From assembly GCF_016902615.1 (NCBI RefSeq), contig NZ_JACJMB010000001.1, positions 62,001 through 126,000 of the forward strand: 64,000 bases of DNA, given 5' to 3'. The notes under the pieces are model-generated. The model was not told the DNA's origin and made no database searches. It saw only the letters and a program-made list of their open reading frames with translations. A program made the position numbers and the translations under genes. Position 1 is the stretch's first letter. The number at the start of each line of letters is the position of its first letter. Shown here one piece after another: positions 1 through 64,000 of this stretch. The stretch comes from Collinsella tanakaei. Its GTDB lineage: Bacteria; Actinomycetota; Coriobacteriia; Coriobacteriales; Coriobacteriaceae.

Positions 1-2864
1 ATCACGATGCGGTACGGCACGTCCGCAGGGTAGACGAGCGTGAACGTATCGGGCTGCGGCGCATCGCCATCCGTCGGCGCATCTTCGGCGCAGACGTCCT
101 GCCCGCCCGCATCGACCAGCGCCGCCTCCCCCGCATTCGCGGTGTACGACGCGCCCGCATACATGAAGTCGCGCAAGGCGATGAGCTCGAAACCGCCCGG
201 TCGCGCGTTGTCGAACACGAGCCGGTCCACATCGAGGCACGCGCCGTCGTCGGGCAGGATGCGCGCGAGCACCGCCTCGGTCAGGTCGTGCTCCGTGTCG
301 AACTTGAGCTCGGGCACGCGTCCGGTTCCCACGCGGCCATCCATCGCAAGAATCAGCAGTTCGCGTGCGCGCGTCATCGCAACGTACAGCAGGCGTGCGC
401 GCTCCTCGAGCTCGCGGCACTCGCCCTCCAGGCGCATGGACACGAAGGCCTCCGCCGCCGAGCCCGTGGCGCACACGTCGTCGAACGCCTCGGGGGAAAG
501 CCACTCCCCGTAGAGCTTGCGGAAGCGCTTCTCCACGTCCGCCTCGGAGACCTCGGTGCCGTCGGCAAGCACCGTGCCCGCGAAGCGCGCGGGCATGACG
601 GCGGCCTCCACCGAGCCGGCATGCCGGCGCGTCTGCATGCGGTCGCTGTTGCGCTTGATGGTGAAGCATTCGGCGACGGCGACCACGGGGAACTCCAAGC
701 CCTTCGAGGCGTGCACCGTCATGATGCGGACGGCGCCGCCCTCCTCCTCGTTCAGCGCGCCGGGCGCCTGCTTGGCGGCGAGCGCCGCGTCGAACGCGAG
801 CGCGCACGCGCGCGGCGAGCGGCCCTGCTTCGCCTCGGCCTCGGCAAGGATGTCGAGCGCCTTCAGGACGTTGGCCGCAACGGCGCGCCCCTCGGGGCCG
901 CGGTCGGCCAGGCGCACCAGCCAACCGGACTCCCGCACGGCATCGCGCGCGATATCGGCCACGGCGTCGCGCCCCACGCGCGCGATCGCCCGGCGCAGCA
1001 CCGCCCGGGCGCGCGCGAGCAGCGGCAGACCCTGCATGCCCGGAGCGTCGTCATCGCTCATGATGCCGGCGTCCGCGTTGCGCCGGCGCGTCTCCCCCGT
1101 TTCCGGATCGAAGGCGGTCGAGAGCGCCAGGAACTCCTCGGCACCGAGGGCGAACATGGGAGAGGCGAGCAGCGGTACGAGGCCCTGGGCGGTATCCTGC
1201 GGGTTGGCGAGCGTGCAGACGAGCGCGCGCACGCTCGCCACCTCGGGCGTCGAGGAGAACACCGATCCGCCCGAGATGACGCAATCGAGCCCCTCGGCGC
1301 GCATCGCCTCGGCATAGATGCCCGAAAACGTCATCGCACCGAGCAGCAGCACCATGTCGCCCACGGGCTGGCCGGCGTCGGCAAGACTGCGGAAGCGCCG
1401 GGCGATGGCAGCCGCCTTCGCCCGGGCGCGCTCCTCGGAGGTACCGCCCGCCACGAGCAGCGCCTGGCGCCGCGAGGCTTCGGCGACCAGGGCGTCTTTT
1501 CGCCCCTCATGCGGCTCGAGGTCCAGAAAGCCCCGCATGAGGCCGCCGTCCTCGCCGTCGAAGATGCGCGCCACGTAGCTAAGGATCTCCGCATGGCTGC
1601 GGAAGTTGCGCACAAGGCGCACGATCGTCCCGTCAAGGGCGCCTTCCTCGCTGGCATCGCCGCTCGCAATCTGCGCCTCCTGGCGGCGGAACACCTCGAC
1701 CTCCGCACCGCGGAACCGGTAGATGGACTGCTGCGCGTCGCCCACCGTGCACAGGCGCCGGCCGTTGTCGGTGAGGTAGCCGATTAGGTCAACCTGCTGC
1801 TGGTCGGTATCTTGGAACTCGTCGATCATGACAAGGTGGAAGCGGTCGGCGTATGCCGCGCGGATCTCGTCGTGGTCGCGCAGCGCCTCGTGAGCCAGAC
1901 GCAGCAGGTCGTTGTTGTCGAGCACCCCCGCCTCGCGCTTGAGCGCGCGGTACTCCTCCTCGACGGCACGCGCAAGCCCCATCAGGGCATCGAGCACGGG
2001 CGCACCCACGGCGAGGTAGGCGTTGATGAAGGTGTCCGCCACGTCGGCGCGCAACAGCGCGATCTGCTCTTTGGGCAACGCCTTGCTCGGACGGGGAATC
2101 TCGCAGGACATCATGCAGGCGACGAGGTCATCGACGGTCTTTTCGCTCGCTTCGAAGGCATCGATTGCGGCGAGCGCCTCCCGTCCGATCTCGGCGGCGC
2201 GCGGGCTCGCGTCCAGGCAGGCACGATAGGCGTCCGCGAGGCTCGACAGGTTGTCCGCGCCCCGGGCGAGCCTGACCCCGTCCATGCCGTCGGGCAGGCT
2301 GCAGGCAAGCTCAAGCAGGCGCCTCACGAGCATCTGGACGCTCGTGCCCGTTTCGCGCCCCGACGGCCCCACCTCGCCGCGCAGGGGGAACCACGACACG
2401 AGTGCCGATAGCGCACGGCGCCCCGCGTCCGACCGGTCCTCCTCGGCGCGCGCGACCACATGGTCGACCGCCTGCGAGATCAGCTCGTCGGTATCCTCCA
2501 GAATGCCGAACTCCGGATCGAGTCCCAGCTCGAGCGCATGGGCGCGCAGGATGCGCGCGCACATGCCGTGGATGGTCGAGATCCACGCGTCATCGACGCT
2601 CAGCGCCTCCTCATCCATCCCCTCGGCGATCAGGGCGCCGCGGACGCGTTCGCGGATCTCGGCCGCAGCGTCCTTGGTGAACGTGATGGCGAGCACCTGG
2701 TCCAGATGGTCGATGAAGGGACCGGACTCAGGCGACAGGGCCCACAGGATGCGGCGCGTGAGCGTGAAGGTCTTGCCGGAACCGGCGCCCGCCGACACGA
2801 AGAGCGGCCGATCGAGCGTCGTCACGATCTCGCGCTGCTGGGGCATGAGCGAAGAGAGATCCAT
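1..2864 (-). CDS. UvrD/AddA-family ATP-dependent DNA helicase, 3' part outside window
   Basis: Superfamily 1 DNA helicase, probably the helicase half of an AddAB/RecBCD-like double-strand-break repair enzyme. The frame stays open from the ATG at 2864 to the window edge (about 954 codons), so the C-terminus is missing. Visible motifs are a Q-motif near residues 8-14, Walker A AGAGSGKT (Lys31), the DEFQD Walker B motif at 348-352, a HASKGLEFPVV motif V and a late YVAMTRAR motif VI. AddA proteins carry a C-terminal RecB-type nuclease domain; whether this one does lies beyond position 1. It starts 5 bp after the stop of the AddB-like gene, so the two are surely co-transcribed. A stand-alone UvrD/PcrA is less likely because of the large size and the nuclease partner. 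Confidence 0.9.
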   Translation of the reverse strand, partial: MDLSSLMPQQREIVTTLDRPLFVSAGAGSGKTFTLTRRILWALSPESGPFIDHLDQVLAITFTKDAAAEIRERVRGALIAEGMDEEALSVDDAWISTIHGMCARILRAHALELGLDPEFGILEDTDELISQAVDHVVARAEEDRSDAGRRALSALVSWFPLRGEVGPSGRETGTSVQMLVRRLLELACSLPDGMDGVRLARGADNLSSLADAYRACLDASPRAAEIGREALAAIDAFEASEKTVDDLVACMMSCEIPRPSKALPKEQIALLRADVADTFINAYLAVGAPVLDALMGLARAVEEEYRALKREAGVLDNNDLLRLAHEALRDHDEIRAAYADRFHLVMIDEFQDTDQQQVDLIGYLTDNGRRLCTVGDAQQSIYRFRGAEVEVFRRQEAQIASGDASEEGALDGTIVRLVRNFRSHAEILSYVARIFDGEDGGLMRGFLDLEPHEGRKDALVAEASRRQALLVAGGTSEERARAKAAAIARRFRSLADAGQPVGDMVLLLGAMTFSGIYAEAMRAEGLDCVISGGSVFSSTPEVASVRALVCTLANPQDTAQGLVPLLASPMFALGAEEFLALSTAFDPETGETRRRNADAGIMSDDDAPGMQGLPLLARARAVLRRAIARVGRDAVADIARDAVRESGWLVRLADRGPEGRAVAANVLKALDILAEAEAKQGRSPRACALAFDAALAAKQAPGALNEEEGGAVRIMTVHASKGLEFPVVAVAECFTIKRNSDRMQTRRHAGSVEAAVMPARFAGTVLADGTEVSEADVEKRFRKLYGEWLSPEAFDDVCATGSAAEAFVSMRLEGECRELEERARLLYVAMTRARELLILAMDGRVGTGRVPELKFDTEHDLTEAVLARILPDDGACLDVDRLVFDNARPGGFELIALRDFMYAGASYTANAGEAALVDAGGQDVCAEDAPTDGDAPQPDTFTLVYPADVPYRIV

Positions 2865-2869
2865 GTCCT

Positions 2870-5860
2870 TTATGCGTCCCTTCTCGTGAATCCAAGCGGA
2901 TGGTTGTGCACGCAGCTCGCGCGGGGGGTCTCGGCCGGAGCCACCTGGCCGCGCGCGAGCTCGTCGAGGCGCTCGGCGATACTCGCCTCCACCCGGTCGA
3001 GCAGCTCGTCGAACGTCATCGTGCCGCCCGACTCCGCAGCGGGGAAGCCGTCGCGCAGACCCGGCACGCGACCGTCGCCCGGCTCCTGCTCGGCGAGCTC
3101 GGCCGACACCGCCCCGCGCATGGCGACCTTCCCCTTCGTGGAGAAGTACAGGGCGCCGCGCACATCGAGCCCGAGCGTGCGGCGCAACGCCTGCGCGTAG
3201 ATGAGCGACTGGGTGTGCTCCGGCAACCAGCGCGGGTCGTCTGCCGCGACCTCCCCCGTCTTGGCATTCGGCACCGTGGGGTCCTTCAGGCGGAAGGGGG
3301 CTGCGTCGGAGCGATGCTTGTAGTCGATCACCACGGCTCGGCCCTCCGCGTCCACGTCGACGCGGTCGATGCGCCCGCCGAGCGGCCAGCCGGCGTAGGT
3401 CGCGCCCAGGCCGTTAAAGGAGTACTCCAGGTAGGCCGGGGCGAACGGGGCGAGGGCAGCTGCCTCGTAGCGCACGACCTTCTCGAGCTGCGGCAGGATG
3501 TCGTCCACCTGTCGGCGCTCCGTGGCGGACAGGGGAACGAGCGGCGCGCTGCTCGCGGTCTTGCCCCGCTCGTGCTCGGCGCGGACCTCTTCGAAGACCT
3601 GGCGAAGAAGTGCTATCGAGCGCTTCGTGTTCTCCGGCGTCACGCGGGCGAGTCCGAGCTCGATCAGCCGCTCATGGAAACGGTCCATGACGTCATGCAC
3701 GAAGTTGCCCTTCTCCATGTTGGAGAAGCCCGCGTCGATCGTGTTCGGGCGCACGCGGTAGGACACGAACCAGCACAGCGGGCACTCCGCATACGCCTCG
3801 ATCTGCGAGGCGGAAAGCTGGCGCGGCACGAGCTCGCCCGCCTCGCTCAGTTGGCGCGGCACGATATAGGCGCTCGCCGCCTCGCTCAGGACCTCGGGAG
3901 AAAGACACGCCACGCGCTCGCGGCGCGCCGCCCCCGCGGGCGCCGCCGGATCGAAATCGCACTCGATGTCCCCCTCTCCCACCTGACGGGGCTCGACGGT
4001 ATCTGCGCCCGCCGCGGCGATGAGCTCGGTCCAGATCGCAGCCGGGTAGCGGTCCTTCGCCTGCCGGTCGTGCGTCACGCGGGCGAGCGTCGCGACGGCA
4101 GGCGCCGCGAGCGCACGGGCGACCTGGTCGCGCAGGCGCGCCACGGGCTCGAGCTCGCAGGGTGCTTCGCCCAGGGCCCCCGCCAGCGCGCTCACCGGCC
4201 CCTCCTCGTGGGAGAGCGGATATCCGGACACGTCGACGTCGGCCATAAGCAGCGCGTCGATATCCCCCGGCTCGAGCAGCGCCGCGTCGGCGAGCGTCAT
4301 GAACGTCGCGACCGAGCCCGCGGCCTCCGGTGCCGCCGTGCGGCAGCGCACCGTGACGGCGAGCCCCTCGAGCACCGAGACCGCCACCGCCTGGCTCACG
4401 TCCAGACGGCGCGCCTCCTCCATCAGCACCTCGATCGCGCGCTCAGCGACCATGCGCTCGGCCGTCTGGCGCGCTGCCCCGTCGACCGAGCCGAACGCCG
4501 AAGCGGGCAGCGCCACCACGGCAGACAGCATGGCCTTCAGCGCCGAGACCGGACGCTGCTGCATGAGCAGCTGCATGACATCGCTGCACACGACGGGAAC
4601 GCCTGCCATCACCGAGTCTGCCGGCAGCTTGCGGCGCGCCGCGGCCGCACGGCTCTGCACGCTTTGCAGCTCGCGCAGCACGCCCTCGACGCCGAGCGCG
4701 CGGCTGGAGCGGACCTTCTTGTCGAACGCGCGGGCGTACCCCGCGTCGGCCCCGGAAATGGGCGCGTAGAGCCAATCGGTCAGCTCGGGCGCGGGCCACC
4801 ACTCCGTCGCACCGAGGGCACCGTCGAGCGCAGCGCCCAGGCGGCGCGCGAGGTCGGACAGCGCCAAGAAGTGCCGGCCGACCAGGGTGTCCTCGAAGCG
4901 GACGGTGCGGGTCGCCCGCGCCTCGACGCCCCGCGCGACAAGATAGGGCGCCATCTGCTCGAAGAGCTCCGCCGGGCGCGGGGCGGCAACCACCGCCCTC
5001 GCGGGCGCATCTGCGCGCGATGGTGCAGGCGCGCACCCTAACAGGCGCACGAGCTCATCCGCATAGGCGCGCGAGCGCGCATGCGGGCCGCTGACCTCGA
5101 GAAACTCTGGGGTATCCGGAGAGGTTGCATCGACGCCCCCGGAAAGGGCGTCGCGGGCGACCTCGCACCCGAGCGCCGAAAACGCGCCCTCGAGCGTCTC
5201 GGCGAGGGCGCCCTGCGCGCCGCGCAGCAGCACCGAGACCTCCCCTGAGCGCGCGACGGCCGCCAGCAGGTGCACCAGGTAGCGGGGCAGCACGGACACG
5301 TCCCGCACGATCGCGCAGCGCGCGCATGCGGGACTCGTGTGCTCGACGGCATCGGCGACGGCTCCCGCCGCGTCGCTCGCCTCGATCAGCCCGCGCGCCG
5401 CAAGCGCGCTTGCGTAGGCGTCCAACAGCGAAGACACCTTTGCCCACGAGGGGCCCTCGGGCATGGTCGCGCTTGCGCTCGTCGCCGCGCGAAGCGCATC
5501 GCGCGCCATGCGCGACAGCATGCGGACCGTGCCGGGATTCGCCCGCAGGGGCGCCAGCTTCTGCTCGTCCACCGCAGCGACGACATCGGCCATGATGAGC
5601 TGCCGCTCGAGTGCGGTGCAGATGCGCCTGCCGTCACCGAAGAGCTGCGCGAGCCCCTCGACCCACGCGGCGGGCGTCACCACCTCCACCCCCATCAGGC
5701 ATCCCGCATCGGCCAGCGCGCGGCGGCAGGCGTCACGCTCGGCTCGATTCGGCACGATAAGCGCCACACGGCCGAAGCGCGCGACGCCCCGCGCGATGAG
5801 CGCGACCTCTCCTGCCGAGAGCCCGGCGCCCGCTGTGGTGTTCACGATCTTGAGCGACAT
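2870..5860 (-). CDS. AddB-like PD-(D/E)XK nuclease subunit
   Basis: Protein of 996 aa, the likely nuclease partner of the downstream helicase. The N-terminus (TTAGAGLSAGE) aligns in position with the AddB P-loop but lacks the GKT/S lysine, so this is probably an inactivated helicase fold. The C-terminal third holds a RecB-type nuclease core: a histidine in VHDVMD, Asp832 in GRIDRVD, then Asp846 and Lys848 in VVIDYK. Canonical AddB binds a 4Fe-4S cluster through one Cys before and three after the nuclease core. Here Cys693/Cys696 (AECPLC) precede it, but only Cys983 lies in the C-terminal tail, so the cluster looks incomplete. ATG at 5860; 5 bp gap to the helicase gene. Confidence 0.85.
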   Translation of the reverse strand: MSLKIVNTTAGAGLSAGEVALIARGVARFGRVALIVPNRAERDACRRALADAGCLMGVEVVTPAAWVEGLAQLFGDGRRICTALERQLIMADVVAAVDEQKLAPLRANPGTVRMLSRMARDALRAATSASATMPEGPSWAKVSSLLDAYASALAARGLIEASDAAGAVADAVEHTSPACARCAIVRDVSVLPRYLVHLLAAVARSGEVSVLLRGAQGALAETLEGAFSALGCEVARDALSGGVDATSPDTPEFLEVSGPHARSRAYADELVRLLGCAPAPSRADAPARAVVAAPRPAELFEQMAPYLVARGVEARATRTVRFEDTLVGRHFLALSDLARRLGAALDGALGATEWWPAPELTDWLYAPISGADAGYARAFDKKVRSSRALGVEGVLRELQSVQSRAAAARRKLPADSVMAGVPVVCSDVMQLLMQQRPVSALKAMLSAVVALPASAFGSVDGAARQTAERMVAERAIEVLMEEARRLDVSQAVAVSVLEGLAVTVRCRTAAPEAAGSVATFMTLADAALLEPGDIDALLMADVDVSGYPLSHEEGPVSALAGALGEAPCELEPVARLRDQVARALAAPAVATLARVTHDRQAKDRYPAAIWTELIAAAGADTVEPRQVGEGDIECDFDPAAPAGAARRERVACLSPEVLSEAASAYIVPRQLSEAGELVPRQLSASQIEAYAECPLCWFVSYRVRPNTIDAGFSNMEKGNFVHDVMDRFHERLIELGLARVTPENTKRSIALLRQVFEEVRAEHERGKTASSAPLVPLSATERRQVDDILPQLEKVVRYEAAALAPFAPAYLEYSFNGLGATYAGWPLGGRIDRVDVDAEGRAVVIDYKHRSDAAPFRLKDPTVPNAKTGEVAADDPRWLPEHTQSLIYAQALRRTLGLDVRGALYFSTKGKVAMRGAVSAELAEQEPGDGRVPGLRDGFPAAESGGTMTFDELLDRVEASIAERLDELARGQVAPAETPRASCVHNHPLGFTRRDA

Positions 5861-5995
5861 GTTCGCACTCGCCTTCCAACCCGTATCGGACGCCTACCAT
5901 CCTACCTGCCCGCGCGGACAAAACTTCCGCGGGCGGCCGCGAACCCGGAACTCCCCATCGCGAGAGGAGGCCGCGCGCAGCCCCCGCACAGCAAA

Positions 5996-6018
5996 GGACT
6001 CGCACGACGTGCGAGTCC
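5996..6018 (-). terminator. Hairpin downstream of the TrpR-like gene
   Basis: Perfect 10-bp stem (GGACTCGCAC / GTGCGAGTCC) with a 3-nt loop, 60 bp past the stop of the minus-strand TrpR-like gene. On the minus strand it is followed only by a short TTT run, so it is a weak candidate terminator. Confidence 0.5.
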
Positions 6019-6077
6019 CATCGTCTCCCCGGGCGCGCCGGGTCCCGCCGGCTCGTCTCGTCTATGAGGGCGCAGCC

Positions 6078-6389
6078 TTATGCTCGACTGCGCTCCTGAT
6101 CCTCGATCTTGATGAGGATGCGGCGGTATCCGCCGTGCTCGCCGTTCAGCGCCTTGGACACGCGGCTCACCGTCGTGGACGAGGCGCCGGTGCGGGCCTG
6201 CACCTCCACATACGGCTCCCCCTCATCGAGGTAGCGGGCCACCTGGAGGCGCTGGGCGAAGTCGCAGATCTCACGCGGGGTGCACAGGTCGGTCAGGAAG
6301 GCGCGGACGTCGTCTTCGTTTTCCAATAGCAGAAAAGAGCGAACGAGCTGATCGACGTCGCCGCGTTCGTACATCTTCTCGATATTCAT
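6078..6389 (-). CDS. YerC/YecD-type TrpR-family DNA-binding protein
   Basis: Small all-helical regulator of 103 aa. The sequence from about residue 35 on (LCTPREICDFAQRLQVARYL, then an HTH with TGASSTTVSRV) matches the YerC/YecD branch of the TrpR repressor superfamily, whose members are generally uncharacterised DNA-binding proteins. The frame can be extended to 6464. I choose the internal ATG at 6389 because family members start with a short N-terminus and a GGTGGTG stretch lies just upstream. It is monocistronic, and no obvious target gene or tryptophan biosynthesis gene lies nearby. Confidence 0.8.
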   Translation of the reverse strand: MNIEKMYERGDVDQLVRSFLLLENEDDVRAFLTDLCTPREICDFAQRLQVARYLDEGEPYVEVQARTGASSTTVSRVSKALNGEHGGYRRILIKIEDQERSRA

Positions 6390-6593
6390 GAGGCACCACC
6401 GTAATTGCTCAATTTGCGAAACATTGATACTCGGGCAACAGGCCAATCCGGACAATTTATACACGCACCGCCAGACCTGAAAGCCGGGTGCAGTGTATCA
6501 CACCATCACGCTAAAGTGCGGCGGCTCCCCTCAGCGGTGCGCATCTTGTGAACGCGCGGGCGGATGCACCCGCCCGCGCGCCGCGCTCATCCC

Positions 6594-7658
6594 CTACCAG
6601 CGAGGCAGCGTCGGCACGAGCGAGAGCCTATCCTCCAGACCGCTCGTCCACAGCACCTCGTCGTCGCGGTCGATGATCACCGCCTCGACCCCGGGGATGC
6701 CCTCGACGAAATCGATGCCCCGGCGCGCGCCCATCATGAGCACCGTCGTAGAGCACCCATCGCAATCGAGCGAACGCGGCGCCACGATCGTGGCGGACGC
6801 AGCGTCGGTCTCAGCGGGCAGCCCGGTCGCGGGGTCGAGGATGTGATGGTACGTCACGCCGCCGCGCGTGAAGCTCCGCTCGGAGACGCCGCTCGTGACC
6901 ACCGACCCGTCGGCAAGCGCCACGATGGCACGGCTGTGCGCGTCGTCGCGCGGGTTCACGATGCCGATGTTCCACGGCATGCCCGCATGCGGCCTGCCGT
7001 GCGACGGGTCGGCTGTGCGCCCGCCGCGCACGAGCACGTTGCCGCCCAGGTTCAGCGCGAAGCGGGACACCTGGCGACCCTCCAGCAGACAGGCGATATC
7101 GTCGGCGATATAGCCCTTCGCCACCCCGCCGAGGTCGAGGATCGCGTCGGGGTCGAGGATGGAGAGGGTCGGGCATCCGTCCGTATCGGCCCCCACCTGC
7201 ACGCGCCGATAGTCGACATGCGGCAGGGCGCGAGAGAGCGCAAGCGAGCCCGGCACGACACCGTGATGGAAATCCCACAGGCTCGTCACCGTCCCCATGG
7301 TGATGTCGAACAGGCCCCCGCTCGCCGCGCAGTAGCCCTTGGCGAGCGTCACGAGCTCGGCCGTGCGCGGATCGACCCGCACCGGGTCGGGAGCGGCGGC
7401 ATGGGCACGCGAGATATCGGAATCGGGACGCGTGCGCGAGAAGGCGTGCTCGAACTCCAGGCAGCGCAGACGCGCCGCATCGAGCGCGCGGTCGAGACGC
7501 TCGATGACCACAGGGTCTGCCGCCTGCTCGCCATCGTCCGGATAGACGTGCATGTGCACGTCGGTGTTGAAGATGAAAAACGAGATGACGCGCGAGCCAT
7601 CGACGCCGGCGCACGGAATCGCGGTGTGCGGATCGCCATACGTATAATTCTGCTGCAC
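6594..7658 (-). CDS. apbE: FAD:protein FMN transferase (ApbE family)
   Basis: Transfers FMN from FAD to threonine residues of target flavoproteins such as Rnf/Nqr subunits or extracellular electron-transfer proteins. The 354-aa protein has the family landmarks in order: an N-terminal VxMHVY-type strand, DLGGVAKGYIADDIA, NLGGN, and HHILDPATGLPA near the metal-binding site. The start is GTG at 7658, preceded by AGAAGGGGACG. No signal peptide or lipobox is apparent, unlike many exported ApbE proteins, so a cytoplasmic form is likely. No flavoprotein substrate gene is adjacent. Confidence 0.9.
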   Translation of the reverse strand: MQQNYTYGDPHTAIPCAGVDGSRVISFFIFNTDVHMHVYPDDGEQAADPVVIERLDRALDAARLRCLEFEHAFSRTRPDSDISRAHAAAPDPVRVDPRTAELVTLAKGYCAASGGLFDITMGTVTSLWDFHHGVVPGSLALSRALPHVDYRRVQVGADTDGCPTLSILDPDAILDLGGVAKGYIADDIACLLEGRQVSRFALNLGGNVLVRGGRTADPSHGRPHAGMPWNIGIVNPRDDAHSRAIVALADGSVVTSGVSERSFTRGGVTYHHILDPATGLPAETDAASATIVAPRSLDCDGCSTTVLMMGARRGIDFVEGIPGVEAVIIDRDDEVLWTSGLEDRLSLVPTLPRW

Positions 7659-7799
7659 CGAACGTCCCCTTCTGTGAAAGAATCATTCTGAGAGAAACGC
7701 TGGGGATGCCCCTTTCCAGCGTTTCCAGCATCATAGCGCGCACGCGCTGCGGGCGCGCCCTGGCACATACGGTGTCACGAAGCGAAAGGGTTTTCCGCC

Positions 7800-8171
7800 A
7801 TGAAGTTCATTCTCAACTGGCTGCTCACATCCATCTCGATCTCCATCGCAGCCTTCCTCATCCCCGGCATCGAGCCCTACGGCCCGGCAGAGCCCTGGGT
7901 GTGCTTCGCGCTCGCGGGGCTGTTCCTCGGTCTGGTCGACTCGCTCGTCAAGCCGCTGTTGACCCTCATCTCGCTGCCGGTGACCTGCCTCACCCTCGGC
8001 ATCTTCCAGCTCGTCATCAACGGGTTCATGCTCACCCTCGCGAGCTCGCTTTCGGTGAACCTGCTCGGCGCGGGCATCGCCATCTCCGGGTTCGGCCCCG
8101 CGATTCTGGGAGCCATCATCGTGAGTATCGTGAGCGCGCTTCTGGGTTCGGTCCTGGGCGCCGACAACTAG
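7800..8171 (+). CDS. Phage-holin-4_2 / YvlD-like small membrane protein
   Basis: Protein of 123 aa made almost entirely of four hydrophobic segments (about residues 5-20, 33-50, 54-80, 90-118). The pattern LVDSLVKPLLTLISLPVTCLTLGIF is typical of the phage_holin_4_2 family (YvlD). These are chromosomal membrane proteins of unclear role, not functional phage holins in most bacteria. Start ATG 7800 after GAAAGGGTTTTCCGCC. It is convergent with the Rrf2 gene and shares a bidirectional terminator with it. Confidence 0.85.
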   Translation: MKFILNWLLTSISISIAAFLIPGIEPYGPAEPWVCFALAGLFLGLVDSLVKPLLTLISLPVTCLTLGIFQLVINGFMLTLASSLSVNLLGAGIAISGFGPAILGAIIVSIVSALLGSVLGADN

Positions 8172-8212
8172 AGAAACGCCGGTCAGGGCATTCCTCGCTC
8201 GCCATCACGTGA

Positions 8213-8245
8213 AAAAGCGCCAGGCTGCAGATGCTTGGCGCTTTT
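8213..8245. terminator. Bidirectional terminator
   Basis: Stem AAAAGCGCCA / TGGCGCTTTT with a 13-nt loop. It ends in TTTT on the plus strand and in T5 on the minus strand. It sits between the convergent YvlD-like and Rrf2 genes and can serve both. Confidence 0.8.
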
Positions 8246-8278
8246 CTGTGGCGGGTCACGCCATCCGTTACGCTCGCC

Positions 8279-8701
8279 CTACTCGGGCAGGCCGCGCGGT
8301 CCGGCCACCAAATCGGCCACCGTCACGCTATCGAGGTAGGTCGAGATCATCTCGTCCAGCTTGGCCCACACGCCGATGGTCGCGCACTCCTGCACCCGGT
8401 CGCACCCGTGGCGGCCGCCCTCCAGACACGACACCGGCGCCAGGCTCCCCTCGGTGAGCCGCAGAATCTCGCCGACCGTGTACTCCTCGGCAGGACGCGT
8501 CAGCCGATAGCCACCGCCCTTGCCGCGCATGCCGGACAGCATCTTGTTCTTCACTAACGTGGAGAGGATGTTCTCGAGGTACTTTTCAGACACGCCCTGA
8601 CGCTCCGCGATCTCCTTCAGCGGGATGCGGCTGTCGGCTTGATGCTCAGCAAGATCGACCATGACGCGAAGCGCGTAGCGCCCCTTTGTAGAAACCAGCA
8701 T
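8279..8701 (-). CDS. Rrf2-family transcriptional regulator, IscR-like
   Basis: Winged-helix regulator of 140 aa. The N-terminal MLVSTKGRYALRVMVDLA and the HTH with VSEKYLENIL are Rrf2 hallmarks. Cys92, Cys100 and Cys106 fall where IscR and NsrR bind an Fe-S cluster, but the first spacing is C-x7-C rather than C-x5-C. The ATG at 8701 has a GGGGGAG ribosome site; the longer frame to 8950 lacks homology. It is divergent from cysK, which is followed by mnmA. Regulation of cysteine or Fe-S metabolism is therefore the natural hypothesis (CymR- or IscR-type); the sequence alone does not decide between them. Confidence 0.87.
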   Translation of the reverse strand: MLVSTKGRYALRVMVDLAEHQADSRIPLKEIAERQGVSEKYLENILSTLVKNKMLSGMRGKGGGYRLTRPAEEYTVGEILRLTEGSLAPVSCLEGGRHGCDRVQECATIGVWAKLDEMISTYLDSVTVADLVAGPRGLPE

Positions 8702-9018
8702 GGCCAACTCCCCCTCTCTGAACGTCCACGGCATCAGCATACCAAATTCAATCTGAGCGGTGCGCATGAGTCGCGTTCTTTTAGAGAGGGTCGGTATTTT
8801 GGCCGTGCAGGGCACGCACCAGCCGTATCGGACGGTACCGATCATCGGACCGACACCCTGCTTGCGCAACCACGTGCGACATTGCGGAATGCCGACGACG
8901 CACCGGGTGCATGGAGCGCTGTTAAATCGGGTAGGTATGCGAGCACGCACCGCAAGCTCTCCCTACAATGAAGTGACAACACGCCGCGTCGCGGCCCACG
9001 TATACAAGGAGGCGCCCC
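8702..9018. other. Divergent intergenic region between rrf2-like gene and cysK
   Basis: 317 bp without a gene. It must hold promoters for both divergent genes. A good -10 hexamer for cysK (TACAAT) lies at 8964-8969; I see no strong -35 in front of it, which would fit activator dependence. A loose inverted repeat (AGGGTCGGT near 8786, ACCGACACCCT near 8850) is present. I cannot place an Rrf2-type operator with confidence. Confidence 0.5.
8964..8969 (+). promoter_or_regulatory. Candidate cysK -10 box
   Basis: TACAAT, one mismatch from the consensus, 50 bp before the cysK start. The -35 position (GAGCAC with a 17-bp spacer) is poor. Confidence 0.45.
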
Positions 9019-9954
9019 ATGGGACACGTCTTTACATCGGTCGACCAGCTGATCGGCCACACCCCCCTGCTCGAGCTGACCGCCCTTGAGTCCGAGCTAT
9101 CGCTTGGCGCCCGCGTGCTCGCGAAACTCGAGCTGTTCAACCCCGCGGGCTCGGTAAAGGACCGCGTCGCGCGCCAGATGCTCGACGACGCCGAGGCCGC
9201 CGGAAAGATCGCCCGCCACAGCGGCTGCACCATCATCGAGCCCACGAGCGGCAACACCGGTGTGGGCCTCGCCGCGCTCTCCGCCGCGCGCGGCTACCGC
9301 CTCATCATCACCATGCCCGATTCCATGAGCCCCGAGCGCCGCAAGCTCATGGAGGGATACGGCGCCGAGGTCGTGCTCACGCCGGGGGCGCGCGGCATGG
9401 CGGGCGCCATCGAGCGCGCCGAGGCGATCGCAGCCGAGATTCCCGGCAGCTTCATCGCGGGCCAGTTCACCAACCCTTCGAACCCCGCCGCGCACGAGGC
9501 CACCACGGGGCCCGAGATCTGGGGGGATACCGACGGCGCCGTCGACATCTTCGTGGCGGGCGCCGGCACGGGCGGCACCGTGACGGGCGTCGGGCGCTAT
9601 CTCAAGCGCCAAAAGCCCGCCGTCGAGGTCGTGGCCGTCGAACCGGCGGGCTCCCCGGTCCTTTCCGAGGGGCACGCCGGCGCGCACGGCATACAGGGCA
9701 TCGGCGCCGGCTTCGTGCCGGAAGTGCTCGACACGTCCGTCTACGACCGCGTCATCACGATGACCGACGAGCGCGCCCTTGCCTGCGCGCGCAAGCTCGC
9801 CCGTACCGAGGGCGTGCTCGTGGGCATCTCCTCGGGCGCCGCACTCGCCGCCGCGCTCGAGCTCGCCGCCGAAGAGGACAACGCCGGCAAGACCATCGTC
9901 TGCCTGCTGCCGGATACCGGCGAGCGCTACCTGTCGTGCGCCCTGTTCGATTGA
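9019..9954 (+). CDS. cysK: Cysteine synthase (O-acetylserine sulfhydrylase)
   Basis: PLP enzyme making L-cysteine from O-acetylserine and sulfide. At 311 aa it has the usual family length. Lys47 in NPAGSVKDR is the Schiff-base lysine, PTSGNTG binds the substrate carboxylate, and GAGTGGTVTG holds the cofactor phosphate. Start ATG 9019 follows AAGGAGGCGCCCC. It lies 139 bp ahead of mnmA, which needs cysteine-derived sulfur, and is divergent from an Rrf2 regulator. This suggests a small sulfur-metabolism locus. CysM or a cystathionine beta-synthase-like enzyme are less likely alternatives. Confidence 0.94.
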   Translation: MGHVFTSVDQLIGHTPLLELTALESELSLGARVLAKLELFNPAGSVKDRVARQMLDDAEAAGKIARHSGCTIIEPTSGNTGVGLAALSAARGYRLIITMPDSMSPERRKLMEGYGAEVVLTPGARGMAGAIERAEAIAAEIPGSFIAGQFTNPSNPAAHEATTGPEIWGDTDGAVDIFVAGAGTGGTVTGVGRYLKRQKPAVEVVAVEPAGSPVLSEGHAGAHGIQGIGAGFVPEVLDTSVYDRVITMTDERALACARKLARTEGVLVGISSGAALAAALELAAEEDNAGKTIVCLLPDTGERYLSCALFD

Positions 9955-10093
9955 CGAGGCGAAGCGGCAGCCGCCCTCGCCAAGCGCATGCGGCGCAGGC
10001 GGCTGCCGCGCACCGGATACGCATCCATGGCGCAGCGGTATGAGAGCACCGAGGGCGCCCGTCGCCGCACGCTTACAAACAGAAGGGAAACCG

Positions 10094-11239
10094 ATGCCCC
10101 ACAACCGTCGCGTCCTGGTCGCCATGAGCGGCGGCGTCGATTCGAGCGTGACCGCCTACCTGCTCAAGCAGCAGGGCTACGAGTGCGTCGGCGCGACCAT
10201 GCTGCTGCACGACGGTGCCGTCTCGACCGAGGGTGCCTGCGGATCGTCGCGCGATGCCGACGACGCGGCGTCCGTCGCCCACGAGCTCGGATTTCCCCAT
10301 CACGTGCTCGACATGCGCGCGACGTTCGAGCGCCGGGTCGTCGACAAGTTCGTGCGCACCTACGAGGACGGGCGCACGCCCAACCCCTGCATCGACTGCA
10401 ACCGCTACCTCAAGTTCGGCGCCCTGCTCGATTACGCCCGCGAACTGGGGTGCGACTACGTGGCGACCGGCCACTACGCCCGCGTTGCGCGCCGAAAGGC
10501 TCCCGATGGCACCCTTGGCGCCTGGACACTCTCCCAAGGCGCGGACCGCGCGAAGGACCAGAGCTACGTGCTCTACTCCCTCACCCAGGAGCGCCTGGCG
10601 CATGTGCTGCTCCCCTTGGGCGGCCTTGTCAAAGACCGCGATGTCCGGCGCATCGCCGCCGAACAGGGCTTCGTCTCCGCGAACAAGCCGGACAGCCAGG
10701 GCATCTGCTTCGTGCCGCGAAACGACTTCGCCACCTATATCGAGCGCAGGCGGCACGAGGCGCTGCCCGCAGGCGACATCCTGAACACGGCGGGCGAGGT
10801 CATCGGACGCCACGCCGGGGCGCTGCGCTACACCATCGGCCAGCGACGCGGTCTGGGCGTCGCCGCCGCGCACCCCCTCTACGTCTGCGGCATCGACGTG
10901 CACGCGAACACGGTCACGCTCGGCGACGAGCGCGACCTCATGGCGGATACCCTTATCGCCCGGGACTGGATCTGGAGCGCGCCGGCAGACGCCATGGACA
11001 CCCAGCTCGCAGACGCCGCCGATGCCGGTGTGCCCGTGGCAGCTAAGATCCGCTACCACCAGCCCGACCAGCCGGCACGCGCCCGCCTCGTCGACGCTTC
11101 GCGCGGCGCCGCCGGCGACGTGCGCATCGACTTCGAAGTCCCCCAACGCGGCATCGCGCCCGGGCAGGCCGTCGTCATCTACGACGGCGGGGTCGTGCTC
11201 GGCGGCGGCACCGTCGTGAGCGCGGGCGCGTCCGCGTAG
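10094..11239 (+). CDS. mnmA: tRNA-specific 2-thiouridylase MnmA
   Basis: ATP-dependent thiolation of the wobble uridine (s2U34) of Lys, Glu and Gln tRNAs. The 381-aa protein has the PP-loop SGGVDSS near residue 10, catalytic Cys99 in NPCIDCN and partner Cys205 in SQGICFV, matching the two essential cysteines of the family. The open frame extends upstream, but ATG 10094 has a good AGAAGGGAAA ribosome site and gives the standard N-terminus. It lies downstream of cysK on the same strand. The sulfur donor (IscS/NifS) is not in this window. Confidence 0.95.
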   Translation: MPHNRRVLVAMSGGVDSSVTAYLLKQQGYECVGATMLLHDGAVSTEGACGSSRDADDAASVAHELGFPHHVLDMRATFERRVVDKFVRTYEDGRTPNPCIDCNRYLKFGALLDYARELGCDYVATGHYARVARRKAPDGTLGAWTLSQGADRAKDQSYVLYSLTQERLAHVLLPLGGLVKDRDVRRIAAEQGFVSANKPDSQGICFVPRNDFATYIERRRHEALPAGDILNTAGEVIGRHAGALRYTIGQRRGLGVAAAHPLYVCGIDVHANTVTLGDERDLMADTLIARDWIWSAPADAMDTQLADAADAGVPVAAKIRYHQPDQPARARLVDASRGAAGDVRIDFEVPQRGIAPGQAVVIYDGGVVLGGGTVVSAGASA

Positions 11240-11322
11240 AAGCCGCCGACCATACGCGCGGCACACAGGCGGCGCACATCCACGAACATCTCCAGCGCAT
11301 AAGCGTCCCCAATACGAAAAAA

Positions 11323-11355
11323 GCGGCCGGCCCGTCTTGAGGAGGGGCCGGCCGC
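11323..11355 (-). terminator. Rho-independent terminator of fucO
   Basis: Perfect 11-bp GC stem GCGGCCGGCCC / GGGCCGGCCGC with an 11-nt loop. On the minus strand it is followed by TTTTTTCGTATT. It lies 35 bp past the fucO stop. Confidence 0.87.
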
Positions 11356-11389
11356 CTGTTCGGAAGACCGATGCATGCGCAAGCGCAGA

Positions 11390-12550
11390 CTACTTCATGA
11401 TCTTGCGGAAGAGCTCCACGACGGTGGCGTGGTCGGCGTCGCGCGGGTTGCCCGGGTAGCAGGCGTCGGCGAGCGCGTCGTCGGCAATCTGGTCGAGGTC
11501 GTCCGCGGTGATGGCGTCACAGGTCTTGGGGATATTCACGTCCTCGGAGAGCTGGCGCACAGCGGCGATGGCGGCGTCAGCGGCCTCGTCGGTCGACATG
11601 CCGGTCGTGTCGACACCCATAGCGACGGCCACGTCCGCCAGGCGCTCGGCGACGACGGGCTTGTTGAACTCCATGGCGATCGGCAGCAGCATGGCGCAGG
11701 CAACGCCGTGCGGGGTGTCGTAGTGCGCGGACAGGGTGTGCGCCATGGCGTGGTCGATGCCCAGACCGACGTTGGAGAAGCCCATGCCGGCGATGTACTG
11801 GGCAAGCGCCATGCCCTCGCGGCCGCTGCCTGGCTCGCCGCTCTTGGCCTCGGCCACGGCGTCGCGCAGGTTCTTCGAGATGAGCTCGATCGCCTTCAGA
11901 TGGAACATGTCGGTGAGCTCCCAGGCGCCGCGGGTGGTGTAGCCCTCGATGGCGTGGGTCAGCGCGTCCATACCGGTGGAGGCGGTCAGGCCGGCGGGCA
12001 TGGTGGCCATCATGTCGGGATCGACGACGGCGACCTCGGGGGCGTCGTTGGTGTCGACGCACACGAACTTGCGGACCTTCTCCACGTCGGTGATGACGTA
12101 GTTGATGGTGACCTCGGCCGCGGTGCCGGCGGTGGTGGGCACAGCGATGGTGAACACGGCGTGGTTCTTGGTGGGCGCGACACCCTCGAGCGAGCGCACG
12201 TCAGCGAACTCGGGGTTGTTGATGATGATGCCGATGGCCTTCGCGGTATCCATGGCGGAGCCGCCACCGATAGTCACGATGCAGTCGGCCTCAGCGGCCT
12301 TGAAGGCCTCGACGCCGTCCTGGACGTTCTTGATGGTGGGGTTGGGTTTGATCTCGGAGTACAGGCTCCACGCGATGTTCGCCTCGTCGAGCAGGTCGGT
12401 GACCTTGGCGGCGACGCCGAACTTCACGAGGTCGGGGTCGGTGCAGACGAAGACCTTCTTGAAACCGCGGCGCTCAATCTCGCCCGGGATCTCCTTGATG
12501 GCGCCGGCGCCATGATAGGAGATGGTGTTCAAAACGATGCGGTTAGCCAT
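11390..12550 (-). CDS. fucO: Lactaldehyde reductase / 1,2-propanediol oxidoreductase (iron-containing ADH)
   Basis: Reduces L-lactaldehyde, produced from fucose or rhamnose, to 1,2-propanediol with NADH. The 386-aa protein closely follows E. coli FucO along its whole length, including the MANR start, NNPEFADVRSLEG, TTAGTAAEVTINYVITD, DALTHAIEGY and AGMGFSNVGLG. The metal ligands D-H-H-H are present (within DALTHAIEG, DHAMAH and DTPHG). Start ATG 12550 follows AAGGAGGCATAC. No fucose or rhamnose catabolic genes are adjacent, so it may serve as a general alcohol dehydrogenase. Confidence 0.9.
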   Translation of the reverse strand: MANRIVLNTISYHGAGAIKEIPGEIERRGFKKVFVCTDPDLVKFGVAAKVTDLLDEANIAWSLYSEIKPNPTIKNVQDGVEAFKAAEADCIVTIGGGSAMDTAKAIGIIINNPEFADVRSLEGVAPTKNHAVFTIAVPTTAGTAAEVTINYVITDVEKVRKFVCVDTNDAPEVAVVDPDMMATMPAGLTASTGMDALTHAIEGYTTRGAWELTDMFHLKAIELISKNLRDAVAEAKSGEPGSGREGMALAQYIAGMGFSNVGLGIDHAMAHTLSAHYDTPHGVACAMLLPIAMEFNKPVVAERLADVAVAMGVDTTGMSTDEAADAAIAAVRQLSEDVNIPKTCDAITADDLDQIADDALADACYPGNPRDADHATVVELFRKIMK

Positions 12551-12950
12551 GTATGCCTCCTTGATACCTGCGGGCAGGACCTGTCCGCATATTGCGCGCC
12601 CACCGGCACGAAACCGTTGGACGCATCTATGCAAAAGACAGTGTACGACCAACCCCTCAGGGCAAAAACGAAAACTGTTGCCGGTGTATTTCAATCCTGC
12701 GAAAAGAGTTTTCGCAATCCGCGAGCGGCATGTTTTCGCCGCCGAGCGGCAATGGAGCGAGACGCCGTCCGCATGCCGGAAACGCTGCCGCCGACACCGT
12801 TTCGCCAGCGATAAAACGAATTAGCGCACGGGAAGTCCCCCGGGAGGCGAAGGTTCGAGCGGGCCGCGCCGCCGGGCTCCCCGCGACGCGGCCCGTCCCC
12901 GCCCCCGTCCGGCAGTAAGGCGTGCGGTGCCGCTAGATTCCAGGCAGCCC
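12551..12950. other. Regulatory gap upstream of fucO
   Basis: 400 bp without a gene, between fucO and the ThrE-type gene (both on the minus strand). It holds a candidate fucO promoter on the minus strand (TTTTTG, 17 bp, TACACT, near 12640-12670), a perfect palindrome at 12698-12716, and a GC-rich 9-bp hairpin at 12860-12895. The hairpin might end the ThrE-type transcript but has no T tract. Confidence 0.5.
12698..12716. promoter_or_regulatory. Candidate operator palindrome upstream of fucO
   Basis: TGCGAAAA-GAG-TTTTCGCA, 8-bp arms with a 3-bp centre, about 150 bp before the fucO start. The size and symmetry fit a dimeric regulator site. It would lie just upstream of the candidate fucO promoter. 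Confidence 0.4.
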
Positions 12951-14354
12951 TTATGAGCAGTAGCGCCACTCCGGGTCGGTGATGGCGCGCGCGAGCGCGA
13001 GGCCCATCGGCAAAAACAGGATGATCATCACCGCGCGCATGATCCACTCCATCGCGTCGAGCACCTCGAACATGCCCATGTAGTACACGGCTCGGTACAT
13101 ATACAGGCCGGGCACCATGATCACGATGGAGGGCACGGTGATGGAGATGCGCGGGAACGTCGTCCTCGTGCCCGCAGCCGAGGCGAGCAGGCCGGCCACC
13201 AGCGCACCGGCGAACGCTGCCGCCTCGGGCGGCATCGCGGCGAAGTCCACGAGCGACAGGCGCAATGTGTTCGCGATGGCGCCCACCGCACCCGCGGTCG
13301 CGGCCATCCGCATCGGCGAGTTGAACATCATCGAGAAACCGAACACGCCCACGAAACTCGCCAGCAGGCGCAAGAAGAACAGCACGGGTGCGGTGAGGCC
13401 CTGGTCGGCGAACTCATCGGGATGCAGCTCCACCGTCATGGCGACGAGCCAGGCCACGAGCGCCGCCACGATGATGACGGCGACGGCATACGAGAGCCGC
13501 TCGATACCGGAGCGGAAATCGAGCTTGGCGATGTCCAGCCCGCTCGTGATGAGCGGGAAGCCCGGGATGACGAAGAGCATGGCGCCGATGTAGCCCGCCT
13601 CGTGCTCGAGCGCACCGGGCACCGCGAGAGAGAGCACCGACAGGCACCCGAGGTAGACCAGGCACGCCACGGCGACCGCGATACCGATGGACACGAAATG
13701 CGTGAGACGGCAGTCGAGCAGGATCCGGCGCACGTAGTTGCCCAGGCCCGCACCCACGAAGGCGCAGCCCATCTCGATGGGGCCGCCGCCCAAAAGGAAC
13801 ACGAAGGCGCAGCATGCGGCGGCGGACGCCAGCCCCACCTTCCAGGGCGCGTACCGGCCGGGCTTGCGCTCGATGGCATCCATCCGGTCGTGGAACTCGG
13901 CGACCGTCCAGGTGTGGCCGTCCGCCTGCGCCTCGCGCACGAACTGCTCCATGAGCCAGATGCGCTCGGTGTTGACGCCGGTCGTCGGCAGCGACAGGAC
14001 CTCCGAGAAGCTCCGATGCCCATCGATGCAGGTGCACTCGATCGTCGTCAGGCTCACCGCGACGGAGATGGTCACGCCCAGCACCTCGGCGATCTTGTTC
14101 ATGCAGTCGCGCACGCGCCAGCTTCCCGTCCCGCCCGCGAGTTTCAGCAGGCCGGCACGGCAGATGATGGAGCTCTTGTCATCGATATCCGCGTCGACGG
14201 CGAGCATGTCGTCGCAGTCGATCACCTCGTGCCAGGGCACCGCCATATGGTTGTGGTGCCTCACGCGCGTGCGATGGGGATGCGACAGGTGCGCCTGCGC
14301 CTGCTCGAGCGCCTCGCGAATGCCCGCGGTGCCCCGGTTCTGCTCGTGGTCCAT
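12951..14354 (-). CDS. ThrE-type threonine/serine exporter family protein
   Basis: Predicted membrane protein of 467 aa exporting threonine or serine. The N-terminal cytoplasmic half (residues 1-165, with the DUF1212 pattern including CxAGLLKLAGGTGSWRV) is followed by about ten hydrophobic helices from about 175 to the end. The two halves match the fused ThrE_1 plus ThrE_2 architecture known from Corynebacterium. The start is taken at ATG 14354, preceded by GAAGGACCCCCT; the frame extends to 14435 without a better ribosome site. Substrate is inferred from the family only. Confidence 0.85.
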   Translation of the reverse strand: MDHEQNRGTAGIREALEQAQAHLSHPHRTRVRHHNHMAVPWHEVIDCDDMLAVDADIDDKSSIICRAGLLKLAGGTGSWRVRDCMNKIAEVLGVTISVAVSLTTIECTCIDGHRSFSEVLSLPTTGVNTERIWLMEQFVREAQADGHTWTVAEFHDRMDAIERKPGRYAPWKVGLASAAACCAFVFLLGGGPIEMGCAFVGAGLGNYVRRILLDCRLTHFVSIGIAVAVACLVYLGCLSVLSLAVPGALEHEAGYIGAMLFVIPGFPLITSGLDIAKLDFRSGIERLSYAVAVIIVAALVAWLVAMTVELHPDEFADQGLTAPVLFFLRLLASFVGVFGFSMMFNSPMRMAATAGAVGAIANTLRLSLVDFAAMPPEAAAFAGALVAGLLASAAGTRTTFPRISITVPSIVIMVPGLYMYRAVYYMGMFEVLDAMEWIMRAVMIILFLPMGLALARAITDPEWRYCS

Positions 14355-14511
14355 AGGGGGTCCTTCGATACAAATCGGCATATCGTATCGCATGATACCG
14401 TGCCAATTCAGTCCGGCGGACCGCCGCGTGGCCACGAGCAGGGCGGACGGTACGATTCACCCCCGACAGCGGCAGGCGCGCAGATGCCTGTGCGCGAACA
14501 TCCGCTTCCCC

Positions 14512-15189
14512 CTACCCGCGGGCGACCGCACGCGGGCGAGCGTGCTCGCGGTCGATGAACATGATGATGAACGCCGCGAGCAGCAAAACCGAGCACGCGA
14601 TGATGGCGCGGTGCCCCAGGCGCTCGACGAACCAGTTGCCGAGGACCGCACCGGCCACGAAGCAGCCGATGGTCCCGAAATACAGCAGCCCGTTTTCGAG
14701 GAAACCCCGTTCGTGGTTGATAAGGTAGTCGTCCACGCTCTGCACGGCGGAGCGCAGGTTGCCGATGCACATGGTCGTGGCGATGCCGTGCCCGTGGATC
14801 TTGCGGAACGACTCGACCTGCATGCCGCATGCGAACGACCCCAGGCAGTTCGCCACGATATCGGGGCCGATGTACGCGACCGCGACGAAGACCGCCGCTT
14901 CGAGCAGCACGATGACCTGCCGCCAGTGCAAAACGTTCGCGAAGCGGCAGTGCACGAGGTCAGCGAGCGCGATGCCCGTCGCGAAGCACGCGACCGGCAG
15001 CGCATAGTGGACGGCACCCGCGAGATCCGCCTCGGACAGATGGATGCCGCATAGCAGGATGTTGCCCGTCTGGGCGTTCGCGAACACCTGCCCGCGCGCC
15101 ATGTAGGAATAGGCATCCATGAACCCACCCGCAAGCGCCAGGATGATGCCCAGCTCGATAGAATCCGATATCTGCTTCGCCCGCTGCAC
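14512..15189 (-). CDS. YoaK/DUF1275 family membrane protein
   Basis: Membrane protein of 225 aa with about six hydrophobic helices. The segment GGFMDAYSYMARGQVFANAQ with TGN shortly after is the diagnostic start of DUF1275 (YoaK). Family function is unknown; a transporter role is often assumed. I place the start at GTG 15189, after AAAGGGGGTCGC, which yields the usual family length. The frame extends to 15444 but is divergent and shadow-like there. It is divergent from the YgiQ gene. Confidence 0.85.
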   Translation of the reverse strand: MQRAKQISDSIELGIILALAGGFMDAYSYMARGQVFANAQTGNILLCGIHLSEADLAGAVHYALPVACFATGIALADLVHCRFANVLHWRQVIVLLEAAVFVAVAYIGPDIVANCLGSFACGMQVESFRKIHGHGIATTMCIGNLRSAVQSVDDYLINHERGFLENGLLYFGTIGCFVAGAVLGNWFVERLGHRAIIACSVLLLAAFIIMFIDREHARPRAVARG

Positions 15190-15446
15190 GAAGACGCGAC
15201 CCCCTTTCGCAACCCGACGGGCACCTGCCGCCCGTCGCGCCCGAGGTCGAAGCGTAGCGTAATCGTGCACGCCCCTCCAAACGCATGGGCCCCGGAAATG
15301 AAATTGGTACAATTCGGGAAAGTATTCCCTCAGGGAAACGCCGACCGGCGGCCTTCGCGGCCGGGAGCACCATGCCGAACGCGATGCGAAAGCGTTTCCA
15401 TACAACCGGCAGGCGACGCACGCGCCGTCAGACGATAGGAGCACCC

Positions 15447-17474
15447 ATGGCAGACCGCTCGCAGTTTCTTCCCGTATCGCGCGCCGACATGGACGCGCGT
15501 GGCTGGGATGCCTGCGACTTCGTCTTCATCTGCGGCGACGCCTATGTCGACCACCCGTCGTTCGGCATGGCGATCATCACCCGCGTGCTCGAGGCCCATG
15601 GCTACCGCGTGGGCGTCATCTGCCAGCCCGACTGGCGCGACCCCGCGAGCATCGCCGCGCTCGGCGAGCCGCGTCTCGCCTTCCTCGTGTCCGCCGGCAA
15701 CATGGACTCCATGGTCAACCACTACTCGGTGGCCAAGCACCGCCGCAAGACCGATGCCTACACGCCCGGCGGCGTCGCCGGGGCGCGCCCGAACCACGCC
15801 GCCGCGGTCTTCGGCAACCTCATCCGGCGCACGTTCAAGCACACGCCCATCCTGCTCGGCGGCATCGAGGCGAGCCTCAGGCGCCTGGCGCACTACGACT
15901 ACTGGTCCGATTCGCTGAAGCGCAGCATCCTGCTCGACTCCGGCGCCGACCTCGTGCTGTACGGCATGGGCGAGCACGCCATCGTCGAGGTCGCCGACGC
16001 GCTTGCCGCGGGCCTGCCCATCGAGCAGATCACCTACGTGCCCGGCACCGTCTACCGCGTGAGCGGCGGGGCGGATGCGCTCGCCGAGGTCTACGATTAC
16101 GAGCTCCTCCCCTCATGGGACGAGCTCTCCGCCGAGCGCGTCGCGTACGCGCGGAGCTTCGCCGTCCAGTACCGCAACATGGACCCCATCACGGGCGGCA
16201 GGCTCGTCGAGCCCTACCCGAACGGCGTCTACGTCGTGCAGAACCCGCCGGCATCGCCCCTTACGACCGAAGAGCTGGACGCCGTCTACGAGCTGCCCTA
16301 CGCGCGCACCTGGCATCCCGACTACGACGCGGCGGGCGGGGTGCCGGCGTTCTCGGAGGTCAAATTCTCCATCACGTCGAACCGTGGGTGCTTCGGCGAG
16401 TGCTCGTTTTGCGCCCTCACGTTCCATCAGGGACGCATGCTGCAGGTGCGCAGCAGCGAGAGCATCATGCGCGAGGCGGAGGCGCTCACGCGCGACCCCG
16501 ATTTCAAGGGCTACATCAACGACGTCGGCGGGCCGACGGCAAACTTCTTCCGCCCCGCCTGCGACAAGCAGGCGAAGTATGGCGTGTGCACGAACCGCCG
16601 CTGCCTATGGCCGACCGTCTGTCCCAACATGGTCGTCGACGAGGACGGCTACGCCGAGCTGCTGCGCGACCTGCGGCACCTCCCCGGCGTGAAGAAGGTG
16701 TTCGTGCGCAGCGGCATCCGCTTCGACTACGCCATGGCAGACCCCTCCGATGCGTTTCTGGAAGAGCTCGTGCGCCATCACGTGAGCGGTCAGCTGCGTC
16801 TGGCCCCCGAGCATGTGAGCGACACCGTGCTCTCGGTCATGGGCAAGCCGAGCCGCGCCGTCTACGACGCCTTCTGCCAGCGCTTCCGCGAGATCTCGGA
16901 GCGCTGCGGGCTGGAGCAGTACGTCGTCCCCTACCTCATCAGCAGCCACCCCGGCTCCACGATGAAGGAGGCCGTCGAGCTCGCCGAGGCCGTGCGCGAC
17001 ATGGGGTACATGCCCGAGCAGGTGCAGGACTTCTATCCCACCCCGTCGACGATGTCGACCTGCATGTACTACACCGGGGTCGACCCGCGCACCATGGAGC
17101 CCATCTACGTGGCGCGCGACCCCCACGAGAAGGCCATGCAGCGTGCGCTCATCCAGTACCGAAAGCCGGAAAACTACAAGCTCGTCCGCGAGGCGCTCAA
17201 GCGCGCCGGTCGCGAGGACCTGATCGGGTACGGGAAGAACTGCCTCATCCGCCCCGTGCCACCCCGCCCCGGCGAGCGTAACGCTGCGACGAAGCGCAAA
17301 GGGCAGCAGGCGCCGGGGCGCAGCAAGGACTCCAAGCGTGGCCATGGCGACTCCCGCAAGGGCTTCGCCGGAGGAAAGCATGCGGGTGGGCGCGGCCCGT
17401 CGGGCGCGGCCCCGCACGGCAGGAACCGAGCGGCCCAGGGCCGCGAGGGCGCACGCGGAGGACGCCGCCGCTAG
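15447..17474 (+). CDS. YgiQ-family radical SAM protein
   Basis: Radical SAM enzyme of 675 aa in the YgiQ (UPF0313) family; the reaction is unknown. The Fe-S binding motif is C315-x3-C319-x2-C322 in RGCFGECSFCAL. The N-terminal domain begins with DFVFICGDAYVDHPSFG, typical of the family. The C-terminal 70 residues are a basic, low-complexity G/R/K tail that is probably disordered and may bind RNA. Start ATG 15447 follows GATAGGAGCACCC. It stands alone. Confidence 0.9.
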   Translation: MADRSQFLPVSRADMDARGWDACDFVFICGDAYVDHPSFGMAIITRVLEAHGYRVGVICQPDWRDPASIAALGEPRLAFLVSAGNMDSMVNHYSVAKHRRKTDAYTPGGVAGARPNHAAAVFGNLIRRTFKHTPILLGGIEASLRRLAHYDYWSDSLKRSILLDSGADLVLYGMGEHAIVEVADALAAGLPIEQITYVPGTVYRVSGGADALAEVYDYELLPSWDELSAERVAYARSFAVQYRNMDPITGGRLVEPYPNGVYVVQNPPASPLTTEELDAVYELPYARTWHPDYDAAGGVPAFSEVKFSITSNRGCFGECSFCALTFHQGRMLQVRSSESIMREAEALTRDPDFKGYINDVGGPTANFFRPACDKQAKYGVCTNRRCLWPTVCPNMVVDEDGYAELLRDLRHLPGVKKVFVRSGIRFDYAMADPSDAFLEELVRHHVSGQLRLAPEHVSDTVLSVMGKPSRAVYDAFCQRFREISERCGLEQYVVPYLISSHPGSTMKEAVELAEAVRDMGYMPEQVQDFYPTPSTMSTCMYYTGVDPRTMEPIYVARDPHEKAMQRALIQYRKPENYKLVREALKRAGREDLIGYGKNCLIRPVPPRPGERNAATKRKGQQAPGRSKDSKRGHGDSRKGFAGGKHAGGRGPSGAAPHGRNRAAQGREGARGGRRR

Positions 17475-17912
17475 CCCGCGGCACGGCCCGCGGCATGGGG
17501 AAGCGAAGCCGCCCGCGCGTGCAGGGGCTAAGCCGTCTGGAGCCGTCTGATGACTTCGTTATGCACCGGTTTTCGCGCATGCATCGAAAGCTTCGACGAC
17601 CGTGGACAAAAACGGCTTGAGTGGGACTCCTCACCGACTTGATAGGAAAATATTGGTCCACAAGACCAGATAATTATCTATCGGCTATATGATATATGCA
17701 GGTAGCGAACGATAATTATTCATCGCTCCTTACGGAGAGCTACGGCGCAGCGCTGCATACGTACCACTCGGCGCGTTTTTGTCCAAGCGCGTGCCCCTCA
17801 GCACATGAAAGCAAACCAGCGGGTCCGGACGTGCCCCGCACGCCCGGACCCGTATCCATTCCAGTGCACCGCCATGGTCGCGATCCGTATCGAAGCGCAA
17901 GCGCGCCGCGGC
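17475..17912. other. Convergent gap holding repeat copy A
   Basis: 438 bp between the convergent YgiQ and CPBP genes. It contains the 183-bp inverted-repeat element copy A (17603-17785) and otherwise nothing recognisable. The AT-rich interior of the element contrasts sharply with the surrounding GC-rich DNA. Confidence 0.7.
17603..17785. repeat. TIR element, copy A (183 bp)
   Basis: Flanked by imperfect 25-bp terminal inverted repeats. The left end is TGGACAAAAACGGCTTGAG and onward; the right end, reversed, is TGGACAAAAACGCGCCGAG and onward (20 of 25 match). The interior is AT-rich and carries GATAATTATCTATC and GATAATTATTCATC as an internal direct repeat. It shares about two-thirds of its bases with copy C. 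No ORF of note and no clear target duplication. Confidence 0.8.
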
Positions 17913-19052
17913 TCACCGCCTACCCGCACTGCCTTCGCGCCTGGCGCGCGAGCGCGCGCTCGCCAGCGAGAAAAGCACCAGGCCCGCGACGGCGATCAGC
18001 ACCGCGAGCACCACGGCAACGGGCACGCCGGCGAACTCGAGCGCACCCGAGAGCTCGACCACGAAAAACGAGCAGAAGTTGATGGCGAGATGCAGGATCA
18101 TCGACCATGCGAGGCTGCCCGTGCGCCATACGACCCAGCCGAACAGCATGCCGAGCAGAAACGTATACGTGCCCTGCACGATATTCAGGTGCAGCACGCC
18201 GAACAGCAGGGCCTGCAGGGCGTTTGCGATCCAAAAACGCGCCGGAGGCACCGCGGGCACCGGGCGCGGGGTCTCGCCCGTCTCTCGGCACCACTTCGCA
18301 TCGCGCCAGCGGGCGGCACACGCGGGGCAGACCGCGCGCAGCACGCACTCGAAGATGACGCCGCGGCACGCAAGCTCCTCGGTGACGGGAGCGCCGATGG
18401 CCGTGACCAGAAGTGACAAGACGGTCAGGTCGCTCAACACCGGATCGTCTATGATCTCAATGTACTCCGTCTGGAGGTCGGGCGCGAGCGGCAGCAGAAA
18501 CGTCAACACGTAGCTCAAGATCAGCTGCAGACCCACCCCCATGAGCGCAATTGCCACGAGGCGCGCCGCTATCGAGACCGCTGTCGGACGTCCAGCGGGA
18601 TGCCGCAAGGCGATCAGCGAGCTTGCGCGCAGATGGCGCCACCATGGCAGAAAGACCGCAAGGCAGCCCATCTGGCTCACGAGCATGATCGGCCCTATAT
18701 AGGTGCCGATAAGCTCATCGGACGAGAAGCTTTGATTGACCGCAAGGGAGAAGACCACGACGACAACCGAGCTCACCAGCGTGAAGAGCAGCTGGGTCGC
18801 CAGCACGGCGGCAAAGGCGCCGAACGCGGCGAGCAGCCACATCACGGCGTTGAGCGTCCGCGAACGGGGCGCATCGGATGGTCTGGGCGGCAGTACCCGC
18901 GGTCCCGCGGCACCTTGAGCAACTGCGAGCGCATCGAACGCGCGCGGCGCAGAAGCCTCCACAGGAGCGAAATGGGCCCCGCGGGGACGGTCGCCAGAAA
19001 GCGGCGCCGGAGCGCCGAGATCTTGCCTATCGAAACGAGCATCGCCCATCAT
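17913..19052 (-). CDS. CPBP-family intramembrane glutamic endopeptidase
   Basis: Multi-pass membrane protease of the CAAX/Abi (CPBP) family, 379 aa. The three conserved motifs are present: EELACRG (EExxxRG), FGVLHLN (FxxxH) and HLAINF (HxxxN). Between the first two lies an unusual insertion of about 45 residues containing CPACAAR and a proline-rich loop, which may be a small zinc-binding or soluble loop. A soluble N-terminus of about 65 residues precedes the first membrane segment. Start ATG 19052 (19049 is equally possible) follows GAGGTGAT. Target unknown; the family includes bacteriocin self-immunity and sortase-like maturation factors. Confidence 0.85.
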   Translation of the reverse strand: MMGDARFDRQDLGAPAPLSGDRPRGAHFAPVEASAPRAFDALAVAQGAAGPRVLPPRPSDAPRSRTLNAVMWLLAAFGAFAAVLATQLLFTLVSSVVVVVFSLAVNQSFSSDELIGTYIGPIMLVSQMGCLAVFLPWWRHLRASSLIALRHPAGRPTAVSIAARLVAIALMGVGLQLILSYVLTFLLPLAPDLQTEYIEIIDDPVLSDLTVLSLLVTAIGAPVTEELACRGVIFECVLRAVCPACAARWRDAKWCRETGETPRPVPAVPPARFWIANALQALLFGVLHLNIVQGTYTFLLGMLFGWVVWRTGSLAWSMILHLAINFCSFFVVELSGALEFAGVPVAVVLAVLIAVAGLVLFSLASARSRARREGSAGRR

Positions 19053-19136
19053 GTATCACCTCTGAGACAGTATCCCCGCGATGCAAATGCTCCATACGCA
19101 GGCGAGTCGACGGCCGCGCTCCACGATACCGTCAAC

Positions 19137-19163
19137 AAAAAAGGGGCCACGCTCCGTGGCCCC
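19137..19163 (-). terminator. Rho-independent terminator of the DEAD-box gene
   Basis: Perfect 9-bp stem GGGGCCACG / CGTGGCCCC with a 3-nt loop, followed on the minus strand by T6. It starts 13 bp past the helicase stop. Confidence 0.88.
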
Positions 19164-19175
19164 TTCATCTCGGTG

Positions 19176-21005
19176 CTATCGCTGCCCGCCGCGGTCGCCG
19201 GGACGGCGACCCGAACGGTTGCGATTCTGCTGGCCGTAGCCGCCGCGGTTGTCTCGACCGCCGCGCGTGCCTCCCTGTCGGCGCCGCGAGGGCTCCTCGT
19301 CATAGTTGCGCCAGTCGTTGCTGCGGCCCGAACGGGACGCCGAGCCGTGCGATGCGCCCGCATGGCTGCCGCGACCGCCGTTTCGTCCGCCATGCGACGT
19401 GCGCTTCGAGCGATCGGCATCGCGATCGGCGCTGCGATCGCGGCGCTCCGGGCGCTCGGATGCGCCCTCACCGAAGCGCTCGGCACGACGGGCGGCGCGA
19501 TTGCCGCGCGGCGTCTCGTCGCGCTCGGGGCGCGGGGCGGCCACCGCGTCATCGGCATGCACGCGAACGCGTCCGGGACGCTTGCGCGAAGAGGGACGCG
19601 AGGCGCCCTCCCCCGCCTCCGCACGGGCGACATCGCGGGCGGCACGGCGCTCGATATCACGCTGGCGCGGGGCGCGACGGCGCTCGCGGGCGGGGCGCTC
19701 GCGGCGCTCGGAAGCCTTCTTCGCGCGGGCGCGACGGCGCTTCTTCTCCTTCTTGCCGGCAGGATGCTTGGCGGGCACGCGATCGGGGTCGACAGCCGGC
19801 GGGTTCTCGCCCACGCTGATGTCGTCCGCGTCGTAGAGCTCGGCCGTCTTGCCCATCAGGGCCTCGATGTCGTAGAACTCCGCGACGTCCTCGCGCGTGA
19901 CGAACGTGAGCGACCAGCCCTCCTCGCCGGCGCGGCCGGTACGGCCGATGCGGTGGATGTAGTCGGTCGGCTCCTCCGGCACATCGAAGTTCACGACGTA
20001 GCGGACGTCGGTGATGTCGATGCCGCGGGCGAGCACGTCGGTCGCCACGAGCACCTGTACCTTGCCCTCGCGGAAATCACGCAGCGCGCGCTCGCGCTGG
20101 GCCTGGCTTCGGTCGCCGTGGATCGCCGCGCAGGTGATGCCCGCACGGGAGAGCCTGCGCGCACAGGTGTCGGCACGGCGCTTCGTGCGCACGAACACGA
20201 TGGCGCGCTCGGGCCCCTCTTTCTTGAGGACGGCGGTCAGCGCTCCGTTCTTCGCATCGTTCGAGACGGGCAGCACATACTGCTCGACCGTATCGGCCGT
20301 CGAGGTCACCGGGGCGATCTCGACGCGCGCGGGGTCGCGCACCAGATCGGTGATGGACCCGACGCGGCTCTCGTCGAGCGTCGCTGAGAACAGCAGCGTC
20401 TGGCGCTCGGTGCGGCACTCGTCGACGATGCGGCGCACCTGGGGCAAAAAGCCCATGTCGAGCATGCGGTCCGCCTCGTCGAGCACGAGCACGGAGACCT
20501 CGTCGAGGCGCGCCGAGCCCTGTTCGATAAGGTCGACCAGACGTCCCGGCGTGGCGACGAGGATGTCGCAACCGCGGGCGAGGGCCTGCTTCTGCGGCAC
20601 GTAGCCCACGCCGCCCACGACCGTGACGGCGACATGGCGCGTGCGTGCGGCGATGGCGTGGCAGACCTCCTCGATCTGCTGCGCGAGCTCGCGCGTCGGG
20701 GTGATGACGAGCATGAGGGGTCCGCGGCCCTTGGCGGCGTTGGCGCGACGGCGTCCGCGCGCGCCCTTCTTCGCCGGGGGCGCCACATGGGGCAGACGGT
20801 CCATGGTCGGCAGCAGGAAGGCCGCCGTCTTACCCGTGCCCGTCTGGGCGGCGGCGAGCAGGTCGCGGCCGGCGAGCACCTCCGGGATGGATGCCGCCTG
20901 GACGGGCGTGGGCATCTCGTAGCCCATGTCGGTCACGGCAGCGAGCACGGTCTCGGAAAGCCCGAGGTCGGCAAACGCCGGAGAGTTCTGTTCAGTTGTA
21001 GGCAT
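19176..21005 (-). CDS. DEAD-box ATP-dependent RNA helicase
   Basis: RNA helicase of 609 aa that unwinds short duplexes in ribosome assembly or mRNA decay. Core motifs are all present: the Q-motif region, AQTGTGKT, PTRELAQQ, VLDEADRML, FSAT and HRIGRTGR. After about residue 370 the protein turns into a long basic tail, first K/R-rich, then RGG-like (GGTRGGRDNRGGYG), as in DeaD/CshA/RhlE homologues. The start is uncertain. I prefer ATG 21005 over 21020 because a perfect hairpin (21025-21042) would mask a ribosome site for the latter. Such genes are often cold-induced. Confidence 0.92.
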   Translation of the reverse strand: MPTTEQNSPAFADLGLSETVLAAVTDMGYEMPTPVQAASIPEVLAGRDLLAAAQTGTGKTAAFLLPTMDRLPHVAPPAKKGARGRRRANAAKGRGPLMLVITPTRELAQQIEEVCHAIAARTRHVAVTVVGGVGYVPQKQALARGCDILVATPGRLVDLIEQGSARLDEVSVLVLDEADRMLDMGFLPQVRRIVDECRTERQTLLFSATLDESRVGSITDLVRDPARVEIAPVTSTADTVEQYVLPVSNDAKNGALTAVLKKEGPERAIVFVRTKRRADTCARRLSRAGITCAAIHGDRSQAQRERALRDFREGKVQVLVATDVLARGIDITDVRYVVNFDVPEEPTDYIHRIGRTGRAGEEGWSLTFVTREDVAEFYDIEALMGKTAELYDADDISVGENPPAVDPDRVPAKHPAGKKEKKRRRARAKKASERRERPARERRRAPRQRDIERRAARDVARAEAGEGASRPSSRKRPGRVRVHADDAVAAPRPERDETPRGNRAARRAERFGEGASERPERRDRSADRDADRSKRTSHGGRNGGRGSHAGASHGSASRSGRSNDWRNYDEEPSRRRQGGTRGGRDNRGGYGQQNRNRSGRRPGDRGGQR

Positions 21006-21328
21006 AAATGCACAGTCCATTCTGCACGGCGCGATCGCCGTGAAACATCAAAACGTGTAAACGCATGCAGCGGTTCGCGCCGATGCCGTGCAACGCCCGA
21101 TACAGGCCGTCACCCGCTATCTGATATGCGCGATGGAGCAGGATCCGCTGAACGAAAGTATACGAACTGTGCAGATAAACCCTGTGGGAAAGCGATGGAA
21201 ACACCCGAACACCACGAATAACGAGGACAGACCCGCTGCGGGCATACGCAACATGCGGCCGGCAGCCTAAGCCGCCGACCGCTCGCCTCGCATCCTTCTG
21301 GAATAGGGACGCTGCCCCTTCCGACCAC
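21006..21328. other. Gap between the DEAD-box gene and the nucleotidase gene
   Basis: 323 bp without a gene. A perfect 7-bp hairpin CACGGCG-CGAT-CGCCGTG at 21025-21042 lies directly in front of the helicase start and may act in its leader. The rest holds no convincing terminator for the unlinked nucleotidase gene upstream, and no ORF I can support. Confidence 0.5.
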
Positions 21329-23329
21329 CTACGCGCGCCTGCGGCGCACGCGCAGCACGATGCCGCCGGCGACGCAGAGGGCGCCCAGGCCGCCGGCCAT
21401 CGCGACGCCCACGAACCCCGCGTCGCCCGTCTGGGGCAGACTGCCCGCGCCGGACGCTTCGCGCTCAGGCAGCACCGTCGGCTCGTCCGCCTGCGTGGTG
21501 CCGGGCGCTGTCGCGGCGGACGCCAACCCCTCACCCGGCGCGGGTTCCGGATCGAGGTCGGGTGCGGGTTTCAGGTCGGGGTCCGGTGCGGGTGCGGGTT
21601 CCGGCGCTACTCCACCCTCCCCCGTCGTGAGCACGATACGCCCCGATCCCGCGGGGTCCGCGTAGGCGTCCGAAACCACGCCGGAAAGGTCATCGGCAAG
21701 GTAGGCCATCAGACCCTGGACGTCGGTCATCGCGTTTGCGAGCAGCACCGGGCAGTCTTTGAACATCGTCATGCCGTCGCCGCCCTCGAGCAGCAGATAC
21801 CCGTGGCTTGCGAGCGTGTAGGTCCGCGCGGGATCGATCGGCTCGCCACCGACGTGCACGTCATGCACGCGCCGCTCGCCCGCCACGCGCACGAAGGCGC
21901 CGTGGTCGTCGGTCTCCACCGACGAGGGAATATCGGTGCGCACCGCATACGTCAGACCAGACACCTGCAGAAAGCCGCCGCTCGCCTCCGGATACTTGGA
22001 GACGCCCATCTCGAGCGCATCCAGAATCTCTTGACCGGTCGCCTCGACCATGCTGAGCTCGTTGCCGAACGGCTGCACGCCGTACAGGTCGCTATTGGTG
22101 ATCGGGCCGGCCTGGATCGACGAGCGCACACCGCCCCCGTTGACGATCGCGATCTGGGCGCCGGTTGCAGCACGGTACGCATCGGCGACGAAATCGCCCA
22201 TGTTGGTCTCGCCCAGGCGCACATACAGGCCCGTCTGCGCGTCCTCGCTCACCAGGCCGACGGTGCTTTCGCCCACGACACGGTCGAGCTCGTCGGCAAG
22301 CTCGGCGTCGACGGCGTCGACCTCGGCCTGCACGTCGGGGGCGGTCCGGGTGAAGTCGGCAGCGGTCACGAGCTCGAAGCTCATGACGATGCCGTCCGCG
22401 TCGTCGGGGTCGACGGTGAGCTCGCCCACCGCGGCGAGCTTGGTGCCCGTCTGGGCGAGCGGAACCTGCTCGCCGTCCCTGTTCGCGACGCTCGTCACGT
22501 AGGCCTCGTGCGAATGGCCGTCGATGCAGGCGTCGATGCCGGTCGTGTGGGCGATCACCGCATCGCTCGTCCACCGGTCGGTGATGCCGGAGCGCCCCAG
22601 ATGCCCCACGGCGACCACATAGTCCGCCCCGGCGGCACGAGCCGCATCCACCGCGGCCTGCACCCGCGCATAGAGTGCCTCGCCCGTCGGGTCCTCGGAA
22701 AAGCCGTAGAGATAGGTCCCCGCATCGTCGGTGAACGAGGCCGGCGAAGACTTGCTCAGCGTCTCGGGCGTGGTGATGCCCACGTAGGCCACCTTGAGCA
22801 CGCCGTCGGCATCCCCCGCCGCCGGAGCGGCCCCATAGGTCTCGATGGTATAGGGTGAAAACACCGTCTCGCCTGAAGCGAGGCTTACGAAGTTGCAGGA
22901 CACATAGGTGGCGTCGGACCGCTCGACGAGCCCGAGCAGGCGCTGCATGCCGTAGTCGAACTCATGGTTGCCGGGCACGGCGACATCGTAGCCCACCGCG
23001 TTCATGAGGCGGACGATGGCCTCGCCCTCCGTCAGTAGGCCGACCGGGCCGCCCTGGATGGCATCGCCCGCATCGACGACGGTCACGTTGGCGTCTCCGT
23101 AGGCCTCCTCGAGATCGTCGACGAAGGCGGCGACGCCCGCATAGCCGATCGTCTTGCCCGCATCGCCGTCGACCGCGCAGTGGATGTCGTTGGTGAACGC
23201 GACGGCGACCTCGTCGTCGATGCGCTCGGCGAACGCGTCGGCCGGTGCGACGAGGGCGAGTGCACAGGCTATGGCGACGGCCGCCGCGCGCACGGGTGCC
23301 ACATGGAGCACATCGCGAGCTTTTAGCAT
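21329..23329 (-). CDS. Cell-wall-anchored 5'-nucleotidase / metallophosphoesterase (LPXTG)
   Basis: Exported nucleotidase of 666 aa (UshA/YfkN class) that dephosphorylates extracellular nucleotides. After a signal peptide ending near residue 35 come the calcineurin-like metallophosphatase motifs: FTNDIHC, VDAGDAIQGG, GNHEFDYG, VGHLG and DGHSHE. A 5'-nucleotidase C-terminal domain follows (NGGGVRSSIQAG). A proline/acidic spacer near 565-600 leads to the sortase signal LPQTG at 631-635, a hydrophobic helix and an RRRR tail. Start ATG 23329 has a strong AAGGAGG site. Probable role: purine salvage, or altering adenosine signalling at the host surface (inference). Confidence 0.93.
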   Translation of the reverse strand: MLKARDVLHVAPVRAAAVAIACALALVAPADAFAERIDDEVAVAFTNDIHCAVDGDAGKTIGYAGVAAFVDDLEEAYGDANVTVVDAGDAIQGGPVGLLTEGEAIVRLMNAVGYDVAVPGNHEFDYGMQRLLGLVERSDATYVSCNFVSLASGETVFSPYTIETYGAAPAAGDADGVLKVAYVGITTPETLSKSSPASFTDDAGTYLYGFSEDPTGEALYARVQAAVDAARAAGADYVVAVGHLGRSGITDRWTSDAVIAHTTGIDACIDGHSHEAYVTSVANRDGEQVPLAQTGTKLAAVGELTVDPDDADGIVMSFELVTAADFTRTAPDVQAEVDAVDAELADELDRVVGESTVGLVSEDAQTGLYVRLGETNMGDFVADAYRAATGAQIAIVNGGGVRSSIQAGPITNSDLYGVQPFGNELSMVEATGQEILDALEMGVSKYPEASGGFLQVSGLTYAVRTDIPSSVETDDHGAFVRVAGERRVHDVHVGGEPIDPARTYTLASHGYLLLEGGDGMTMFKDCPVLLANAMTDVQGLMAYLADDLSGVVSDAYADPAGSGRIVLTTGEGGVAPEPAPAPDPDLKPAPDLDPEPAPGEGLASAATAPGTTQADEPTVLPEREASGAGSLPQTGDAGFVGVAMAGGLGALCVAGGIVLRVRRRRA

Positions 23330-23484
23330 AAGAACCTCCTTGGAGCAGACGCTCCACATTATACGGGCACGACACCTCCACGGGGCCGCCGTGCACATGA
23401 GCGCCCCCGTGAGCGAACGAATGCAGGGGACGCGGGCAGCATGAACGCGCAGTGACGTCTCACATATTGCCTGAAAAGGACTAG

Positions 23485-23501
23485 ACACCCCCGGGGGGTA
23501 T
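23485..23501. promoter_or_regulatory. CsoR-type operator 1
   Basis: Palindromic ACACCCCCGGGGGGTAT, resembling the C/G-run operators bound by copper-sensing CsoR. It lies 75 bp before copA. Confidence 0.75.
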
Positions 23502-23521
23502 AGGTACGATGGGCATAATCA

Positions 23522-23538
23522 ATACCCCCAGGGGGTGT
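23522..23538. promoter_or_regulatory. CsoR-type operator 2
   Basis: Palindromic ATACCCCCAGGGGGTGT, 37 bp from the start of operator 1 and 38 bp before copA. The intervening DNA (TATAGGTACGATGGGCATAATC) carries likely -10 material, so the two boxes bracket the promoter. Confidence 0.8.
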
Positions 23539-23575
23539 TCGCACACCCGTTGGGATCTACACGAAAGGAGCCACC

Positions 23576-25909
23576 ATGGCTCACGAGAAATTCGACGTCG
23601 GAGGCATGACCTGCGCCGCGTGCCAGGCGCACGTGGACAAGGCGGTCTGCAGCCTCGCCGGCGTCAAGGACGTTTCGGTCAACTTGCTCTCCGGCTCGAT
23701 GACCGTCGATTTCGACGAGAACCAGGTCTCGCCCGATGACATCTGCACCGCCGTCGACCGCGCCGGCTACTCGGCCACCCCCGTCGACACCGGCACCGTC
23801 GCGCAGGCGGGCGCGGCAGCGGGCCCGGGCGCGGCGCATCACGAGAGCCCGACCAAGAAGCTCGAGGCGGCCGCGGCATCCATGAAGACGCGTCTCATCG
23901 TCTCCATCGTCTTCCTCATCCCGCTGTTCTACATCGGGATGGGCCACATGCTCGGCTGGCCGCTGCCCGCTGTGTTCACCGACCACATCCACGCGATGAC
24001 GCTCGCGCTCACCGAGCTCATGCTGCTTCTGCCCATCCTGTGCATGAACCGCGCGTACTTCATCAACGGGTTCAAGTCGCTCGCCCACCGGGCACCCACC
24101 ATGGACGCGCTCATCGCCATCGGCGCCACCGCGAGCGTCGCCTGGTCCATCTACGCCATGTTCGTCATGGCCGACCAGCTTGCCTACGGCGACGTCCACG
24201 GCGCCGCCGCCACCGCCATGGACAACCTCTACCTCGAGAGCGCCGGCACGATCCTCACGCTCGTGACCGTGGGCAAGTACCTCGAGACGCGCTCGAAGTC
24301 GAAGACCGGCTCTGCTATCGAGGCGCTCATCGACCTCGCGCCCAAGACGGCCACGCTCGTCGCCGCCGACGGCACTGAGACCACCGTCGACGTCGACGCG
24401 ATCCCGGTTGGCGCCACCGTGCGCGTACGCCCCGGCGAGTCGATCCCCGTCGACGGCATCGTGCTCGAGGGCACCTCGGCCATCGACGAGAGCGCGCTCA
24501 CCGGCGAGTCGATCCCGCAGGAGAAGAACCCGGGCGACACCGTGCACGCCGCCACCATCAACCGCACCGGCGCCTTCACGTTCCGCGCCACGCGCGTGGG
24601 CGCTGACACGAGCCTGGCCAAGATCATCCAGCTCGTCGAGGACGCGAACGCCACGAAGGCCCCCATCGCCCGCCTCGCCGACAAGGTCGCCGGCGTCTTC
24701 GTGCCCGTCGTGCTCGTCATCGCGCTCGTAACCTTCATCATCTGGATGGTGCTCACGCAAAACATCAACGAGGCGCTCACCGCCGGCGTGGCCGTCGTGG
24801 TCATCAGCTGCCCGTGCGCCCTCGGCCTCGCCACGCCGGTCGCCATCATGGTGGGCACGGGCAAGGGCGCCGAGATGGGCGTGCTGTTCAAGAGCGCCGA
24901 GGCACTCGAGACCCTCCACACCGTCGACACCGTCGTGCTCGACAAGACCGGCACCGTGACGCAGGGCCGCCCCGCCGTGACCGACATCCTGCCCGCGCGG
25001 CGCGCCGACGGTTCGGCGATGAGCGAAAAGCAGCTGCTGAAGCTCGCGGCGGCGCTCGAGAAGTCGAGCGAGCACCCGCTGGCGGAGGCCATCATGGCCG
25101 AGGCGGACGCCCGCGGCATCGTCGCGCGCCCCGTCGCCGACTTCGCCGCCGTGCCGGGGCGCGGCGTGACCGCGCGCGAAGGGCAGAGCCCCATCGCCGC
25201 CGGCAACGCCCAGCTCATGGCCGAGCTTGGCATCGAGGTCGACCGGCAGCAGCTTGAGGCCTTCGCCCGCGCGGGCAAGACGCCGCTGTTCTTTGCGAAA
25301 AACAGCGAGCTCGTGGGCACCATCGCCGTGGCAGACGAGGTCAAGCCCACGAGCCGCGCCGCCATCGAGGCGCTTGGGTGCCTGGGCGTGCGCGCCGTCA
25401 TGCTCACCGGCGACAACCGCCTGACCGCCCGCGCGATCGCGCGCACCGTCGGGCTGGCCGACGACGCCGTGATCGCCGACGTGATGCCCGCCGACAAGGA
25501 GCGCTGCGTGCGCGAGCTGCAGGAGCACGGGCACACCGTGGCCATGGTGGGCGACGGTATCAACGACTCCCCCGCCCTGGCCCGCGCTGACGTGGGGCTT
25601 GCCATCGGCGCCGGCGCGGACGTGGCCAAGGAGGGCGCAGACGTGGTGCTCATGCACAGCGACCTGCTCGACGTGGCGCGCGCCATCGAGCTTTCGCGCG
25701 CGGTGATCCGCAACATCAAGCAGGACCTGTTCTGGGCGTTGTTCTACAACAGCCTGGGCATCCCGCTTGCCGCCGGCGTGCTCTACCCCGTGCTGGGCTG
25801 GCAGCTGTCGCCCATGTTCGGCGCCGCCGCCATGAGCCTGTCGAGCGTCTGCGTGGTGACAAACGCCCTGCGCCTGCGCACCTTCCGCCCCAAATCCGTG
25901 GGAGAATAG
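23576..25909 (+). CDS. copA: Copper-exporting P1B-type ATPase
   Basis: Pumps Cu(I) out of the cell at the cost of ATP. The 777-aa protein has one N-terminal heavy-metal domain with C13-x2-C16 (GGMTCAAC), eight predicted membrane helices, the transport motif C412-P-C414 in [11 protein letters not shown], the phosphorylated Asp456 in DKTGTVT, a TGES-type loop (TGESIPQ) and the hinge [10 protein letters not shown]. Start ATG 23576 follows AAAGGAGCCACC. It leads a copper operon with copZ and csoR, separated from them by an unusual 362-bp repeat region. Two CsoR-type palindromes lie in its promoter. Confidence 0.95.
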
Positions 25910-25979
25910 GGAGGGGTCCGGCGGCAACCAGGACAACCGGGGTCAACGGGGCTGGCGTGGACTCTGCGGCAAGCCGTCC

Positions 25980-26251
25980 CATCGACCAAGGCGACCAGGC
26001 CCCGCCAGATGCCCGCGATTGACCGGGATGAGGAAGAGGCGACTCGTGCGCGATGACCGACGATCGAATAGCAAGATCGGGCATCCGATGCAACCGGGTC
26101 AACCAGGCCGGCCTGAGCCCCAAGATGGGGCGCCATCAGCAAGGGTAACCAGGCCTCTTCAGATGCCTGAGGTTGCCTTAAAAGAGGAGGGAGCACGCCT
26201 CGTGCGCGGCGACCGACGATTGAAAGGCAAGATCGGGCATCTGAAGAGGCC
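25980..26251. repeat. Two diverged tandem 156-bp units between copA and copZ
   Basis: Unit 1 begins near 25980 and unit 2 near 26134. Shared blocks are GCAAGATCGGGCAT (26071 and 26227, offset 156), CTCGTGCGCG followed by GACCGACGAT, and CCAGATGCC/TCAGATGCC. Unit 2 is closed by a perfect 16-bp inverted repeat, GGCCTCTTCAGATGCC at 26152 with its complement at 26236. They fill almost all of the 362-bp gap (25910-26271). No ORF of coding character is present. Confidence 0.75.
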
Positions 26252-26271
26252 GTTCAGAAAGGAGAAGAGCT

Positions 26272-26493
26272 ATGAAGTATTCGATCAAGACCGAGGGCCT
26301 GCACTGCGGCCACTGCGACGCGTCCGTGGAGAGCGCGCTCATGAACGTTCCCGGCGTGACCGACGCCGACGCCGACCACGAGGTCAACGTCGTCGAGGTC
26401 TCGTGCGACGACACCGTGACGACCGAGGCGCTCACCGCCGCCATCGAGGGCGCGGGCGAGAGCTTCAAGGTCGTCGAGATCCAGGCGGCGTAA
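26272..26493 (+). CDS. copZ: Copper chaperone, heavy-metal-associated domain
   Basis: Cytosolic Cu(I) carrier of 73 aa consisting of a single ferredoxin-like HMA domain. The metal site is C12-x2-C15 in GLHCGHCDASVE, where a His replaces the more usual Thr before the first Cys. Start ATG 26272 follows AGAAAGGAGAAGAGCT. It lies 5 bp ahead of csoR and presumably hands copper to CopA and CsoR. Confidence 0.92.
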   Translation: MKYSIKTEGLHCGHCDASVESALMNVPGVTDADADHEVNVVEVSCDDTVTTEALTAAIEGAGESFKVVEIQAA

Positions 26494-26498
26494 GCGCC

Positions 26499-26771
26499 AT
26501 GATGGCCGACCGCGCGCGCATCACGCGCCTGCTCAAAACCGCTCGCGGGCAGATCGACGGCATCTTGCGCATGGTGGAGGACGACCGCTACTGCGTCGAC
26601 ATCTCCACCCAGCTCATGGCCACCGAATCGCTGCTCGCGCGCATCAACGCCGACGTGCTCAAGGCGCACATGGAGGGCTGCGTGCGCACGGCCATGGAGA
26701 CCGGCGACGAGCAGGAAAAGGAAGACAAGCTCAAAGAGATCGAGGCCATCATCGACAAGCTGGCAAAATAG
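26499..26771 (+). CDS. csoR: Copper-sensing repressor CsoR
   Basis: All-helical DUF156 repressor of 90 aa that leaves DNA on binding Cu(I). The C-H-C copper triad is intact: Cys32 (RYCVDIS), His57 and Cys61 (KAHMEGCV). Family members sensing nickel or sulfide differ at these positions, so a copper sensor is strongly favoured. The start is ATG 26499 or 26502; both lie 5-8 bp after the copZ stop. It likely acts on the two palindromes upstream of copA and hence on its own expression. Confidence 0.93.
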   Translation: MMADRARITRLLKTARGQIDGILRMVEDDRYCVDISTQLMATESLLARINADVLKAHMEGCVRTAMETGDEQEKEDKLKEIEAIIDKLAK

Positions 26772-26815
26772 CGCATGCACGCATCCGCCCGCACCCGCCG
26801 GGCGCCGAGCCGAAG

Positions 26816-26868
26816 AGGCCCGAGGGCACGTTTGGGGCGCAAAACCCAACACCCTCGGGCCTTAACCT
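26816..26868 (+). terminator. Terminator of the copper operon
   Basis: Perfect 11-bp stem AGGCCCGAGGG / CCCTCGGGCCT. The 25-nt loop contains a further short TTGGG/CCCAA pairing. It is followed by TTAACCTTT, a weak T tract, 45 bp past csoR. Confidence 0.65.
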
Positions 26869-26971
26869 TTCACGAAACTTGTGCCCATGTGACAGAAGAG
26901 GCTGGCGTGGGCGAGAAAACGGGTAAACTAGTGCATGTTCGTTTGACTGCTATGAAACGAGGCTAGAGACA

Positions 26972-27418
26972 ATGCAGGATTTTATGAACGGTCGACGCGG
27001 CGTCGATGAATTGACCACCGCGCTCGGCGCCCTGAGCATGGTGCTCGCGCTCATCGGATCGATCTTCTCGCTCTCTCCTTTGGGCTGGATCGCCCTCATC
27101 ATCGTGGCGGTGGCCCTCAACCGCGTCTTCTCCACCAACATCGCGGCCCGCGAGCGTGAAAACGACAAGTTCCGCGAGCTCACCGCCAAGCTCCCGTTCG
27201 GCCAAGGCGGCGCGTCTCACGCGGGCTCCGGCTCCCGCGGCAGCGCCAGCGACTTCGACCGCAAGAAGCGCACCGCACAGAAGATGTGGGAGAACCGCAA
27301 GACCACGATGTACTTCAAGTGCAAGAACTGCGGCCAGATGCTCTCCGTTCCGCGCGGCAAGGGCCGCATCCGCGTCACCTGCCCGCGCTGCGGCACCAAG
27401 GTGGAGAAGAAGTCCTAG
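26972..27418 (+). CDS. Small membrane protein with C-terminal zinc ribbon
   Basis: Unrecognised protein of 148 aa. Two adjacent hydrophobic segments lie at about residues 15-50. A polar G/S linker follows, then a C-terminal zinc ribbon with C-x2-C (FKCKNCGQ) and C-x2-C (VTCPRCGTK), like transcription-factor or RNA-polymerase-type ribbons. The ribbon probably faces the cytosol, given the basic residues around it. Start ATG 26972. It is monocistronic, with its own terminator 35 bp downstream. Function unknown. Confidence 0.8.
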   Translation: MQDFMNGRRGVDELTTALGALSMVLALIGSIFSLSPLGWIALIIVAVALNRVFSTNIAARERENDKFRELTAKLPFGQGGASHAGSGSRGSASDFDRKKRTAQKMWENRKTTMYFKCKNCGQMLSVPRGKGRIRVTCPRCGTKVEKKS

Positions 27419-27453
27419 CCTATCGGGTCCTCATTTTGCCATCGGCTTTTGCA

Positions 27454-27485
27454 ACCGCCCCGGATGCGATTCGGGGCGGTTTTTT
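27454..27485 (+). terminator. Rho-independent terminator of the zinc-ribbon gene
   Basis: Nine-bp stem ACCGCCCCG / CGGGGCGGT with a 9-nt loop, followed by T6. Confidence 0.9.
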
Positions 27486-27550
27486 CTATGCTGCGGCACA
27501 CGGGCGGTATTCGGGAGACGCGGCTTCCGGCGCGTAATCCCCGTCTTCCA

Positions 27551-27620
27551 ACAAAGCGCGTCATCGGTGACGATGAGCGGGCGATTTCCGCTTCCAATCG
27601 TCGCCGATGACACGCTTTGC
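27551..27620. repeat. 24-bp inverted repeat between convergent genes
   Basis: The arm at 27551-27574 (ACAAAGCGCGTCATCGGTGA and onward) pairs with 27597-27620 at 21 of 24 positions. The loop contains a further GAGCGG/CCGCTT pairing. It lies between the + terminator of the zinc-ribbon gene and the stop of the minus-strand PHP gene. There is no T tract on either side, so it is not a standard terminator. Confidence 0.7.
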
Positions 27621-27654
27621 AAAAAGAGGAGCAGCGAAGGGCACCTGGCCGGCG

Positions 27655-28494
27655 CTACACGATGGGCATGGCCTCCCAGGAGCCGTCGGCGCGCGGGACC
27701 TCCACCGAGCGGTACCCGATGCGCGCCGCATGGTCGTAGGCTGCGGCGATGCCGTCGCAGATGTCGCCCGGCACATGGCCGTCGGAGCCCACCGTGATGG
27801 GCACGCCGGCACGGCAGAAGCGCTCGAGCAGGCCGCGCGCGGGATAGTAGTCCCCCACGCCCTTGCGCCAGCCGGCAGTCGAAAGCTCCACGCGTTTGCC
27901 CGTGTCGCGCGCGCAGGTGACCATCTCGTCCCACAGCGGCGCCAAGTCGATGGTGGGAGCAAAGCCGGCGTTCACGAAGCGCATGGCAAGGTCGGGATGG
28001 GCCATCGTGTCGAACAGATCGCACGCGCAGGCGGAGCACCAGGTGGCGCAGTAGCGGCGCCACACCTCGTCGGGGCCGAGCTCCTCCCAGATGTGCTGGT
28101 CCGTGGCATCATCAATCCATGCCCCGCCATCCTGCGACCCCAGCCAGTGCACCGACCCCAGGCGCACCTGCGCACCGGCGCTCCAGCGGGCGATGTTCTC
28201 CTCGCACCCTTCGTACCAGTCGCACTCGAAGCCGTAGATGAACTCGAGGTCCGGATGGGCGTCGCGCGCGGCCCCCCACGCCGCCCGGTGCGCAGCGAGT
28301 TCCCCCTCCACCACCTGAACCGACCCCGCAGGGTCCATGACCTGCGGCAGCGTAAGGTGATCGGTCGAGACGAGCACGCGGCACCCGGCCGCGAGCGCGG
28401 CGGCGGCGTTTTCCTCGAACGTGCCCACGCCGTCGGAAAAATGCGTGTGGGTGTGCGTGTCCACGATGGAACGCGCGGGAAGGGGCGTTGTCAT
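27655..28494 (-). CDS. PHP-domain phosphoesterase, histidinol-phosphatase-like
   Basis: Metal-dependent phosphoesterase of 279 aa. PHP metal-binding motifs are visible: DTHTHTHFSDG, STDHLTL, GFECDWYEG, a late AHPDLAM and SDGHVPGDI. The overall pattern resembles HisK-type histidinol phosphatases, but no his genes are near. Its position, 158 bp downstream of a second PHP gene and the ABC operon, suggests it may process an imported phosphate ester. Start ATG 28494 follows AAAGGACACCTCCC. Confidence 0.82.
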   Translation of the reverse strand: MTTPLPARSIVDTHTHTHFSDGVGTFEENAAAALAAGCRVLVSTDHLTLPQVMDPAGSVQVVEGELAAHRAAWGAARDAHPDLEFIYGFECDWYEGCEENIARWSAGAQVRLGSVHWLGSQDGGAWIDDATDQHIWEELGPDEVWRRYCATWCSACACDLFDTMAHPDLAMRFVNAGFAPTIDLAPLWDEMVTCARDTGKRVELSTAGWRKGVGDYYPARGLLERFCRAGVPITVGSDGHVPGDICDGIAAAYDHAARIGYRSVEVPRADGSWEAMPIV

Positions 28495-28579
28495 GGGAGG
28501 TGTCCTTTCGCAAAAGCTGTCATGCTGCCATTGTAGCGGCGCGAGAAATCAGGGCAGAGGTTTTTCACCGGGGACCAAT

Positions 28580-28633
28580 CGGGGGCGGGCCGCGTTTGGC
28601 CGATCAGAGTCAACCAAATGCGACCCGCCCTCG
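28580..28633 (-). other. Hairpin between the two PHP genes
   Basis: Arms 28580-28599 and 28614-28633 pair at 17 of 20 positions (CGGGGGCGGGCCGCGTTTGG against its near complement). It starts 20 bp past the stop of the upstream PHP gene. No T tract follows on the minus strand. It could be a terminator or a processing signal at the end of the ABC operon. Confidence 0.55.
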
Positions 28634-28652
28634 ATCGGCCCCTGCTTGCACG

Positions 28653-29639
28653 CTAGTCTGCGAACAGGGCGTTGGTCCAGGCGCGGCGGCCGCGCGCGTC
28701 CGTGCATTCCAGGCGCACGTAGGTCTCGGTGCCGCGCAGCTCGAACGCGGCGTGCTCCATCAACTCGCCGGCAGGGGCGATGACCGTACGGTTGCCGCCG
28801 ATGGGCCCGCCGGCCACCAGGGTCACGCGCTCGCATGGGCTGCAATCGACCCACGCGCACCCGTCCGTCACGCCCCAGGAGCGCACCTCGGGACCGGCCG
28901 AGGAATAGTATTCCCCCGCCATGAGTGCCCGCACGATCGCGCTGCGCGTCAGCTCCGGCGCGCACACCACGACCCAGCCGCCGAACATGTCGTCGAACGC
29001 GAGCACGTGGTGCGAATCGTCCGCGGCGATGCCGCCCACGCGCGCCCCGCGGCGCAGCATGAGGTCCCAGTACACGGTATCCGCCCCGTCGCCGCCCTCG
29101 TTTTCGGTGTCGTAGTTGTATACCTCGATGCCGAAGATCCCCTTGAGCCCCAGCACGTCATAGGGCTCGATGCGGCTCCACAGCGGATGGTTGTACGTCA
29201 CGGCGCAGCCGTGCGCGGCCAGATAGTCGCCCAGCTGCTGCGCTACCACAAGGCCGTCCCACGTGCCGAAGCGCTCCAAAGGATGCACGTAGTCCATGTG
29301 CGAAAAACGGCGCGGCGCGGCGGCGACCATCTCGTCGGTGCCCAAAATCCCGTGCATATGGTGCACCTTCAGCCGATTGCGCGCATGGATGTCGTCGTAG
29401 AGCACGGCGGAGGCCTCGAGCCCCGGCAGGATGATGAAGTCCTCGCGGTCGAGCTCGGCGGAAAAATCGGTATAGCGGTCGTGCTCGGACAGGCACAGGA
29501 ACTGGTAGCCGTGCGCGTGGAAATCGGCCGCGACCTCGGCGGGGGTCAAGCGGCCGTCGGACACGGTGCTGTGCGCATGGAGGTTTCCCTTGTAGCGCGG
29601 GGTATCGGCCGGCAGGGCAATCCGGTTGGAGAAAGGCAT
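28653..29639 (-). CDS. PHP-domain metal-dependent phosphoesterase
   Basis: Protein of 328 aa with a PHP fold: NLHAHSTVSDG at residues about 20-29, CLSEHDRYTDF, LPGLEAS, NHPLWSR and DDSHH provide the expected metal ligands. The last 90 residues form an extra beta-rich region found in TrpH/PHP family members of unknown substrate. Start ATG 29639 has a modest GAGG site. It follows the ABC ATPase gene after 176 bp of GC-rich DNA with two hairpins, probably still in the same operon. Likely acts in the cytosol on the imported compound (inference). Confidence 0.8.
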   Translation of the reverse strand: MPFSNRIALPADTPRYKGNLHAHSTVSDGRLTPAEVAADFHAHGYQFLCLSEHDRYTDFSAELDREDFIILPGLEASAVLYDDIHARNRLKVHHMHGILGTDEMVAAAPRRFSHMDYVHPLERFGTWDGLVVAQQLGDYLAAHGCAVTYNHPLWSRIEPYDVLGLKGIFGIEVYNYDTENEGGDGADTVYWDLMLRRGARVGGIAADDSHHVLAFDDMFGGWVVVCAPELTRSAIVRALMAGEYYSSAGPEVRSWGVTDGCAWVDCSPCERVTLVAGGPIGGNRTVIAPAGELMEHAAFELRGTETYVRLECTDARGRRAWTNALFAD

Positions 29640-29766
29640 GGGACCTCGATTCGTATGCGAAAAAAGAAGGGGCGGCAGCCGGGCAGGCGCGCGCAGACGC
29701 GAGCCGGCCCGCCCTGCGGCGGGTGCGCGGCGCGGCGGGCATGCGGCGGCGCCGGCCCAAGTGGAT

Positions 29767-29797
29767 CGCGGGCGCCCCTGGCAGCGGGGCGCCCGCG
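29767..29797 (-). other. Strong GC hairpin between ABC ATPase and PHP genes
   Basis: Perfect 12-bp stem CGCGGGCGCCCC / GGGGCGCCCGCG with a 7-nt loop, 20 bp past the ATPase stop. No T tract follows directly; a TTTTTT run occurs about 100 nt later on the minus strand (near 29660). It may lower expression of the downstream PHP genes relative to the transporter. Confidence 0.5.
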
Positions 29798-29815
29798 TGC
29801 AGGAAGGGCGTGCGG

Positions 29816-30856
29816 CTACGCGGCGTCGCGCAGGGCGCCGGCGGGGATGAACAGGCAGTCGTGCTCGGGAATGGCCAGGTACACGTCTTGCCCGGGCTCA
29901 AACATATGGAAGCTGCGGAACAGCGCGTCGACGCGCAGGGTGACCGCGCCCACGCGCACCGTGTAGCGCAGCACGTTGCCGCGCGGCGTGCTGCCCGCGA
30001 CCGTGCCGCGCACCACGTGGCACCCGGCGACGTCCGCCGGGCTGTCGGCGGTGATGGCGATGGTCTCCGGGCGCACGGCCACCACATGGCCCGCAGGGAC
30101 GGAGGCGCCCGTCATGGCCTGGAACTCGTCGCGCGCGAGCTGGTTGTAGCTGCCGATGAAGCTCGCGGCAAACTCGGACACGGGCTTGGTGTAGACCTCC
30201 ACCGGGGTGCCGGCCTGCTCGATGCGCCCGGCATGGAACAGCTGGATCACATCGGACATCACCATGGCCTCGTCCTGGTCGTGCGTCACGAAGATCGTGG
30301 TGAGGTTCAGCTCCTGCTGGATCTCGCGGATGCGCGCCTGCAAAGACCGGCGCAGCTTGGCGTCGATGGCCGAAAGCGGCTCATCGAGCAGAAGCACCGC
30401 GGGCTCGGTCACGATGGAGCGCGCGAGCGCCGCGCGCTGCTGCTGGCCGCCGGAGAGATTCGCCGGGTAGGCCTTCTCCTTGCCGGTGAGCTCGACCATG
30501 TCGATCGCCTCGCGCACCTTGCGGTCGATCACATCCTGCGGGACCTTCTGCATCTTGAGGCCGAAGGCGATGTTTTGCTCCACGTTCATGTTGGGGAACA
30601 GGGAGTACTGCTGGAATACCATGCCGATGTTGCGCTTGGACGCGGGCACGTCGGTGATGTCCGCGCCGTCGAGCAGGATGCTGCCCTCGCTCACCTGCTC
30701 CAGGCCGGACAGGCAGCGCAGCAGCGTGGACTTGCCGCAGCCCGAAGGGCCCAGCAGCGTCACCAGGTCGCCCTTCTCGATGCCGAAGCTGATGTGGTCG
30801 AGGACGGTGTTGTCGCCGAATCGCTTGACGACATCGTGGAACTCTATGTAGGACAT
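29816..30856 (-). CDS. ABC transporter ATP-binding protein (spermidine/iron/phosphonate type)
   Basis: ATPase of 346 aa powering the importer encoded around it. It has Walker A GPSGCGKST, the Q-loop, the signature LSGGQQQR, Walker B VLLLDEPLSA and the H-loop in VTHDQDEA. A C-terminal TOBE domain from about residue 240 marks the PotA/FbpC/MalK class. Start ATG 30856 is preceded by GGAG and lies 5 bp after the permease stop. Substrate cannot be read from this subunit. Confidence 0.92.
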   Translation of the reverse strand: MSYIEFHDVVKRFGDNTVLDHISFGIEKGDLVTLLGPSGCGKSTLLRCLSGLEQVSEGSILLDGADITDVPASKRNIGMVFQQYSLFPNMNVEQNIAFGLKMQKVPQDVIDRKVREAIDMVELTGKEKAYPANLSGGQQQRAALARSIVTEPAVLLLDEPLSAIDAKLRRSLQARIREIQQELNLTTIFVTHDQDEAMVMSDVIQLFHAGRIEQAGTPVEVYTKPVSEFAASFIGSYNQLARDEFQAMTGASVPAGHVVAVRPETIAITADSPADVAGCHVVRGTVAGSTPRGNVLRYTVRVGAVTLRVDALFRSFHMFEPGQDVYLAIPEHDCLFIPAGALRDAA

Positions 30857-30861
30857 GGGCG

Positions 30862-31686
30862 CTACTCCTCCTTGGATTTCTGCGTGCCGCTCTGCAGCTT
30901 GAGGACCGTTGCGGTCACCGCGCCCACCACGAGGAAGATGATGACGACGATGGCGCTCGAAAGGCCGCTCGACCGGTCCATGTTGGCCTGCAGGAACACC
31001 TGGATGTTCTGATAGTTAGTGCCGGCGATGTTGTTGGCGAGCACGAAGTCGCCGAACACGATGCTTTCCGCGAGCAGGCTCGACACCAGGATGCCCGAGA
31101 TGATATTGGGCAGGACCACCTGCACGTAGGCGCGGAAGCGCCCGCAGCCGAGCATCTCAGCCGCCTGGATGAGCATCTCGGCGTCGATGGCGTTGAGCGC
31201 GTTGCGGATGCCCTGGTAGATGTAGGGCAACACCAGGATGGTGTACGCTCCGAACAGCATCACCATGCGGTTGGACAGGATGGTGCCCGTGCCGGTGTAG
31301 AGCGAGATGATGCCGATGGACAGGATGACGCCCTGCAGTGCGTAGGGGATCATGCAGATGAACTGCATGGCCCGCCCGAGCTTGCGGTTCACCGCCACCA
31401 CGACGTACATGGCCAGCAGCAGAAGCACGATGGTGATGGCGACGCTCACCAGGCACAAAACGAGCGTGCGCCCGATGGACGACCAGAACGTCACGTTGCT
31501 GAACAGCTCGATGTAGTTGCGCAGCGTGAACCCGGAGGGAAGGACGTCGGTCCACTCGACGAACAGCGAGTAGATGAAGGTGGTGACGAACGGGACGAGC
31601 AGGTACAGGGCTACGATCGCCAAGAAGATCTTGGCGGCAAGCGACGTTGTGCGCCCGTTCCGGGCAGCCTTCGCGTTGGCACTCAT
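30862..31686 (-). CDS. ABC transporter permease, PotC-like
   Basis: Integral membrane permease of 274 aa with six predicted helices. The EAA-type cytoplasmic loop appears as QAAEMLGCGRFRAYVQVVLP, which docks on the ATPase. Its ATG overlaps the stop of the first permease gene (ATGA), indicating translational coupling. It belongs to the PotC/FbpB-type family used for polyamines, ferric iron or phosphonates. Confidence 0.9.
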   Translation of the reverse strand: MSANAKAARNGRTTSLAAKIFLAIVALYLLVPFVTTFIYSLFVEWTDVLPSGFTLRNYIELFSNVTFWSSIGRTLVLCLVSVAITIVLLLLAMYVVVAVNRKLGRAMQFICMIPYALQGVILSIGIISLYTGTGTILSNRMVMLFGAYTILVLPYIYQGIRNALNAIDAEMLIQAAEMLGCGRFRAYVQVVLPNIISGILVSSLLAESIVFGDFVLANNIAGTNYQNIQVFLQANMDRSSGLSSAIVVIIFLVVGAVTATVLKLQSGTQKSKEE

Positions 31687-32576
31687 ACGATCTCACGACC
31701 TTTCGCGGCGCGCTTGGTGAAGTGGTTGTTGATGAGGGTGCAGGCGACCATGAGGATGATGAGCACGATCGCCAGCGCGCTGCCCGTCGCGGCGTCCACC
31801 TGCACGTCGCCCTTGAACTTGGACGTGATCTGCAGCGGCAGCAGCGCGAAGTTGTTCATCACGAGCGCGTAGGCGGTAGCGTAGGCGGCCAGTGCGTTGG
31901 AGAAGAGCACCGACAGCGTGCCCAGGATCGAGGGCATGAGGTTGGGAATCACGATCCTGAACCAGTAGTCGAACGTCCCCGCCTTGAGGATGGTCGCTGC
32001 CTCGCGCCACTCCTTCCGAATGCCGGAAAACGCCGGGAGCAGAAGCAGGGTCGCCAAAGGGATCTGGAAATAGATGTAGAGCATCACCAGGCCCTGGCTG
32101 CCGTACAGGTCGAAATCAGCCAGAAACGGGATGCCCCAGCTGCGCCCCATGATGGTGAGGACGCCCGAGTTGCCCATGAGCACCATGAAGGCGAACGCCA
32201 GCGGCACGCCGGAGAAGTTCGACATCATGTTGAGGACGAGCGTGAAGACCCTGCGCACGCGCTCGCTCGCCTCGAAGGCGAAGCGCGCGGCGAGAAAGGC
32301 CACGACGATGCCCACGATCGCCGACAGCAGGCTGATCCACACGCTGTTCCAGATGGACTGCTGGTAGAGCGGGGTGGTGAAGATCTTGATGAAGTTCTCG
32401 AAGCCGGGCGTTCCCGACTCCTTCCCTATGAGGCTGTCGATGACCAGCTGCGCCAAGGGAAGGAACTCGTAGGCGACGACCACGACGAAGAAGGGAACGA
32501 TCGCGGCGTACCCGAGCAGAGGACGGCGCTTCGGCGCCCGGGCCGCAGCGCGCGGCGCGGGAGAAGACGATGCCAT
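31683..32576 (-). CDS. ABC transporter permease, PotB-like
   Basis: First permease of the importer, 297 aa, six hydrophobic helices. The EAA-loop region reads EWREAATILKAGTFDYWFRI and is followed by VIPNLMPSILG. A charged cytoplasmic N-terminus (PRAAARAPKRRP) precedes the first helix. Start ATG 32576 has a clear AGGAGG. It heterodimerises with the downstream permease, with which it overlaps by 4 bp. Confidence 0.9.
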   Translation of the reverse strand: MASSSPAPRAAARAPKRRPLLGYAAIVPFFVVVVAYEFLPLAQLVIDSLIGKESGTPGFENFIKIFTTPLYQQSIWNSVWISLLSAIVGIVVAFLAARFAFEASERVRRVFTLVLNMMSNFSGVPLAFAFMVLMGNSGVLTIMGRSWGIPFLADFDLYGSQGLVMLYIYFQIPLATLLLLPAFSGIRKEWREAATILKAGTFDYWFRIVIPNLMPSILGTLSVLFSNALAAYATAYALVMNNFALLPLQITSKFKGDVQVDAATGSALAIVLIILMVACTLINNHFTKRAAKGREIV

Positions 32577-32662
32577 ATGCGACCTCCTGTATTCTCATAC
32601 GGTGACGCGGGGCGGCCGGGAAGCGCCGCCCCGCGTCGTGGATTCAGATGCGTATGCGGCGC

Positions 32663-33823
32663 TTAGCCGATCAGCGGAATGATGTTCTCCTGGTACCAGG
32701 TGATGAGGTCGGCGCAGACATCGGTCCACTTGTCGTTGTCGACGTCGATCACGTTGTCGCCATAGGCGGCATCATCGAGGTGAAGCGCCTTGACGTCCTC
32801 GGGCAGCTCGACGTCGCGGATGGGCGTGGCGAAGCCGCGGGCGAGGTTGATTTGGCCCTCGTCGGACAGGATGTACTCGCGGGCGAGGCAGGCCGCAGCG
32901 GGATGCGGGGCGTACTTGTTGATGATGGTGCAGTAACCGGAGCGCACGCTGCCGTCCTGGGGAATGGTGACCGTGAAGGCCGCATCCGGGTTGTTCTCCA
33001 GGATCTGGGCGCGGTAGTTCAAGGTGTTGTAGTCCCAGTGCATGGCGACCGCGATCTCGCCGCTCTCGAGGCGGGCGATGGAAGGGTCGCCCGTGTCGAG
33101 GCGGCCGGCCTCGGCGAGCTCGGTGAGGAAGTCGTAGGCGGGCTGCATGTCGTCGATGCTGCCGCCAAGGGCGTAGGCGGCGGCGAGCACGGCGTACTGC
33201 GAAGAAGCGCCGGCAACGACGTCGCCGATGGTCACCTTGTAGTCGCCGTCGAGGATGTCCTGGTAGCTCGTGGGGGCGTTGGGCACCTGCTCGTCGTTGG
33301 CGATGAAGGACATCGTGCCGTAGTAGCCCACGACCCAGTCGCCGTCATCGTCCTTGGCCCAGTCGGGGATCTCGTCCCAGTAGCTGGTCTTGTACTTGAG
33401 GGTGACGCCCTCCTGCTCGGCCGTGGGGCCCCACTGCTGGCCAACGTCGCCGATGTCCTTGGTGCCGTCGGTGCCCTCGGACTTGAACATGGCGATCTCC
33501 TCGGCGGAGGACATGTCCTGGTCGGTATGGGCGATGCCGTACTCGGCTTCGAGGTCCTCCCAGGTCTCCACCCAGTTAGCCCAGGTGTCGGGCATGCCCA
33601 CGGAGTTGACCTCGCCCTCCTCTTTGGCCTGCGCGATGAGGTCCTCGAGCGACATCTCGTTGTAGTCGACTTCGGGCGCGGCGGCGGCGCTGCCGTCGTC
33701 GCAGCCGGTGAGGCCCATGCTGGCCACGGCGGCCATGCCCGCCGCACCGGCGAGCATGGCGAAGAACTGCCTGCGGGAGACGCCGCGCTCCATGGCGGCG
33801 CGAACCACGGTACCCTTGTCCAT
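32663..33823 (-). CDS. ABC transporter substrate-binding lipoprotein with Tat signal
   Basis: Extracellular binding protein of 386 aa. The signal peptide has a twin-arginine motif (SRRQFF, residues 16-21), a hydrophobic stretch and a lipobox LTGC with the lipidated Cys41. Tat export suggests folding or cofactor binding before secretion. The mature part is a type 2 periplasmic-binding fold related to the PotD/iron/2-aminoethylphosphonate-type proteins. I choose ATG 33823 because of the AGGAAGG site; the longer frame to 33895 is unlikely. It is first in the operon SBP-permease-permease-ATPase-PHP. Substrate unknown; the PHP partner favours an organophosphate (inference). Confidence 0.88.
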   Translation of the reverse strand: MDKGTVVRAAMERGVSRRQFFAMLAGAAGMAAVASMGLTGCDDGSAAAAPEVDYNEMSLEDLIAQAKEEGEVNSVGMPDTWANWVETWEDLEAEYGIAHTDQDMSSAEEIAMFKSEGTDGTKDIGDVGQQWGPTAEQEGVTLKYKTSYWDEIPDWAKDDDGDWVVGYYGTMSFIANDEQVPNAPTSYQDILDGDYKVTIGDVVAGASSQYAVLAAAYALGGSIDDMQPAYDFLTELAEAGRLDTGDPSIARLESGEIAVAMHWDYNTLNYRAQILENNPDAAFTVTIPQDGSVRSGYCTIINKYAPHPAAACLAREYILSDEGQINLARGFATPIRDVELPEDVKALHLDDAAYGDNVIDVDNDKWTDVCADLITWYQENIIPLIG

Positions 33824-34057
33824 GGTTTTTCCTTCCTGTTCGGGATGTATGAGCTCTCGCTGCCGCCCAACATCACGTTCCGTGAGGGGCAGCACCGCGA
33901 GCGACTATAGCGAACAGGACGGGGCCGACGGGACGAGCGCAGCCATTCCTTTCAGATGCGTGACGCAGGCTTACGGCGCGCTGATGCACGATGTGCGCAA
34001 AACCTTACATCGCGCAGAACCGGGCAAGCAAACCTTTACGAACGGGGCGCTCGGGAT

Positions 34058-34147
34058 GTGAAATCAAAACAGGGGTCGACGCGGCAACCCTCCGCGGGCA
34101 AATCAACCCGTTGCGCGCGCGTGAAATAACCCCTGTTCTGGTTTCAC
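34058..34147. repeat. 19-bp inverted repeat, 52-nt spacer, upstream of the ABC operon
   Basis: The arm GTGAAATCAAAACAGGGGT (34058-34076) and the complement of 34129-34147 agree at 17 of 19 positions. The AT-containing arms stand out from the GC-rich surroundings. Either an operator pair, a leader RNA hairpin or the ends of a small element. Confidence 0.7.
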
Positions 34148-34150
34148 CTC

Positions 34151-34191
34151 AAAAAAATGCCGCCCGGCAGGAACGAATCCTGCCGGGCGGC
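34151..34191 (-). terminator. Rho-independent terminator of the BI-1 gene
   Basis: Perfect 14-bp stem GCCGCCCGGCAGGA / TCCTGCCGGGCGGC with a 5-nt loop, followed on the minus strand by a T7 run after two bases. It starts 28 bp past the gene. Confidence 0.92.
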
Positions 34192-34218
34192 GCATGAAGC
34201 GGTTGCCGATGATGCGCG

Positions 34219-34902
34219 CTAGCGGTTGTCCACGATGTCGAGCACGCGGATGAACACGTTCACGATGTCCAGGAACAGGTTGGACGCCATGAAGACGGCG
34301 TTGGGCAGCGTGGGCTCCACGATGGCAGCCTGATGCATGTCGTAGCCGATGAACCCGCAGAACACGACGATGACGGCGATGTCGAGCCAGCTTTGGTCCA
34401 CGCCCATGAACGCCATCGCGACCTGCACGACGCACAGCGCGATGAGCGCCACGATGAGCGTGCCGATGATGCGCTGGAACACCTGCGGGAACGCAAGGCC
34501 GAGCACGCCGAAGACGACGGTGATGGCCGCCGTGGCGATGAAGGCGGTGTTGATGGTCGGAAGGTCGTACTGCGCAAGGGCGGTGGCGGTGAACAGGCCG
34601 AACGTCGAGACGAACACGGCGTAGCCGATGAGCGAGCGCGCCACCGACTGGCGCTTGACCGCGCCCGACATGAGCACGATACCCACGATGGGACCGGCGA
34701 TGAAGAGCACCAGGCCGAGCACGGCGTTCGCATCGAACCATGCCGTGAAGGCCGGACTCGTGACGACGCCGACACCGAGCCCCATGACGCAGAAGCCCAG
34801 AAAGATCATGCCCGCCAAGATGAGGTTGTACGTGCGCGCACCGATGCGCGGAGCGCCCGCTTCCGTTTGCACCGGAACGACACGGCGTTGAAGAGTACCC
34901 AT
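34219..34902 (-). CDS. Bax inhibitor-1/YccA family membrane protein
   Basis: Seven-helix membrane protein of 227 aa. The family pattern is visible in the closing helices (FCGFIGYDMHQAA, then LFLDIVNVFIRVL). Bacterial members such as YbhL/YetJ conduct calcium or modulate FtsH; the role here is unknown. The N-terminal 30 residues are polar and cytoplasmic. Start ATG 34902 is preceded by AAGGGGAACATC. Monocistronic. Confidence 0.88.
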   Translation of the reverse strand: MGTLQRRVVPVQTEAGAPRIGARTYNLILAGMIFLGFCVMGLGVGVVTSPAFTAWFDANAVLGLVLFIAGPIVGIVLMSGAVKRQSVARSLIGYAVFVSTFGLFTATALAQYDLPTINTAFIATAAITVVFGVLGLAFPQVFQRIIGTLIVALIALCVVQVAMAFMGVDQSWLDIAVIVVFCGFIGYDMHQAAIVEPTLPNAVFMASNLFLDIVNVFIRVLDIVDNR

Positions 34903-35053
34903 GATGTTCCCCTTTCCTTGCATGCGCGATGCCCGCATTCGAGCAAAGCCGCGCGCCCCTCGAGCGCACCGCGCCGCCGCGCGGCATGAACCGCGACGCG
35001 CGGGCGCGAGCAGGCAGCGCGAACACCCGGCGCGGCGTTGAGCAATTGAGCAA

Positions 35054-35087
35054 AAGCGCCCCGGCCGCAACCGCGACCGGGGCGCTT
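35054..35087 (-). terminator. Terminator of the rubredoxin gene
   Basis: Perfect 11-bp stem AAGCGCCCCGG / CCGGGGCGCTT with a 12-nt loop, followed on the minus strand by TTTTGC counting the stem end. It lies 25 bp past the gene. Confidence 0.75.
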
Positions 35088-35111
35088 CGAACACGGAGAT
35101 GCGCTCGCGTC

Positions 35112-35252
35112 CTACTCCTCGACGCGCTCGAACTGATCCGGACCGACGCCGCACACGGGGCAGACGTAATCCTCGGGCAGCTCAGGGGTGTCGACCTCGA
35201 CCTCGTAGCCGCAGACGACGCACACGAACTTGTACTTCTTCTCGTCAGCCAT
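35112..35252 (-). CDS. Rubredoxin
   Basis: Iron-only electron carrier of 46 aa. The Fe site is two knuckles, C-x2-C in [10 protein letters not shown] and C-x2-C in YVCPVCGVG, followed by the family DQF (GPDQFERV). It is shorter than classical 52-54-residue rubredoxins, lacking part of the central loop. Start ATG 35252 follows GAAAGGATGTCATC. It sits 142 bp downstream of a flavin reductase gene, a natural redox partner in anaerobes for oxygen or peroxide detoxification (inference). Confidence 0.92.
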
Positions 35253-35371
35253 GATGACATCCTTTCGTAGGCGATGAACGTACCGCTAGTATATCGCCCG
35301 CGCGGCGAAACTTTCCGTCAATTCCGCCATCCACGGGTTTTCGCAAATAGGACACAATATCGATAACAATT

Positions 35372-35387
35372 TGCCTGCGCGCAGGCA
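35372..35387. repeat. Perfect 16-bp palindrome
   Basis: TGCCTGCGCGCAGGCA, 7 bp past the flavin reductase stop and in front of rubredoxin. It could be an attenuating hairpin or an operator; no T tract follows. Confidence 0.45.
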
Positions 35388-35394
35388 GGAGCGC

Positions 35395-35898
35395 TTAGGC
35401 CTGGTAGCTGGAGGCCTTGGGAGGCGTCTTGCCCTTCAGCGTGCTGTGGTAGTAGCTGTAGGTGAGCGGCTCTTCGTCGGAGAGCTTCTGCGCGTCGACG
35501 ATGTCGCCGATGAACAGCAGGTGCGTGCCCACGTCGACGGTGTCGACGACCGTGCAGGCATACAGGGCGCAGGCGTGCTGCGGCGCGTACGGGGCGCCCA
35601 CCGACGAGATCTCGCAGCCGTACTTCTCGAACTTATCGAAGTTCGCGCTCGTGCGGAAGCCGAAATTGCCGATGTAGGGCATGTCGGCCGTCATGTCGAT
35701 CGCCGTGACGGCGAAGGCGCCGGCGCGGGCGATGACGTCGGTGGTCACGTTGTCCTTATGGACGGCCACCATCATGCGCGGCGGCTCCGCGGTCACCTGG
35801 GTGGCGGTGTTGATGACGCAGCCCGCCTTCTGGCCGTCGGCTTCCGCCGAGACGACATACAGGCCGTAGCTCATCTTGAAGAGTGCGGTCAGATCCAT
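35395..35898 (-). CDS. Flavin reductase-like FMN-binding protein
   Basis: Flavoprotein of 167 aa with the flavin-reductase-like split-barrel fold seen in flavoredoxin and in high-molecular-weight rubredoxins. Recognisable stretches are MSYGLYVVSAEADGQKAGCV, NTATQVTAEPP and the closing YSYYHSTLKGKTPPKASSYQ, which is near-diagnostic for anaerobe flavin reductases found with rubredoxin. Start ATG 35898 follows GAGGGGAGCACACC. It likely donates electrons to or accepts them from the neighbouring rubredoxin. Confidence 0.9.
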   Translation of the reverse strand: MDLTALFKMSYGLYVVSAEADGQKAGCVINTATQVTAEPPRMMVAVHKDNVTTDVIARAGAFAVTAIDMTADMPYIGNFGFRTSANFDKFEKYGCEISSVGAPYAPQHACALYACTVVDTVDVGTHLLFIGDIVDAQKLSDEEPLTYSYYHSTLKGKTPPKASSYQA

Positions 35899-36037
35899 GG
35901 TGTGCTCCCCTCGTTGCGCGACCGAAGAAACGTTACTCAAATTGTTGCTTTTTGACCATACCACAACGACACGGCGTCGGCGCCCGCATATTCGCAAGCG
36001 GCCGCCGGCGCCTCGCAAGCGGACCCGGGGGATCTGC

Positions 36038-36508
36038 TTAGCGGCTGCGCGCCTTGAGGGCGCGATCGATCTCGCGCTGCATGTCGCGCTTGGCCATGTC
36101 CTCGCGCTTGTCGTAGAGCTTCTTGCCGCGCCCCAGGCCGAGCGTGAGCTTCACGCGGCCGTTGTCGTCGAAGTACAGCTCGAGCGGCACGAGGGCGTAG
36201 CCGCGGTTACGCAGCTTGGCGTCGAGGTAGTCGATCTGCTTGCGGTGCAGCAGCAGCTTGCGGCGGCGGTCCGGGTCGCGGTTGAAGATGGAGCCGTGGC
36301 TGTAGGGGTGGATGTGCACGCCCACGAGCCAGCACTCTCCCCCGCGGATGAGCGCGAAGGTGTCCGTGATCTGGCAGGCGCGCTCGCGCAGGCTGCGCAC
36401 CTCGGTGCCGGCGAGCACCACGCCGCACTCGAAGGTCTCCTCGATGAAGTACTCGTGACGGGCGGAGCGATTCTTCGCGATGGTCTTGCGCTCCTTACGA
36501 CTCGGCAT
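36038..36508 (-). CDS. smpB: SsrA-binding protein SmpB
   Basis: Binds tmRNA and delivers it to stalled ribosomes. At 156 aa it has the family length and landmarks: IAKNRSARHEYFIEETFECG, VLAGTEVRSLR, LVGVHIHPYSHG, HRKQID and the basic C-terminal tail. Start ATG 36508 follows AGGAGGGGCCCC and overlaps the end of the TPR gene by 14 bp. With rnr two genes upstream it forms the common rescue/decay group. No tmRNA gene is visible nearby. Confidence 0.96.
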   Translation of the reverse strand: MPSRKERKTIAKNRSARHEYFIEETFECGVVLAGTEVRSLRERACQITDTFALIRGGECWLVGVHIHPYSHGSIFNRDPDRRRKLLLHRKQIDYLDAKLRNRGYALVPLELYFDDNGRVKLTLGLGRGKKLYDKREDMAKRDMQREIDRALKARSR

Positions 36509-37409
36509 GGGGCCCCTCCTCCTCGCGCGACGGCGCATCGGCCGGTGCAGAAGAATCCTCCGCACGCTCCTGGGCAAGCTCGGCATCCGACTCGCGGATG
36601 AGCTTGATGAGCGCGCGGCACGCCTCGTCGCCGATAAGGCCGCGGGCGCGCACCGTCAGCTGGGTCGCCTCGTTGCGATCCCCCGCCGCAGCGGCGTCGG
36701 ATGCGCACATGAGCAGGCAGATGGCGATCTCGGCGGACGGGCTCGTCTCGACGCCCTGGGCGGCGAGCTCGGCGAGGGCCTCCTTATCGCTCGCCTCTGC
36801 CGCCTCGGGGCGCTCGCGCACCATGCGGTCCGTGAGCGCCTGGACGCGACGGTCCTCGGGCGCGAGCTTTTCGGCCAGGCGGGCGCAACCGGATGCAGCC
36901 AGGGCATTATGCGCCTCGAGGAAGAAATCGCCCAGGTTCGCATAGGCGCGCGCTGCCATGCGGCCATCGGAGGCGCGCTCAATCACCGAATGGCTGAGTG
37001 CCGCCCACTCCTGCGTGTTGCCGAGCGCACGGTACAGCTCCGCCAGGTCCAGACGGTACGAGCAGTTCATGGGGTTCCAGCGCACCGCCTGCGTCAGGGC
37101 GTTGCGCGCGCTGACGTAATCCTGCGCGCCCACGTAGGCGAAGGCGAGCGCCGCGTACAGGCGGTCGAAGGGAGCGTCCACCTGCACGAGCTCGCGCGGA
37201 TCGCGCTCCACGCGCCGGTACGCCAGGCGCTCGAAGGCATCAGCGAAGCTGAAGAACTGCACCGCATCGGTCGCCTGGCACGATTCGTCGATGTATTCCT
37301 CCGCGAGCTCGACCAGACGCTCGAGCAGGGGCGTGGCGGTCTCAAGGTCGCCCGCCGCCAGATAGCTCTCGGCGTAGGCGATATCGCTTTCGGTAACGGG
37401 TAGCTCCAC
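36495..37409 (-). CDS. TPR-like repeat protein, function unknown
   Basis: Soluble all-helical protein of 304 aa. Repeated helix-turn-helix units of about 34 residues, such as YAALAFAYVGAQDYVSARNA followed by LTQAVRWNP and AYANLGDFFLEAHNALAASG, indicate a tetratricopeptide-like scaffold. The acidic C-terminus (PSREEEGPHAES) is probably disordered. The start is GTG 37409 after GAAGGATTCCC, 30 bp past rnr, and the gene overlaps smpB. A role in the tmRNA/RNase R pathway is suggested only by context. Confidence 0.75.
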   Translation of the reverse strand: MELPVTESDIAYAESYLAAGDLETATPLLERLVELAEEYIDESCQATDAVQFFSFADAFERLAYRRVERDPRELVQVDAPFDRLYAALAFAYVGAQDYVSARNALTQAVRWNPMNCSYRLDLAELYRALGNTQEWAALSHSVIERASDGRMAARAYANLGDFFLEAHNALAASGCARLAEKLAPEDRRVQALTDRMVRERPEAAEASDKEALAELAAQGVETSPSAEIAICLLMCASDAAAAGDRNEATQLTVRARGLIGDEACRALIKLIRESDAELAQERAEDSSAPADAPSREEEGPHAES

Positions 37410-37439
37410 GGGAATCCTTCCAATCAGTCGGCTAGCGTA

Positions 37440-39557
37440 TCAGTGTAGCGCACGGCCCAGGTGAATCAGCTTGAAATCGAGGTGGCCGCGGACCGCGTCG
37501 GTTCCGCTCACCTCCACGATCACCCGGGTACCCAGCGAGATCGTGCGGCCGCTCGAGGCCCCCTGCAGCACATAGAGGTCCTCGTCGAGGTCCCACCACT
37601 CATCCCCGCCGAGCGCCGACAGGCGTACCAGGCCCTCGGCGCCCGTCTCGTCCAGGCGCACGAAAGCGCCCATGGTGTCGATCCACGAGACCGAGCCCGC
37701 AAAGCGCTCCCCTATGCGCTTCGCGTAGTACTGCGCGACCTTGACCTTCTGCGAGGCATGTGCGGCGGCGTCGGCAAGCCGCTCGCGCGTGCTCGCATGC
37801 CGGCAGAGCTGCGGGAGCACATGCGCTAACGAGCTATCGCCCGTCCCCGTGAGGACGGCCGCCCGCTCGCGCGCCGCCGCTGCCCCCAGGCGCTCCCGCG
37901 CCAGGGCGCGTTTGAGCTCACGGTGGACCAGCAGGTCCGGATAGCGCCTGATGGGGCTCGTGAAGTGGCAGTAAGCCGGGGCGCCCAGCGCGAAGTGGCC
38001 GAGGTTGTGCGGACGATAGACCGCGCGCTGCATCGCGCGCAGCAGAAGGGCGTTCACGAGCGGCGCCCAACCGGTCCCCCGGCTCTCCTCGAGCGTCGCC
38101 TCGATGGCAGCGGGATCTGCCGCCCTGATGCCGGCGGCGCGCGCACGGTCGATGGCGCCGATACCGACGAGCGTCTTTGCTGCGGCCGCCAGATCGTCAG
38201 GAGAGGGCGGCTCGTGCACGCGGTAGGCGGCATCCAGTCCCCGGTCGGCAAGCCAGCCCGCCACGCACTCGTTGGCAAGCAGCATCGCCTCCTCCACGAG
38301 CGAGGTCGCGCGCGTGCGCTCGCGGCAGGTGATGCGCTCGGGCAGGCCCGCGGCGTCCAGCAGGCAATGCACCTCCACGGTATCGAAATCGATGGCACCG
38401 CGCGCATGGCGAATCGCCAAGCGCTTCTGAGCGACGGCATCGGCCGCGCGCAGGTAGCCGGCAAGGTCGACATCCATCGTGCACGCACGCTCGAAGGCGG
38501 CCTTCGCCCGGGCGCGCGCTTCGGTGCGCGCCTGGTCCTCAAACCCCTCCGCCGGCTCGCGCAACTCGTCAAGCAGCGTGTCGACGGCCTCGTAATCGAG
38601 CCGAAGGCGCGAGCGGATGACGCTCGGGTAGACCTTGAAGCCCAAAAGACGACCGCGGCGGTCGAGCTCCATATCGACCGTCATCGCAAGCCGGTCCCGA
38701 TCGGGGCGCAGGGAGCACACGTCGCACGAGAGCGCCTCGGGCAGCATCGGCAGCACGCGGTCGGCCAGATACACCGACGTCGAGCGCCGGCGCGCCTCGA
38801 GGTCAAGATCGCTCTCCCACACCACGTAGTGCGAGACATCGGCGATGTGCACGCCCAGCCGCACGCGCCCCTCGCCCAACGGCTCGAGCGAGATGGCGTC
38901 ATCGAAATCGCGCGCATCGATAGGGTCGATCGTCAGCAGGAACCGGTCGCGGATATCGCGGCGCAGCGGGTCCTCGAGCGCAGCGTCCACATCGAGCGTC
39001 GCCGGGGCGGCCTGCTCCACCGCGACGGCAGGATAGCCATCCTCCAGGTCGTAGCGGGCCATGATGCAGCGGATGCCGAGATCGGGGGCGTCCGGGCCGC
39101 CGAGACGCTGCTCGATGGTCGCCACACCCGATTCGTAGCGCGACGGATAGCTCACGATGCGCGCCGAGACGATATCGCCGGCGGACACCCCGGCGTCACG
39201 CGGCGAGGAGTCGGTCGGCAGCACGAAGAAGTCCTGGCGCACCCGCGTGTCGAGCGGGCGCACGACACCGAGCGGCCCCGTCTGGTCGAAGGTGCCCACG
39301 ATCGTGGTGGTCGAGCGCGCAAGCGTACTCTCCACCACGGCGCGCTTGTCTCCACCGGGGCCGCGATGCAGGCTGACCGTCACCGTATCGCCGTTCATCG
39401 CCTCCCGGATGCCGCGCTGCGTGAGCCGGAAGGCGCCCTCAGCGGTCTCGACGAAGGCCCCGGCATCGGTGACACGGACGGTGCCCGCTATACGCGCGGT
39501 CCCCCGCGAGCGCGTCGGCCCTCGACGGCGACCCGCACCTCTTGATTTGCGTCCCAT
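37440..39557 (-). CDS. rnr: Ribonuclease R (RNB-family 3'-5' exoribonuclease)
   Basis: Degrades structured RNA and tmRNA-tagged messages. The 705-aa protein has a basic N-terminus, cold-shock-like domains, then the RNB catalytic core with IDPIDARDFDDAIS (four Mg-binding aspartates) and ADVSHYV. A C-terminal S1 domain follows (about residues 625-700). Start ATG 39557 follows GGGAAGGGAGGCGTC. Co-transcribed with the TPR gene and smpB. RNase II is less likely given the partner gene and the basic extensions. Confidence 0.93.
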   Translation of the reverse strand: MGRKSRGAGRRRGPTRSRGTARIAGTVRVTDAGAFVETAEGAFRLTQRGIREAMNGDTVTVSLHRGPGGDKRAVVESTLARSTTTIVGTFDQTGPLGVVRPLDTRVRQDFFVLPTDSSPRDAGVSAGDIVSARIVSYPSRYESGVATIEQRLGGPDAPDLGIRCIMARYDLEDGYPAVAVEQAAPATLDVDAALEDPLRRDIRDRFLLTIDPIDARDFDDAISLEPLGEGRVRLGVHIADVSHYVVWESDLDLEARRRSTSVYLADRVLPMLPEALSCDVCSLRPDRDRLAMTVDMELDRRGRLLGFKVYPSVIRSRLRLDYEAVDTLLDELREPAEGFEDQARTEARARAKAAFERACTMDVDLAGYLRAADAVAQKRLAIRHARGAIDFDTVEVHCLLDAAGLPERITCRERTRATSLVEEAMLLANECVAGWLADRGLDAAYRVHEPPSPDDLAAAAKTLVGIGAIDRARAAGIRAADPAAIEATLEESRGTGWAPLVNALLLRAMQRAVYRPHNLGHFALGAPAYCHFTSPIRRYPDLLVHRELKRALARERLGAAAARERAAVLTGTGDSSLAHVLPQLCRHASTRERLADAAAHASQKVKVAQYYAKRIGERFAGSVSWIDTMGAFVRLDETGAEGLVRLSALGGDEWWDLDEDLYVLQGASSGRTISLGTRVIVEVSGTDAVRGHLDFKLIHLGRALH

Positions 39558-39632
39558 GACGCCTCCCTTCCCTCTCTGTCAGTCTGTCGTATACCCATCC
39601 GGACGATTGCCGCCGCGAAGGGCCGAAATGCA

Positions 39633-39659
39633 ATCGGGCCGCCTTGCGGGCGGCCCGAT
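39633..39659 (-). terminator. Hairpin between ftsX and rnr
   Basis: Perfect 11-bp stem ATCGGGCCGCC / GGCGGCCCGAT with a 5-nt loop, 40 bp past ftsX. The T content after it (TTGCATTT) is weak, so termination may be partial. Confidence 0.6.
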
Positions 39660-39698
39660 CATGCAAGCAAGCTGTCAAGTGTGCGTTCTGCGCGCGGC

Positions 39699-40646
39699 CT
39701 ACACCTTGAGGTAGCGCCCCATGGCGATAGCCGAGCCGAACAGGCCGATAACGACGCCCACGATAACGAGGGCGGCGTAGGTCATAAGGTACATCTCCAT
39801 CGGGATGTTGAAGGAGATGAAGTTGATCGCGCGCTGCAGCGCGGGCATGCCGAGGTTGCGGATGAGCTCCAGCGCACCGATGGTGAGCAGCGATCCGAGC
39901 AGAGCTTGGATGACGCCCTCGGTAATGAACGGCCCGCGGATGAAGCTGTTCGAGGCGCCCACGAGGCGCATGATGCCGATCTCGCGACGGCGCGCGGTGA
40001 TGGACAGGCGAATCGTGTTGTTGATGAAGATGAACGCGATGAACGTGAGGAGGGCGACGAGCACGACCGCGGCGATACGGATGTAGGCGGTCACCTCGAA
40101 CAGGCGCCCGACCTCCTCGCGGCCGTACAGGACGCTCGCGTTCACATCGGCATCAACGTCGTCGACGTCTGGGTCGTCATCGTCGACGATCTGACGGAAA
40201 TCGGGATCCTCCTTGATGCGCTCAGCGGTGGCCTCGACCTTGGAGGGATCGTCCATCTCGATCACGAACGAACGCGGAAGCGGGTTCTCGCCATCGAGCG
40301 CGGCGAGCGTCGCGTCGGCGTTGTTGGAGATGTTGCCCGTGTAGTCGGCGAGCGCATCTTCCTTCGTCTTGAACGTGACGGAGGCGACGTTGTCCCAGCC
40401 CTCGATCTTGTCCTGGAACGCCTCGATGGCCTCGTCGGAGGCATCATCGGAAATGAACGCGTTGATGGTCACCTGCTGCTCGACCGTGCCGATCACGGCG
40501 TTGACCATCGCCGAGCCCAGAATGAACAGGCCGATGATGAACAGCGACAGGAAGATCGTGATGACCGCACCGATCGAGGTGCCGAGGTTGCGGAAGAAAT
40601 GGCTGCCCGCCTCGCGCAGCGAATACCCGAAATTGCTAGGCACCAT
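39699..40646 (-). CDS. ftsX: Cell division protein FtsX
   Basis: Membrane subunit of the FtsEX complex that activates peptidoglycan hydrolases during division. Of 315 aa, one helix lies near the N-terminus (about 23-48), followed by a large extracytoplasmic loop (about 50-190). The loop contains an acidic stretch DDDDPDVDDVDADV. Three helices end the protein. Start ATG 40646 overlaps the ftsE stop by 11 bp. Confidence 0.95.
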   Translation of the reverse strand: MVPSNFGYSLREAGSHFFRNLGTSIGAVITIFLSLFIIGLFILGSAMVNAVIGTVEQQVTINAFISDDASDEAIEAFQDKIEGWDNVASVTFKTKEDALADYTGNISNNADATLAALDGENPLPRSFVIEMDDPSKVEATAERIKEDPDFRQIVDDDDPDVDDVDADVNASVLYGREEVGRLFEVTAYIRIAAVVLVALLTFIAFIFINNTIRLSITARRREIGIMRLVGASNSFIRGPFITEGVIQALLGSLLTIGALELIRNLGMPALQRAINFISFNIPMEMYLMTYAALVIVGVVIGLFGSAIAMGRYLKV

Positions 40647-41811
40647 AGTTACCGTAGCCTCCCCTCTCCTGGTCGCGAACGATATGGCCCGCCTCGAGCG
40701 CGATGACGCGACGATGCATGGAGTCGACCATCTCGCGGTCGTGCGTGGCGACGATCACGGTCGTGCCGGTACGGTTGATGCGCTCGAGCAGCTTCATGAT
40801 GCCGAGCGAGATGGCCGGGTCGAGATTGCCCGTCGGCTCGTCGCAGATGAGCAGCGGCGGACGGTTGACCATGGCGCGAGCGACGGCGACGCGCTGCTGC
40901 TCGCCACCGGAAAGCTGATCGGGCATGGAGTCCATCTGGTCCGCCAGGCCGACGAGGCGCAGAACCTCGGGCACCTGGCTGCGGATGACGGCCTTCGGCT
41001 TGCCGATGCACTCGAGCGCGAACGCGACGTTCTCATAAGCGGTCTTGTTCGGCAGCAGGCGGAAATCCTGGAACACCGCGCCGATCTGGCGGCGCAAAAA
41101 CGGGACCTTGCGGTTCTTGATGCGCATGAGATCCTGCCCGGCGACGAGGATGCGACCGCTCGTGGGCTTGACGTCGCGGATCATCGTGGAAAGCAGCGTC
41201 GTCTTGCCGGAACCCGAATGACCGACGAGGAACACGAACTCACCCGGATAGATCTCCAGGTTGATGTCATCGAGCGCGGGCTTGTTCGGCTGCGCCGGAT
41301 AGATCTTGGTCACATGCTCCATGAGGATGACGGGCTCGACGCCCGCATCGCGAGCCATCTGCTTGCGCGACTCCTGAACCGGTGCGAACACCGAGGTGAA
41401 ATCGGGACTCGCGAGCGCGGCGTCAACGTCGGCGATCTGACGCTGCTCGGAAGCGTCGATAGCCGCCTCGACGGGACCCGCTTGGGTGCGGAAGCCCGCA
41501 TCGATCGGCGCATCAGCCGGCGAGGGCACGCTGATGGGATGCCCGACGGGCGCCGGAAGATCAGCGGGCATGGGGGCGGGTGCCACACCGGACGCCGCTG
41601 GAGCCGACACGGCAGGGGCTGCCTGCTGGGGCATCGAATCAATCGGATCTGTTGCAGGAGATGGCGCCGCTGACGCTTCAGCGGCGGGCACCGCAGCGTC
41701 GCTCGGGGCGACGTCAGGCGCAGGTGCCGAGCTGGCGGAATCCATCTGGTCCGCTGCAGCCGCCTGGGGGGCGGCCTGCTCGCCTGCGGGCTTACGGAAG
41801 TGGTTACCCAC
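40636..41811 (-). CDS. ftsE: Cell division ATP-binding protein FtsE with long N-terminal extension
   Basis: ABC ATPase of the FtsEX division complex. The 391-aa protein is far longer than the usual 220-230 residues. The ATPase domain starts near residue 168 (VILMEHVTKIYP), with Walker A Lys203 in VGHSGSGKTT, signature LSGGEQQRVA, Walker B LLICDEPTGNLD and the H-loop ATHDREM. Residues 1-165 are alanine/proline-rich and probably disordered. The start is GTG 41811, well supported by AGAAGGAGCTTCTA. Overlaps ftsX by 11 bp. Confidence 0.93.
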   Translation of the reverse strand: MGNHFRKPAGEQAAPQAAAADQMDSASSAPAPDVAPSDAAVPAAEASAAPSPATDPIDSMPQQAAPAVSAPAASGVAPAPMPADLPAPVGHPISVPSPADAPIDAGFRTQAGPVEAAIDASEQRQIADVDAALASPDFTSVFAPVQESRKQMARDAGVEPVILMEHVTKIYPAQPNKPALDDINLEIYPGEFVFLVGHSGSGKTTLLSTMIRDVKPTSGRILVAGQDLMRIKNRKVPFLRRQIGAVFQDFRLLPNKTAYENVAFALECIGKPKAVIRSQVPEVLRLVGLADQMDSMPDQLSGGEQQRVAVARAMVNRPPLLICDEPTGNLDPAISLGIMKLLERINRTGTTVIVATHDREMVDSMHRRVIALEAGHIVRDQERGGYGNYGA

Positions 41812-41921
41812 TAGAAGCTCCTTCTGTCGTGCGTTTGATCTACATATTCGGCTACGTATTCTATCAGCCGGAGCCGATGTGCACAGAGAATGCACGGGAT
41901 TCAAACCCAGCTCAACACGAA

Positions 41922-41943
41922 GAGGGCGCCCGAAGACACCCCC
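41922..41943 (-). terminator. UUCG-capped terminator of the peptide cassette
   Basis: On the minus strand a 9-bp stem GGGGGTGTC / GGCGCCCTC (three G-U pairs) closes a TTCG tetraloop, followed by TCTTCG. It starts 25 bp past the HTH gene. Confidence 0.6.
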
Positions 41944-41968
41944 TTCTGTAAGCAGGCTGATTGAACGG

Positions 41969-42214
41969 CTACTCCTCAGGCAGCTTTCCGAAGGCCGCCT
42001 CGTATTCGTCGTCATCCATCCAGTCGATGATATCGCCCGGCTTGCAGTGAAGCGCCTCGCACATGGCGGTGAGCGTCGAGAAGCGAATGCCCTTCAGGCG
42101 CCCCGTCTTGATACGGGAGACGTTGACCGGGGAGATGCCAATCTTCTCGGCAAGCTCGAGCGAAGTCATCTTGCGGTCCGCCATAACGCGGTCGAGTCGC
42201 ATCACAATGGGCAT
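41969..42214 (-). CDS. Small Cro/C1-type HTH regulator
   Basis: DNA-binding protein of 81 aa. The HTH is SLELAEKIGISPVNVSRIKTG, and the following LTAMCEALHCKPGDIIDW matches the short YozG-type XRE subfamily usually paired with DUF2975 membrane proteins. The acidic tail ends EEYEAAFGKLPEE-like. I choose ATG 42214 because AGGTG lies 6 bp upstream; GTG 42223 and ATG 42220 are alternatives. It lies 9 bp after the DUF2975 gene, last in a four-gene set with a radical SAM enzyme. Candidate ligand site: the inverted repeat at 44157-44175. Confidence 0.88.
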   Translation of the reverse strand: MPIVMRLDRVMADRKMTSLELAEKIGISPVNVSRIKTGRLKGIRFSTLTAMCEALHCKPGDIIDWMDDDEYEAAFGKLPEE

Positions 42215-42223
42215 ATGCATCAC

Positions 42224-42769
42224 CTACAGAATGCCGTTTGAGTCTTCTTGCAGGATTCTACCGTACTCGAAAGCACCAGCAAGTGCAAAAAACGTCACAG
42301 AAAGCATAAGAGATGCTAAATCCAATTCGGGCATGACAGCCGTTGCCATCATGGCGGCACCGGGGATCGCCGGCGGGCTGAAGGTGGGCATGAGCAGTCC
42401 GAAGAGCGTGCCCGCAGCGTTCAGGGCGCCGAGCGCGACAAGGCGCGTCGTCTGCGGCACGGAAAAGAACTCCGCGCGCCGCCCGACGGCAAGCACAAAC
42501 GACAGGAAGACGGACAGGGACACGGCGTCGCAGGCGATGTTGAGAATGCTGATGAACATATAGCGCTGCTCCACCGCAGAGGTGCCACCGCCGACCAGCT
42601 CAGGCACGATCGCGGCAAGCACCCAAGCGTTCGCCGCGATGCCGACTCCGAGCATGGCGCACATGATGTAGAGCATACCTACCAACAGGAACCGACGGGA
42701 AGCTTTCGGAGGGTTTCCACCCGACCGGTCATCGCACAGCTGGACGCCGCGCAATGTTTTGGAGACCAT
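42224..42769 (-). CDS. DUF2975-family membrane protein
   Basis: Protein of 181 aa with four hydrophobic helices (about residues 27-52, 70-92, 105-128, 150-170). The layout and the downstream YozG-like HTH gene match the widespread DUF2975/HTH pair whose function is unknown. Start ATG 42769 follows AAAGGAGCGAAGCT. It lies 29 bp after the 25-aa ORF. In this cassette it could be an exporter, a receptor or an immunity factor for the modified peptide; none of these is shown by sequence. Confidence 0.75.
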   Translation of the reverse strand: MVSKTLRGVQLCDDRSGGNPPKASRRFLLVGMLYIMCAMLGVGIAANAWVLAAIVPELVGGGTSAVEQRYMFISILNIACDAVSLSVFLSFVLAVGRRAEFFSVPQTTRLVALGALNAAGTLFGLLMPTFSPPAIPGAAMMATAVMPELDLASLMLSVTFFALAGAFEYGRILQEDSNGIL

Positions 42770-42798
42770 AGCTTCGCTCCTTTACAGAAGATGGGGCA

Positions 42799-42876
42799 TT
42801 ACATGCCGACGCGCACACCGAAAATGATGACGCACTGGGAATCGAGGGATTGATCGTTATCGATGGTGAACAACAT
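42799..42876 (-). CDS. 25-residue ORF, candidate RiPP precursor peptide
   Basis: Encodes a 25-aa peptide beginning MLFTIDNDQSLDSQC and ending in a hydrophobic VIIFGVRVGM. The N-terminal half is acidic and leader-like; the C-terminal half is core-like, with one Cys at position 15. The ribosome site AAAGGAG lies inside the end of the radical SAM gene, and the ATG comes 2 bp after its TAG, giving tight translational coupling. No homology is recognised; a chance ORF is possible, but start signal, position and operon context all argue that it is translated. Confidence 0.6.
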   Translation of the reverse strand: MLFTIDNDQSLDSQCVIIFGVRVGM

Positions 42877-42878
42877 GG

Positions 42879-44108
42879 CTACGCACTCCTTTGAAATCTG
42901 GATGTCATATCGTCGATGGCCGCCTCGAGCGCTCGATTGTAGTAATTGCAGAACGGGTCGCGTCCGGCAAGAGACCCGGACGCCCGGTAAGCGCGTGCTC
43001 GACAACCACCTCCACACAGGTAGCGCTTACCACAGGAAGAGCAGGTATCGATAGCGTCGACCGTTGGAAGATCGAACGCGCGAAGCGCTTCTCGAATGCT
43101 CGCCGCCCCATCGGTGAAGGCGCAGCCGAGCGCATACGGGGAATCGTGCAGCATATGGCAGGGGTAGACGGTGCCGTCTGCAGCAACGCTTACCCCCGCG
43201 CGGCCGGCGCCGCAGCGGGCTCGGGCAGCCAGCTGGTGAGCAGATGCGGCCCATCCCGCATCATCATCAATCGTTGCGCCGCATGACACCATGAGCTCTG
43301 CCAAGCGTGCGCAGGACACCTCATCGCACATAAGCCCTCCGAGACGCGCGGGCGAACCGGAAAGAAGGCTGAAGCCCACAGCAGCACCTAGGCGTTGCCC
43401 CAGCTCGAGATAGGCAGGGATATCCTCAATGTTGCGCGCGTGTATCGTCGGCAAAATCTGGACCGCAAACCCCGCGGCGCGGATGTCCCCCACCGCATGC
43501 ACGAGCCGATCGAACAGCTGGACGCCGCGCACATGGGCCGGCGCATCGGCGGCGGTGCCGTCAAATGAAACCGAGATGACCTCAACAAGCCCCTTGAGAC
43601 CTGCCAAGCGCGCAGGAGTCACCAGTGTGCCGTTCGTGAGCACGCTGATATGGCGGATACCCGCCGTCCTGGCATCTGCCAAGATGGGTGCTAAATCATC
43701 GCGGGCAAACGGCTCTCCGCCGGAGACAACCAATCGCTCGACACCAAGCTCCACAAGCACGCGAGCTGCGTGCGCCAAGTCATCAAGTTCAGGATCGGGC
43801 GCGCAATTCCTGCCAGCATCTTCCGAGTAGCAGCCCGCACACGATAGGTTGCAGCGATTTGTCACATGCAGGTACGCCAGATGAGGACGGCTGGAACGCG
43901 CAGGCGAGCAGAACCCGTGGTCGCGCAGATACTCTACGAGCTGCTCGCATGATACGGGCGTCTCAGACGCGTCGACATCGCGGCGCATCATGGCGCGCAC
44001 CAGGTCCGCACCTTCGTCTGTCAGCCCCACGAGGGCGCCTGTCTCGAGATTACCGATCACCGGGATGCCACCCATATCGAACAGCACCGCATGTTCCGCC
44101 AACCGCAT
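42879..44108 (-). CDS. Radical SAM/SPASM peptide maturase with PqqD-like N-terminus
   Basis: Enzyme of 409 aa. The first 60 residues (VIGNLETGALVGLTDEGADL) resemble PqqD-type RiPP recognition elements, which bind precursor leaders. The radical SAM core has C86-x3-C90-x2-C93 in NRCNLSCAGCYSEDA and the SAM-binding GGEP at 130-133. The C-terminal SPASM domain supplies Cys299, Cys317, Cys356, Cys359, Cys365, Cys369 and Cys387 for auxiliary Fe-S clusters. Such proteins form thioether or C-C crosslinks in short peptides. ATG 44108 has GGGGGCG upstream. It heads an operon with a 25-aa ORF, DUF2975 and HTH genes. An anaerobic sulfatase-maturase or PqqE-like role is less likely here. Confidence 0.88.
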   Translation of the reverse strand: MRLAEHAVLFDMGGIPVIGNLETGALVGLTDEGADLVRAMMRRDVDASETPVSCEQLVEYLRDHGFCSPARSSRPHLAYLHVTNRCNLSCAGCYSEDAGRNCAPDPELDDLAHAARVLVELGVERLVVSGGEPFARDDLAPILADARTAGIRHISVLTNGTLVTPARLAGLKGLVEVISVSFDGTAADAPAHVRGVQLFDRLVHAVGDIRAAGFAVQILPTIHARNIEDIPAYLELGQRLGAAVGFSLLSGSPARLGGLMCDEVSCARLAELMVSCGATIDDDAGWAASAHQLAARARCGAGRAGVSVAADGTVYPCHMLHDSPYALGCAFTDGAASIREALRAFDLPTVDAIDTCSSCGKRYLCGGGCRARAYRASGSLAGRDPFCNYYNRALEAAIDDMTSRFQRSA

Positions 44109-44156
44109 AGCGTCGCCCCCGATCCCTGCTGGACGCCTGCATCATAAACATAGCTG

Positions 44157-44175
44157 ATATTGTGTGATTCAATAT
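44157..44175. promoter_or_regulatory. Inverted repeat in the promoter of the radical SAM operon
   Basis: ATATTG-N7-CAATAT, perfect 6-bp arms, 49 bp before the maturase start. It lies in an AT-rich tract (44140-44190) in otherwise GC-rich DNA, with TATGTT and TTTATG hexamers just downstream on the minus strand. Size fits a Cro/C1-type dimer. Confidence 0.55.
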
Positions 44176-44274
44176 GTTTTATATGATTCCTATGGTTTAC
44201 CAGGCACTGCGAGCGGCGGGTTTCAGTCGTTAAGTGGTTAACATCTTGAGAGAAACAACGCATCACGATATATA

Positions 44275-44311
44275 AAGGCCGTGCCACGGGATATCCCCAT
44301 GGCACGGCCTT
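44275..44311 (-). terminator. Terminator of the anchored-protein gene
   Basis: Perfect 12-bp stem AAGGCCGTGCCA / TGGCACGGCCTT with a 13-nt loop, followed on the minus strand by TATATATCG. It starts 48 bp past the 44359 gene. Confidence 0.72.
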
Positions 44312-44358
44312 CTCATGAGCCACGTGCCCGGTCACCATCCATGGGCCGGAAGACCCGT

Positions 44359-45699
44359 CTAATTGTGCGCGAGCGTACCCGCGATCTCCATCGTCTCGTT
44401 CGTCGGCTCGCCGAACAGCAGCGGGCGGCGCGTGTAATCGCACGACATCGAGATGATAAGCGTACCATCGAGGCCGAACACACCCTGGATGCGGGCCGAT
44501 CCCTCGCCTCCCGAACTCGAGCCCTCGCCGGCAAACGTGTACACCGCGCCGTCGACCTGCACGTAGCCGCTCGTCGTGTCACCGGGCTCTGCCGGGCTGA
44601 TGGTGCATGAGATAACGCCGCTCACCGCATCGGAGGCAAGGCCGGGCGACACCGCGCGATACGTCACGGCGAACGTGTTCGATGCCGGATCGAAGTTCGA
44701 GATAGAGAAACTCGCGATGCTCGACGCGTCGGCATTCGTGGGCGAGTAATCCCCTTCGAGCGCCGCGCCGTTATACGTGACGGCCGAAGTCGCCTCCCCT
44801 TCCGAACGCAACCAAGCGTTGCCGTCAAAGGTATAGGTCACGGGTTTGGATACCGTATCGGCGCCGAACCAGAACGTGTACTCCGTCGAGGAGGCGAAGG
44901 TGCACGTCTGCGCGGCGGCGTCGAACGTCGGCGCGAATCCGTCGGGAAACGCGGGGTCGTGCGTCACCGGGGCGATGGCGCGCGTCGTCGCCGTCGCCTG
45001 CAGGACCGTACCCACCCAACCGGCATCGTCGGGCGTGGCACCCGCCAGGTCGGGGAAGCTGTCCTGACGGTCGGCGCGCGCCACCAGCAACGTTCCCGTA
45101 AGATCGCTCTCGAAGCTCTCGTTCGCGACGGTCGCTGTCACATCGAGGGTGAACGAACCGTCATCGGCCTGCGTCATCGAGGTGACCTCGACGTCGGAAA
45201 GCTCATAGGGACTCTCCTCGACGTAGTCGTTCACCGCAAAGCCGTCCATGATGTCGGAATCCGCCTCGAGCACCTCGGTCGCCACCGCCGCATCCGGCTT
45301 CGGTTGAAGCTGCGGCCAAAAGTAGATACCGAGCGCCACGGCAGCCGCAGCGAGGGCAGCGACGACAAAGATGACGATGAGCGCGATGCGGCCGCGGCGA
45401 TGGCCCTTTTTCGGCTTCTGCTCCTTCGCGCCCGGCACCTCCTCGTCCGCTTGCCCGGCCGCATAGTGCGCTCCGGCCGCGCGCAGGCCGGCGGGAAGCT
45501 CCTGCGTCCCGCCCGAGCGCGTGTTCATGTTGAGCATCGCCGTCGCCGACAGCGGAATCTGCATCAGCGTCTCGAGCGCCTGGTCGTGCTCGGAGAGATC
45601 CTGCAGAGCCTGCCCGGCAATCTCGCAGGCGTCAGCGAAGTCCTCGGTCGCCGTCGGCGCCGCTTCGCATAGGTCCTCTCGACGTGTCGTATCGCTCAT
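44359..45699 (-). CDS. Membrane-anchored extracytoplasmic protein of unknown function
   Basis: Unrecognised protein of 446 aa. A soluble N-terminus of about 95 residues with two Cys (DLCEAAPT, DACEIAG) is followed by a basic patch KKGHRRGR and one membrane helix at about 105-127. That predicts a cytosolic N-terminus and a 310-residue outer part. The outer part is threonine- and aspartate-rich with repeated beta-strand-like segments, suggesting two related beta domains. It ends without a sorting signal. Start ATG 45699 after GGGAGCACGCC; the longer frame to 45759 lacks a better site. Alone in its transcript. A cell-surface sensor or adhesin is a guess only. Confidence 0.72.
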   Translation of the reverse strand: MSDTTRREDLCEAAPTATEDFADACEIAGQALQDLSEHDQALETLMQIPLSATAMLNMNTRSGGTQELPAGLRAAGAHYAAGQADEEVPGAKEQKPKKGHRRGRIALIVIFVVAALAAAAVALGIYFWPQLQPKPDAAVATEVLEADSDIMDGFAVNDYVEESPYELSDVEVTSMTQADDGSFTLDVTATVANESFESDLTGTLLVARADRQDSFPDLAGATPDDAGWVGTVLQATATTRAIAPVTHDPAFPDGFAPTFDAAAQTCTFASSTEYTFWFGADTVSKPVTYTFDGNAWLRSEGEATSAVTYNGAALEGDYSPTNADASSIASFSISNFDPASNTFAVTYRAVSPGLASDAVSGVISCTISPAEPGDTTSGYVQVDGAVYTFAGEGSSSGGEGSARIQGVFGLDGTLIISMSCDYTRRPLLFGEPTNETMEIAGTLAHN

Positions 45700-45762
45700 G
45701 GCGTGCTCCCGTATCATTATCGAAAGCCACCGGGCGCACAGGGCGCGATGGCTCGGCATGAA

Positions 45763-45803
45763 CTGAGCGCCGCGACCCGCATGCAGCAGGCCACGGCGCT
45801 CAG
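45763..45803. other. 10-bp hairpin upstream of the anchored-protein gene
   Basis: CTGAGCGCCG / CGGCGCTCAG, 21-nt loop, in the 192-bp gap between the transketolase and anchored-protein genes. No T tract; may end the transketolase transcript poorly or act in the leader of the anchored-protein gene. Confidence 0.4.
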
Positions 45804-45891
45804 CGAACTAGCTGCTCCATGGAGTGTACCACCGCACTGTTACAGGCGCGTGGGTCGGCTTTACTCCACGAGAAGCGCGTGAGACGGGCTC

Positions 45892-46833
45892 TTACGCCAT
45901 GAACGCCTCGACGGCCGCCGTGACGCCCTCGGCGTCCAGACCGTACTTGTGCAGCAGGTCGACCGCCGGGCCGGACTCGCCGAACGTGTCCATCACGCCG
46001 ACCTTCTTGACCGGCACCGGATGCTTCTCGGCGAGCGCGGCGAGGACGGCGTCGCCCAGGCCGCCGATGATGGAGTGCTCCTCGCACGTCACGACGCGAC
46101 CGGTCTTCTTCGCGCTCTCGACGATGATGTCCTCGTCGAGCGGCTTGATGGTGTGGATGTTGATGACCTCCGCGTCGATGCCGCGGTCGGCGAGCGTGTC
46201 TGCGGCCTCGAGCGCCGCCTGGACCATCAGGCCGCAGGCGACGATGGTCACATCCGAGCCCTCGCGCAGCTTGACGCCGCGCCCGATCTCGAACTCGTAG
46301 GTCTCCTCGTCGTTGAAGACGGGCACGGCAAGACGGCCGAAGCGCATGTAGACGGGACCGTCCATCTCGTAGGCGGCGCGCACGGCAGCCTTCGCCTCGA
46401 CGTCGTCGGACGGCACGATCACGGTCATGCCGGGGATGGTGCGCATGAGCGCGACGTCCTCGCAGCACTGGTGCGTGGCGCCGTCCTCGCCCACCGAGAT
46501 GCCCGCGTGCGTGGCGCCGATCTTGACGTTCAGGTGCGGGTAGCCGATGGAGTTGCGCACCTGCTCGAAAGCGCGTCCGGCGGCGAACATCGCGAACGTC
46601 GAGGCGAACGCGACGCGGCCCGTCGTGGCGATGCCCGCGGCGATGCCCATCATGTTCTCCTCGGCGATACCCGCGTCGAAGAAGCGGTCGGGATAGGCGG
46701 CCTTGAACTTGCCGGTCTGCGTGGCGGCCGCCAGGTCGGCGTCCAAGACCACGAAATCGTCGTGCTCGGCGCCGAGCTCGACGAGCGCCTCGCCGTAGCT
46801 CGCGCGGGTGGCGATCTTCTTCACGTCAGCCAT
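45892..46833 (-). CDS. Transketolase, C-terminal (pyrimidine-binding) subunit
   Basis: Second half of a two-gene transketolase, 313 aa, acting in the non-oxidative pentose phosphate pathway. It contains the pyrimidine-binding domain with the catalytic glutamate region (DAGIAEENMMGIAAG) and the C-terminal domain (CEEHSIIGGLGDAV). Start ATG 46833 lies 3 bp after the N-terminal subunit stop and uses GAAGGAGGCG in the end of that gene. Split transketolases are common in Firmicutes and Actinobacteria; this is not a broken gene. A DXS-like enzyme is excluded by the partner. Confidence 0.92.
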   Translation of the reverse strand: MADVKKIATRASYGEALVELGAEHDDFVVLDADLAAATQTGKFKAAYPDRFFDAGIAEENMMGIAAGIATTGRVAFASTFAMFAAGRAFEQVRNSIGYPHLNVKIGATHAGISVGEDGATHQCCEDVALMRTIPGMTVIVPSDDVEAKAAVRAAYEMDGPVYMRFGRLAVPVFNDEETYEFEIGRGVKLREGSDVTIVACGLMVQAALEAADTLADRGIDAEVINIHTIKPLDEDIIVESAKKTGRVVTCEEHSIIGGLGDAVLAALAEKHPVPVKKVGVMDTFGESGPAVDLLHKYGLDAEGVTAAVEAFMA

Positions 46834-46836
46834 CGC

Positions 46837-47658
46837 TTACGCCTCCTTCTCGAGCTCGGCCATGGCCTGCTCGAACTGCTCGTCGTTGGGCGCCTTTCCG
46901 TGCCAGCCCACGTTGTTCTCCATGAACGAGACGCCCTTGCCCTTCACCGTCTCGGCGACGATGCACGTCGGGGCGCCCTTCGTGGCGCGCGCCTCGGCGA
47001 AGGCGGCTCGGATCTGCTCGAAATCGTTGCCGTCGGCGACCTCGATCACATGGAATTTGAACGCGCGGAACTTATCGGCGATGGGCATCGCGGAGTTGAC
47101 CTCCTCGATGGTGCCGTCGATCTGCAGGCCGTTGTGGTCGACGATGAGGCAGAGGTTGTCGAGCGCGTGGTTGCCGGCGAACATCGCGGCCTCCCACACC
47201 TGGCCCTCCTCGATCTCGCCGTCGCCGAGCAGGCAGTACGTGCGGTAGGAGTCGCCCCAGTGCTTCGCGGCGAGCGCCATGCCGACCGCCGCGGAGATGC
47301 CCTGGCCCAGAGAGCCGGTGGACATGTCGACGCCGGGCGTGTCGTTCATGTTGGGATGGCCCTGCAGGTGGGACCCGATGTGGCGAAGGGTCTCCAGGTC
47401 CTCTTTCGGGAAGAACCCGCGGCAGGCGAGCGCGGAGTAGAGCGCGGGCGCGCAATGGCCCTTCGAGAGCACGAAGCGGTCGCGCCCCGCCTTGTGCGGG
47501 TCGGCCGGGTCGACGTCCATCTCCTCGAAGTACAGGTACGTGATGATGTCGGCCGCTCCGAGCGACCCGCCGGGATGTCCCGACTTCGCAGCGTGGACGG
47601 AGGTCACGATTCCGCGTCGGACCTCGTTGGCAACCTTTTTGAGCTCATCGTCGCCCAT
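46837..47658 (-). CDS. Transketolase, N-terminal (thiamine-diphosphate) subunit
   Basis: First half of split transketolase, 273 aa, binding thiamine diphosphate. Visible are SVHAAKSGHPGGSLGAAD, LSKGHCAPALYS, GSLGQGISAAVGMALA and the ThDP motif GDGEIEEGQVWEAAMFAGN with NHGLQ-type residues (DHNGLQIDG). Start ATG 47658 follows AAAGGAGGCACC; the frame to 47820 is unlikely to be translated. Coupled to the C-terminal subunit gene. Confidence 0.93.
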   Translation of the reverse strand: MGDDELKKVANEVRRGIVTSVHAAKSGHPGGSLGAADIITYLYFEEMDVDPADPHKAGRDRFVLSKGHCAPALYSALACRGFFPKEDLETLRHIGSHLQGHPNMNDTPGVDMSTGSLGQGISAAVGMALAAKHWGDSYRTYCLLGDGEIEEGQVWEAAMFAGNHALDNLCLIVDHNGLQIDGTIEEVNSAMPIADKFRAFKFHVIEVADGNDFEQIRAAFAEARATKGAPTCIVAETVKGKGVSFMENNVGWHGKAPNDEQFEQAMAELEKEA

Positions 47659-47907
47659 GGTGCCTCCTTTCGTGGTACGTGCGGAGCGCTCGGGCGCCGC
47701 ACGCGCATGGGTCCCGTAGGTACGTAGTTCACAGTACCATACGCAACCAGCCAAAACGCACGTTATTAGGCGAAGGAGGGCAAACGGCCTCCCCGCGCGC
47801 CGGGTCAGTGGGGTGCCCATGCGGAAAACCTGACGCGCCGCTTGCGCTCCCCTGATGGGAGGCGGGGCGGGCGGCGGTTATTCACCCTGCTCCCCTTGGC
47901 CGCGAAG

Positions 47908-48810
47908 CTACTCCCCGAGCTCCTTGAAGCCCTCGCCGAACGCCTCGGTCACATCAGTGATGAACACGATCGCCTCGGGATCGCGCTCCGCCACGACCGT
48001 CTTCAGGATCGACACCTCGCGACGGTCGAGGATGATCATGAGCATCGGGCGGTCCTTACCGCTCCACACGCCGCGCGCGGCGATCTCGGTCACCCCGCGG
48101 CCCATCTCGTACATGACGTCGTCGGCGATGTCCCCGTGGCGGTCGGAGATGACGAAGGCGGCGCGGCGATGGTCCGACCCGTCGACGACGCTGTCGATCA
48201 CATAGCCCATGAGCACCATGGAGAGCGCCGCGTACAGCGCGTTCTCGATGGAGAAGACCGGGGCGCTCGCCGCGCAGACGGCCACGTCGATGGCCATGAC
48301 CGTCGAGCCAACCGGAAGCGACGTCTTACGGGAGATGATCTGCGCCACGGTGTCCGAGCCGCCCGTGTTCACGCCGCAGCGGAACACGAGCCCGTATCCG
48401 ATACCGGAGATGATGCCGCCCCAAAGCGAGGGCAGCATGAGGTCCCCGTCGCCGAGCGGAACGACGAAGGGGGCGAACAGGTCGGTGAAGAAACCGAACA
48501 GGACGAACCCCGTGATGGTCTGCACGGCATAGCGCGCCCCGCCGGTGCGCCAGACGAGCAGGAGCAGCAACGCGTTCATGACGATGGTCTGGAAACCGAC
48601 GGGCAGCTCGAACCCCGCGCGGCGCGTGAGCTCGGCGATGATGGTGGCAAGGCCGGTCACGCCGCCGGCGGCGAGGCCGTTCGGGACCATGAACATATCG
48701 ACGGCGAGCGCCGCGATGGCGCACCCGGCGGCGACGATCGGCAGGTCGCGCACGAACTTCGACTGCACGAGCCGCCTCACATCGATCGGCGCACCATGAT
48801 GTCTTGCCAC
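47908..48810 (-). CDS. YitT family membrane protein (DUF161/DUF2179)
   Basis: Protein of 300 aa with five to six membrane helices in the first 200 residues (PNGLAAGGVTGLATI, CGVNTGGSDTVAQII) and a C-terminal soluble DUF2179 domain (about 215-300). Function of the family is unknown. I place the start at GTG 48810, after GAGAGGAGTCTGGAC, since no suitable ATG precedes the conserved region. Lies downstream of prfB but behind its terminator, so independently transcribed. Confidence 0.85.
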   Translation of the reverse strand: MARHHGAPIDVRRLVQSKFVRDLPIVAAGCAIAALAVDMFMVPNGLAAGGVTGLATIIAELTRRAGFELPVGFQTIVMNALLLLLVWRTGGARYAVQTITGFVLFGFFTDLFAPFVVPLGDGDLMLPSLWGGIISGIGYGLVFRCGVNTGGSDTVAQIISRKTSLPVGSTVMAIDVAVCAASAPVFSIENALYAALSMVLMGYVIDSVVDGSDHRRAAFVISDRHGDIADDVMYEMGRGVTEIAARGVWSGKDRPMLMIILDRREVSILKTVVAERDPEAIVFITDVTEAFGEGFKELGE

Positions 48811-48857
48811 GTCCAGACTCCTCTCCCTTGTTCGCAAACGGCCAAACGATAGCAAAA

Positions 48858-48886
48858 AGGCGACCTCGTATGTATCGAGGCCGCCT
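48858..48886 (-). terminator. Rho-independent terminator of secA-prfB
   Basis: Eleven-bp stem AGGCGACCTCG / CGAGGCCGCCT with one mismatch and a 7-nt loop, followed on the minus strand by TTTTTGC. It lies 17 bp past prfB. Confidence 0.78.
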
Positions 48887-48902
48887 GAAATCGAGACGAA
48901 CG

Positions 48903-50053
48903 CTAGTCTGCAAGGTCCTCTTCGTCGGGCGCGTAGTCGGCGTTGCCCGTCGCCCAGCGATGGTAGCCGACGATGAACGGATCGAGGTCGCCCTCCTCCA
49001 GGACCGCGTCGACGTTGCCCGTCTCCACGCCGCACCGGAGGTCCTTCACCATCTGGTACGGGTACAGCACGTAGCTTCTGATCTGGTTGCCGAAGCCGAT
49101 GTCATGCTTGGGGCCGCGGATCTCGTCGAGCTCGTCTTCGCGCTTCTGCAGCTCCAGCTCGTAGAGACGGGCCTTCAGGATCTGCATGCACGCCGCCTTG
49201 TTCTGGATCTGGCTGCGTTCGTTTTGGCACGTGACCACGATGCCGGTCGGCAGATGCGTGACGCGGACAGCAGAGTCGGTCGTGTTGACGCCCTGGCCGC
49301 CCGGACCGCTCGCATGGTACACGTCCACGCGGATGTCGTCGGGAGCGATCTCGATGTCGATGTCATCCGGCAGCACCGGGATGACCTCGACGCCGGCGAA
49401 GGTCGTCTGGCGGCGCTTCTTGGCGTCGGTGGGGCTGATGCGAACCAAGCGGTGCACACCTGCCTCGGCGCGCAGCATGCCGAAGGCGTCCTTGCCCTCG
49501 ACGGTGAACGTCGCGCGGTCGATGCCGATGACCTCGGCGGCCGGGCAATCGTTGATCGTGACCTTCCAGCCGCGCCGGGCGCAGTACTTCATGTACATCT
49601 TGAACAGCATGAAGGTCCAGTCCTGGGCCTCCAGGCCGCCCTGGCCAGGCTTGATGGTCACGATGGCGCCGCCATGGTCGTACTTGCCGGTGAACCAGCT
49701 CGAGAGCTCCATGTCGTCGATCTCGCGCGTGAGCGCGGCCACGGTGGACGCGGCCTCACACATGAGCTCCTCGTCTCCGTCCATCTCCTCGGCGAGCTCC
49801 AGGGCAGCGCGCGCGTCGGCAATCCCCTCACGCGCCGCCTCTACGGCCTTGATGTCATCGCGGTCGCGCGCGAGCTCGGCCATGAGCGCACGGGCGGCCT
49901 CGGCGTCGTCCCAGAACCCGGGGGCAGCGCTTTGGCGCTCGAGCTCCTCGACGCGCCCGCGCTTCTCCTCGAGGTGGAGATAGGACTCCACCTCGACCAG
50001 GCGTGCGGCGAGCGCATCGAGGTCGGCGACGGTTACAGAGGCCTGCTCAGCCA

Positions 50054-50054
<1 letters not shown>
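48903..50054 (-). CDS. prfB: Peptide chain release factor 2
   Basis: Terminates translation at UGA and UAA. The 383-aa protein has the GGQ motif (ASGPGGQGVNTTDSAV) and the RF2 framework around it. The stop-codon-reading tripeptide, usually SPF, reads SPT here (LVRISPTDAKKRRQTT). The gene is one continuous frame with no programmed +1 frameshift. Start ATG 50054 shares its A with the secA stop (TAATG), so translation is coupled. secA-prfB adjacency is common in Gram-positive genomes. Confidence 0.94.
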
Positions 50055-52858
<2,804 letters not shown>

Positions 52859-52962
52859 ATGGTTTCCTTCTCGTATCCCTTGCGCGTCATGCGCATGCAC
52901 AATCGGAGACCACTTTAACCATTTGCGGTACGCGGAATGCGGAAGTTGCTTGCAGTCACAGG

Positions 52963-53128
52963 GAAACCACGGTAGACACCCCGCCGAACCGCCCTCCCGC
53001 CGGGCCCCGGGCAGGGACCTTGCCTGCCAGGTCCATCGCGCTTTGCGCTCAAACGACCTGGCAGGCAAGGTCCCTGCCCGGGGCCCGGCGGCACGAGGGC
53101 TTGCGGGGTGCCTACCGGCATGGGTTTC
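52963..53128. repeat. Giant imperfect palindrome with 37-bp perfect core
   Basis: Core arms 52997-53033 and 53055-53091 are perfect complements (37 bp, including AGGGACCTTGCCTGCCAGG). The 21-nt loop contains GCGCTTTGCGC, itself a mini-hairpin. Outward, pairing resumes with GCCCTC/GAGGGC, CACCCCGC/GCGGGGTG, GGTAG/CTACC and GAAACC/GGTTTC, separated by small bulges. It lies 105 bp before secA. Confidence 0.9.
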
Positions 53129-53252
53129 GGCGGGGTTTGGGGTCGAAAGTTGATTCGGACCGTAAGCCGTATGGCACCATACGTTGTGGGATGGGGTTGG
53201 GGGCGTTTTTATGCGTTCGATAATCGAACGAAGGGAGCGCGTCTGGGTGCCA

Positions 53253-53437
53253 GGGACAAAAACGCGTTGAATGGGACTCCACATCGCATCGGTAGGTTTG
53301 TTTTTAAGGCGAGGGGGGCACTTTTCATGCATGCTAGCCGGCGTTTGCGCAGGATTTATATGTTGTTTTATCCGTATCAATTGTTGCTCAGCGCCAACAC
53401 CCTCCTGTATAGGTCCCACTCAAAGCGTTTTTGTCCA
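53253..53437. repeat. TIR element, copy B (185 bp)
   Basis: Left end GGGACAAAAACGCGTTGAAT and onward; right end, reversed, TGGACAAAAACGCTTTGAGT and onward. Same total length as copies A and C but a more diverged interior, with a T-rich ATGTTGTTTTATCCG section. Non-coding. Confidence 0.78.
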
Positions 53438-53638
53438 CAGCCGGCGCTCGTACGCAAGCGGCAAACGGTAGCGCCGGTGGCCACGTAATGCCACATGGCG
53501 CGCAGGGTGCGTCCCCGCCCATCACAAGACCGCTCGCCAGTCACGTCGGCGCGCACGCTGACCCTCAGCAAGCAAGCGGAACCTGTCCGCGCTGATGGGA
53601 CTAAACTGGGAAGCGAAACCTGACAGGCGGGAGGATGT

Positions 53639-54148
53639 ATGCGTCCGATGAGATTGAGCAAGCGCGAGGTGCGCGATACCGCACGGGTCCGCGAGATCAT
53701 CGAGAAGTGCCATGTGCTGAGGATCGGGGCCGCCGATGCCGAGGGGATGTTCATCGTGCCCGTGAACTTCGGGTACGAATGGCCGGAAGGCGAGGCGCTC
53801 CCCCGCTTCTTCATCCATTCGGCGCGCGAGGGACGCAAGGCTGAGGCGTTTCGCGCCGGAGGCGACGACGGGGCACCAGTCGCCCTCGAGCTTGATATCG
53901 ACCGGGGCAACATCACCGGGACGTACTCGTGCGCCTGGTCGCGTAGCTACGCGAGCATCATGGCGTCGGGCGCCATCCGCGAGGTGACCGACGAGAGGCA
54001 GCGCGACCGCGCCCTCACGCTCCTCATGGCGCGCGCCGCCCCCGGCGCCGAGGCCACGTTCACGCCCGACGGCATGGCCCGCGTCGCCATCTTTCGCATC
54101 GACGTCGACCATCTGAGCGCAAAGGAGCGCGCTCCCAAGGATCGCTGA
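53639..54148 (+). CDS. Pyridoxamine 5'-phosphate oxidase-fold (NimA-like) flavoprotein
   Basis: Protein of 169 aa with a split beta-barrel. The opening MRLSKREVRDTARVREIIEK, then CHVLRIG, VPVNFGYEW and FFIHSAREGRKAEAF, match the NimA/PPOX-like family of FMN-binding proteins. NimA members reduce 5-nitroimidazoles, but most homologues have unknown substrates. Start ATG 53639 follows GCGGGAGGATGT. Monocistronic, with a strong bidirectional terminator after it. Confidence 0.85.
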   Translation: MRPMRLSKREVRDTARVREIIEKCHVLRIGAADAEGMFIVPVNFGYEWPEGEALPRFFIHSAREGRKAEAFRAGGDDGAPVALELDIDRGNITGTYSCAWSRSYASIMASGAIREVTDERQRDRALTLLMARAAPGAEATFTPDGMARVAIFRIDVDHLSAKERAPKDR

Positions 54149-54164
54149 GTCACCTAAGGATGAA

Positions 54165-54199
54165 AAAAGCCGGTTCCGCATGATGCGGAACCGGCTTTT
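54165..54199. terminator. Bidirectional terminator
   Basis: Perfect 16-bp stem AAAAGCCGGTTCCGCA / TGCGGAACCGGCTTTT with a 3-nt loop, flanked by A6 and T4. It serves both the PPOX gene and the convergent rpmE. Confidence 0.93.
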
Positions 54200-54228
54200 G
54201 TGCCGATACGAATCGGTGCGAGCAGACG

Positions 54229-54669
54229 CTACTCGGCAGCAGCCTCGGTAGCCTCGGCCTCAGCAGCGGGGGCCTCGGTGGCCTCGTCAGCGGGCTTGTC
54301 GGCGGCCTTCTTGGCAGCCTCGGCAGCGGCCTTCTTCTCGTACTCAGCGGCACGCTTGGCCTTAGCGGCAGCCTTGGCCTCACGCTCGGCGGCACGCTTG
54401 GCGGCCTCCTCCTCGGCCTTCTTGGCGCGCTCGGCCTTCTTGGCGGCCTCGCGCTCGAGAGCGGCCTGGGCGGCACCGCCGAACTTGTCGGCGAAGCGCT
54501 GGACGCGTCCGCCGGTGTCGACGAACTTCTGCTGGCCGGTGTAGAACGGGTGGCACTCGTTGCACAGCTCGACCTGGATCTCGGACTTGGTCGAGCGGGT
54601 CTTGAAGGTGTTGCCGCAGCTGCAGCGCACCGTGCACTCGACGTACTCGGGATGGATACCAGACTTCAT
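54229..54669 (-). CDS. rpmE: Ribosomal protein L31 with long charged C-terminal extension
   Basis: Large-subunit protein of zinc-binding (C+) type. Residues 1-65 are canonical: [20 protein letters not shown], with zinc ligands CxC and a second pair in [12 protein letters not shown]. They are followed by an 80-residue tail of Ala, Lys and Glu repeats (coiled-coil-like [20 protein letters not shown]). Total 146 aa against about 70 normally. Start ATG 54669 follows AGGAGCCCTGCC. The leader holds two tandem hairpins. Confidence 0.93.
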
Positions 54670-54690
54670 GGCAGGGCTCCTCTTCTTCGT

Positions 54691-54743
54691 TGTCCTGGTT
54701 ACCAATCAGGACATAAGGGGTGTCTTGGTTTCCGACCAAGACA
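54691..54743 (-). ncRNA. rpmE leader with two tandem hairpins (candidate L31 autoregulatory RNA)
   Basis: TGTCTTGGT / ACCAAGACA (54721-54743, perfect 9 bp) and TGTCCTGGTT / AATCAGGACA (54691-54713, 10 bp with a G-U pair), 7 nt apart. Their stem sequences are near copies of each other. They lie 22 nt before the L31 start. Predicted L31 leader RNAs are known, including a class from Coriobacteria, so this is probably such a leader. Confidence 0.7.
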
Positions 54744-54825
54744 AAACAGCCTGCCTAGAATAGCACAGCGGCGCGCCGGCCACAAAAGGTCCACGCGAAC
54801 GGCCGCGGCACGGCGGCGCGTGCGC

Positions 54826-55122
54826 TCAGCCGCGCCTGAGCGCACGCGCGATCGCCGCGATACCGAGCCCGATGACGACGACGCCGAGCGCAACCGAGCA
54901 GATCACGTACGCTCCGGCCGTATCGAGGATGGTCGACGTATCGCCGACCTCGGCGACCTGCCGGAACAGCTCGATCGTGATGATGATCGGCGCGAGTGCC
55001 ACAGCGAAGCTCGCGGGCACGAGGACGAGTGCGGCGCGGGGCCACATGACGCCCGCGATCGCCACGACCACCGCGATCGTGCCCAAGCCGATCTGAAGCG
55101 ACGTCAGCGTGATGGTCTCCAT
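54826..55122 (-). CDS. Small membrane protein, function unknown
   Basis: Protein of 98 aa with three hydrophobic segments (about residues 9-28, 30-53, 66-92), ending in a basic ARALRRG. Not a recognised family. Start ATG 55122 follows GGGGAGGGAGCC. Divergent from the ACT-domain gene; downstream lies the rpmE leader. Confidence 0.7.
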   Translation of the reverse strand: METITLTSLQIGLGTIAVVVAIAGVMWPRAALVLVPASFAVALAPIIITIELFRQVAEVGDTSTILDTAGAYVICSVALGVVVIGLGIAAIARALRRG

Positions 55123-55282
55123 GGCTCCCTCCCCAATCGGCACCTACCCCCATCCTACCCGCGATCCCCCCTATTCACCCCGACCGCTACGTCTTGTACA
55201 CAATGCCTGCCCCGGCACGCACGCGCCGCCGCCAATCGGTACAATGGGGTCGCCTGTACACCGCAGAAGAGAAGGGTCACCC

Positions 55283-55570
55283 ATGGCCGAGACCGCATCC
55301 AACCGCATCGTCATCACCGTGCTGGGCAAGAACCGCCCCGGCATCGTCGCCGGCGTCACCCGCGTGCTCGGCGAGGCCAACGTCGACATCCGCGACATCA
55401 CGCAGTCCATCCTGGACGACATCTTCACCATGACCATGCTCGCCGATATCTCCGCCTCCACGCTCGATTTCCATGCGCTGCAGGAGGCGCTCGCCCAGGC
55501 CGGCGAGCTCTCCGGCGTCACCGTGAGCGTTCAGCGCGAGGACGTCTTCAACTTCATGTATCGTCTGTAG
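55283..55570 (+). CDS. ACT-domain protein (UPF0237 family)
   Basis: Stand-alone ACT domain of 95 aa. It begins RIVITVLGKNRPGIVAGVTR, then EANVDIRDITQSILDDIFTM, the standard family pattern. Such proteins probably bind an amino acid or other small ligand as dimers. Often the next gene is UPF0210 (DUF711); here it is a HAD phosphatase. Start ATG 55283 follows AGAGAAGGGTCACCC. Confidence 0.9.
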   Translation: MAETASNRIVITVLGKNRPGIVAGVTRVLGEANVDIRDITQSILDDIFTMTMLADISASTLDFHALQEALAQAGELSGVTVSVQREDVFNFMYRL

Positions 55571-55679
55571 CGTATACGCCGCTGCAGCAATTGAGTCGTC
55601 ACCCGACGCGGCGCCCGGCAAGATGCGCCGAGCGCCGCGTCGCCTGCATGAGCCGACGAACAGAAAGGACCATGCGCCT

Positions 55680-56552
55680 GTGATCGTCTTCTCAGATCTT
55701 GACGGAACGCTGCTCACCACGGCCAAAACGGTGTCCGCGGCCACCTGGCGCGCCCTCGACGCGCTCGCGGGGCGCGGCTTCGATTTCGTCCCCTGCACCG
55801 GCAGGCCGCTCGCGGGCGTCGCCGCCGAGCTGCTTGCGCACCCGGCGGTCCGCTACGTCGTGAGTGCCAACGGCGCGACCGTGTCCGAACTCGCCGAAGA
55901 CGACCCCACGGCGGCCAGTGCGCACACGATCCACAGCGCCCTGCTCGACCGCGCACGCGCCCTCGCGGTGCTCGATATCGCCCGCGACTACGACGTGACG
56001 TTCGATGTGTTCGCCGACGGCTGCAACTACCTGCGCCGCGACCTGTACGAGCGCCTGGACGAGTTCATGAGCGAACCGGATATCCTGAAGTCGATGATCG
56101 ATACGCGCATCCCCGTCGACGAGGATGCGGGGGTGACCATCCGCCGCGTTCGCGACCTCGAGCGCGTCTCCATGTATTGGAAGGACCCGGCGGACCGCGA
56201 TGCGATCCTGTCGAGGCTCGCGACGCTTCCCGGCGTCGACATCACGCGCTCCTACCCCACGAATATCGAGGTCATGGCGAAGGGCGCGTCCAAGGGTTCG
56301 GCACTCGCCTGGCTCTGCGCGCATCTCGACCTCGACACGCGCGAGGCCGTCGCATTCGGCGACAACATGAACGATATCGAGATGATCCGCTGCGCAGGCA
56401 CCGGTGTGGCGGTCGCGAACGCCGAGGCCGAGGTGCGCGCCGCGGCGGATCTCGTGTGCGCGACGAACGATGGGGATGGCGTGGCGCGCACGATCATGGA
56501 CCTGCTTGCGCGCAGCGCAAGCGCAACCGAGGAGGCAACCGAGGAGAACTGA
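55680..56552 (+). CDS. Cof-type HAD-IIB sugar phosphatase (paralogue 1)
   Basis: Cytosolic haloacid-dehalogenase-fold phosphatase of 290 aa. HAD motifs: I, FSDLDGTLL; II, the CTGRP region; III, Lys in AKGASKG; IV, AFGDNMND. The cap is of C2B type. The start is GTG 55680 with AAAGGA upstream at somewhat long spacing; no usable ATG in frame. Followed after 1 bp by a closely related gene. Substrates of such enzymes are various sugar phosphates and flavin precursors. Confidence 0.88.
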   Translation: MIVFSDLDGTLLTTAKTVSAATWRALDALAGRGFDFVPCTGRPLAGVAAELLAHPAVRYVVSANGATVSELAEDDPTAASAHTIHSALLDRARALAVLDIARDYDVTFDVFADGCNYLRRDLYERLDEFMSEPDILKSMIDTRIPVDEDAGVTIRRVRDLERVSMYWKDPADRDAILSRLATLPGVDITRSYPTNIEVMAKGASKGSALAWLCAHLDLDTREAVAFGDNMNDIEMIRCAGTGVAVANAEAEVRAAADLVCATNDGDGVARTIMDLLARSASATEEATEEN

Positions 56553-56553
56553 G

Positions 56554-57417
56554 ATGGACCGCATGCCGACAATCGTCTTCTCCGACATGGATGGGACGTT
56601 TCTCACCACGGACAAACGTATAAGCGACATCGCCTGGCGCGCGCTCGATGCGCTCGCGCAACGGGGCATCCCCTTCGTGCCCTGCACGGGCCGGCCGATG
56701 AGCGGCCTGCCGGCCGAGCTGCTGGCGCATCCCGCCGTGCACCATGCCATCAGCGCAAACGGGGCATCCGTCTTCGAGCTCGACGGTTCGGGCGGCGATA
56801 TCGACGACGCCCATCTCATCCACTCCGTGCCGCTCGGGGCCGAACGCGCCCTCGCCGTGTGGGACATCGTGCGCGGGCGCGACGCCACGTTCGACATCTT
56901 CGCCGGCGGACGCACCTATCTTGCACGCGCGCTGTTCGACCGCCTGCCGGACATCATTCCCGACAAGGCGACCCTAAAGCTCATCCAGCAGGTCCGCACA
57001 CCGGTCGACGAATCGCCCGAGCAGACCATCGCGCGCGTCGGCGAGATCGAGCGGGTGGGCATCTACTGGCACCGCGAGCGCGACCGCGACGAGATCGCGG
57101 AGGGGCTGCGCACGGTCCCGGGCATCGTCGTCACCCGTTCCCATCCGACCAACATCGAGATCATGGCGGAAGGCGCCACCAAGGGAACCGCGCTCGCCTG
57201 GCTTTGCAACCACCTCGGCATCGACGCGCGCGGCGCCCTCGCGTTCGGCGACAGCTTGAACGACATCCCCATGCTCGAGGCAGCCGGTGCGGGCGTCGCG
57301 GTCGGTAACGCGGAGCCCGAGGTGCGCGCGGCGGCGGACCTCGTCGTGGCGGCGAATGACGAGGACGGCGCCGCACGCGAGATCATCGCGCGCCTCTCGG
57401 GCGACACGACAGCGTAG
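56554..57417 (+). CDS. Cof-type HAD-IIB sugar phosphatase (paralogue 2)
   Basis: Phosphatase of 287 aa, clearly paralogous to its upstream neighbour: shared PCTGRP, AELLAHPAV, SANGA, THPTNIE-like and AFGD.(N/S).ND stretches along the full length. Motif I reads FSDMDGTFL and the nucleophile Asp is intact. ATG 56554 is 1 bp after the previous TGA and uses GAGGAG in its end. A tandem duplication with possible substrate divergence. Confidence 0.9.
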   Translation: MDRMPTIVFSDMDGTFLTTDKRISDIAWRALDALAQRGIPFVPCTGRPMSGLPAELLAHPAVHHAISANGASVFELDGSGGDIDDAHLIHSVPLGAERALAVWDIVRGRDATFDIFAGGRTYLARALFDRLPDIIPDKATLKLIQQVRTPVDESPEQTIARVGEIERVGIYWHRERDRDEIAEGLRTVPGIVVTRSHPTNIEIMAEGATKGTALAWLCNHLGIDARGALAFGDSLNDIPMLEAAGAGVAVGNAEPEVRAAADLVVAANDEDGAAREIIARLSGDTTA

Positions 57418-57436
57418 CGCCCGTCTGCACCGCGCC

Positions 57437-58231
57437 CTACTTCAGGCTCTCCAGAACGCGGCGCATCTCGGCTTGCACCGCATGGTCGCGGTTGCGCCCC
57501 ACGACGCGATCGGCGACGGCACGCAGGGCGGCACGCCCGTTTTCCATGGCGCAGCCGCACCCGACCAGGCGGATGATCTCGTAGTCGTTCATGGAGTCGC
57601 CGAAGGCCATGACCTCATCGGGCGCGATGCCGTAGTGGTCCATGATCTGCTGGATGCCCGTCGCCTTCGACACCCCGCGCTGCATCGCGTCGATCCAGGC
57701 GTTACCCGAGGGTGCGAAGACGAACTCGTCGCCGAGTTCGCGCTCGAGCACGTAGGCGTAGTCCATCACCGCCCCGTCATCGCAGAAGATACTCGCCTTG
57801 ATGATGCTCGCGTCGGCCGCCGGCAGCTCGACGATGCGCTCGACGTTCGGCAGATCCTTGTCCACCTCGCGGACGAATTTATCCTCGTCGTCGAGCAGGA
57901 AGGACTTCGCCCGGTCGAACAGCGCCAGATGCAGGCAGGGAAACATCGCCACGGTCCGAGCGAGCCGCACGATACCCAGATGGGAGTAGACCTCGCGGTC
58001 GACCATACGCCCCCCGGCATACACCTGCGCGCCGTTCGACGCCACGAAATCCATCTCGTCGCGCACCGGCTCGAAGAACTCGCACAGCCGGTCATAGCGC
58101 CTGCCGGACGACGCGGCGAAGCGCACGCCGTGCTCGCGCAGCGCGCGGATGAGCTCGTAGGTCTCGGGTGGCACCTCGCCGCACTCGTCGAGCAGGGTGC
58201 CGTCCATATCGGAAGCGATCAGTTTGATCAT
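57437..58231 (-). CDS. Cof-type HAD-IIB phosphatase
   Basis: Third HAD phosphatase in a row, 264 aa, convergent with the tandem pair and only distantly related to them. Motifs: ASDMDGTLLD, ASSGR, a Lys in SKATGIQ and AFGDSMNDYEI. Start ATG 58231 after AAGGAGCTTCACCCT; seven codons further upstream (58252) also start a frame, but with no ribosome site. Substrate unknown. Confidence 0.9.
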   Translation of the reverse strand: MIKLIASDMDGTLLDECGEVPPETYELIRALREHGVRFAASSGRRYDRLCEFFEPVRDEMDFVASNGAQVYAGGRMVDREVYSHLGIVRLARTVAMFPCLHLALFDRAKSFLLDDEDKFVREVDKDLPNVERIVELPAADASIIKASIFCDDGAVMDYAYVLERELGDEFVFAPSGNAWIDAMQRGVSKATGIQQIMDHYGIAPDEVMAFGDSMNDYEIIRLVGCGCAMENGRAALRAVADRVVGRNRDHAVQAEMRRVLESLK

Positions 58232-58388
58232 AGGGTGAAGCTCCTTATCCATCGTTCACGCAAACCTTCTGATGGATGTACCCGCGCCGGCGCCGGCGGA
58301 CACCGAGACGGACGCTTCCTGACCGAACTATGACAATAGCGCGCCCGGCGGGACGAGAGGCGGCGATGCCGCCGGGCGCGCAGGCGTC

Positions 58389-58877
58389 CTACATGTAGGA
58401 GAACGTCGAGACGTTGAACATGCCCTCGGGCCGGATGCGCAGCACGGGGATAACCAGCAGCGGCAGGAATATCACGCCCATGATCGGATCGAGCGGCGGC
58501 AGCACGCCCATCTCGCGCGCCGCCCTCTCGAAGGCGGCATGCTCCGCCGCCACCTCCTCGGCGCGCTTGTCGCTCATAAGGCCGCCGAGCGGCAGGTCGA
58601 TGCGGGCGACCACGCGCCCCGCGCGCACAAGCACATGCCCACCCTGACCGAGAGCCCGCACCGCGGCGAGCATGTCATCGGGGTTATCGCCCACCACGCA
58701 GACGTTGTGCGAGTCATGACCGATCGTCGAGGCGATCGCCCCGCCGGCAATCGGGTAGCCGCGCACCCATCCGCGCCCGATGTGGTGGCCGACCAGGCCG
58801 AGGCCCGCCGGGCCGTCTCCGTCCGCACCCGCCGCCCCGGCACCGCACGCATCCGCATCGGCAAACCGGCCCGCCGG
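58389..58877 (-). pseudogene. ade: Adenine deaminase, 3' remnant
   Basis: Only about the last 140 residues of a protein normally near 570-600 aa remain. HHIGRGWVRGYPIAGGAIAS, TIGHDSHN, VVGDN, LPLGGLMSDK and the closing LPLLVIPVLRI match the C-terminal domain of adenine deaminase (adenine to hypoxanthine). Upstream the frame turns into low-complexity Gly/Ala and meets an in-frame TAG at 58878, then the tyrS terminator. No metal-binding catalytic domain is present. A GTG at 58766 could start a short product, but function is unlikely. Confidence 0.85.
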
Positions 58878-58906
58878 CTACGGGAAGGACCCGTCCCCAA
58901 ACGCAT

Positions 58907-58931
58907 CGGGCCCCGCACGCAGCGGGGCCCG
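58907..58931 (-). terminator. Hairpin after tyrS
   Basis: Perfect 10-bp stem CGGGCCCCGC / GCGGGGCCCG with a 5-nt loop, 30 bp past tyrS. The following T content is low (ATGCGTTTGG), so strength is uncertain. Confidence 0.62.
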
Positions 58932-58961
58932 GTCGCAATGCTTGGCTCTCTTTTCGCTTCG

Positions 58962-60176
58962 CTACACGAGGCGCGCGTACTTGCGCTTGCCCACCTGCAG
59001 AACACAGCCCGCCGGCAGCATCGACGGGTCGATGTTGTAGCTCTTCGGCTCGACCGGCTTCTGGTCGATCTTCACGCCGCCGCCGTCGATGAGGCGACGC
59101 GCCTCGCCCGTGGAGGGCGCGAGGCCCGCATCCTTGAGGACCGCCGCGAGGTAGATCTTGCCCTCGTCGTTCGGCGTGAGGTCGACGTGCACCTCAGCGA
59201 TATCCTCGGGCAGCTGCGACTCCTTGAACACGCGATCGAACGCCTCCTCGGCGGCAACTGCATCCTCGGCGCTGTGGTAGGCGGTGATGATGTTGCGAGC
59301 CAGGGCGCGCTTGAGCGCATAGGGGTCGGCGGTGCCGTCGGCGAGCGCGCGGTCGATCTCGTCGACCTCGTCAACGGAAAGGGTCGAGGCGAGGCGGTAG
59401 TACTTGCCGATCATCTCGTCGGGGATGGACATGGTCTTGCCGAACATGTCCGCCGGCTCGTCGGTCAAGCCGATGTAGTTGCCGTAGGACTTGGACATCT
59501 TGCGCACGCCGTCGGTGCCCTCGAGCAGCGGCATGGTGAGCGCGACCTGCGGCTCCATGCCCATCTTCTCCATGAGCTCGCGGCCGGCGAGCAGGTTGAA
59601 GAGCTGATCGGTGCCGCCCATCTCGACGTCGGCCTCGATCTTCACGGAGTCGAAGGCCTGCATCACGGGGTAGAGGAACTCGTGCAGCGCGATCGGAGTC
59701 TGGGACTGGTAGCGCTTCGTGAAGTCGTCGCGCTCAAGGATGCGCGCCACGGTGAACTTGGAGCACAGCTCGAGCATGCCCTTAAGGTCAAGCGACAAGA
59801 TCCAGTCGCCGTTGTGGACGATGGTCGTCTTCTCTGGGTCGAGGATCTTCATGGCCTGAGAGACGTAGGTCGCGGCGTTGGCCTCGACCTGATCCTGCGT
59901 GAGCTGCGGGCGCGTGGTGTTCTTGCCGGACGGATCGCCGATCATCGCGGTGCCGTTGCCGATGATGAGGGTGACCTTGTGGCCCAGGTCTTGGAACTGG
60001 CGCATCTTGCGCAGGGGCACCGCATGGCCCAGGTGCAGGTCGGGGCTCGTGGGGTCGACGCCCAGCTTGATGTTGAGCGGCACGCCGCGCTCGAGCTTCT
60101 TCCTCAGGTCCGCCTCGGGCACGATCTGCGCCGCACCGGACGTGATGATGCGCATCTGCTCATCGACTGGAAGCAT
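58962..60176 (-). CDS. tyrS: Tyrosyl-tRNA synthetase
   Basis: Charges tRNA-Tyr. The 404-aa class I synthetase has the HIGH motif as HLGH (SPDLHLGHAVPL), the KMSKS loop (VRKMSKSYGN) and a C-terminal S4-like RNA-binding domain (EARRLIDGGGVKID). Start ATG 60176 follows AAGGAGGATGCAGCC; the frame to 60317 is not supported. No T-box leader is recognisable upstream. Confidence 0.96.
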   Translation of the reverse strand: MLPVDEQMRIITSGAAQIVPEADLRKKLERGVPLNIKLGVDPTSPDLHLGHAVPLRKMRQFQDLGHKVTLIIGNGTAMIGDPSGKNTTRPQLTQDQVEANAATYVSQAMKILDPEKTTIVHNGDWILSLDLKGMLELCSKFTVARILERDDFTKRYQSQTPIALHEFLYPVMQAFDSVKIEADVEMGGTDQLFNLLAGRELMEKMGMEPQVALTMPLLEGTDGVRKMSKSYGNYIGLTDEPADMFGKTMSIPDEMIGKYYRLASTLSVDEVDEIDRALADGTADPYALKRALARNIITAYHSAEDAVAAEEAFDRVFKESQLPEDIAEVHVDLTPNDEGKIYLAAVLKDAGLAPSTGEARRLIDGGGVKIDQKPVEPKSYNIDPSMLPAGCVLQVGKRKYARLV

Positions 60177-60661
60177 GGCTGCATCCTCCTTGACATCGTT
60201 AGCACCCTCGCCCGCAGAAGGGGGGCGGTGCTTGGTAGCACATAACCGTATTAGTGTAGCCGAGTTACCGGGCGGGAGCCCCAAAATCGCGAGGTGCACG
60301 CAAACCCGCCGTTTCACGCGGTTTTATTCAGGGCGAAAAGGTGGCCCTCCCCCCGCCCTGGTGTCCACTGGACAAAAACGGTCTGAGTGGGACTTCACAC
60401 CGCTGCGATGGGTTTCTATTGCCCACGAAGTTGCGATAATTACTCATCAATCTGAAATAATAGAGCTGATAATAAGTGATAACTATTCATCGCTCAATGA
60501 GGACGTACGCAGTGCCGCGCTGCATACGTCCCACTCAACGCGTTTTTGTCCATCGGGCGACAAGACTGCCACTCGGAAGGGCCCGATCGGCGCGGTTATC
60601 GCGGCCGCATCGGTGCTGGCAGGCATGACGCCCCGTGCAACGCAGACAATGCGGACCCCGC
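60177..60661. other. Gap between tyrS and the U32 gene, holding repeat copy C
   Basis: 485 bp. It contains TIR element copy C (60369-60552) and, on the minus strand just ahead of tyrS, a plausible -10 GGCTACACT near 60250. About 110 bp between the element and the U32 stop shows nothing clear. Confidence 0.6.
60369..60552. repeat. TIR element, copy C (184 bp)
   Basis: Left end TGGACAAAAACGGTCTGAGT and onward; right end, reversed, TGGACAAAAACGCGTTGAGT and onward. The AT-rich interior has GATAATTACTCATC and GATAACTATTCATC as an internal direct repeat. The right half nearly matches copy A (for example CGCTGCATACGT). Non-coding. Confidence 0.82.
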
Positions 60662-62803
60662 CTATGCGCGACAGGCGCGCCAGATGCGGTCGCGCTCGCA
60701 CGACAGCTCGTCCAGCACGCACGCAAGCTCATCCTCATCGAGCAGCTCGCCGTCGACCAGCAAGCTCCCGATGCCCGTCCCCACGAGGGCCCCCAGCATG
60801 TCCCGGCGGTCGAGTGGAGACGCGTTAAAGATGCGCGTCCGCCCATGCGCATCCACCCGTACCGGCAGGCGCGTGCCATCGGCCTCCACGAGGAAGCGCT
60901 GTGCGCGCCGGCGCGCGCATGCGGCATGGTCGCCATCGCAGGCCCCCTCTGCCGTGAGCAGGCAGTGCTCGCAGACCATGAGCTGCGCCGCCCCGTAAGC
61001 GAGCGCGCCGCAACTGCGCGTGGGAGCGGCCTCGATGACCGCTCGCAGCTCGTCACAAGAGAGCTCGTCGGGCAACCAGACGCGACGGGCGCCGAGGTCG
61101 CGCAGCCAGCGCACCGTCTCACTGTTCGTAGCGGACACGGGGGCTGCGACCTCGAAGGTCGCGCCCTCCTCGAGCGCGATCTGGAGCGCACCGAGGTTGC
61201 GGCACACCACCGCCGACGCGGCTCGGCACCAGGCGCGCACGCGTGCCTCGTCGCACGCGCGGCAGACCTCATCCAGAATCACCGTCATACCCGAAAGCGG
61301 CCAAGAGACATCCGGCAGCTCGACAAGGGTCGACGCGCGAACGTACACCCGGTGGACACGGGGGTCATCCCGATAGGCCCGCGCCTCTGCCGGGGTGCAC
61401 ACGATCACGGATACCGCTGGTGGACAGTCGCGCAGCCCGGGGCCGGGCTTCGCCGCCGCCGACACATGCGCCGGGGCCTCCCCCGTGGTGCGCATCGCCC
61501 CAGGAACCGACCTGTCGCAAACAGATGGGTCCGCCTCCAGCTCAGCGCGCATCGCTGCCACCGCGCCATTGGCGTCCGCACGCACGCGCGCGCTTGCCGT
61601 GAGATACACCGGGCTGCCCGGCGCCACGCGGCGCTTGCATCGCACGCGGATGCGCTCGCCGGCAGCTGCGTCGACCTCGCAGGGCACAAGCGGCCAGCGC
61701 GCGGGGACGTCCGCGGCGGCGTCGGCGGGCAGGATGGTCCTGATCTCGAGCGTGTCACCCGCGCCCACGGCTCCCTCGAGCTCGATCACGACCTCGTGAT
61801 GCCCGCGCTCGACCACCGTGCCCACGCGCACCCCCTGGTTGATCGCGCGCTCGAAGCTCATGAGCTCGGCACCGGACGCGCCCTGCAGGTAGGCGTCGGT
61901 AAAGCCGCGGTTGAACGAGCGGCCGAGCTGCTCGAGAAGCGCGGTCGCCGCCTCGCCTTCCATGGGTGCGCCTGCCGCCAGGGCATCGAGCGCAGCGCGG
62001 TAGGTTCTCACGACGTTGTACACGTAGTCGGGATTCTTCATGCGCCCCTCGATCTTGAGGGCGGCAACGCCTGCGCGCACGAGCTCGGCAAGATGGGCGA
62101 CGGAGACGTAATCGCGTGGGCAGAGCAGCCGATCGCCCGTCACCTGGACGCGCGAGCCCCCTTGCGCATCCACCAGGTCATAGGACAGGCGGCAGGGCTG
62201 CGTGCAGTCGCCCCGATTCGCCGAACGGCCCCGGCGCAACGCCGAGAACGTGCACGCGCCCGAATAGCAGATGCAGATCGCCCCGTGGCAGAACACCTCG
62301 ATGTCCACGCCCGTCGCGCACAGCGCCGCAATCTCGTCGACCGAAAGCTCACGAGCGCACGTCACGCGCTCCACGCCGAACTCGCGGGCCGCCAGACGCG
62401 CGCCCGCCGCCGACACGACGCCCGCCTGGGTCGACAGATGAAGCTCCACCTCGGGCAGGCGGCAGCGCACGAGGCGCGCGAAGCCGGCGTCGGCGACAAT
62501 CAGCGCGTCCGCCCCAGCGGCCATCGCGCGTTGCGCGAGCGCGCACGCGTCCTCGAGCTCGCTTTCGCGCATATACACGTTCTCCGTCACATAGACGCGC
62601 ACGCCGTGGGCGTGAGCGCACGAGCAGGCGCGCGCGAAGTCGTCGAGCGCAACCGGGCGGGCGGCGGCGCGGGCGTTGAGCGCGCCGAGTCCGATATAGA
62701 CGGCATCGGCACCCGCCGCCACCGCGGCGAGCAGCGCGTCGACAGAACCCGCCGGCGCCAAGAGCTCGGGCAAGCGCACCGGGCGCCCGCGATTCTCGTG
62801 CAT
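60662..62803 (-). CDS. Peptidase U32 family protein, RlhA-like RNA hydroxylation enzyme
   Basis: Large U32 protein of 713 aa. The U32 signature is EVFCHGAICICYSGACTFS near residues 170-190, with further cysteines (GDCTQPCR) that bind an Fe-S cluster in this family. Despite the name, characterised members (TrhP, RlhA) install 5-hydroxyuridine or 5-hydroxycytidine in RNA. The length and extra central domain fit RlhA-type (YdcP) proteins. A second Cys cluster (MVCEHCLLTAEGACDGDHAA) lies near residue 620. Start ATG 62803 follows CATGGGAGGACAGC. Confidence 0.85.
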   Translation of the reverse strand: MHENRGRPVRLPELLAPAGSVDALLAAVAAGADAVYIGLGALNARAAARPVALDDFARACSCAHAHGVRVYVTENVYMRESELEDACALAQRAMAAGADALIVADAGFARLVRCRLPEVELHLSTQAGVVSAAGARLAAREFGVERVTCARELSVDEIAALCATGVDIEVFCHGAICICYSGACTFSALRRGRSANRGDCTQPCRLSYDLVDAQGGSRVQVTGDRLLCPRDYVSVAHLAELVRAGVAALKIEGRMKNPDYVYNVVRTYRAALDALAAGAPMEGEAATALLEQLGRSFNRGFTDAYLQGASGAELMSFERAINQGVRVGTVVERGHHEVVIELEGAVGAGDTLEIRTILPADAAADVPARWPLVPCEVDAAAGERIRVRCKRRVAPGSPVYLTASARVRADANGAVAAMRAELEADPSVCDRSVPGAMRTTGEAPAHVSAAAKPGPGLRDCPPAVSVIVCTPAEARAYRDDPRVHRVYVRASTLVELPDVSWPLSGMTVILDEVCRACDEARVRAWCRAASAVVCRNLGALQIALEEGATFEVAAPVSATNSETVRWLRDLGARRVWLPDELSCDELRAVIEAAPTRSCGALAYGAAQLMVCEHCLLTAEGACDGDHAACARRRAQRFLVEADGTRLPVRVDAHGRTRIFNASPLDRRDMLGALVGTGIGSLLVDGELLDEDELACVLDELSCERDRIWRACRA

Positions 62804-63060
62804 GCTGTCCTCCCATGATCGGCAGCGCGGCGCAACCCTGCGAATGCGGCGCCTCCTTGCGCCTCAACTATCCCTTCTTCAGGCGGTATGCGCCGCGCCC
62901 ACCATATGCAGTCGGTCTGAAATTTGGTTCACTCCCAGCATACACGAGCCCTACGCGCCCCCCATACGGTAATGTGTTCTTACTTATGCGCACACAATCG
63001 ACGTGCGTTCACGAAGCGGTGCCGCCGCACCGCCATCCGTCCAACGATTGGAGATGCAGT

Positions 63061-64000
63061 ATGGGTCCACGCGAGCGCTCGACACGCCGTCGCTCCAAAA
63101 CGCATACCCTTCCCGTCATCATCGGTTCGTTTTTCGGGTTCTTCCTGATCCTGTGCGTTGCCTTCGGCATCGGCATGGTCGGCAACGTCACGCAGTGGCT
63201 GAGCGACCTGCCCGATTACACCAACGCCGACAATTACCTGGCATCTGAGCCCACGAGCATCCAGGATGCCTACGGCAACGAGATCGCGAGCCTCTACATC
63301 CAGAACCGCGATGTCGTGGATTTCGACCAGATCTCGCCCTATGCCCTCACCGCCATCGTCGACGTTGAGGACGAGCGCTTCTACGAGCACCCCGGCGTCG
63401 ACCTCATCGGCATCATGCGCGCCGTGGTGAGCCAGCTCACCGGCGGCTCACAGGGCGCCTCCACCATCACGCAGCAGCTCGTGCGCAACACGATCCTGTC
63501 CGAGGAGCAGTTCGACGACACCATCGAGCGCAAGGTGCGCGAGGCGTGGATCGCCCTGCAGATGGAGAAGATCTTCTCCAAGGAAGAGATCCTCACCATG
63601 TATCTCAACACCGTGTACTACGGGCACGGCGCTTACGGCATCCAGGCTGCGGCCAAGACCTATTTCTCCAAGAACGCCATTGACCTCACCCTCGGCGAGG
63701 CGACGCTGCTTGTCGGCCTGCCCAACGCCCCGGACTACCTCGACCCCACCAAGAACCCCGAGGGTGCCATGGAGCGCCGTGCCGTCGTCCTGTCCGCGAT
63801 GCTGCGCCTGGGCCACATCAACCAGGAAGAGTACGACGCGACCGTAAACGAGCCCATCACGCTCAACGTCAGCGAGCAGCCCGTCAACGGCACGCTCGCC
63901 TATCCTTACTTCGTCGACTACGTGAAGAGCCTGCTGTCCGAGGAGTTCTCCACCGACGTGCTGTTCGCCGGCGGCCTTACCATCAAGACGACCATCGACC
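63061..64000 (+). CDS. Class A penicillin-binding protein, 5' part
   Basis: Bifunctional peptidoglycan synthase cut by the window edge after 313 codons. A basic cytosolic start (MGPRERSTRRRSKTHT) and a membrane helix (about 18-42) are followed by the GT51 transglycosylase domain. Its signatures are EDERFYEHPGVD (catalytic Glu), GGSQGASTITQQLVRN, and EILTMYLNTVYYGHGAYGI with the second Glu region. The transpeptidase domain would follow beyond position 64000. ATG 63061 has GGAGAT 7 bp upstream; the ATG at 63054 is out of frame. Confidence 0.93.
   Translation, partial: MGPRERSTRRRSKTHTLPVIIGSFFGFFLILCVAFGIGMVGNVTQWLSDLPDYTNADNYLASEPTSIQDAYGNEIASLYIQNRDVVDFDQISPYALTAIVDVEDERFYEHPGVDLIGIMRAVVSQLTGGSQGASTITQQLVRNTILSEEQFDDTIERKVREAWIALQMEKIFSKEEILTMYLNTVYYGHGAYGIQAAAKTYFSKNAIDLTLGEATLLVGLPNAPDYLDPTKNPEGAMERRAVVLSAMLRLGHINQEEYDATVNEPITLNVSEQPVNGTLAYPYFVDYVKSLLSEEFSTDVLFAGGLTIKTTID

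Follow-up and report, generated by a model that had tools for sequence, protein, structure and literature searches.

Small intergenic elements with inverted ends and a shared core in Collinsella tanakaei and related genomes

Three intergenic elements in a 64-kb stretch of the Collinsella tanakaei genome (the window; Table 1) are best, if tentatively, explained as members of a persistent mosaic family of non-coding elements, similar to BIMEs and REPINs, served by a lineage-specific putative arm-binding enzyme and a conserved putative core factor. On the sequences compared, from bacteria that probably live in the gut, the internal core is the constant part of these elements and the inverted ends are the changeable part.

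Table 1. Element copies in the window and their parts (window coordinates)
Feature	Position	Strand	Remark
Copy A (C1a), 183 bp	17603..17785	+	Orthologous intergenic locus in G049 holds a 183-bp element with other ends
A, left inverted arm TGGACAAAAACGGCTTGAGTGGGAC	17603..17627	+	
A, right inverted arm	17761..17785	-	
A, box0 GTTATGCA	17558..17565	+	~45 bp upstream of left arm, outside inverted repeat
A, box1 TTGATAGG	17639..17646	+	Consensus RTRGGTTT; alignments A1-A3
A, core	17669..17725	+	Conserved core model R3
A, GATAATTATCTATC			At box2 position
A, GCAGGT	17698-17703		Core part
A, box3 TATTCA	17717-17722		Core part
A, box4 TGCATA	17754..17759	-	Adjoins right arm
Copy B (C1b), 185 bp	53253..53437	+	
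B, left inverted arm	53253..53277	+	First base G
B, right inverted arm	53413..53437	-	
B, box0 TTTATGCG	53208..53215	+	
B, box1 GGTAGGTTT	53291..53299	+	
B, core	53324..53374	+	
B, box2 TTCATGCA	53324-53331		Core part
B, GCAGGA	53349-53354		Core part
B, box3 TATCCG	53369-53374		Core part
Copy C (C1c), 184 bp	60369..60552	+	
C, left inverted arm	60369..60393	+	
C, right inverted arm	60528..60552	-	
C, box0 TTTATTCA	60323..60330	+	
C, box1 GATGGGTTTCT	60407..60417	+	
C, core	60435..60491	+	Direct repeat GATAATTACTCATC (60435-60448) and GATAACTATTCATC (60478-60491)
C, box4 TGCATA	60521..60526	-	

The three copies lie where the initial annotation placed them and have the lengths it gave, and separate gene calling agrees that all are intergenic. 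The 25-bp inverted ends are imperfect, and copy B starts with GGGAC rather than TGGAC. A and C are 71% identical over the full length, and the GATAATTA-TCATC direct repeat is present in both. Each arm has the structure TGGACAAAAACG-nnn-yGAGTGGGAC, with an unpaired, variable gap of 3–4 nt. With up to two mismatches TGGACAAAAACG matches nine times in the window against 1.5 expected (none of 100 shuffles reached nine), and six of these matches are element ends. The arms of A, B and C rank third to fifth by length among the inverted pairs of the whole 64 kb. A window scan for 20-bp arms spaced 150–260 bp around an AT-richer interior recovered only two of the three copies, the one at 17603 being missed because its arms contain too many mismatches. 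The window also contains a 22-nt inverted repeat, GATGTGAAATCAAAACAGGGGT, whose arms are separated by 52 nt (34055–34150), and a long near-perfect hairpin upstream of secA with 54-nt arms (85%; 52980–53108). In G008, a neighbouring species, the secA hairpin (C55, ~2048–2160) has retained the loop ATCGCGCT-TGCGCTCAAA-CGACC but has a largely different stem sequence, as though paired changes had reshaped the stem.

Searching the whole 2.45-Mb genome with the 25-bp ends, as had been proposed, reveals 14 copies with these ends (O-type) rather than the window's three. All are intergenic, and thirteen are 182–185 bp long, the other being 173 bp. Their left ends read [TG]GGACAAAAACG-nnn-yGAGTGGGACT, whereas the right ends lack the final T and almost always begin with T, such that the element has a direction. 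The same genome contains two copies with ends of the type found in the related species G049, and a single core with an inverted repeat of yet another type. The corresponding search among relatives (two mismatches; 45 genomes of the genus and 397 of the order) gave matches in the own genome only, and simple DNA searches found nothing in other species. Among 84,980 named genomes and viral contigs the exact 25-bp end has a sole match, a chance one within a single Clostridium/phage coding gene; other end types have no match in viral contigs, and the elements have none in plasmids or phages. There was no Rfam match at gathering thresholds either, and no paper was found; within the scope of these searches the earlier remark that the elements belong to no described family stands.

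Models built from copies of the own genus share RTRGGTTT near the left arm, TTTTATGCA, GCAGGT and TATNCA; in most copies a pair of TATNCA boxes, 42 bp apart, brackets GCAGGT. Two further boxes are common to them: TGCATA close to the right arm, and TATGCA on the outer side of the left arm at a distance of ~45 bp. The idea that TATNCA is related to DnaA boxes was considered; in the first 8 kb of the first contigs of four relatives a single TTGTCCACA occurs, with neither a cluster of DnaA boxes nor a dnaA P-loop motif.

The two species nearest to the own genome, G049 and G008, carry elements whose core positions are unchanged and whose length is nearly so, with other ends. G049 has 17 copies with ends CAAAwnCGCGACTTTTGAGA, 177–180 bp between the chosen end bases (Q-type), and at the locus of copy A its element contains the same inner motifs; G008 has about 19 copies with GACAAAAACGCGAGTTTTGG ends and one O-type copy. 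The other 42 genus members gave no score with the full model. The end class thus differs between species, and sometimes within one genome, while core and overall spacing are kept. The intergenic region of copy B contains an R-type element in G008 and a different 192-bp inverted-repeat pair in G049. The latter (L112:9293–9484; G049 C13) repeats TAAAGTTAGTTCAGATATGC perfectly in inverted orientation at a spacing of 192 bp, with box1-like GGTGGG near both ends. Different end types within one intergenic region (A, C20, C78a; B in G008) may reflect change in place or independent insertion. In-place switching of ends within the own genus was considered; interior identities at shared loci (0.476, 0.422 and 0.357) are too near the background mean of 0.393 to establish common descent. 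Intergenic DNA at copies B and C aligns too poorly with that of relatives for a precise empty-site comparison. The two G049-type copies of the own genome (L177, L178; C32, C40) lie in ~3-kb stretches that are 95.6–95.9% identical to G049, whereas the other aligned blocks between the two genomes are 71–95% identical; recent recombination between species probably brought them in.

A 68-bp core model built from the own genus only (R3) also matches two species of another genus, with 14 matches in G199 (best E 4.4e-7) and seven in G201 (best E 8.2e-6). Most of these loci, when fetched, lie between unrelated 28-bp inverted ends that are 180–182 bp apart; the flanking inverted repeats are outside the R3 search. 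Seven G199 and seven G201 loci have the core between TGTGCAAATATTCGAGCTATGGACGATT and its inverse at this spacing. G199 has two other classes with other ends, 148 and 184–193 bp long, the longer consisting of repeated GTCGAAACTCTGG sites on both sides. In the P-class both arms lie on the same side of the core. Most of the solitary core matches checked in the own genus (own genome, G008, G013, G018, G049 and G057) have another inverted repeat of 129–209 bp around or beside the core, whereas the same check of three core matches in genera g18 and g21 found none. Some partial matches had been picked by an earlier model, which makes their core similarity partly selected, though the inverted repeats played no role in the search. 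At L287, L288 (G018), L290, L234 and L236 (G008) fully folded-back inverted repeats of 131–135 bp stand beside the core, ~33 bp from it where measured in core orientation; their loops contain CGCAGG (e.g. CCGCAGGATTCAACTGGG), and their arm sequences vary between species and within G018.

Four orthologous loci of G199 and G201, with flanking genes aligning at 72–85%, allow single elements to be compared. Each arm is identical at 24–27 of 28 positions and the length is kept, while the interiors, in their better orientation, have identities of 0.566, 0.760, 0.535 and 0.586 against 0.497 (sd 0.048) for non-orthologous pairs. Three of the four (0.535–0.586) are mostly near random, and thus ends and length have been kept while most of the interior drifted. 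In direct flipped and unflipped comparisons (automatic orientation labels being unreliable), L280 and L293 are identical at 144 of 181 positions flipped and 87 of 181 unflipped, and L283 and L303 at 109 flipped and 80 unflipped; the remaining two pairs have the same orientation. The left flanks of L280 and L293 run in the same direction and align straight up to and into the element end. Judged from these alignments, at two of the four loci the element lies in opposite orientation with respect to its flanks, flipped exactly between its ends. One further pair, L275 and L301, has interiors that are 71% alike in flanks without a match and is an apparent candidate relocation.

The arms look like separate DNA sites, since they vary independently and without covariation. 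The middle of the arm varies between O-type copies, and the two arms of one copy often differ there; same-copy O-type arms match at 296 of 350 positions, against 297 ± 3.4 when shuffled. The suggestion that the ends pair into a long RNA stem is therefore not borne out, as arms of the same copy pair no better than arms of different copies and covariation over the 25-pair stem is not above that of shuffles. RNAalifold found no further structure in the elements, and extending the inverted repeat into the flanks gave no significant pairing beyond 5 bp. Same-copy arms of the Q-type copies in G049 agree above shuffled arms (p 0.007), mostly at the outermost bases (by eye). Many Q-type copies contain a palindrome-like TAAGyGACnnnnnGTCrCTTA between box3 and the right arm (element positions ~125–150), with mismatches ill-suited to an RNA stem. 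One element (L185, G008 C1) has a tmRNA and a near-threshold Collinsella-1 RNA in its vicinity; Collinsella-1 RNA was rejected as the identity of the element, the match being to a different and unrelated locus. The occurrence of this RNA in a relative, along with gene content, points to Coriobacteriales.

None of 64 copies examined is inside a gene (simple codon-based gene caller). Gaps between convergent genes contain 22 of the 59 copies with a classified context; in two background stretches 11 of 92 gaps (≥100 bp) are of this kind. This excess is confined to the own genus (20 of 45; two of 14 in G199 and G201). Neighbouring genes share no common theme (by eye), and a regulon reading was rejected for this reason.

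A lineage-specific DNA-binding enzyme, transposase- or invertase-like, would act on the two inverted ends, while a conserved and probably DNA-bending factor would bind the core and fold the ~181–184 bp into a loop, bringing the ends together as a pair. Occasional movement by the end-binding enzyme would disperse the elements, and the host may benefit, e.g. at gene ends or through chromosome organisation. Such an arrangement would account for the inversions, for arms that vary independently instead of pairing, for the fixed length and for the helical spacing (42 bp being about four helical turns). Neither an enzyme nor a binding protein for ends or core was identified. The absence of target duplications, the position of box0 outside the arms and the P-class with both arms on one side of the core count against this explanation, and inversion could be passive recombination such as may occur at any 25–28 bp inverted repeat, four loci having been compared.

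It is possible, though we think it doubtful, that the elements are immobile host chromosomal sites, with a fast-evolving dedicated protein on the arms and a conserved one on the core, that organise or insulate the chromosome or the ends of transcription units, inversion being incidental. The conservation of ends at orthologous loci around interiors mostly near background, the preference for convergent gaps, and the mosaic arm and core arrangements, including the class that has GTCGAAACTCTGG sites repeated on either side, all agree with this, and the strong in-place conservation is no less expected of a host function than of a mobile one. Against it are the patchy presence among close species, the similar element apparently at different loci and the weak convergent bias in G199 and G201. 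Most predictions are common to both readings, and a mobile population is slightly preferred, since presence is patchy and one element seems to have relocated.

The initial annotation's suggestion of MITEs fits only in part, and ordinary decayed MITEs of an insertion sequence, immobile and functionless, are an unlikely and disfavoured explanation. Small size, an AT-rich and gene-free interior, terminal inverted repeats, intergenic position and a patchy spread among species all agree with MITEs. However, inspection by eye of 14 O-type and 16 Q-type copies revealed no target site duplication in their flanks, neutral decay would wear ends as fast as spacers, contrary to the arms at orthologous loci, and length and 42-bp box spacing are preserved across genera. 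The failure to find an autonomous O-type copy is a gap in the MITE reading in general but consistent with a decayed family; unpaired or long-range end pairs in the own genome (G000) are limited to coding or single weak matches, in a 92-contig assembly that may lack multi-copy transposons.

Bacteroides invertible promoters (invertons) are similar in length, share inverted ends within a genome and invert between them. That the elements are such phase-variation switches of one invertase is very unlikely, even with fixed length, ends common within a genome, an AT-rich interior and the inversions at two of four G199/G201 loci. They are not consistently upstream of genes, and the many copies between convergent genes have no gene start to drive; no promoter consensus or recombinase was recognised, the arms of many single copies differ mid-arm, and the neighbouring genes lack a theme. 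A structured RNA or bidirectional terminator with pairing ends is highly improbable, for although the arms could form a long stem and terminator-like hairpins precede box0 in some copies, there is neither covariation nor an Rfam match at the gathering threshold, and a search of six loci at E≤1 gave none to the elements.

REPINs with their RAYT transposases combine two inverted, highly conserved, lineage-specific short sequences with a less conserved spacer in a long-lived, dispersed intergenic population (PMC3116915, PMC8049555). The elements here have the same layout of inverted ends and spacer between genes, but their arms are not palindromic as REP units are and, in all end classes, lack a GTAG/CGTC-type tag; the two sequences of a REPIN stand closer together (71 bp between 16-mers for P. 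fluorescens GI) and copy number is far higher, and a core common to several REP classes is not described in the REPIN literature compared, whereas here the core is shared across end classes. BIMEs are intergenic mosaics in which inverted repeats and protein-binding sites are combined as modules (PMC2817692). The present elements likewise join inverted repeats and a core, as a putative protein site, between genes, but lack REP-like palindromes and appear in a different phylum. Some BIME types enclose an IHF site; the TATNCA/GCAGGT core does not match the IHF consensus. Correia elements (CREE/NEMIS) of Neisseria are small and AT-rich with ~24-bp terminal inverted repeats, the long form with an internal IHF site, and they have TA at their ends and produce target duplications (PMC2229807, table 1). 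Size class, AT-richness, inverted ends and a putative internal site are shared with them, but TA termini and TA target duplications are absent, and unlike in Correia elements the ends change between species around one core. The family is thus filed as a variant of the small-repeat kind that resembles BIMEs, REPINs and Correia elements in its working and is a member of no named family, because the defining features tested (palindromic REP units, TA termini, target duplications) fail.

The small bacterial repeats known so far are mostly defined by their ends, whereas here the core is constant and the ends differ between close relatives, and single copies can be traced at orthologous loci even in inverted state. 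The elements might, though this is rather less probable, represent a dispersed nucleoprotein site of a new kind, with a core constant across at least two genera and arms replaced or re-evolving genome-wide with a dedicated DNA-binding protein, giving species-specific arms on the same architecture. If confirmed, the family would provide a natural series for joint specificity change of a DNA-binding protein and its dispersed target sites, and a marker family for genomes without such repeats on record in the literature searched.

Follow-up and report, generated by a model that had tools for sequence, protein, structure and literature searches.

The locus

The window, by which we mean the whole stretch of 64,000 nucleotides of Collinsella tanakaei DNA that was analysed, carries on its reverse strand a 25-codon open reading frame (42799..42876, with its ATG at 42876 and its TAA end at 42799) encoding the peptide MLFTIDNDQSLDSQCVIIFGVRVGM, which we annotate as a precursor peptide on the basis of its sequence, its family, a codon test and a strand control. 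The ATG stands 2 bp past the TAG (42881-42879) of a maturase gene, and a Shine-Dalgarno sequence, AAAGGAG (42886..42892, reverse strand), lies 9 nt before it, within the end of the maturase gene; the 2-bp gap and AAAGGAG had been pointed out in an earlier note on this DNA. The same note saw an acidic first half and a hydrophobic second half in the peptide, and both are there: residues 1-14 include three Asp and neither Lys nor Arg, and the sole Cys, residue 15, is followed by VIIFGVRVGM. This fits the leader/core layout that the note proposed, but the acidic first half is not a rule of the family, as the related peptides of Bacillota are Lys-rich there. That such a gene would normally be missed by gene finders agrees with the databases, since neither the window peptide nor eight relatives matched any NCBIfam model and the window peptide matched none in Pfam.

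The upstream gene (42879..44108, reverse strand) encodes a radical SAM/SPASM maturase of 409 aa, identified by its Pfam domains (PF04055 and PF13186, both above the Pfam cut-off), its invariant Cys residues, an AlphaFold2 model and fold matches. Downstream, 29 bp beyond the peptide and with a Shine-Dalgarno sequence of its own, lies a gene for a DUF2975-kind membrane protein of 181 aa (42224..42769, reverse strand). The window protein itself matched no profile, and the assignment comes from its relatives, 31 of 53 aligned homologues matching PF11188 (DUF2975) at E ≤ 0.05, the best at 6.2e-07. Its structural model has four helices at low confidence (pLDDT 74, built from 9 sequences) and was deemed too weak for a fold search. 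The next gene encodes a Cro/C1-type regulator (HTH_26; PF13443, E 1.1e-20) of 84 aa at 41969..42223 on the reverse strand, although its start is more likely the ATG at 42214, judging by 25 aligned homologues, in which relatives begin with MPIV.

Conservation of the mini-gene

Homologues of the maturase were found in 8 of 43 genomes of the genus (source genome counted), in 67 of 396 sampled genomes of the class, representing 25 of 153 genera, and in 13 of 396 genomes of a phylum sample, all 13 from the same order; named genomes contributed 24 loci, Olsenella, Adlercreutzia and Thermophilibacter among them. After leaving out duplicates (loci with identical first 200 maturase residues) and one distant paralogue (L002, 24% identity), 83 distinct loci remained, 81 of which had at least 150 nt of downstream sequence. 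At 76 of these 81 a mini-gene of the form MLF...C...G adjoins the maturase, a count that includes L086, whose 64-residue peptide exceeded the length limit of 60 and was entered manually. Most mini-genes lie within 20 bp of the maturase stop or overlap it; at seven loci the mini-gene instead precedes the maturase, at a distance of about 1 kb from its start, with the DUF2975 gene, and in some cases the regulator too, between peptide and maturase wherever the intervening genes could be resolved. Elsewhere, L095 has a version with a GTG start, MQFICIPQDIVPCVQLGFGDAPCLIIGA, and L087 has a one-Cys peptide directly after the maturase that is frameshifted into two frames and may be a pseudogene or an assembly error. 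At three of the 81 loci (L024, L055 and L076) no mini-gene was seen near the maturase, and for L055 the peptide was found nowhere.

With a frame of just 25 codons one may consider that it arose by chance in an intergenic spacer. Several observations speak against this. Conserved versions of the mini-gene occur in different families of the order and also in Bacillota. In the 83 loci (579,513 bases) all 84 matches to the family pattern fell on the strand that encodes the maturase and none on the opposite one; control loci, of which 155,500 strand-bases were covered, gave no match, and across both strands of the window the present frame was the only match. Besides the Cys, the pattern required Gly at position +4 or +5 counted from it, so the constancy of these residues is partly built in. 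The mini-gene also appears to diverge in the manner of coding DNA: 70 pairs of loci, picked so that the maturases were similar and the peptides equally long, differed by 0.293, 0.230 and 0.559 at codon positions 1, 2 and 3 within the frame, compared with 0.70-0.71 in every phase of the 24 nt past the peptide stop. The earlier note had named a broken frame in relatives that keep the flanking genes as the result that would count against it; we checked, and the frame is conserved, as are the Cys (which the search pattern itself demanded) and the hydrophobic C-terminal part. We therefore regard the frame as almost certainly a real, translated precursor gene, and leave to chance only a negligible share of the probability.

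A profile built from 41 of the peptides matched 38 of the 396 class genomes, 37 of them among the 67 that have the maturase, and in the 38th (G381) a partial maturase adjoins the peptide. Since many of the matched sequences were themselves in the profile, the informative part of this result is the near-absence of matches in genomes lacking the maturase. At E 0.01 the profile gave no match in the source genome or in 29 further maturase genomes; it is thus specific, but its sensitivity is low, and it is weak for one-Cys members. Among viral contigs the pattern gave 44 matches, none of them a relative; plasmids gave no match to the window maturase and phages none to its Bacillus relative.

Two peptide plans and one branch of the maturase tree

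Among 93 distinct peptides, 92 start with MLF and one with MQF, and all 93 contain a Cys, as the search required. They follow two plans. In the two-Cys plan (64 peptides) a CxxxG motif is followed, after 2-6 residues, by a second CxxxG. In the one-Cys plan (29 peptides, that of the window included) the core Cys is followed by Ile, Val or Phe at +3, a hydrophobic residue at +6, Ile or Val at +8, Gly at +9 and one final residue, which in MLFTIDNDQSLDSQCVIIFGVRVGM corresponds to Cys15, Ile18, Val21, Val23, Gly24 and the last residue, Met25, with a further Gly at position 20. The sorting used the Gly at +4 or +9, whose constancy is hence partly built in, whereas the pattern was free at +3, +6 and +8 and for the single residue after Gly+9. 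Three members of the one-Cys plan (L012, L020, L052) have an additional Cys ahead of the core Cys.

When the plans were mapped onto a tree with 76 maturase rows, made up of 70 linked loci together with L026, L028-L031 and L088, a single branch, with support 100/99, separated the two, and none of 500 shuffles gave an equally low value. Genomes of the same family that have the two-Cys plan (G200, G229 and G262) have maturases from the two-Cys side, which indicates that the plan follows the enzyme rather than the species. This split is the best evidence, drawn as it is from comparing sequences, that the enzyme may act on the peptide. Together with the MLF start, the Cys, the hydrophobic C-terminal part and the adjacency to the maturase, it makes the predicted status of the mini-gene product as a precursor well supported, and we consider it very probable that the window peptide is a substrate of the adjoining maturase. 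The one-Cys/two-Cys split on a single enzyme branch would then amount to a natural experiment in the choice of donor and acceptor.

The maturase and its predicted chemistry

The radical SAM motif CxxxCxxC of the maturase (C86/C90/C93) and seven SPASM Cys residues (C299, C317, C356, C359, C365, C369 and C387) are invariant in 29 aligned maturase sequences. Its AlphaFold2 model has a mean pLDDT of 91, and the closest solved folds are 5WGG (Z 28.6, 313 residues aligned, rmsd 3.3) and 5WHY (Z 28.5, 373 residues aligned over model residues 5-403, rmsd 7.0), the latter ranked first by Foldseek as well (E 5.7e-20). The titles of both entries refer to thioether bond formation in sactipeptide biosynthesis, and the enzyme in them is presumably CteB, of the SCIFF type. 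Further folds were anSME (Z 26.2), ChlB (25.7), SkfB (23.3), SuiB (22.6) and TigE (8VPO, 21.8). A fold shared with 5WGG and 5WHY does not by itself show what the maturase makes. The N-terminal domain (residues ~1-75) looks RRE-like in the model, where residues 7-63 form three strands followed by helices; the alignment with 5WHY, going by its range alone, begins at residue 5, and no PqqD or RRE profile appeared among the NCBIfam and Pfam matches listed for the maturase.

The chemistry that we propose would run as follows. The conserved MLF start would be bound by the RRE-like N-terminal domain; the maturase would cleave SAM reductively, abstract a hydrogen from the hydrophobic core and link Cys15 to a downstream residue, most likely at a Gly alpha-carbon. 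In two-Cys members this would give i+4 CxxxG sactionines in tandem, unnested rings, and in the window peptide the candidate acceptors would be Ile18, Gly20 and Gly24. We think a thioether at Cys15, the residue that the note had named as a possible thioether donor, probable. One may also consider a different radical SAM product, with the Cys put to some other use: a cyclopropylglycine on the Ile/Val before the Gly, an epimerisation or a C-C bond. In every one of the 29 one-Cys peptides the residue before the terminal Gly is indeed Ile or Val, the fold of TigE is close too, and TvgB forms cyclopropylglycine in a TVGG motif (PMC9062424). On the other side stand the Cys present in every one of the 93 peptides and in a Streptococcus relative (found by searches that required it) and the fact that the closest folds are those of thioether formers, and we rate such a product as rather unlikely.

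Relation to known radical SAM peptides

The locus has features expected of a radical SAM RiPP: a maturase with CxxxCxxC and SPASM Cys residues, and beside it a short conserved precursor gene. None of the 25 NCBIfam models among the matches listed for the maturase reached its cut-off. In the mycofactocin (MftC) and PqqE systems, too, SPASM enzymes act with very short precursors, but their peptide sequences and neighbouring genes differ from those at the window locus, and the window maturase scored 82.5 bits with the mycofactocin profile (cut-off 265, so that membership was rejected) and 81 bits with that of PqqE (cut-off 381.35). PapB-type ranthipeptides have a Cx3D/E motif, whose Cys-to-acceptor spacing in the Cx3D form equals that of CxxxG in the two-Cys peptides, although the acceptor here would be a Gly, which has no beta-carbon; the PapB profile stayed below its cut-off in all five relatives scanned.

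StsB, which we take to be the streptosactin enzyme, ranked near the top of the NCBIfam matches listed for the maturase, with 94.5 bits for the window enzyme and at most 131.6 bits for those of five relatives, against a cut-off of 625. Streptosactin (GggA/GggB) likewise pairs a radical SAM/SPASM maturase with a short precursor, and its unnested Cys motifs have a counterpart in the two tandem, unnested Cys-to-Gly motifs of the two-Cys relatives. However, its bridges, Cys25-Ser28 and Cys31-Gly34 (PMC8172795), span i+3, whereas the two-Cys relatives, as known from sequence, have the Gly at i+4 and the window peptide has a single Cys. The same source describes a protease, GggC, and dedicated regulators where the window locus has DUF2975 and HTH genes. 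Membership in the streptosactin class was thus rejected both on the StsB score and on the lack of a two-Cys i+3 layout in the window peptide. SCIFF peptides, with six Cys in 45 residues (PMC7738495), are set apart by the one or two core Cys of the mini-gene peptides, which do not fit that definition.

A search of the open-licence literature for papers containing the peptide strings found none, and the accessible parts of PMC4573289, PMC4289311 and PMC7738495 deal with other Eggerthella peptides (of linocin and nitrile-hydratase-leader type) and with SCIFF-type clusters, the mini-gene peptide being absent from them. The mini-genes most likely constitute a new family of radical SAM RiPP precursors, apparently unnamed in NCBIfam and Pfam. 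Radical SAM RiPPs would thereby gain a precursor family, spread over Coriobacteriia and Bacillota, from mini-genes that standard annotation skips.

Cassettes with DUF2975

The two genes downstream of the window peptide form a pair of membrane protein and Cro/C1 regulator (DUF2975 with HTH_26) of a kind that recurs. We observed the peptide directly ahead of DUF2975 in 80 cassettes, usually followed by the regulator: 70 at maturase loci and 10 elsewhere (L119-L122, L124-L128 and L148), the genomes of the latter all having the maturase. A single genome may hold up to three such extra cassettes (G165). About 5 kb separate one cassette (L121) from the maturase in the same genome, and another (L128), on a contig of 4.3 kb, may or may not be linked to a maturase. 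The arrangement suggests that the maturase may act in trans. For two of the loci that lack an adjacent mini-gene, L076 (G177) and L024 (whose maturase is the same as that of L068, G368), the genome holds a peptide-DUF2975 cassette at another place (L125 and L128, respectively), as one would expect if the maturase can do so. It is conceivable, though we would put it below even odds, that one trans-acting maturase modifies several short paralogous MLF peptides encoded at separate chromosomal sites, each with its own DUF2975 receptor and Cro/C1 regulator. If true, this would mean radical SAM-based signalling in Coriobacteriia, with the one-Cys form as a derived chemistry of one enzyme clade.

The peptide also varies together with DUF2975 in sequence. 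A partial Mantel test, which is lenient on related sequences, gave 0.369 for peptide against DUF2975 given the maturase and 0.235 for peptide against maturase given DUF2975 (0 of 2000 permutations as high in both); for the one-Cys rows the values were 0.163 (16 of 2000 as high) and 0.097 (170 of 2000), respectively. The peptide is tied more tightly to DUF2975 than to the maturase, ten cassettes not standing beside a maturase, and this could be taken to mean that the mini-protein works unmodified, for instance as a micro-protein partner of DUF2975, and that the maturase has another target. We find this improbable, because every genome with a match to the peptide profile has a whole or partial maturase, the plan switches once on the maturase tree, and Bacillota have peptide and maturase without DUF2975.

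DUF2975 is, conversely, found without the peptide. Among 30 DUF2975 loci read in 17 genomes, 17 carry the peptide, and 12 of the 13 that do not are the weakest scorers, among them the loci of the four maturase-less members of the genus in which a match was obtained. DUF2975-HTH pairs occur without a peptide in maturase-less genomes of the same genus, which fits a sensor pair that existed beforehand; the peptide-bearing pairs score higher. A close DUF2975-HTH pair without a detectable peptide was also seen at L157, in a genome that does have the maturase.

Relatives in Bacillota

The clusters of Bacillota have no DUF2975; alongside one to three peptides, for example MLFATKKPATKPNCVSFGVFLCVSYGKNW, they encode an ABC ATPase, an ABC-2 permease and a CPBP/Rce1 protease, and by its composition this gene set looks more like a bacteriocin set. 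Plasmids searched with the Bacillus relative of the maturase gave one match, in Streptococcus salivarius (L171, NZ_CP018188.1, 117762-128631), where a related peptide that keeps the Cys (again found by a search requiring it), MLKFSTKKTKKAGCVSVGALVSVSIGHYIKEVKSTV, is accompanied by a CPBP protease, ABC genes and LytTR/GHKL genes. The maturase of this plasmid locus is truncated and adjoins an IS1595-like element and the resistance gene lnu(C).

These gene sets bring to mind an alternative role for the product, as a narrow-spectrum or self-directed antimicrobial RaS-RiPP that harms close relatives, with DUF2975 as immunity protein and the HTH protein controlling expression. Inhibition of the producer itself is known for streptosactin and for some other RaS-RiPPs of streptococci (PMC8172795 and PMC13361665), and the close association of peptide and DUF2975 is what one would expect of a toxin and its immunity protein. 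Against this, the DUF2975-HTH pairs without peptide where the maturase is absent indicate that DUF2975 is not primarily an immunity factor, and no dedicated protease or exporter recurs in the cassettes of Coriobacteriia. We regard an antimicrobial role, with DUF2975 immunity, as the close alternative to the reading that follows and as less likely than it.

A possible signal

We favour a signal, since the DUF2975-HTH pair exists without the peptide and the unit of peptide and pair is found away from the maturase as well. Because neither a protease nor an exporter was seen in the cassettes of this class, a host protease would remove the short leader and a general exporter would carry the product out of the cell, after which it would act, much like a pheromone, on its own DUF2975-HTH pair of membrane sensor and regulator. 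That the product is sensed through this pair we put forward tentatively, at slightly less than even odds; our literature search found nothing on the function of DUF2975. Overall, we give a probability of roughly 0.6 to the reading in which the frame encodes a RaS-RiPP precursor that probably acquires a thioether bridge at Cys15 and most likely works, as the finished product, through DUF2975. With the cassettes that stand apart from the maturase, this domain of unknown function gains a role that can be put to the test.

Upstream palindromes and neighbouring features

Eleven of the 70 linked loci have a single copy of the palindrome GTAA-N8-TTAC in the 300 nt upstream. Of the gapped 4-base palindromes it ranked first, being present in 11 of 79 upstream regions against a shuffled maximum of 4. 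Ten copies, all at two-Cys loci (L056, L060, L066, L069, L070, L072, L074, L075, L078 and L079), lie 130-157 nt before the maturase start and have GTAAY/RTTAC arms around a varying N6 centre, while the remaining one, at L008, lies 91 nt before it. As the palindrome loci are related to one another, GTAAY-N6-RTTAC is a candidate operator only. The window has an inverted repeat, GTTAA-CCAC-TTAAC (44242-44229, reverse strand), 134 nt before the maturase start, a similar distance but with different spacing, which may be due to chance.

A 466-aa gene upstream had no match in the flanks fetched around ftsE in 9 maturase-less members of the genus. The FtsE frame of the window (42015-40636, reverse strand) has, ahead of its ABC domain, an N-terminal stretch of some 200 residues rich in Pro and Ala, and since FtsE matches in 12 of 12 genomes of the genus start at query residue 1-64, most of this stretch is shared with them.
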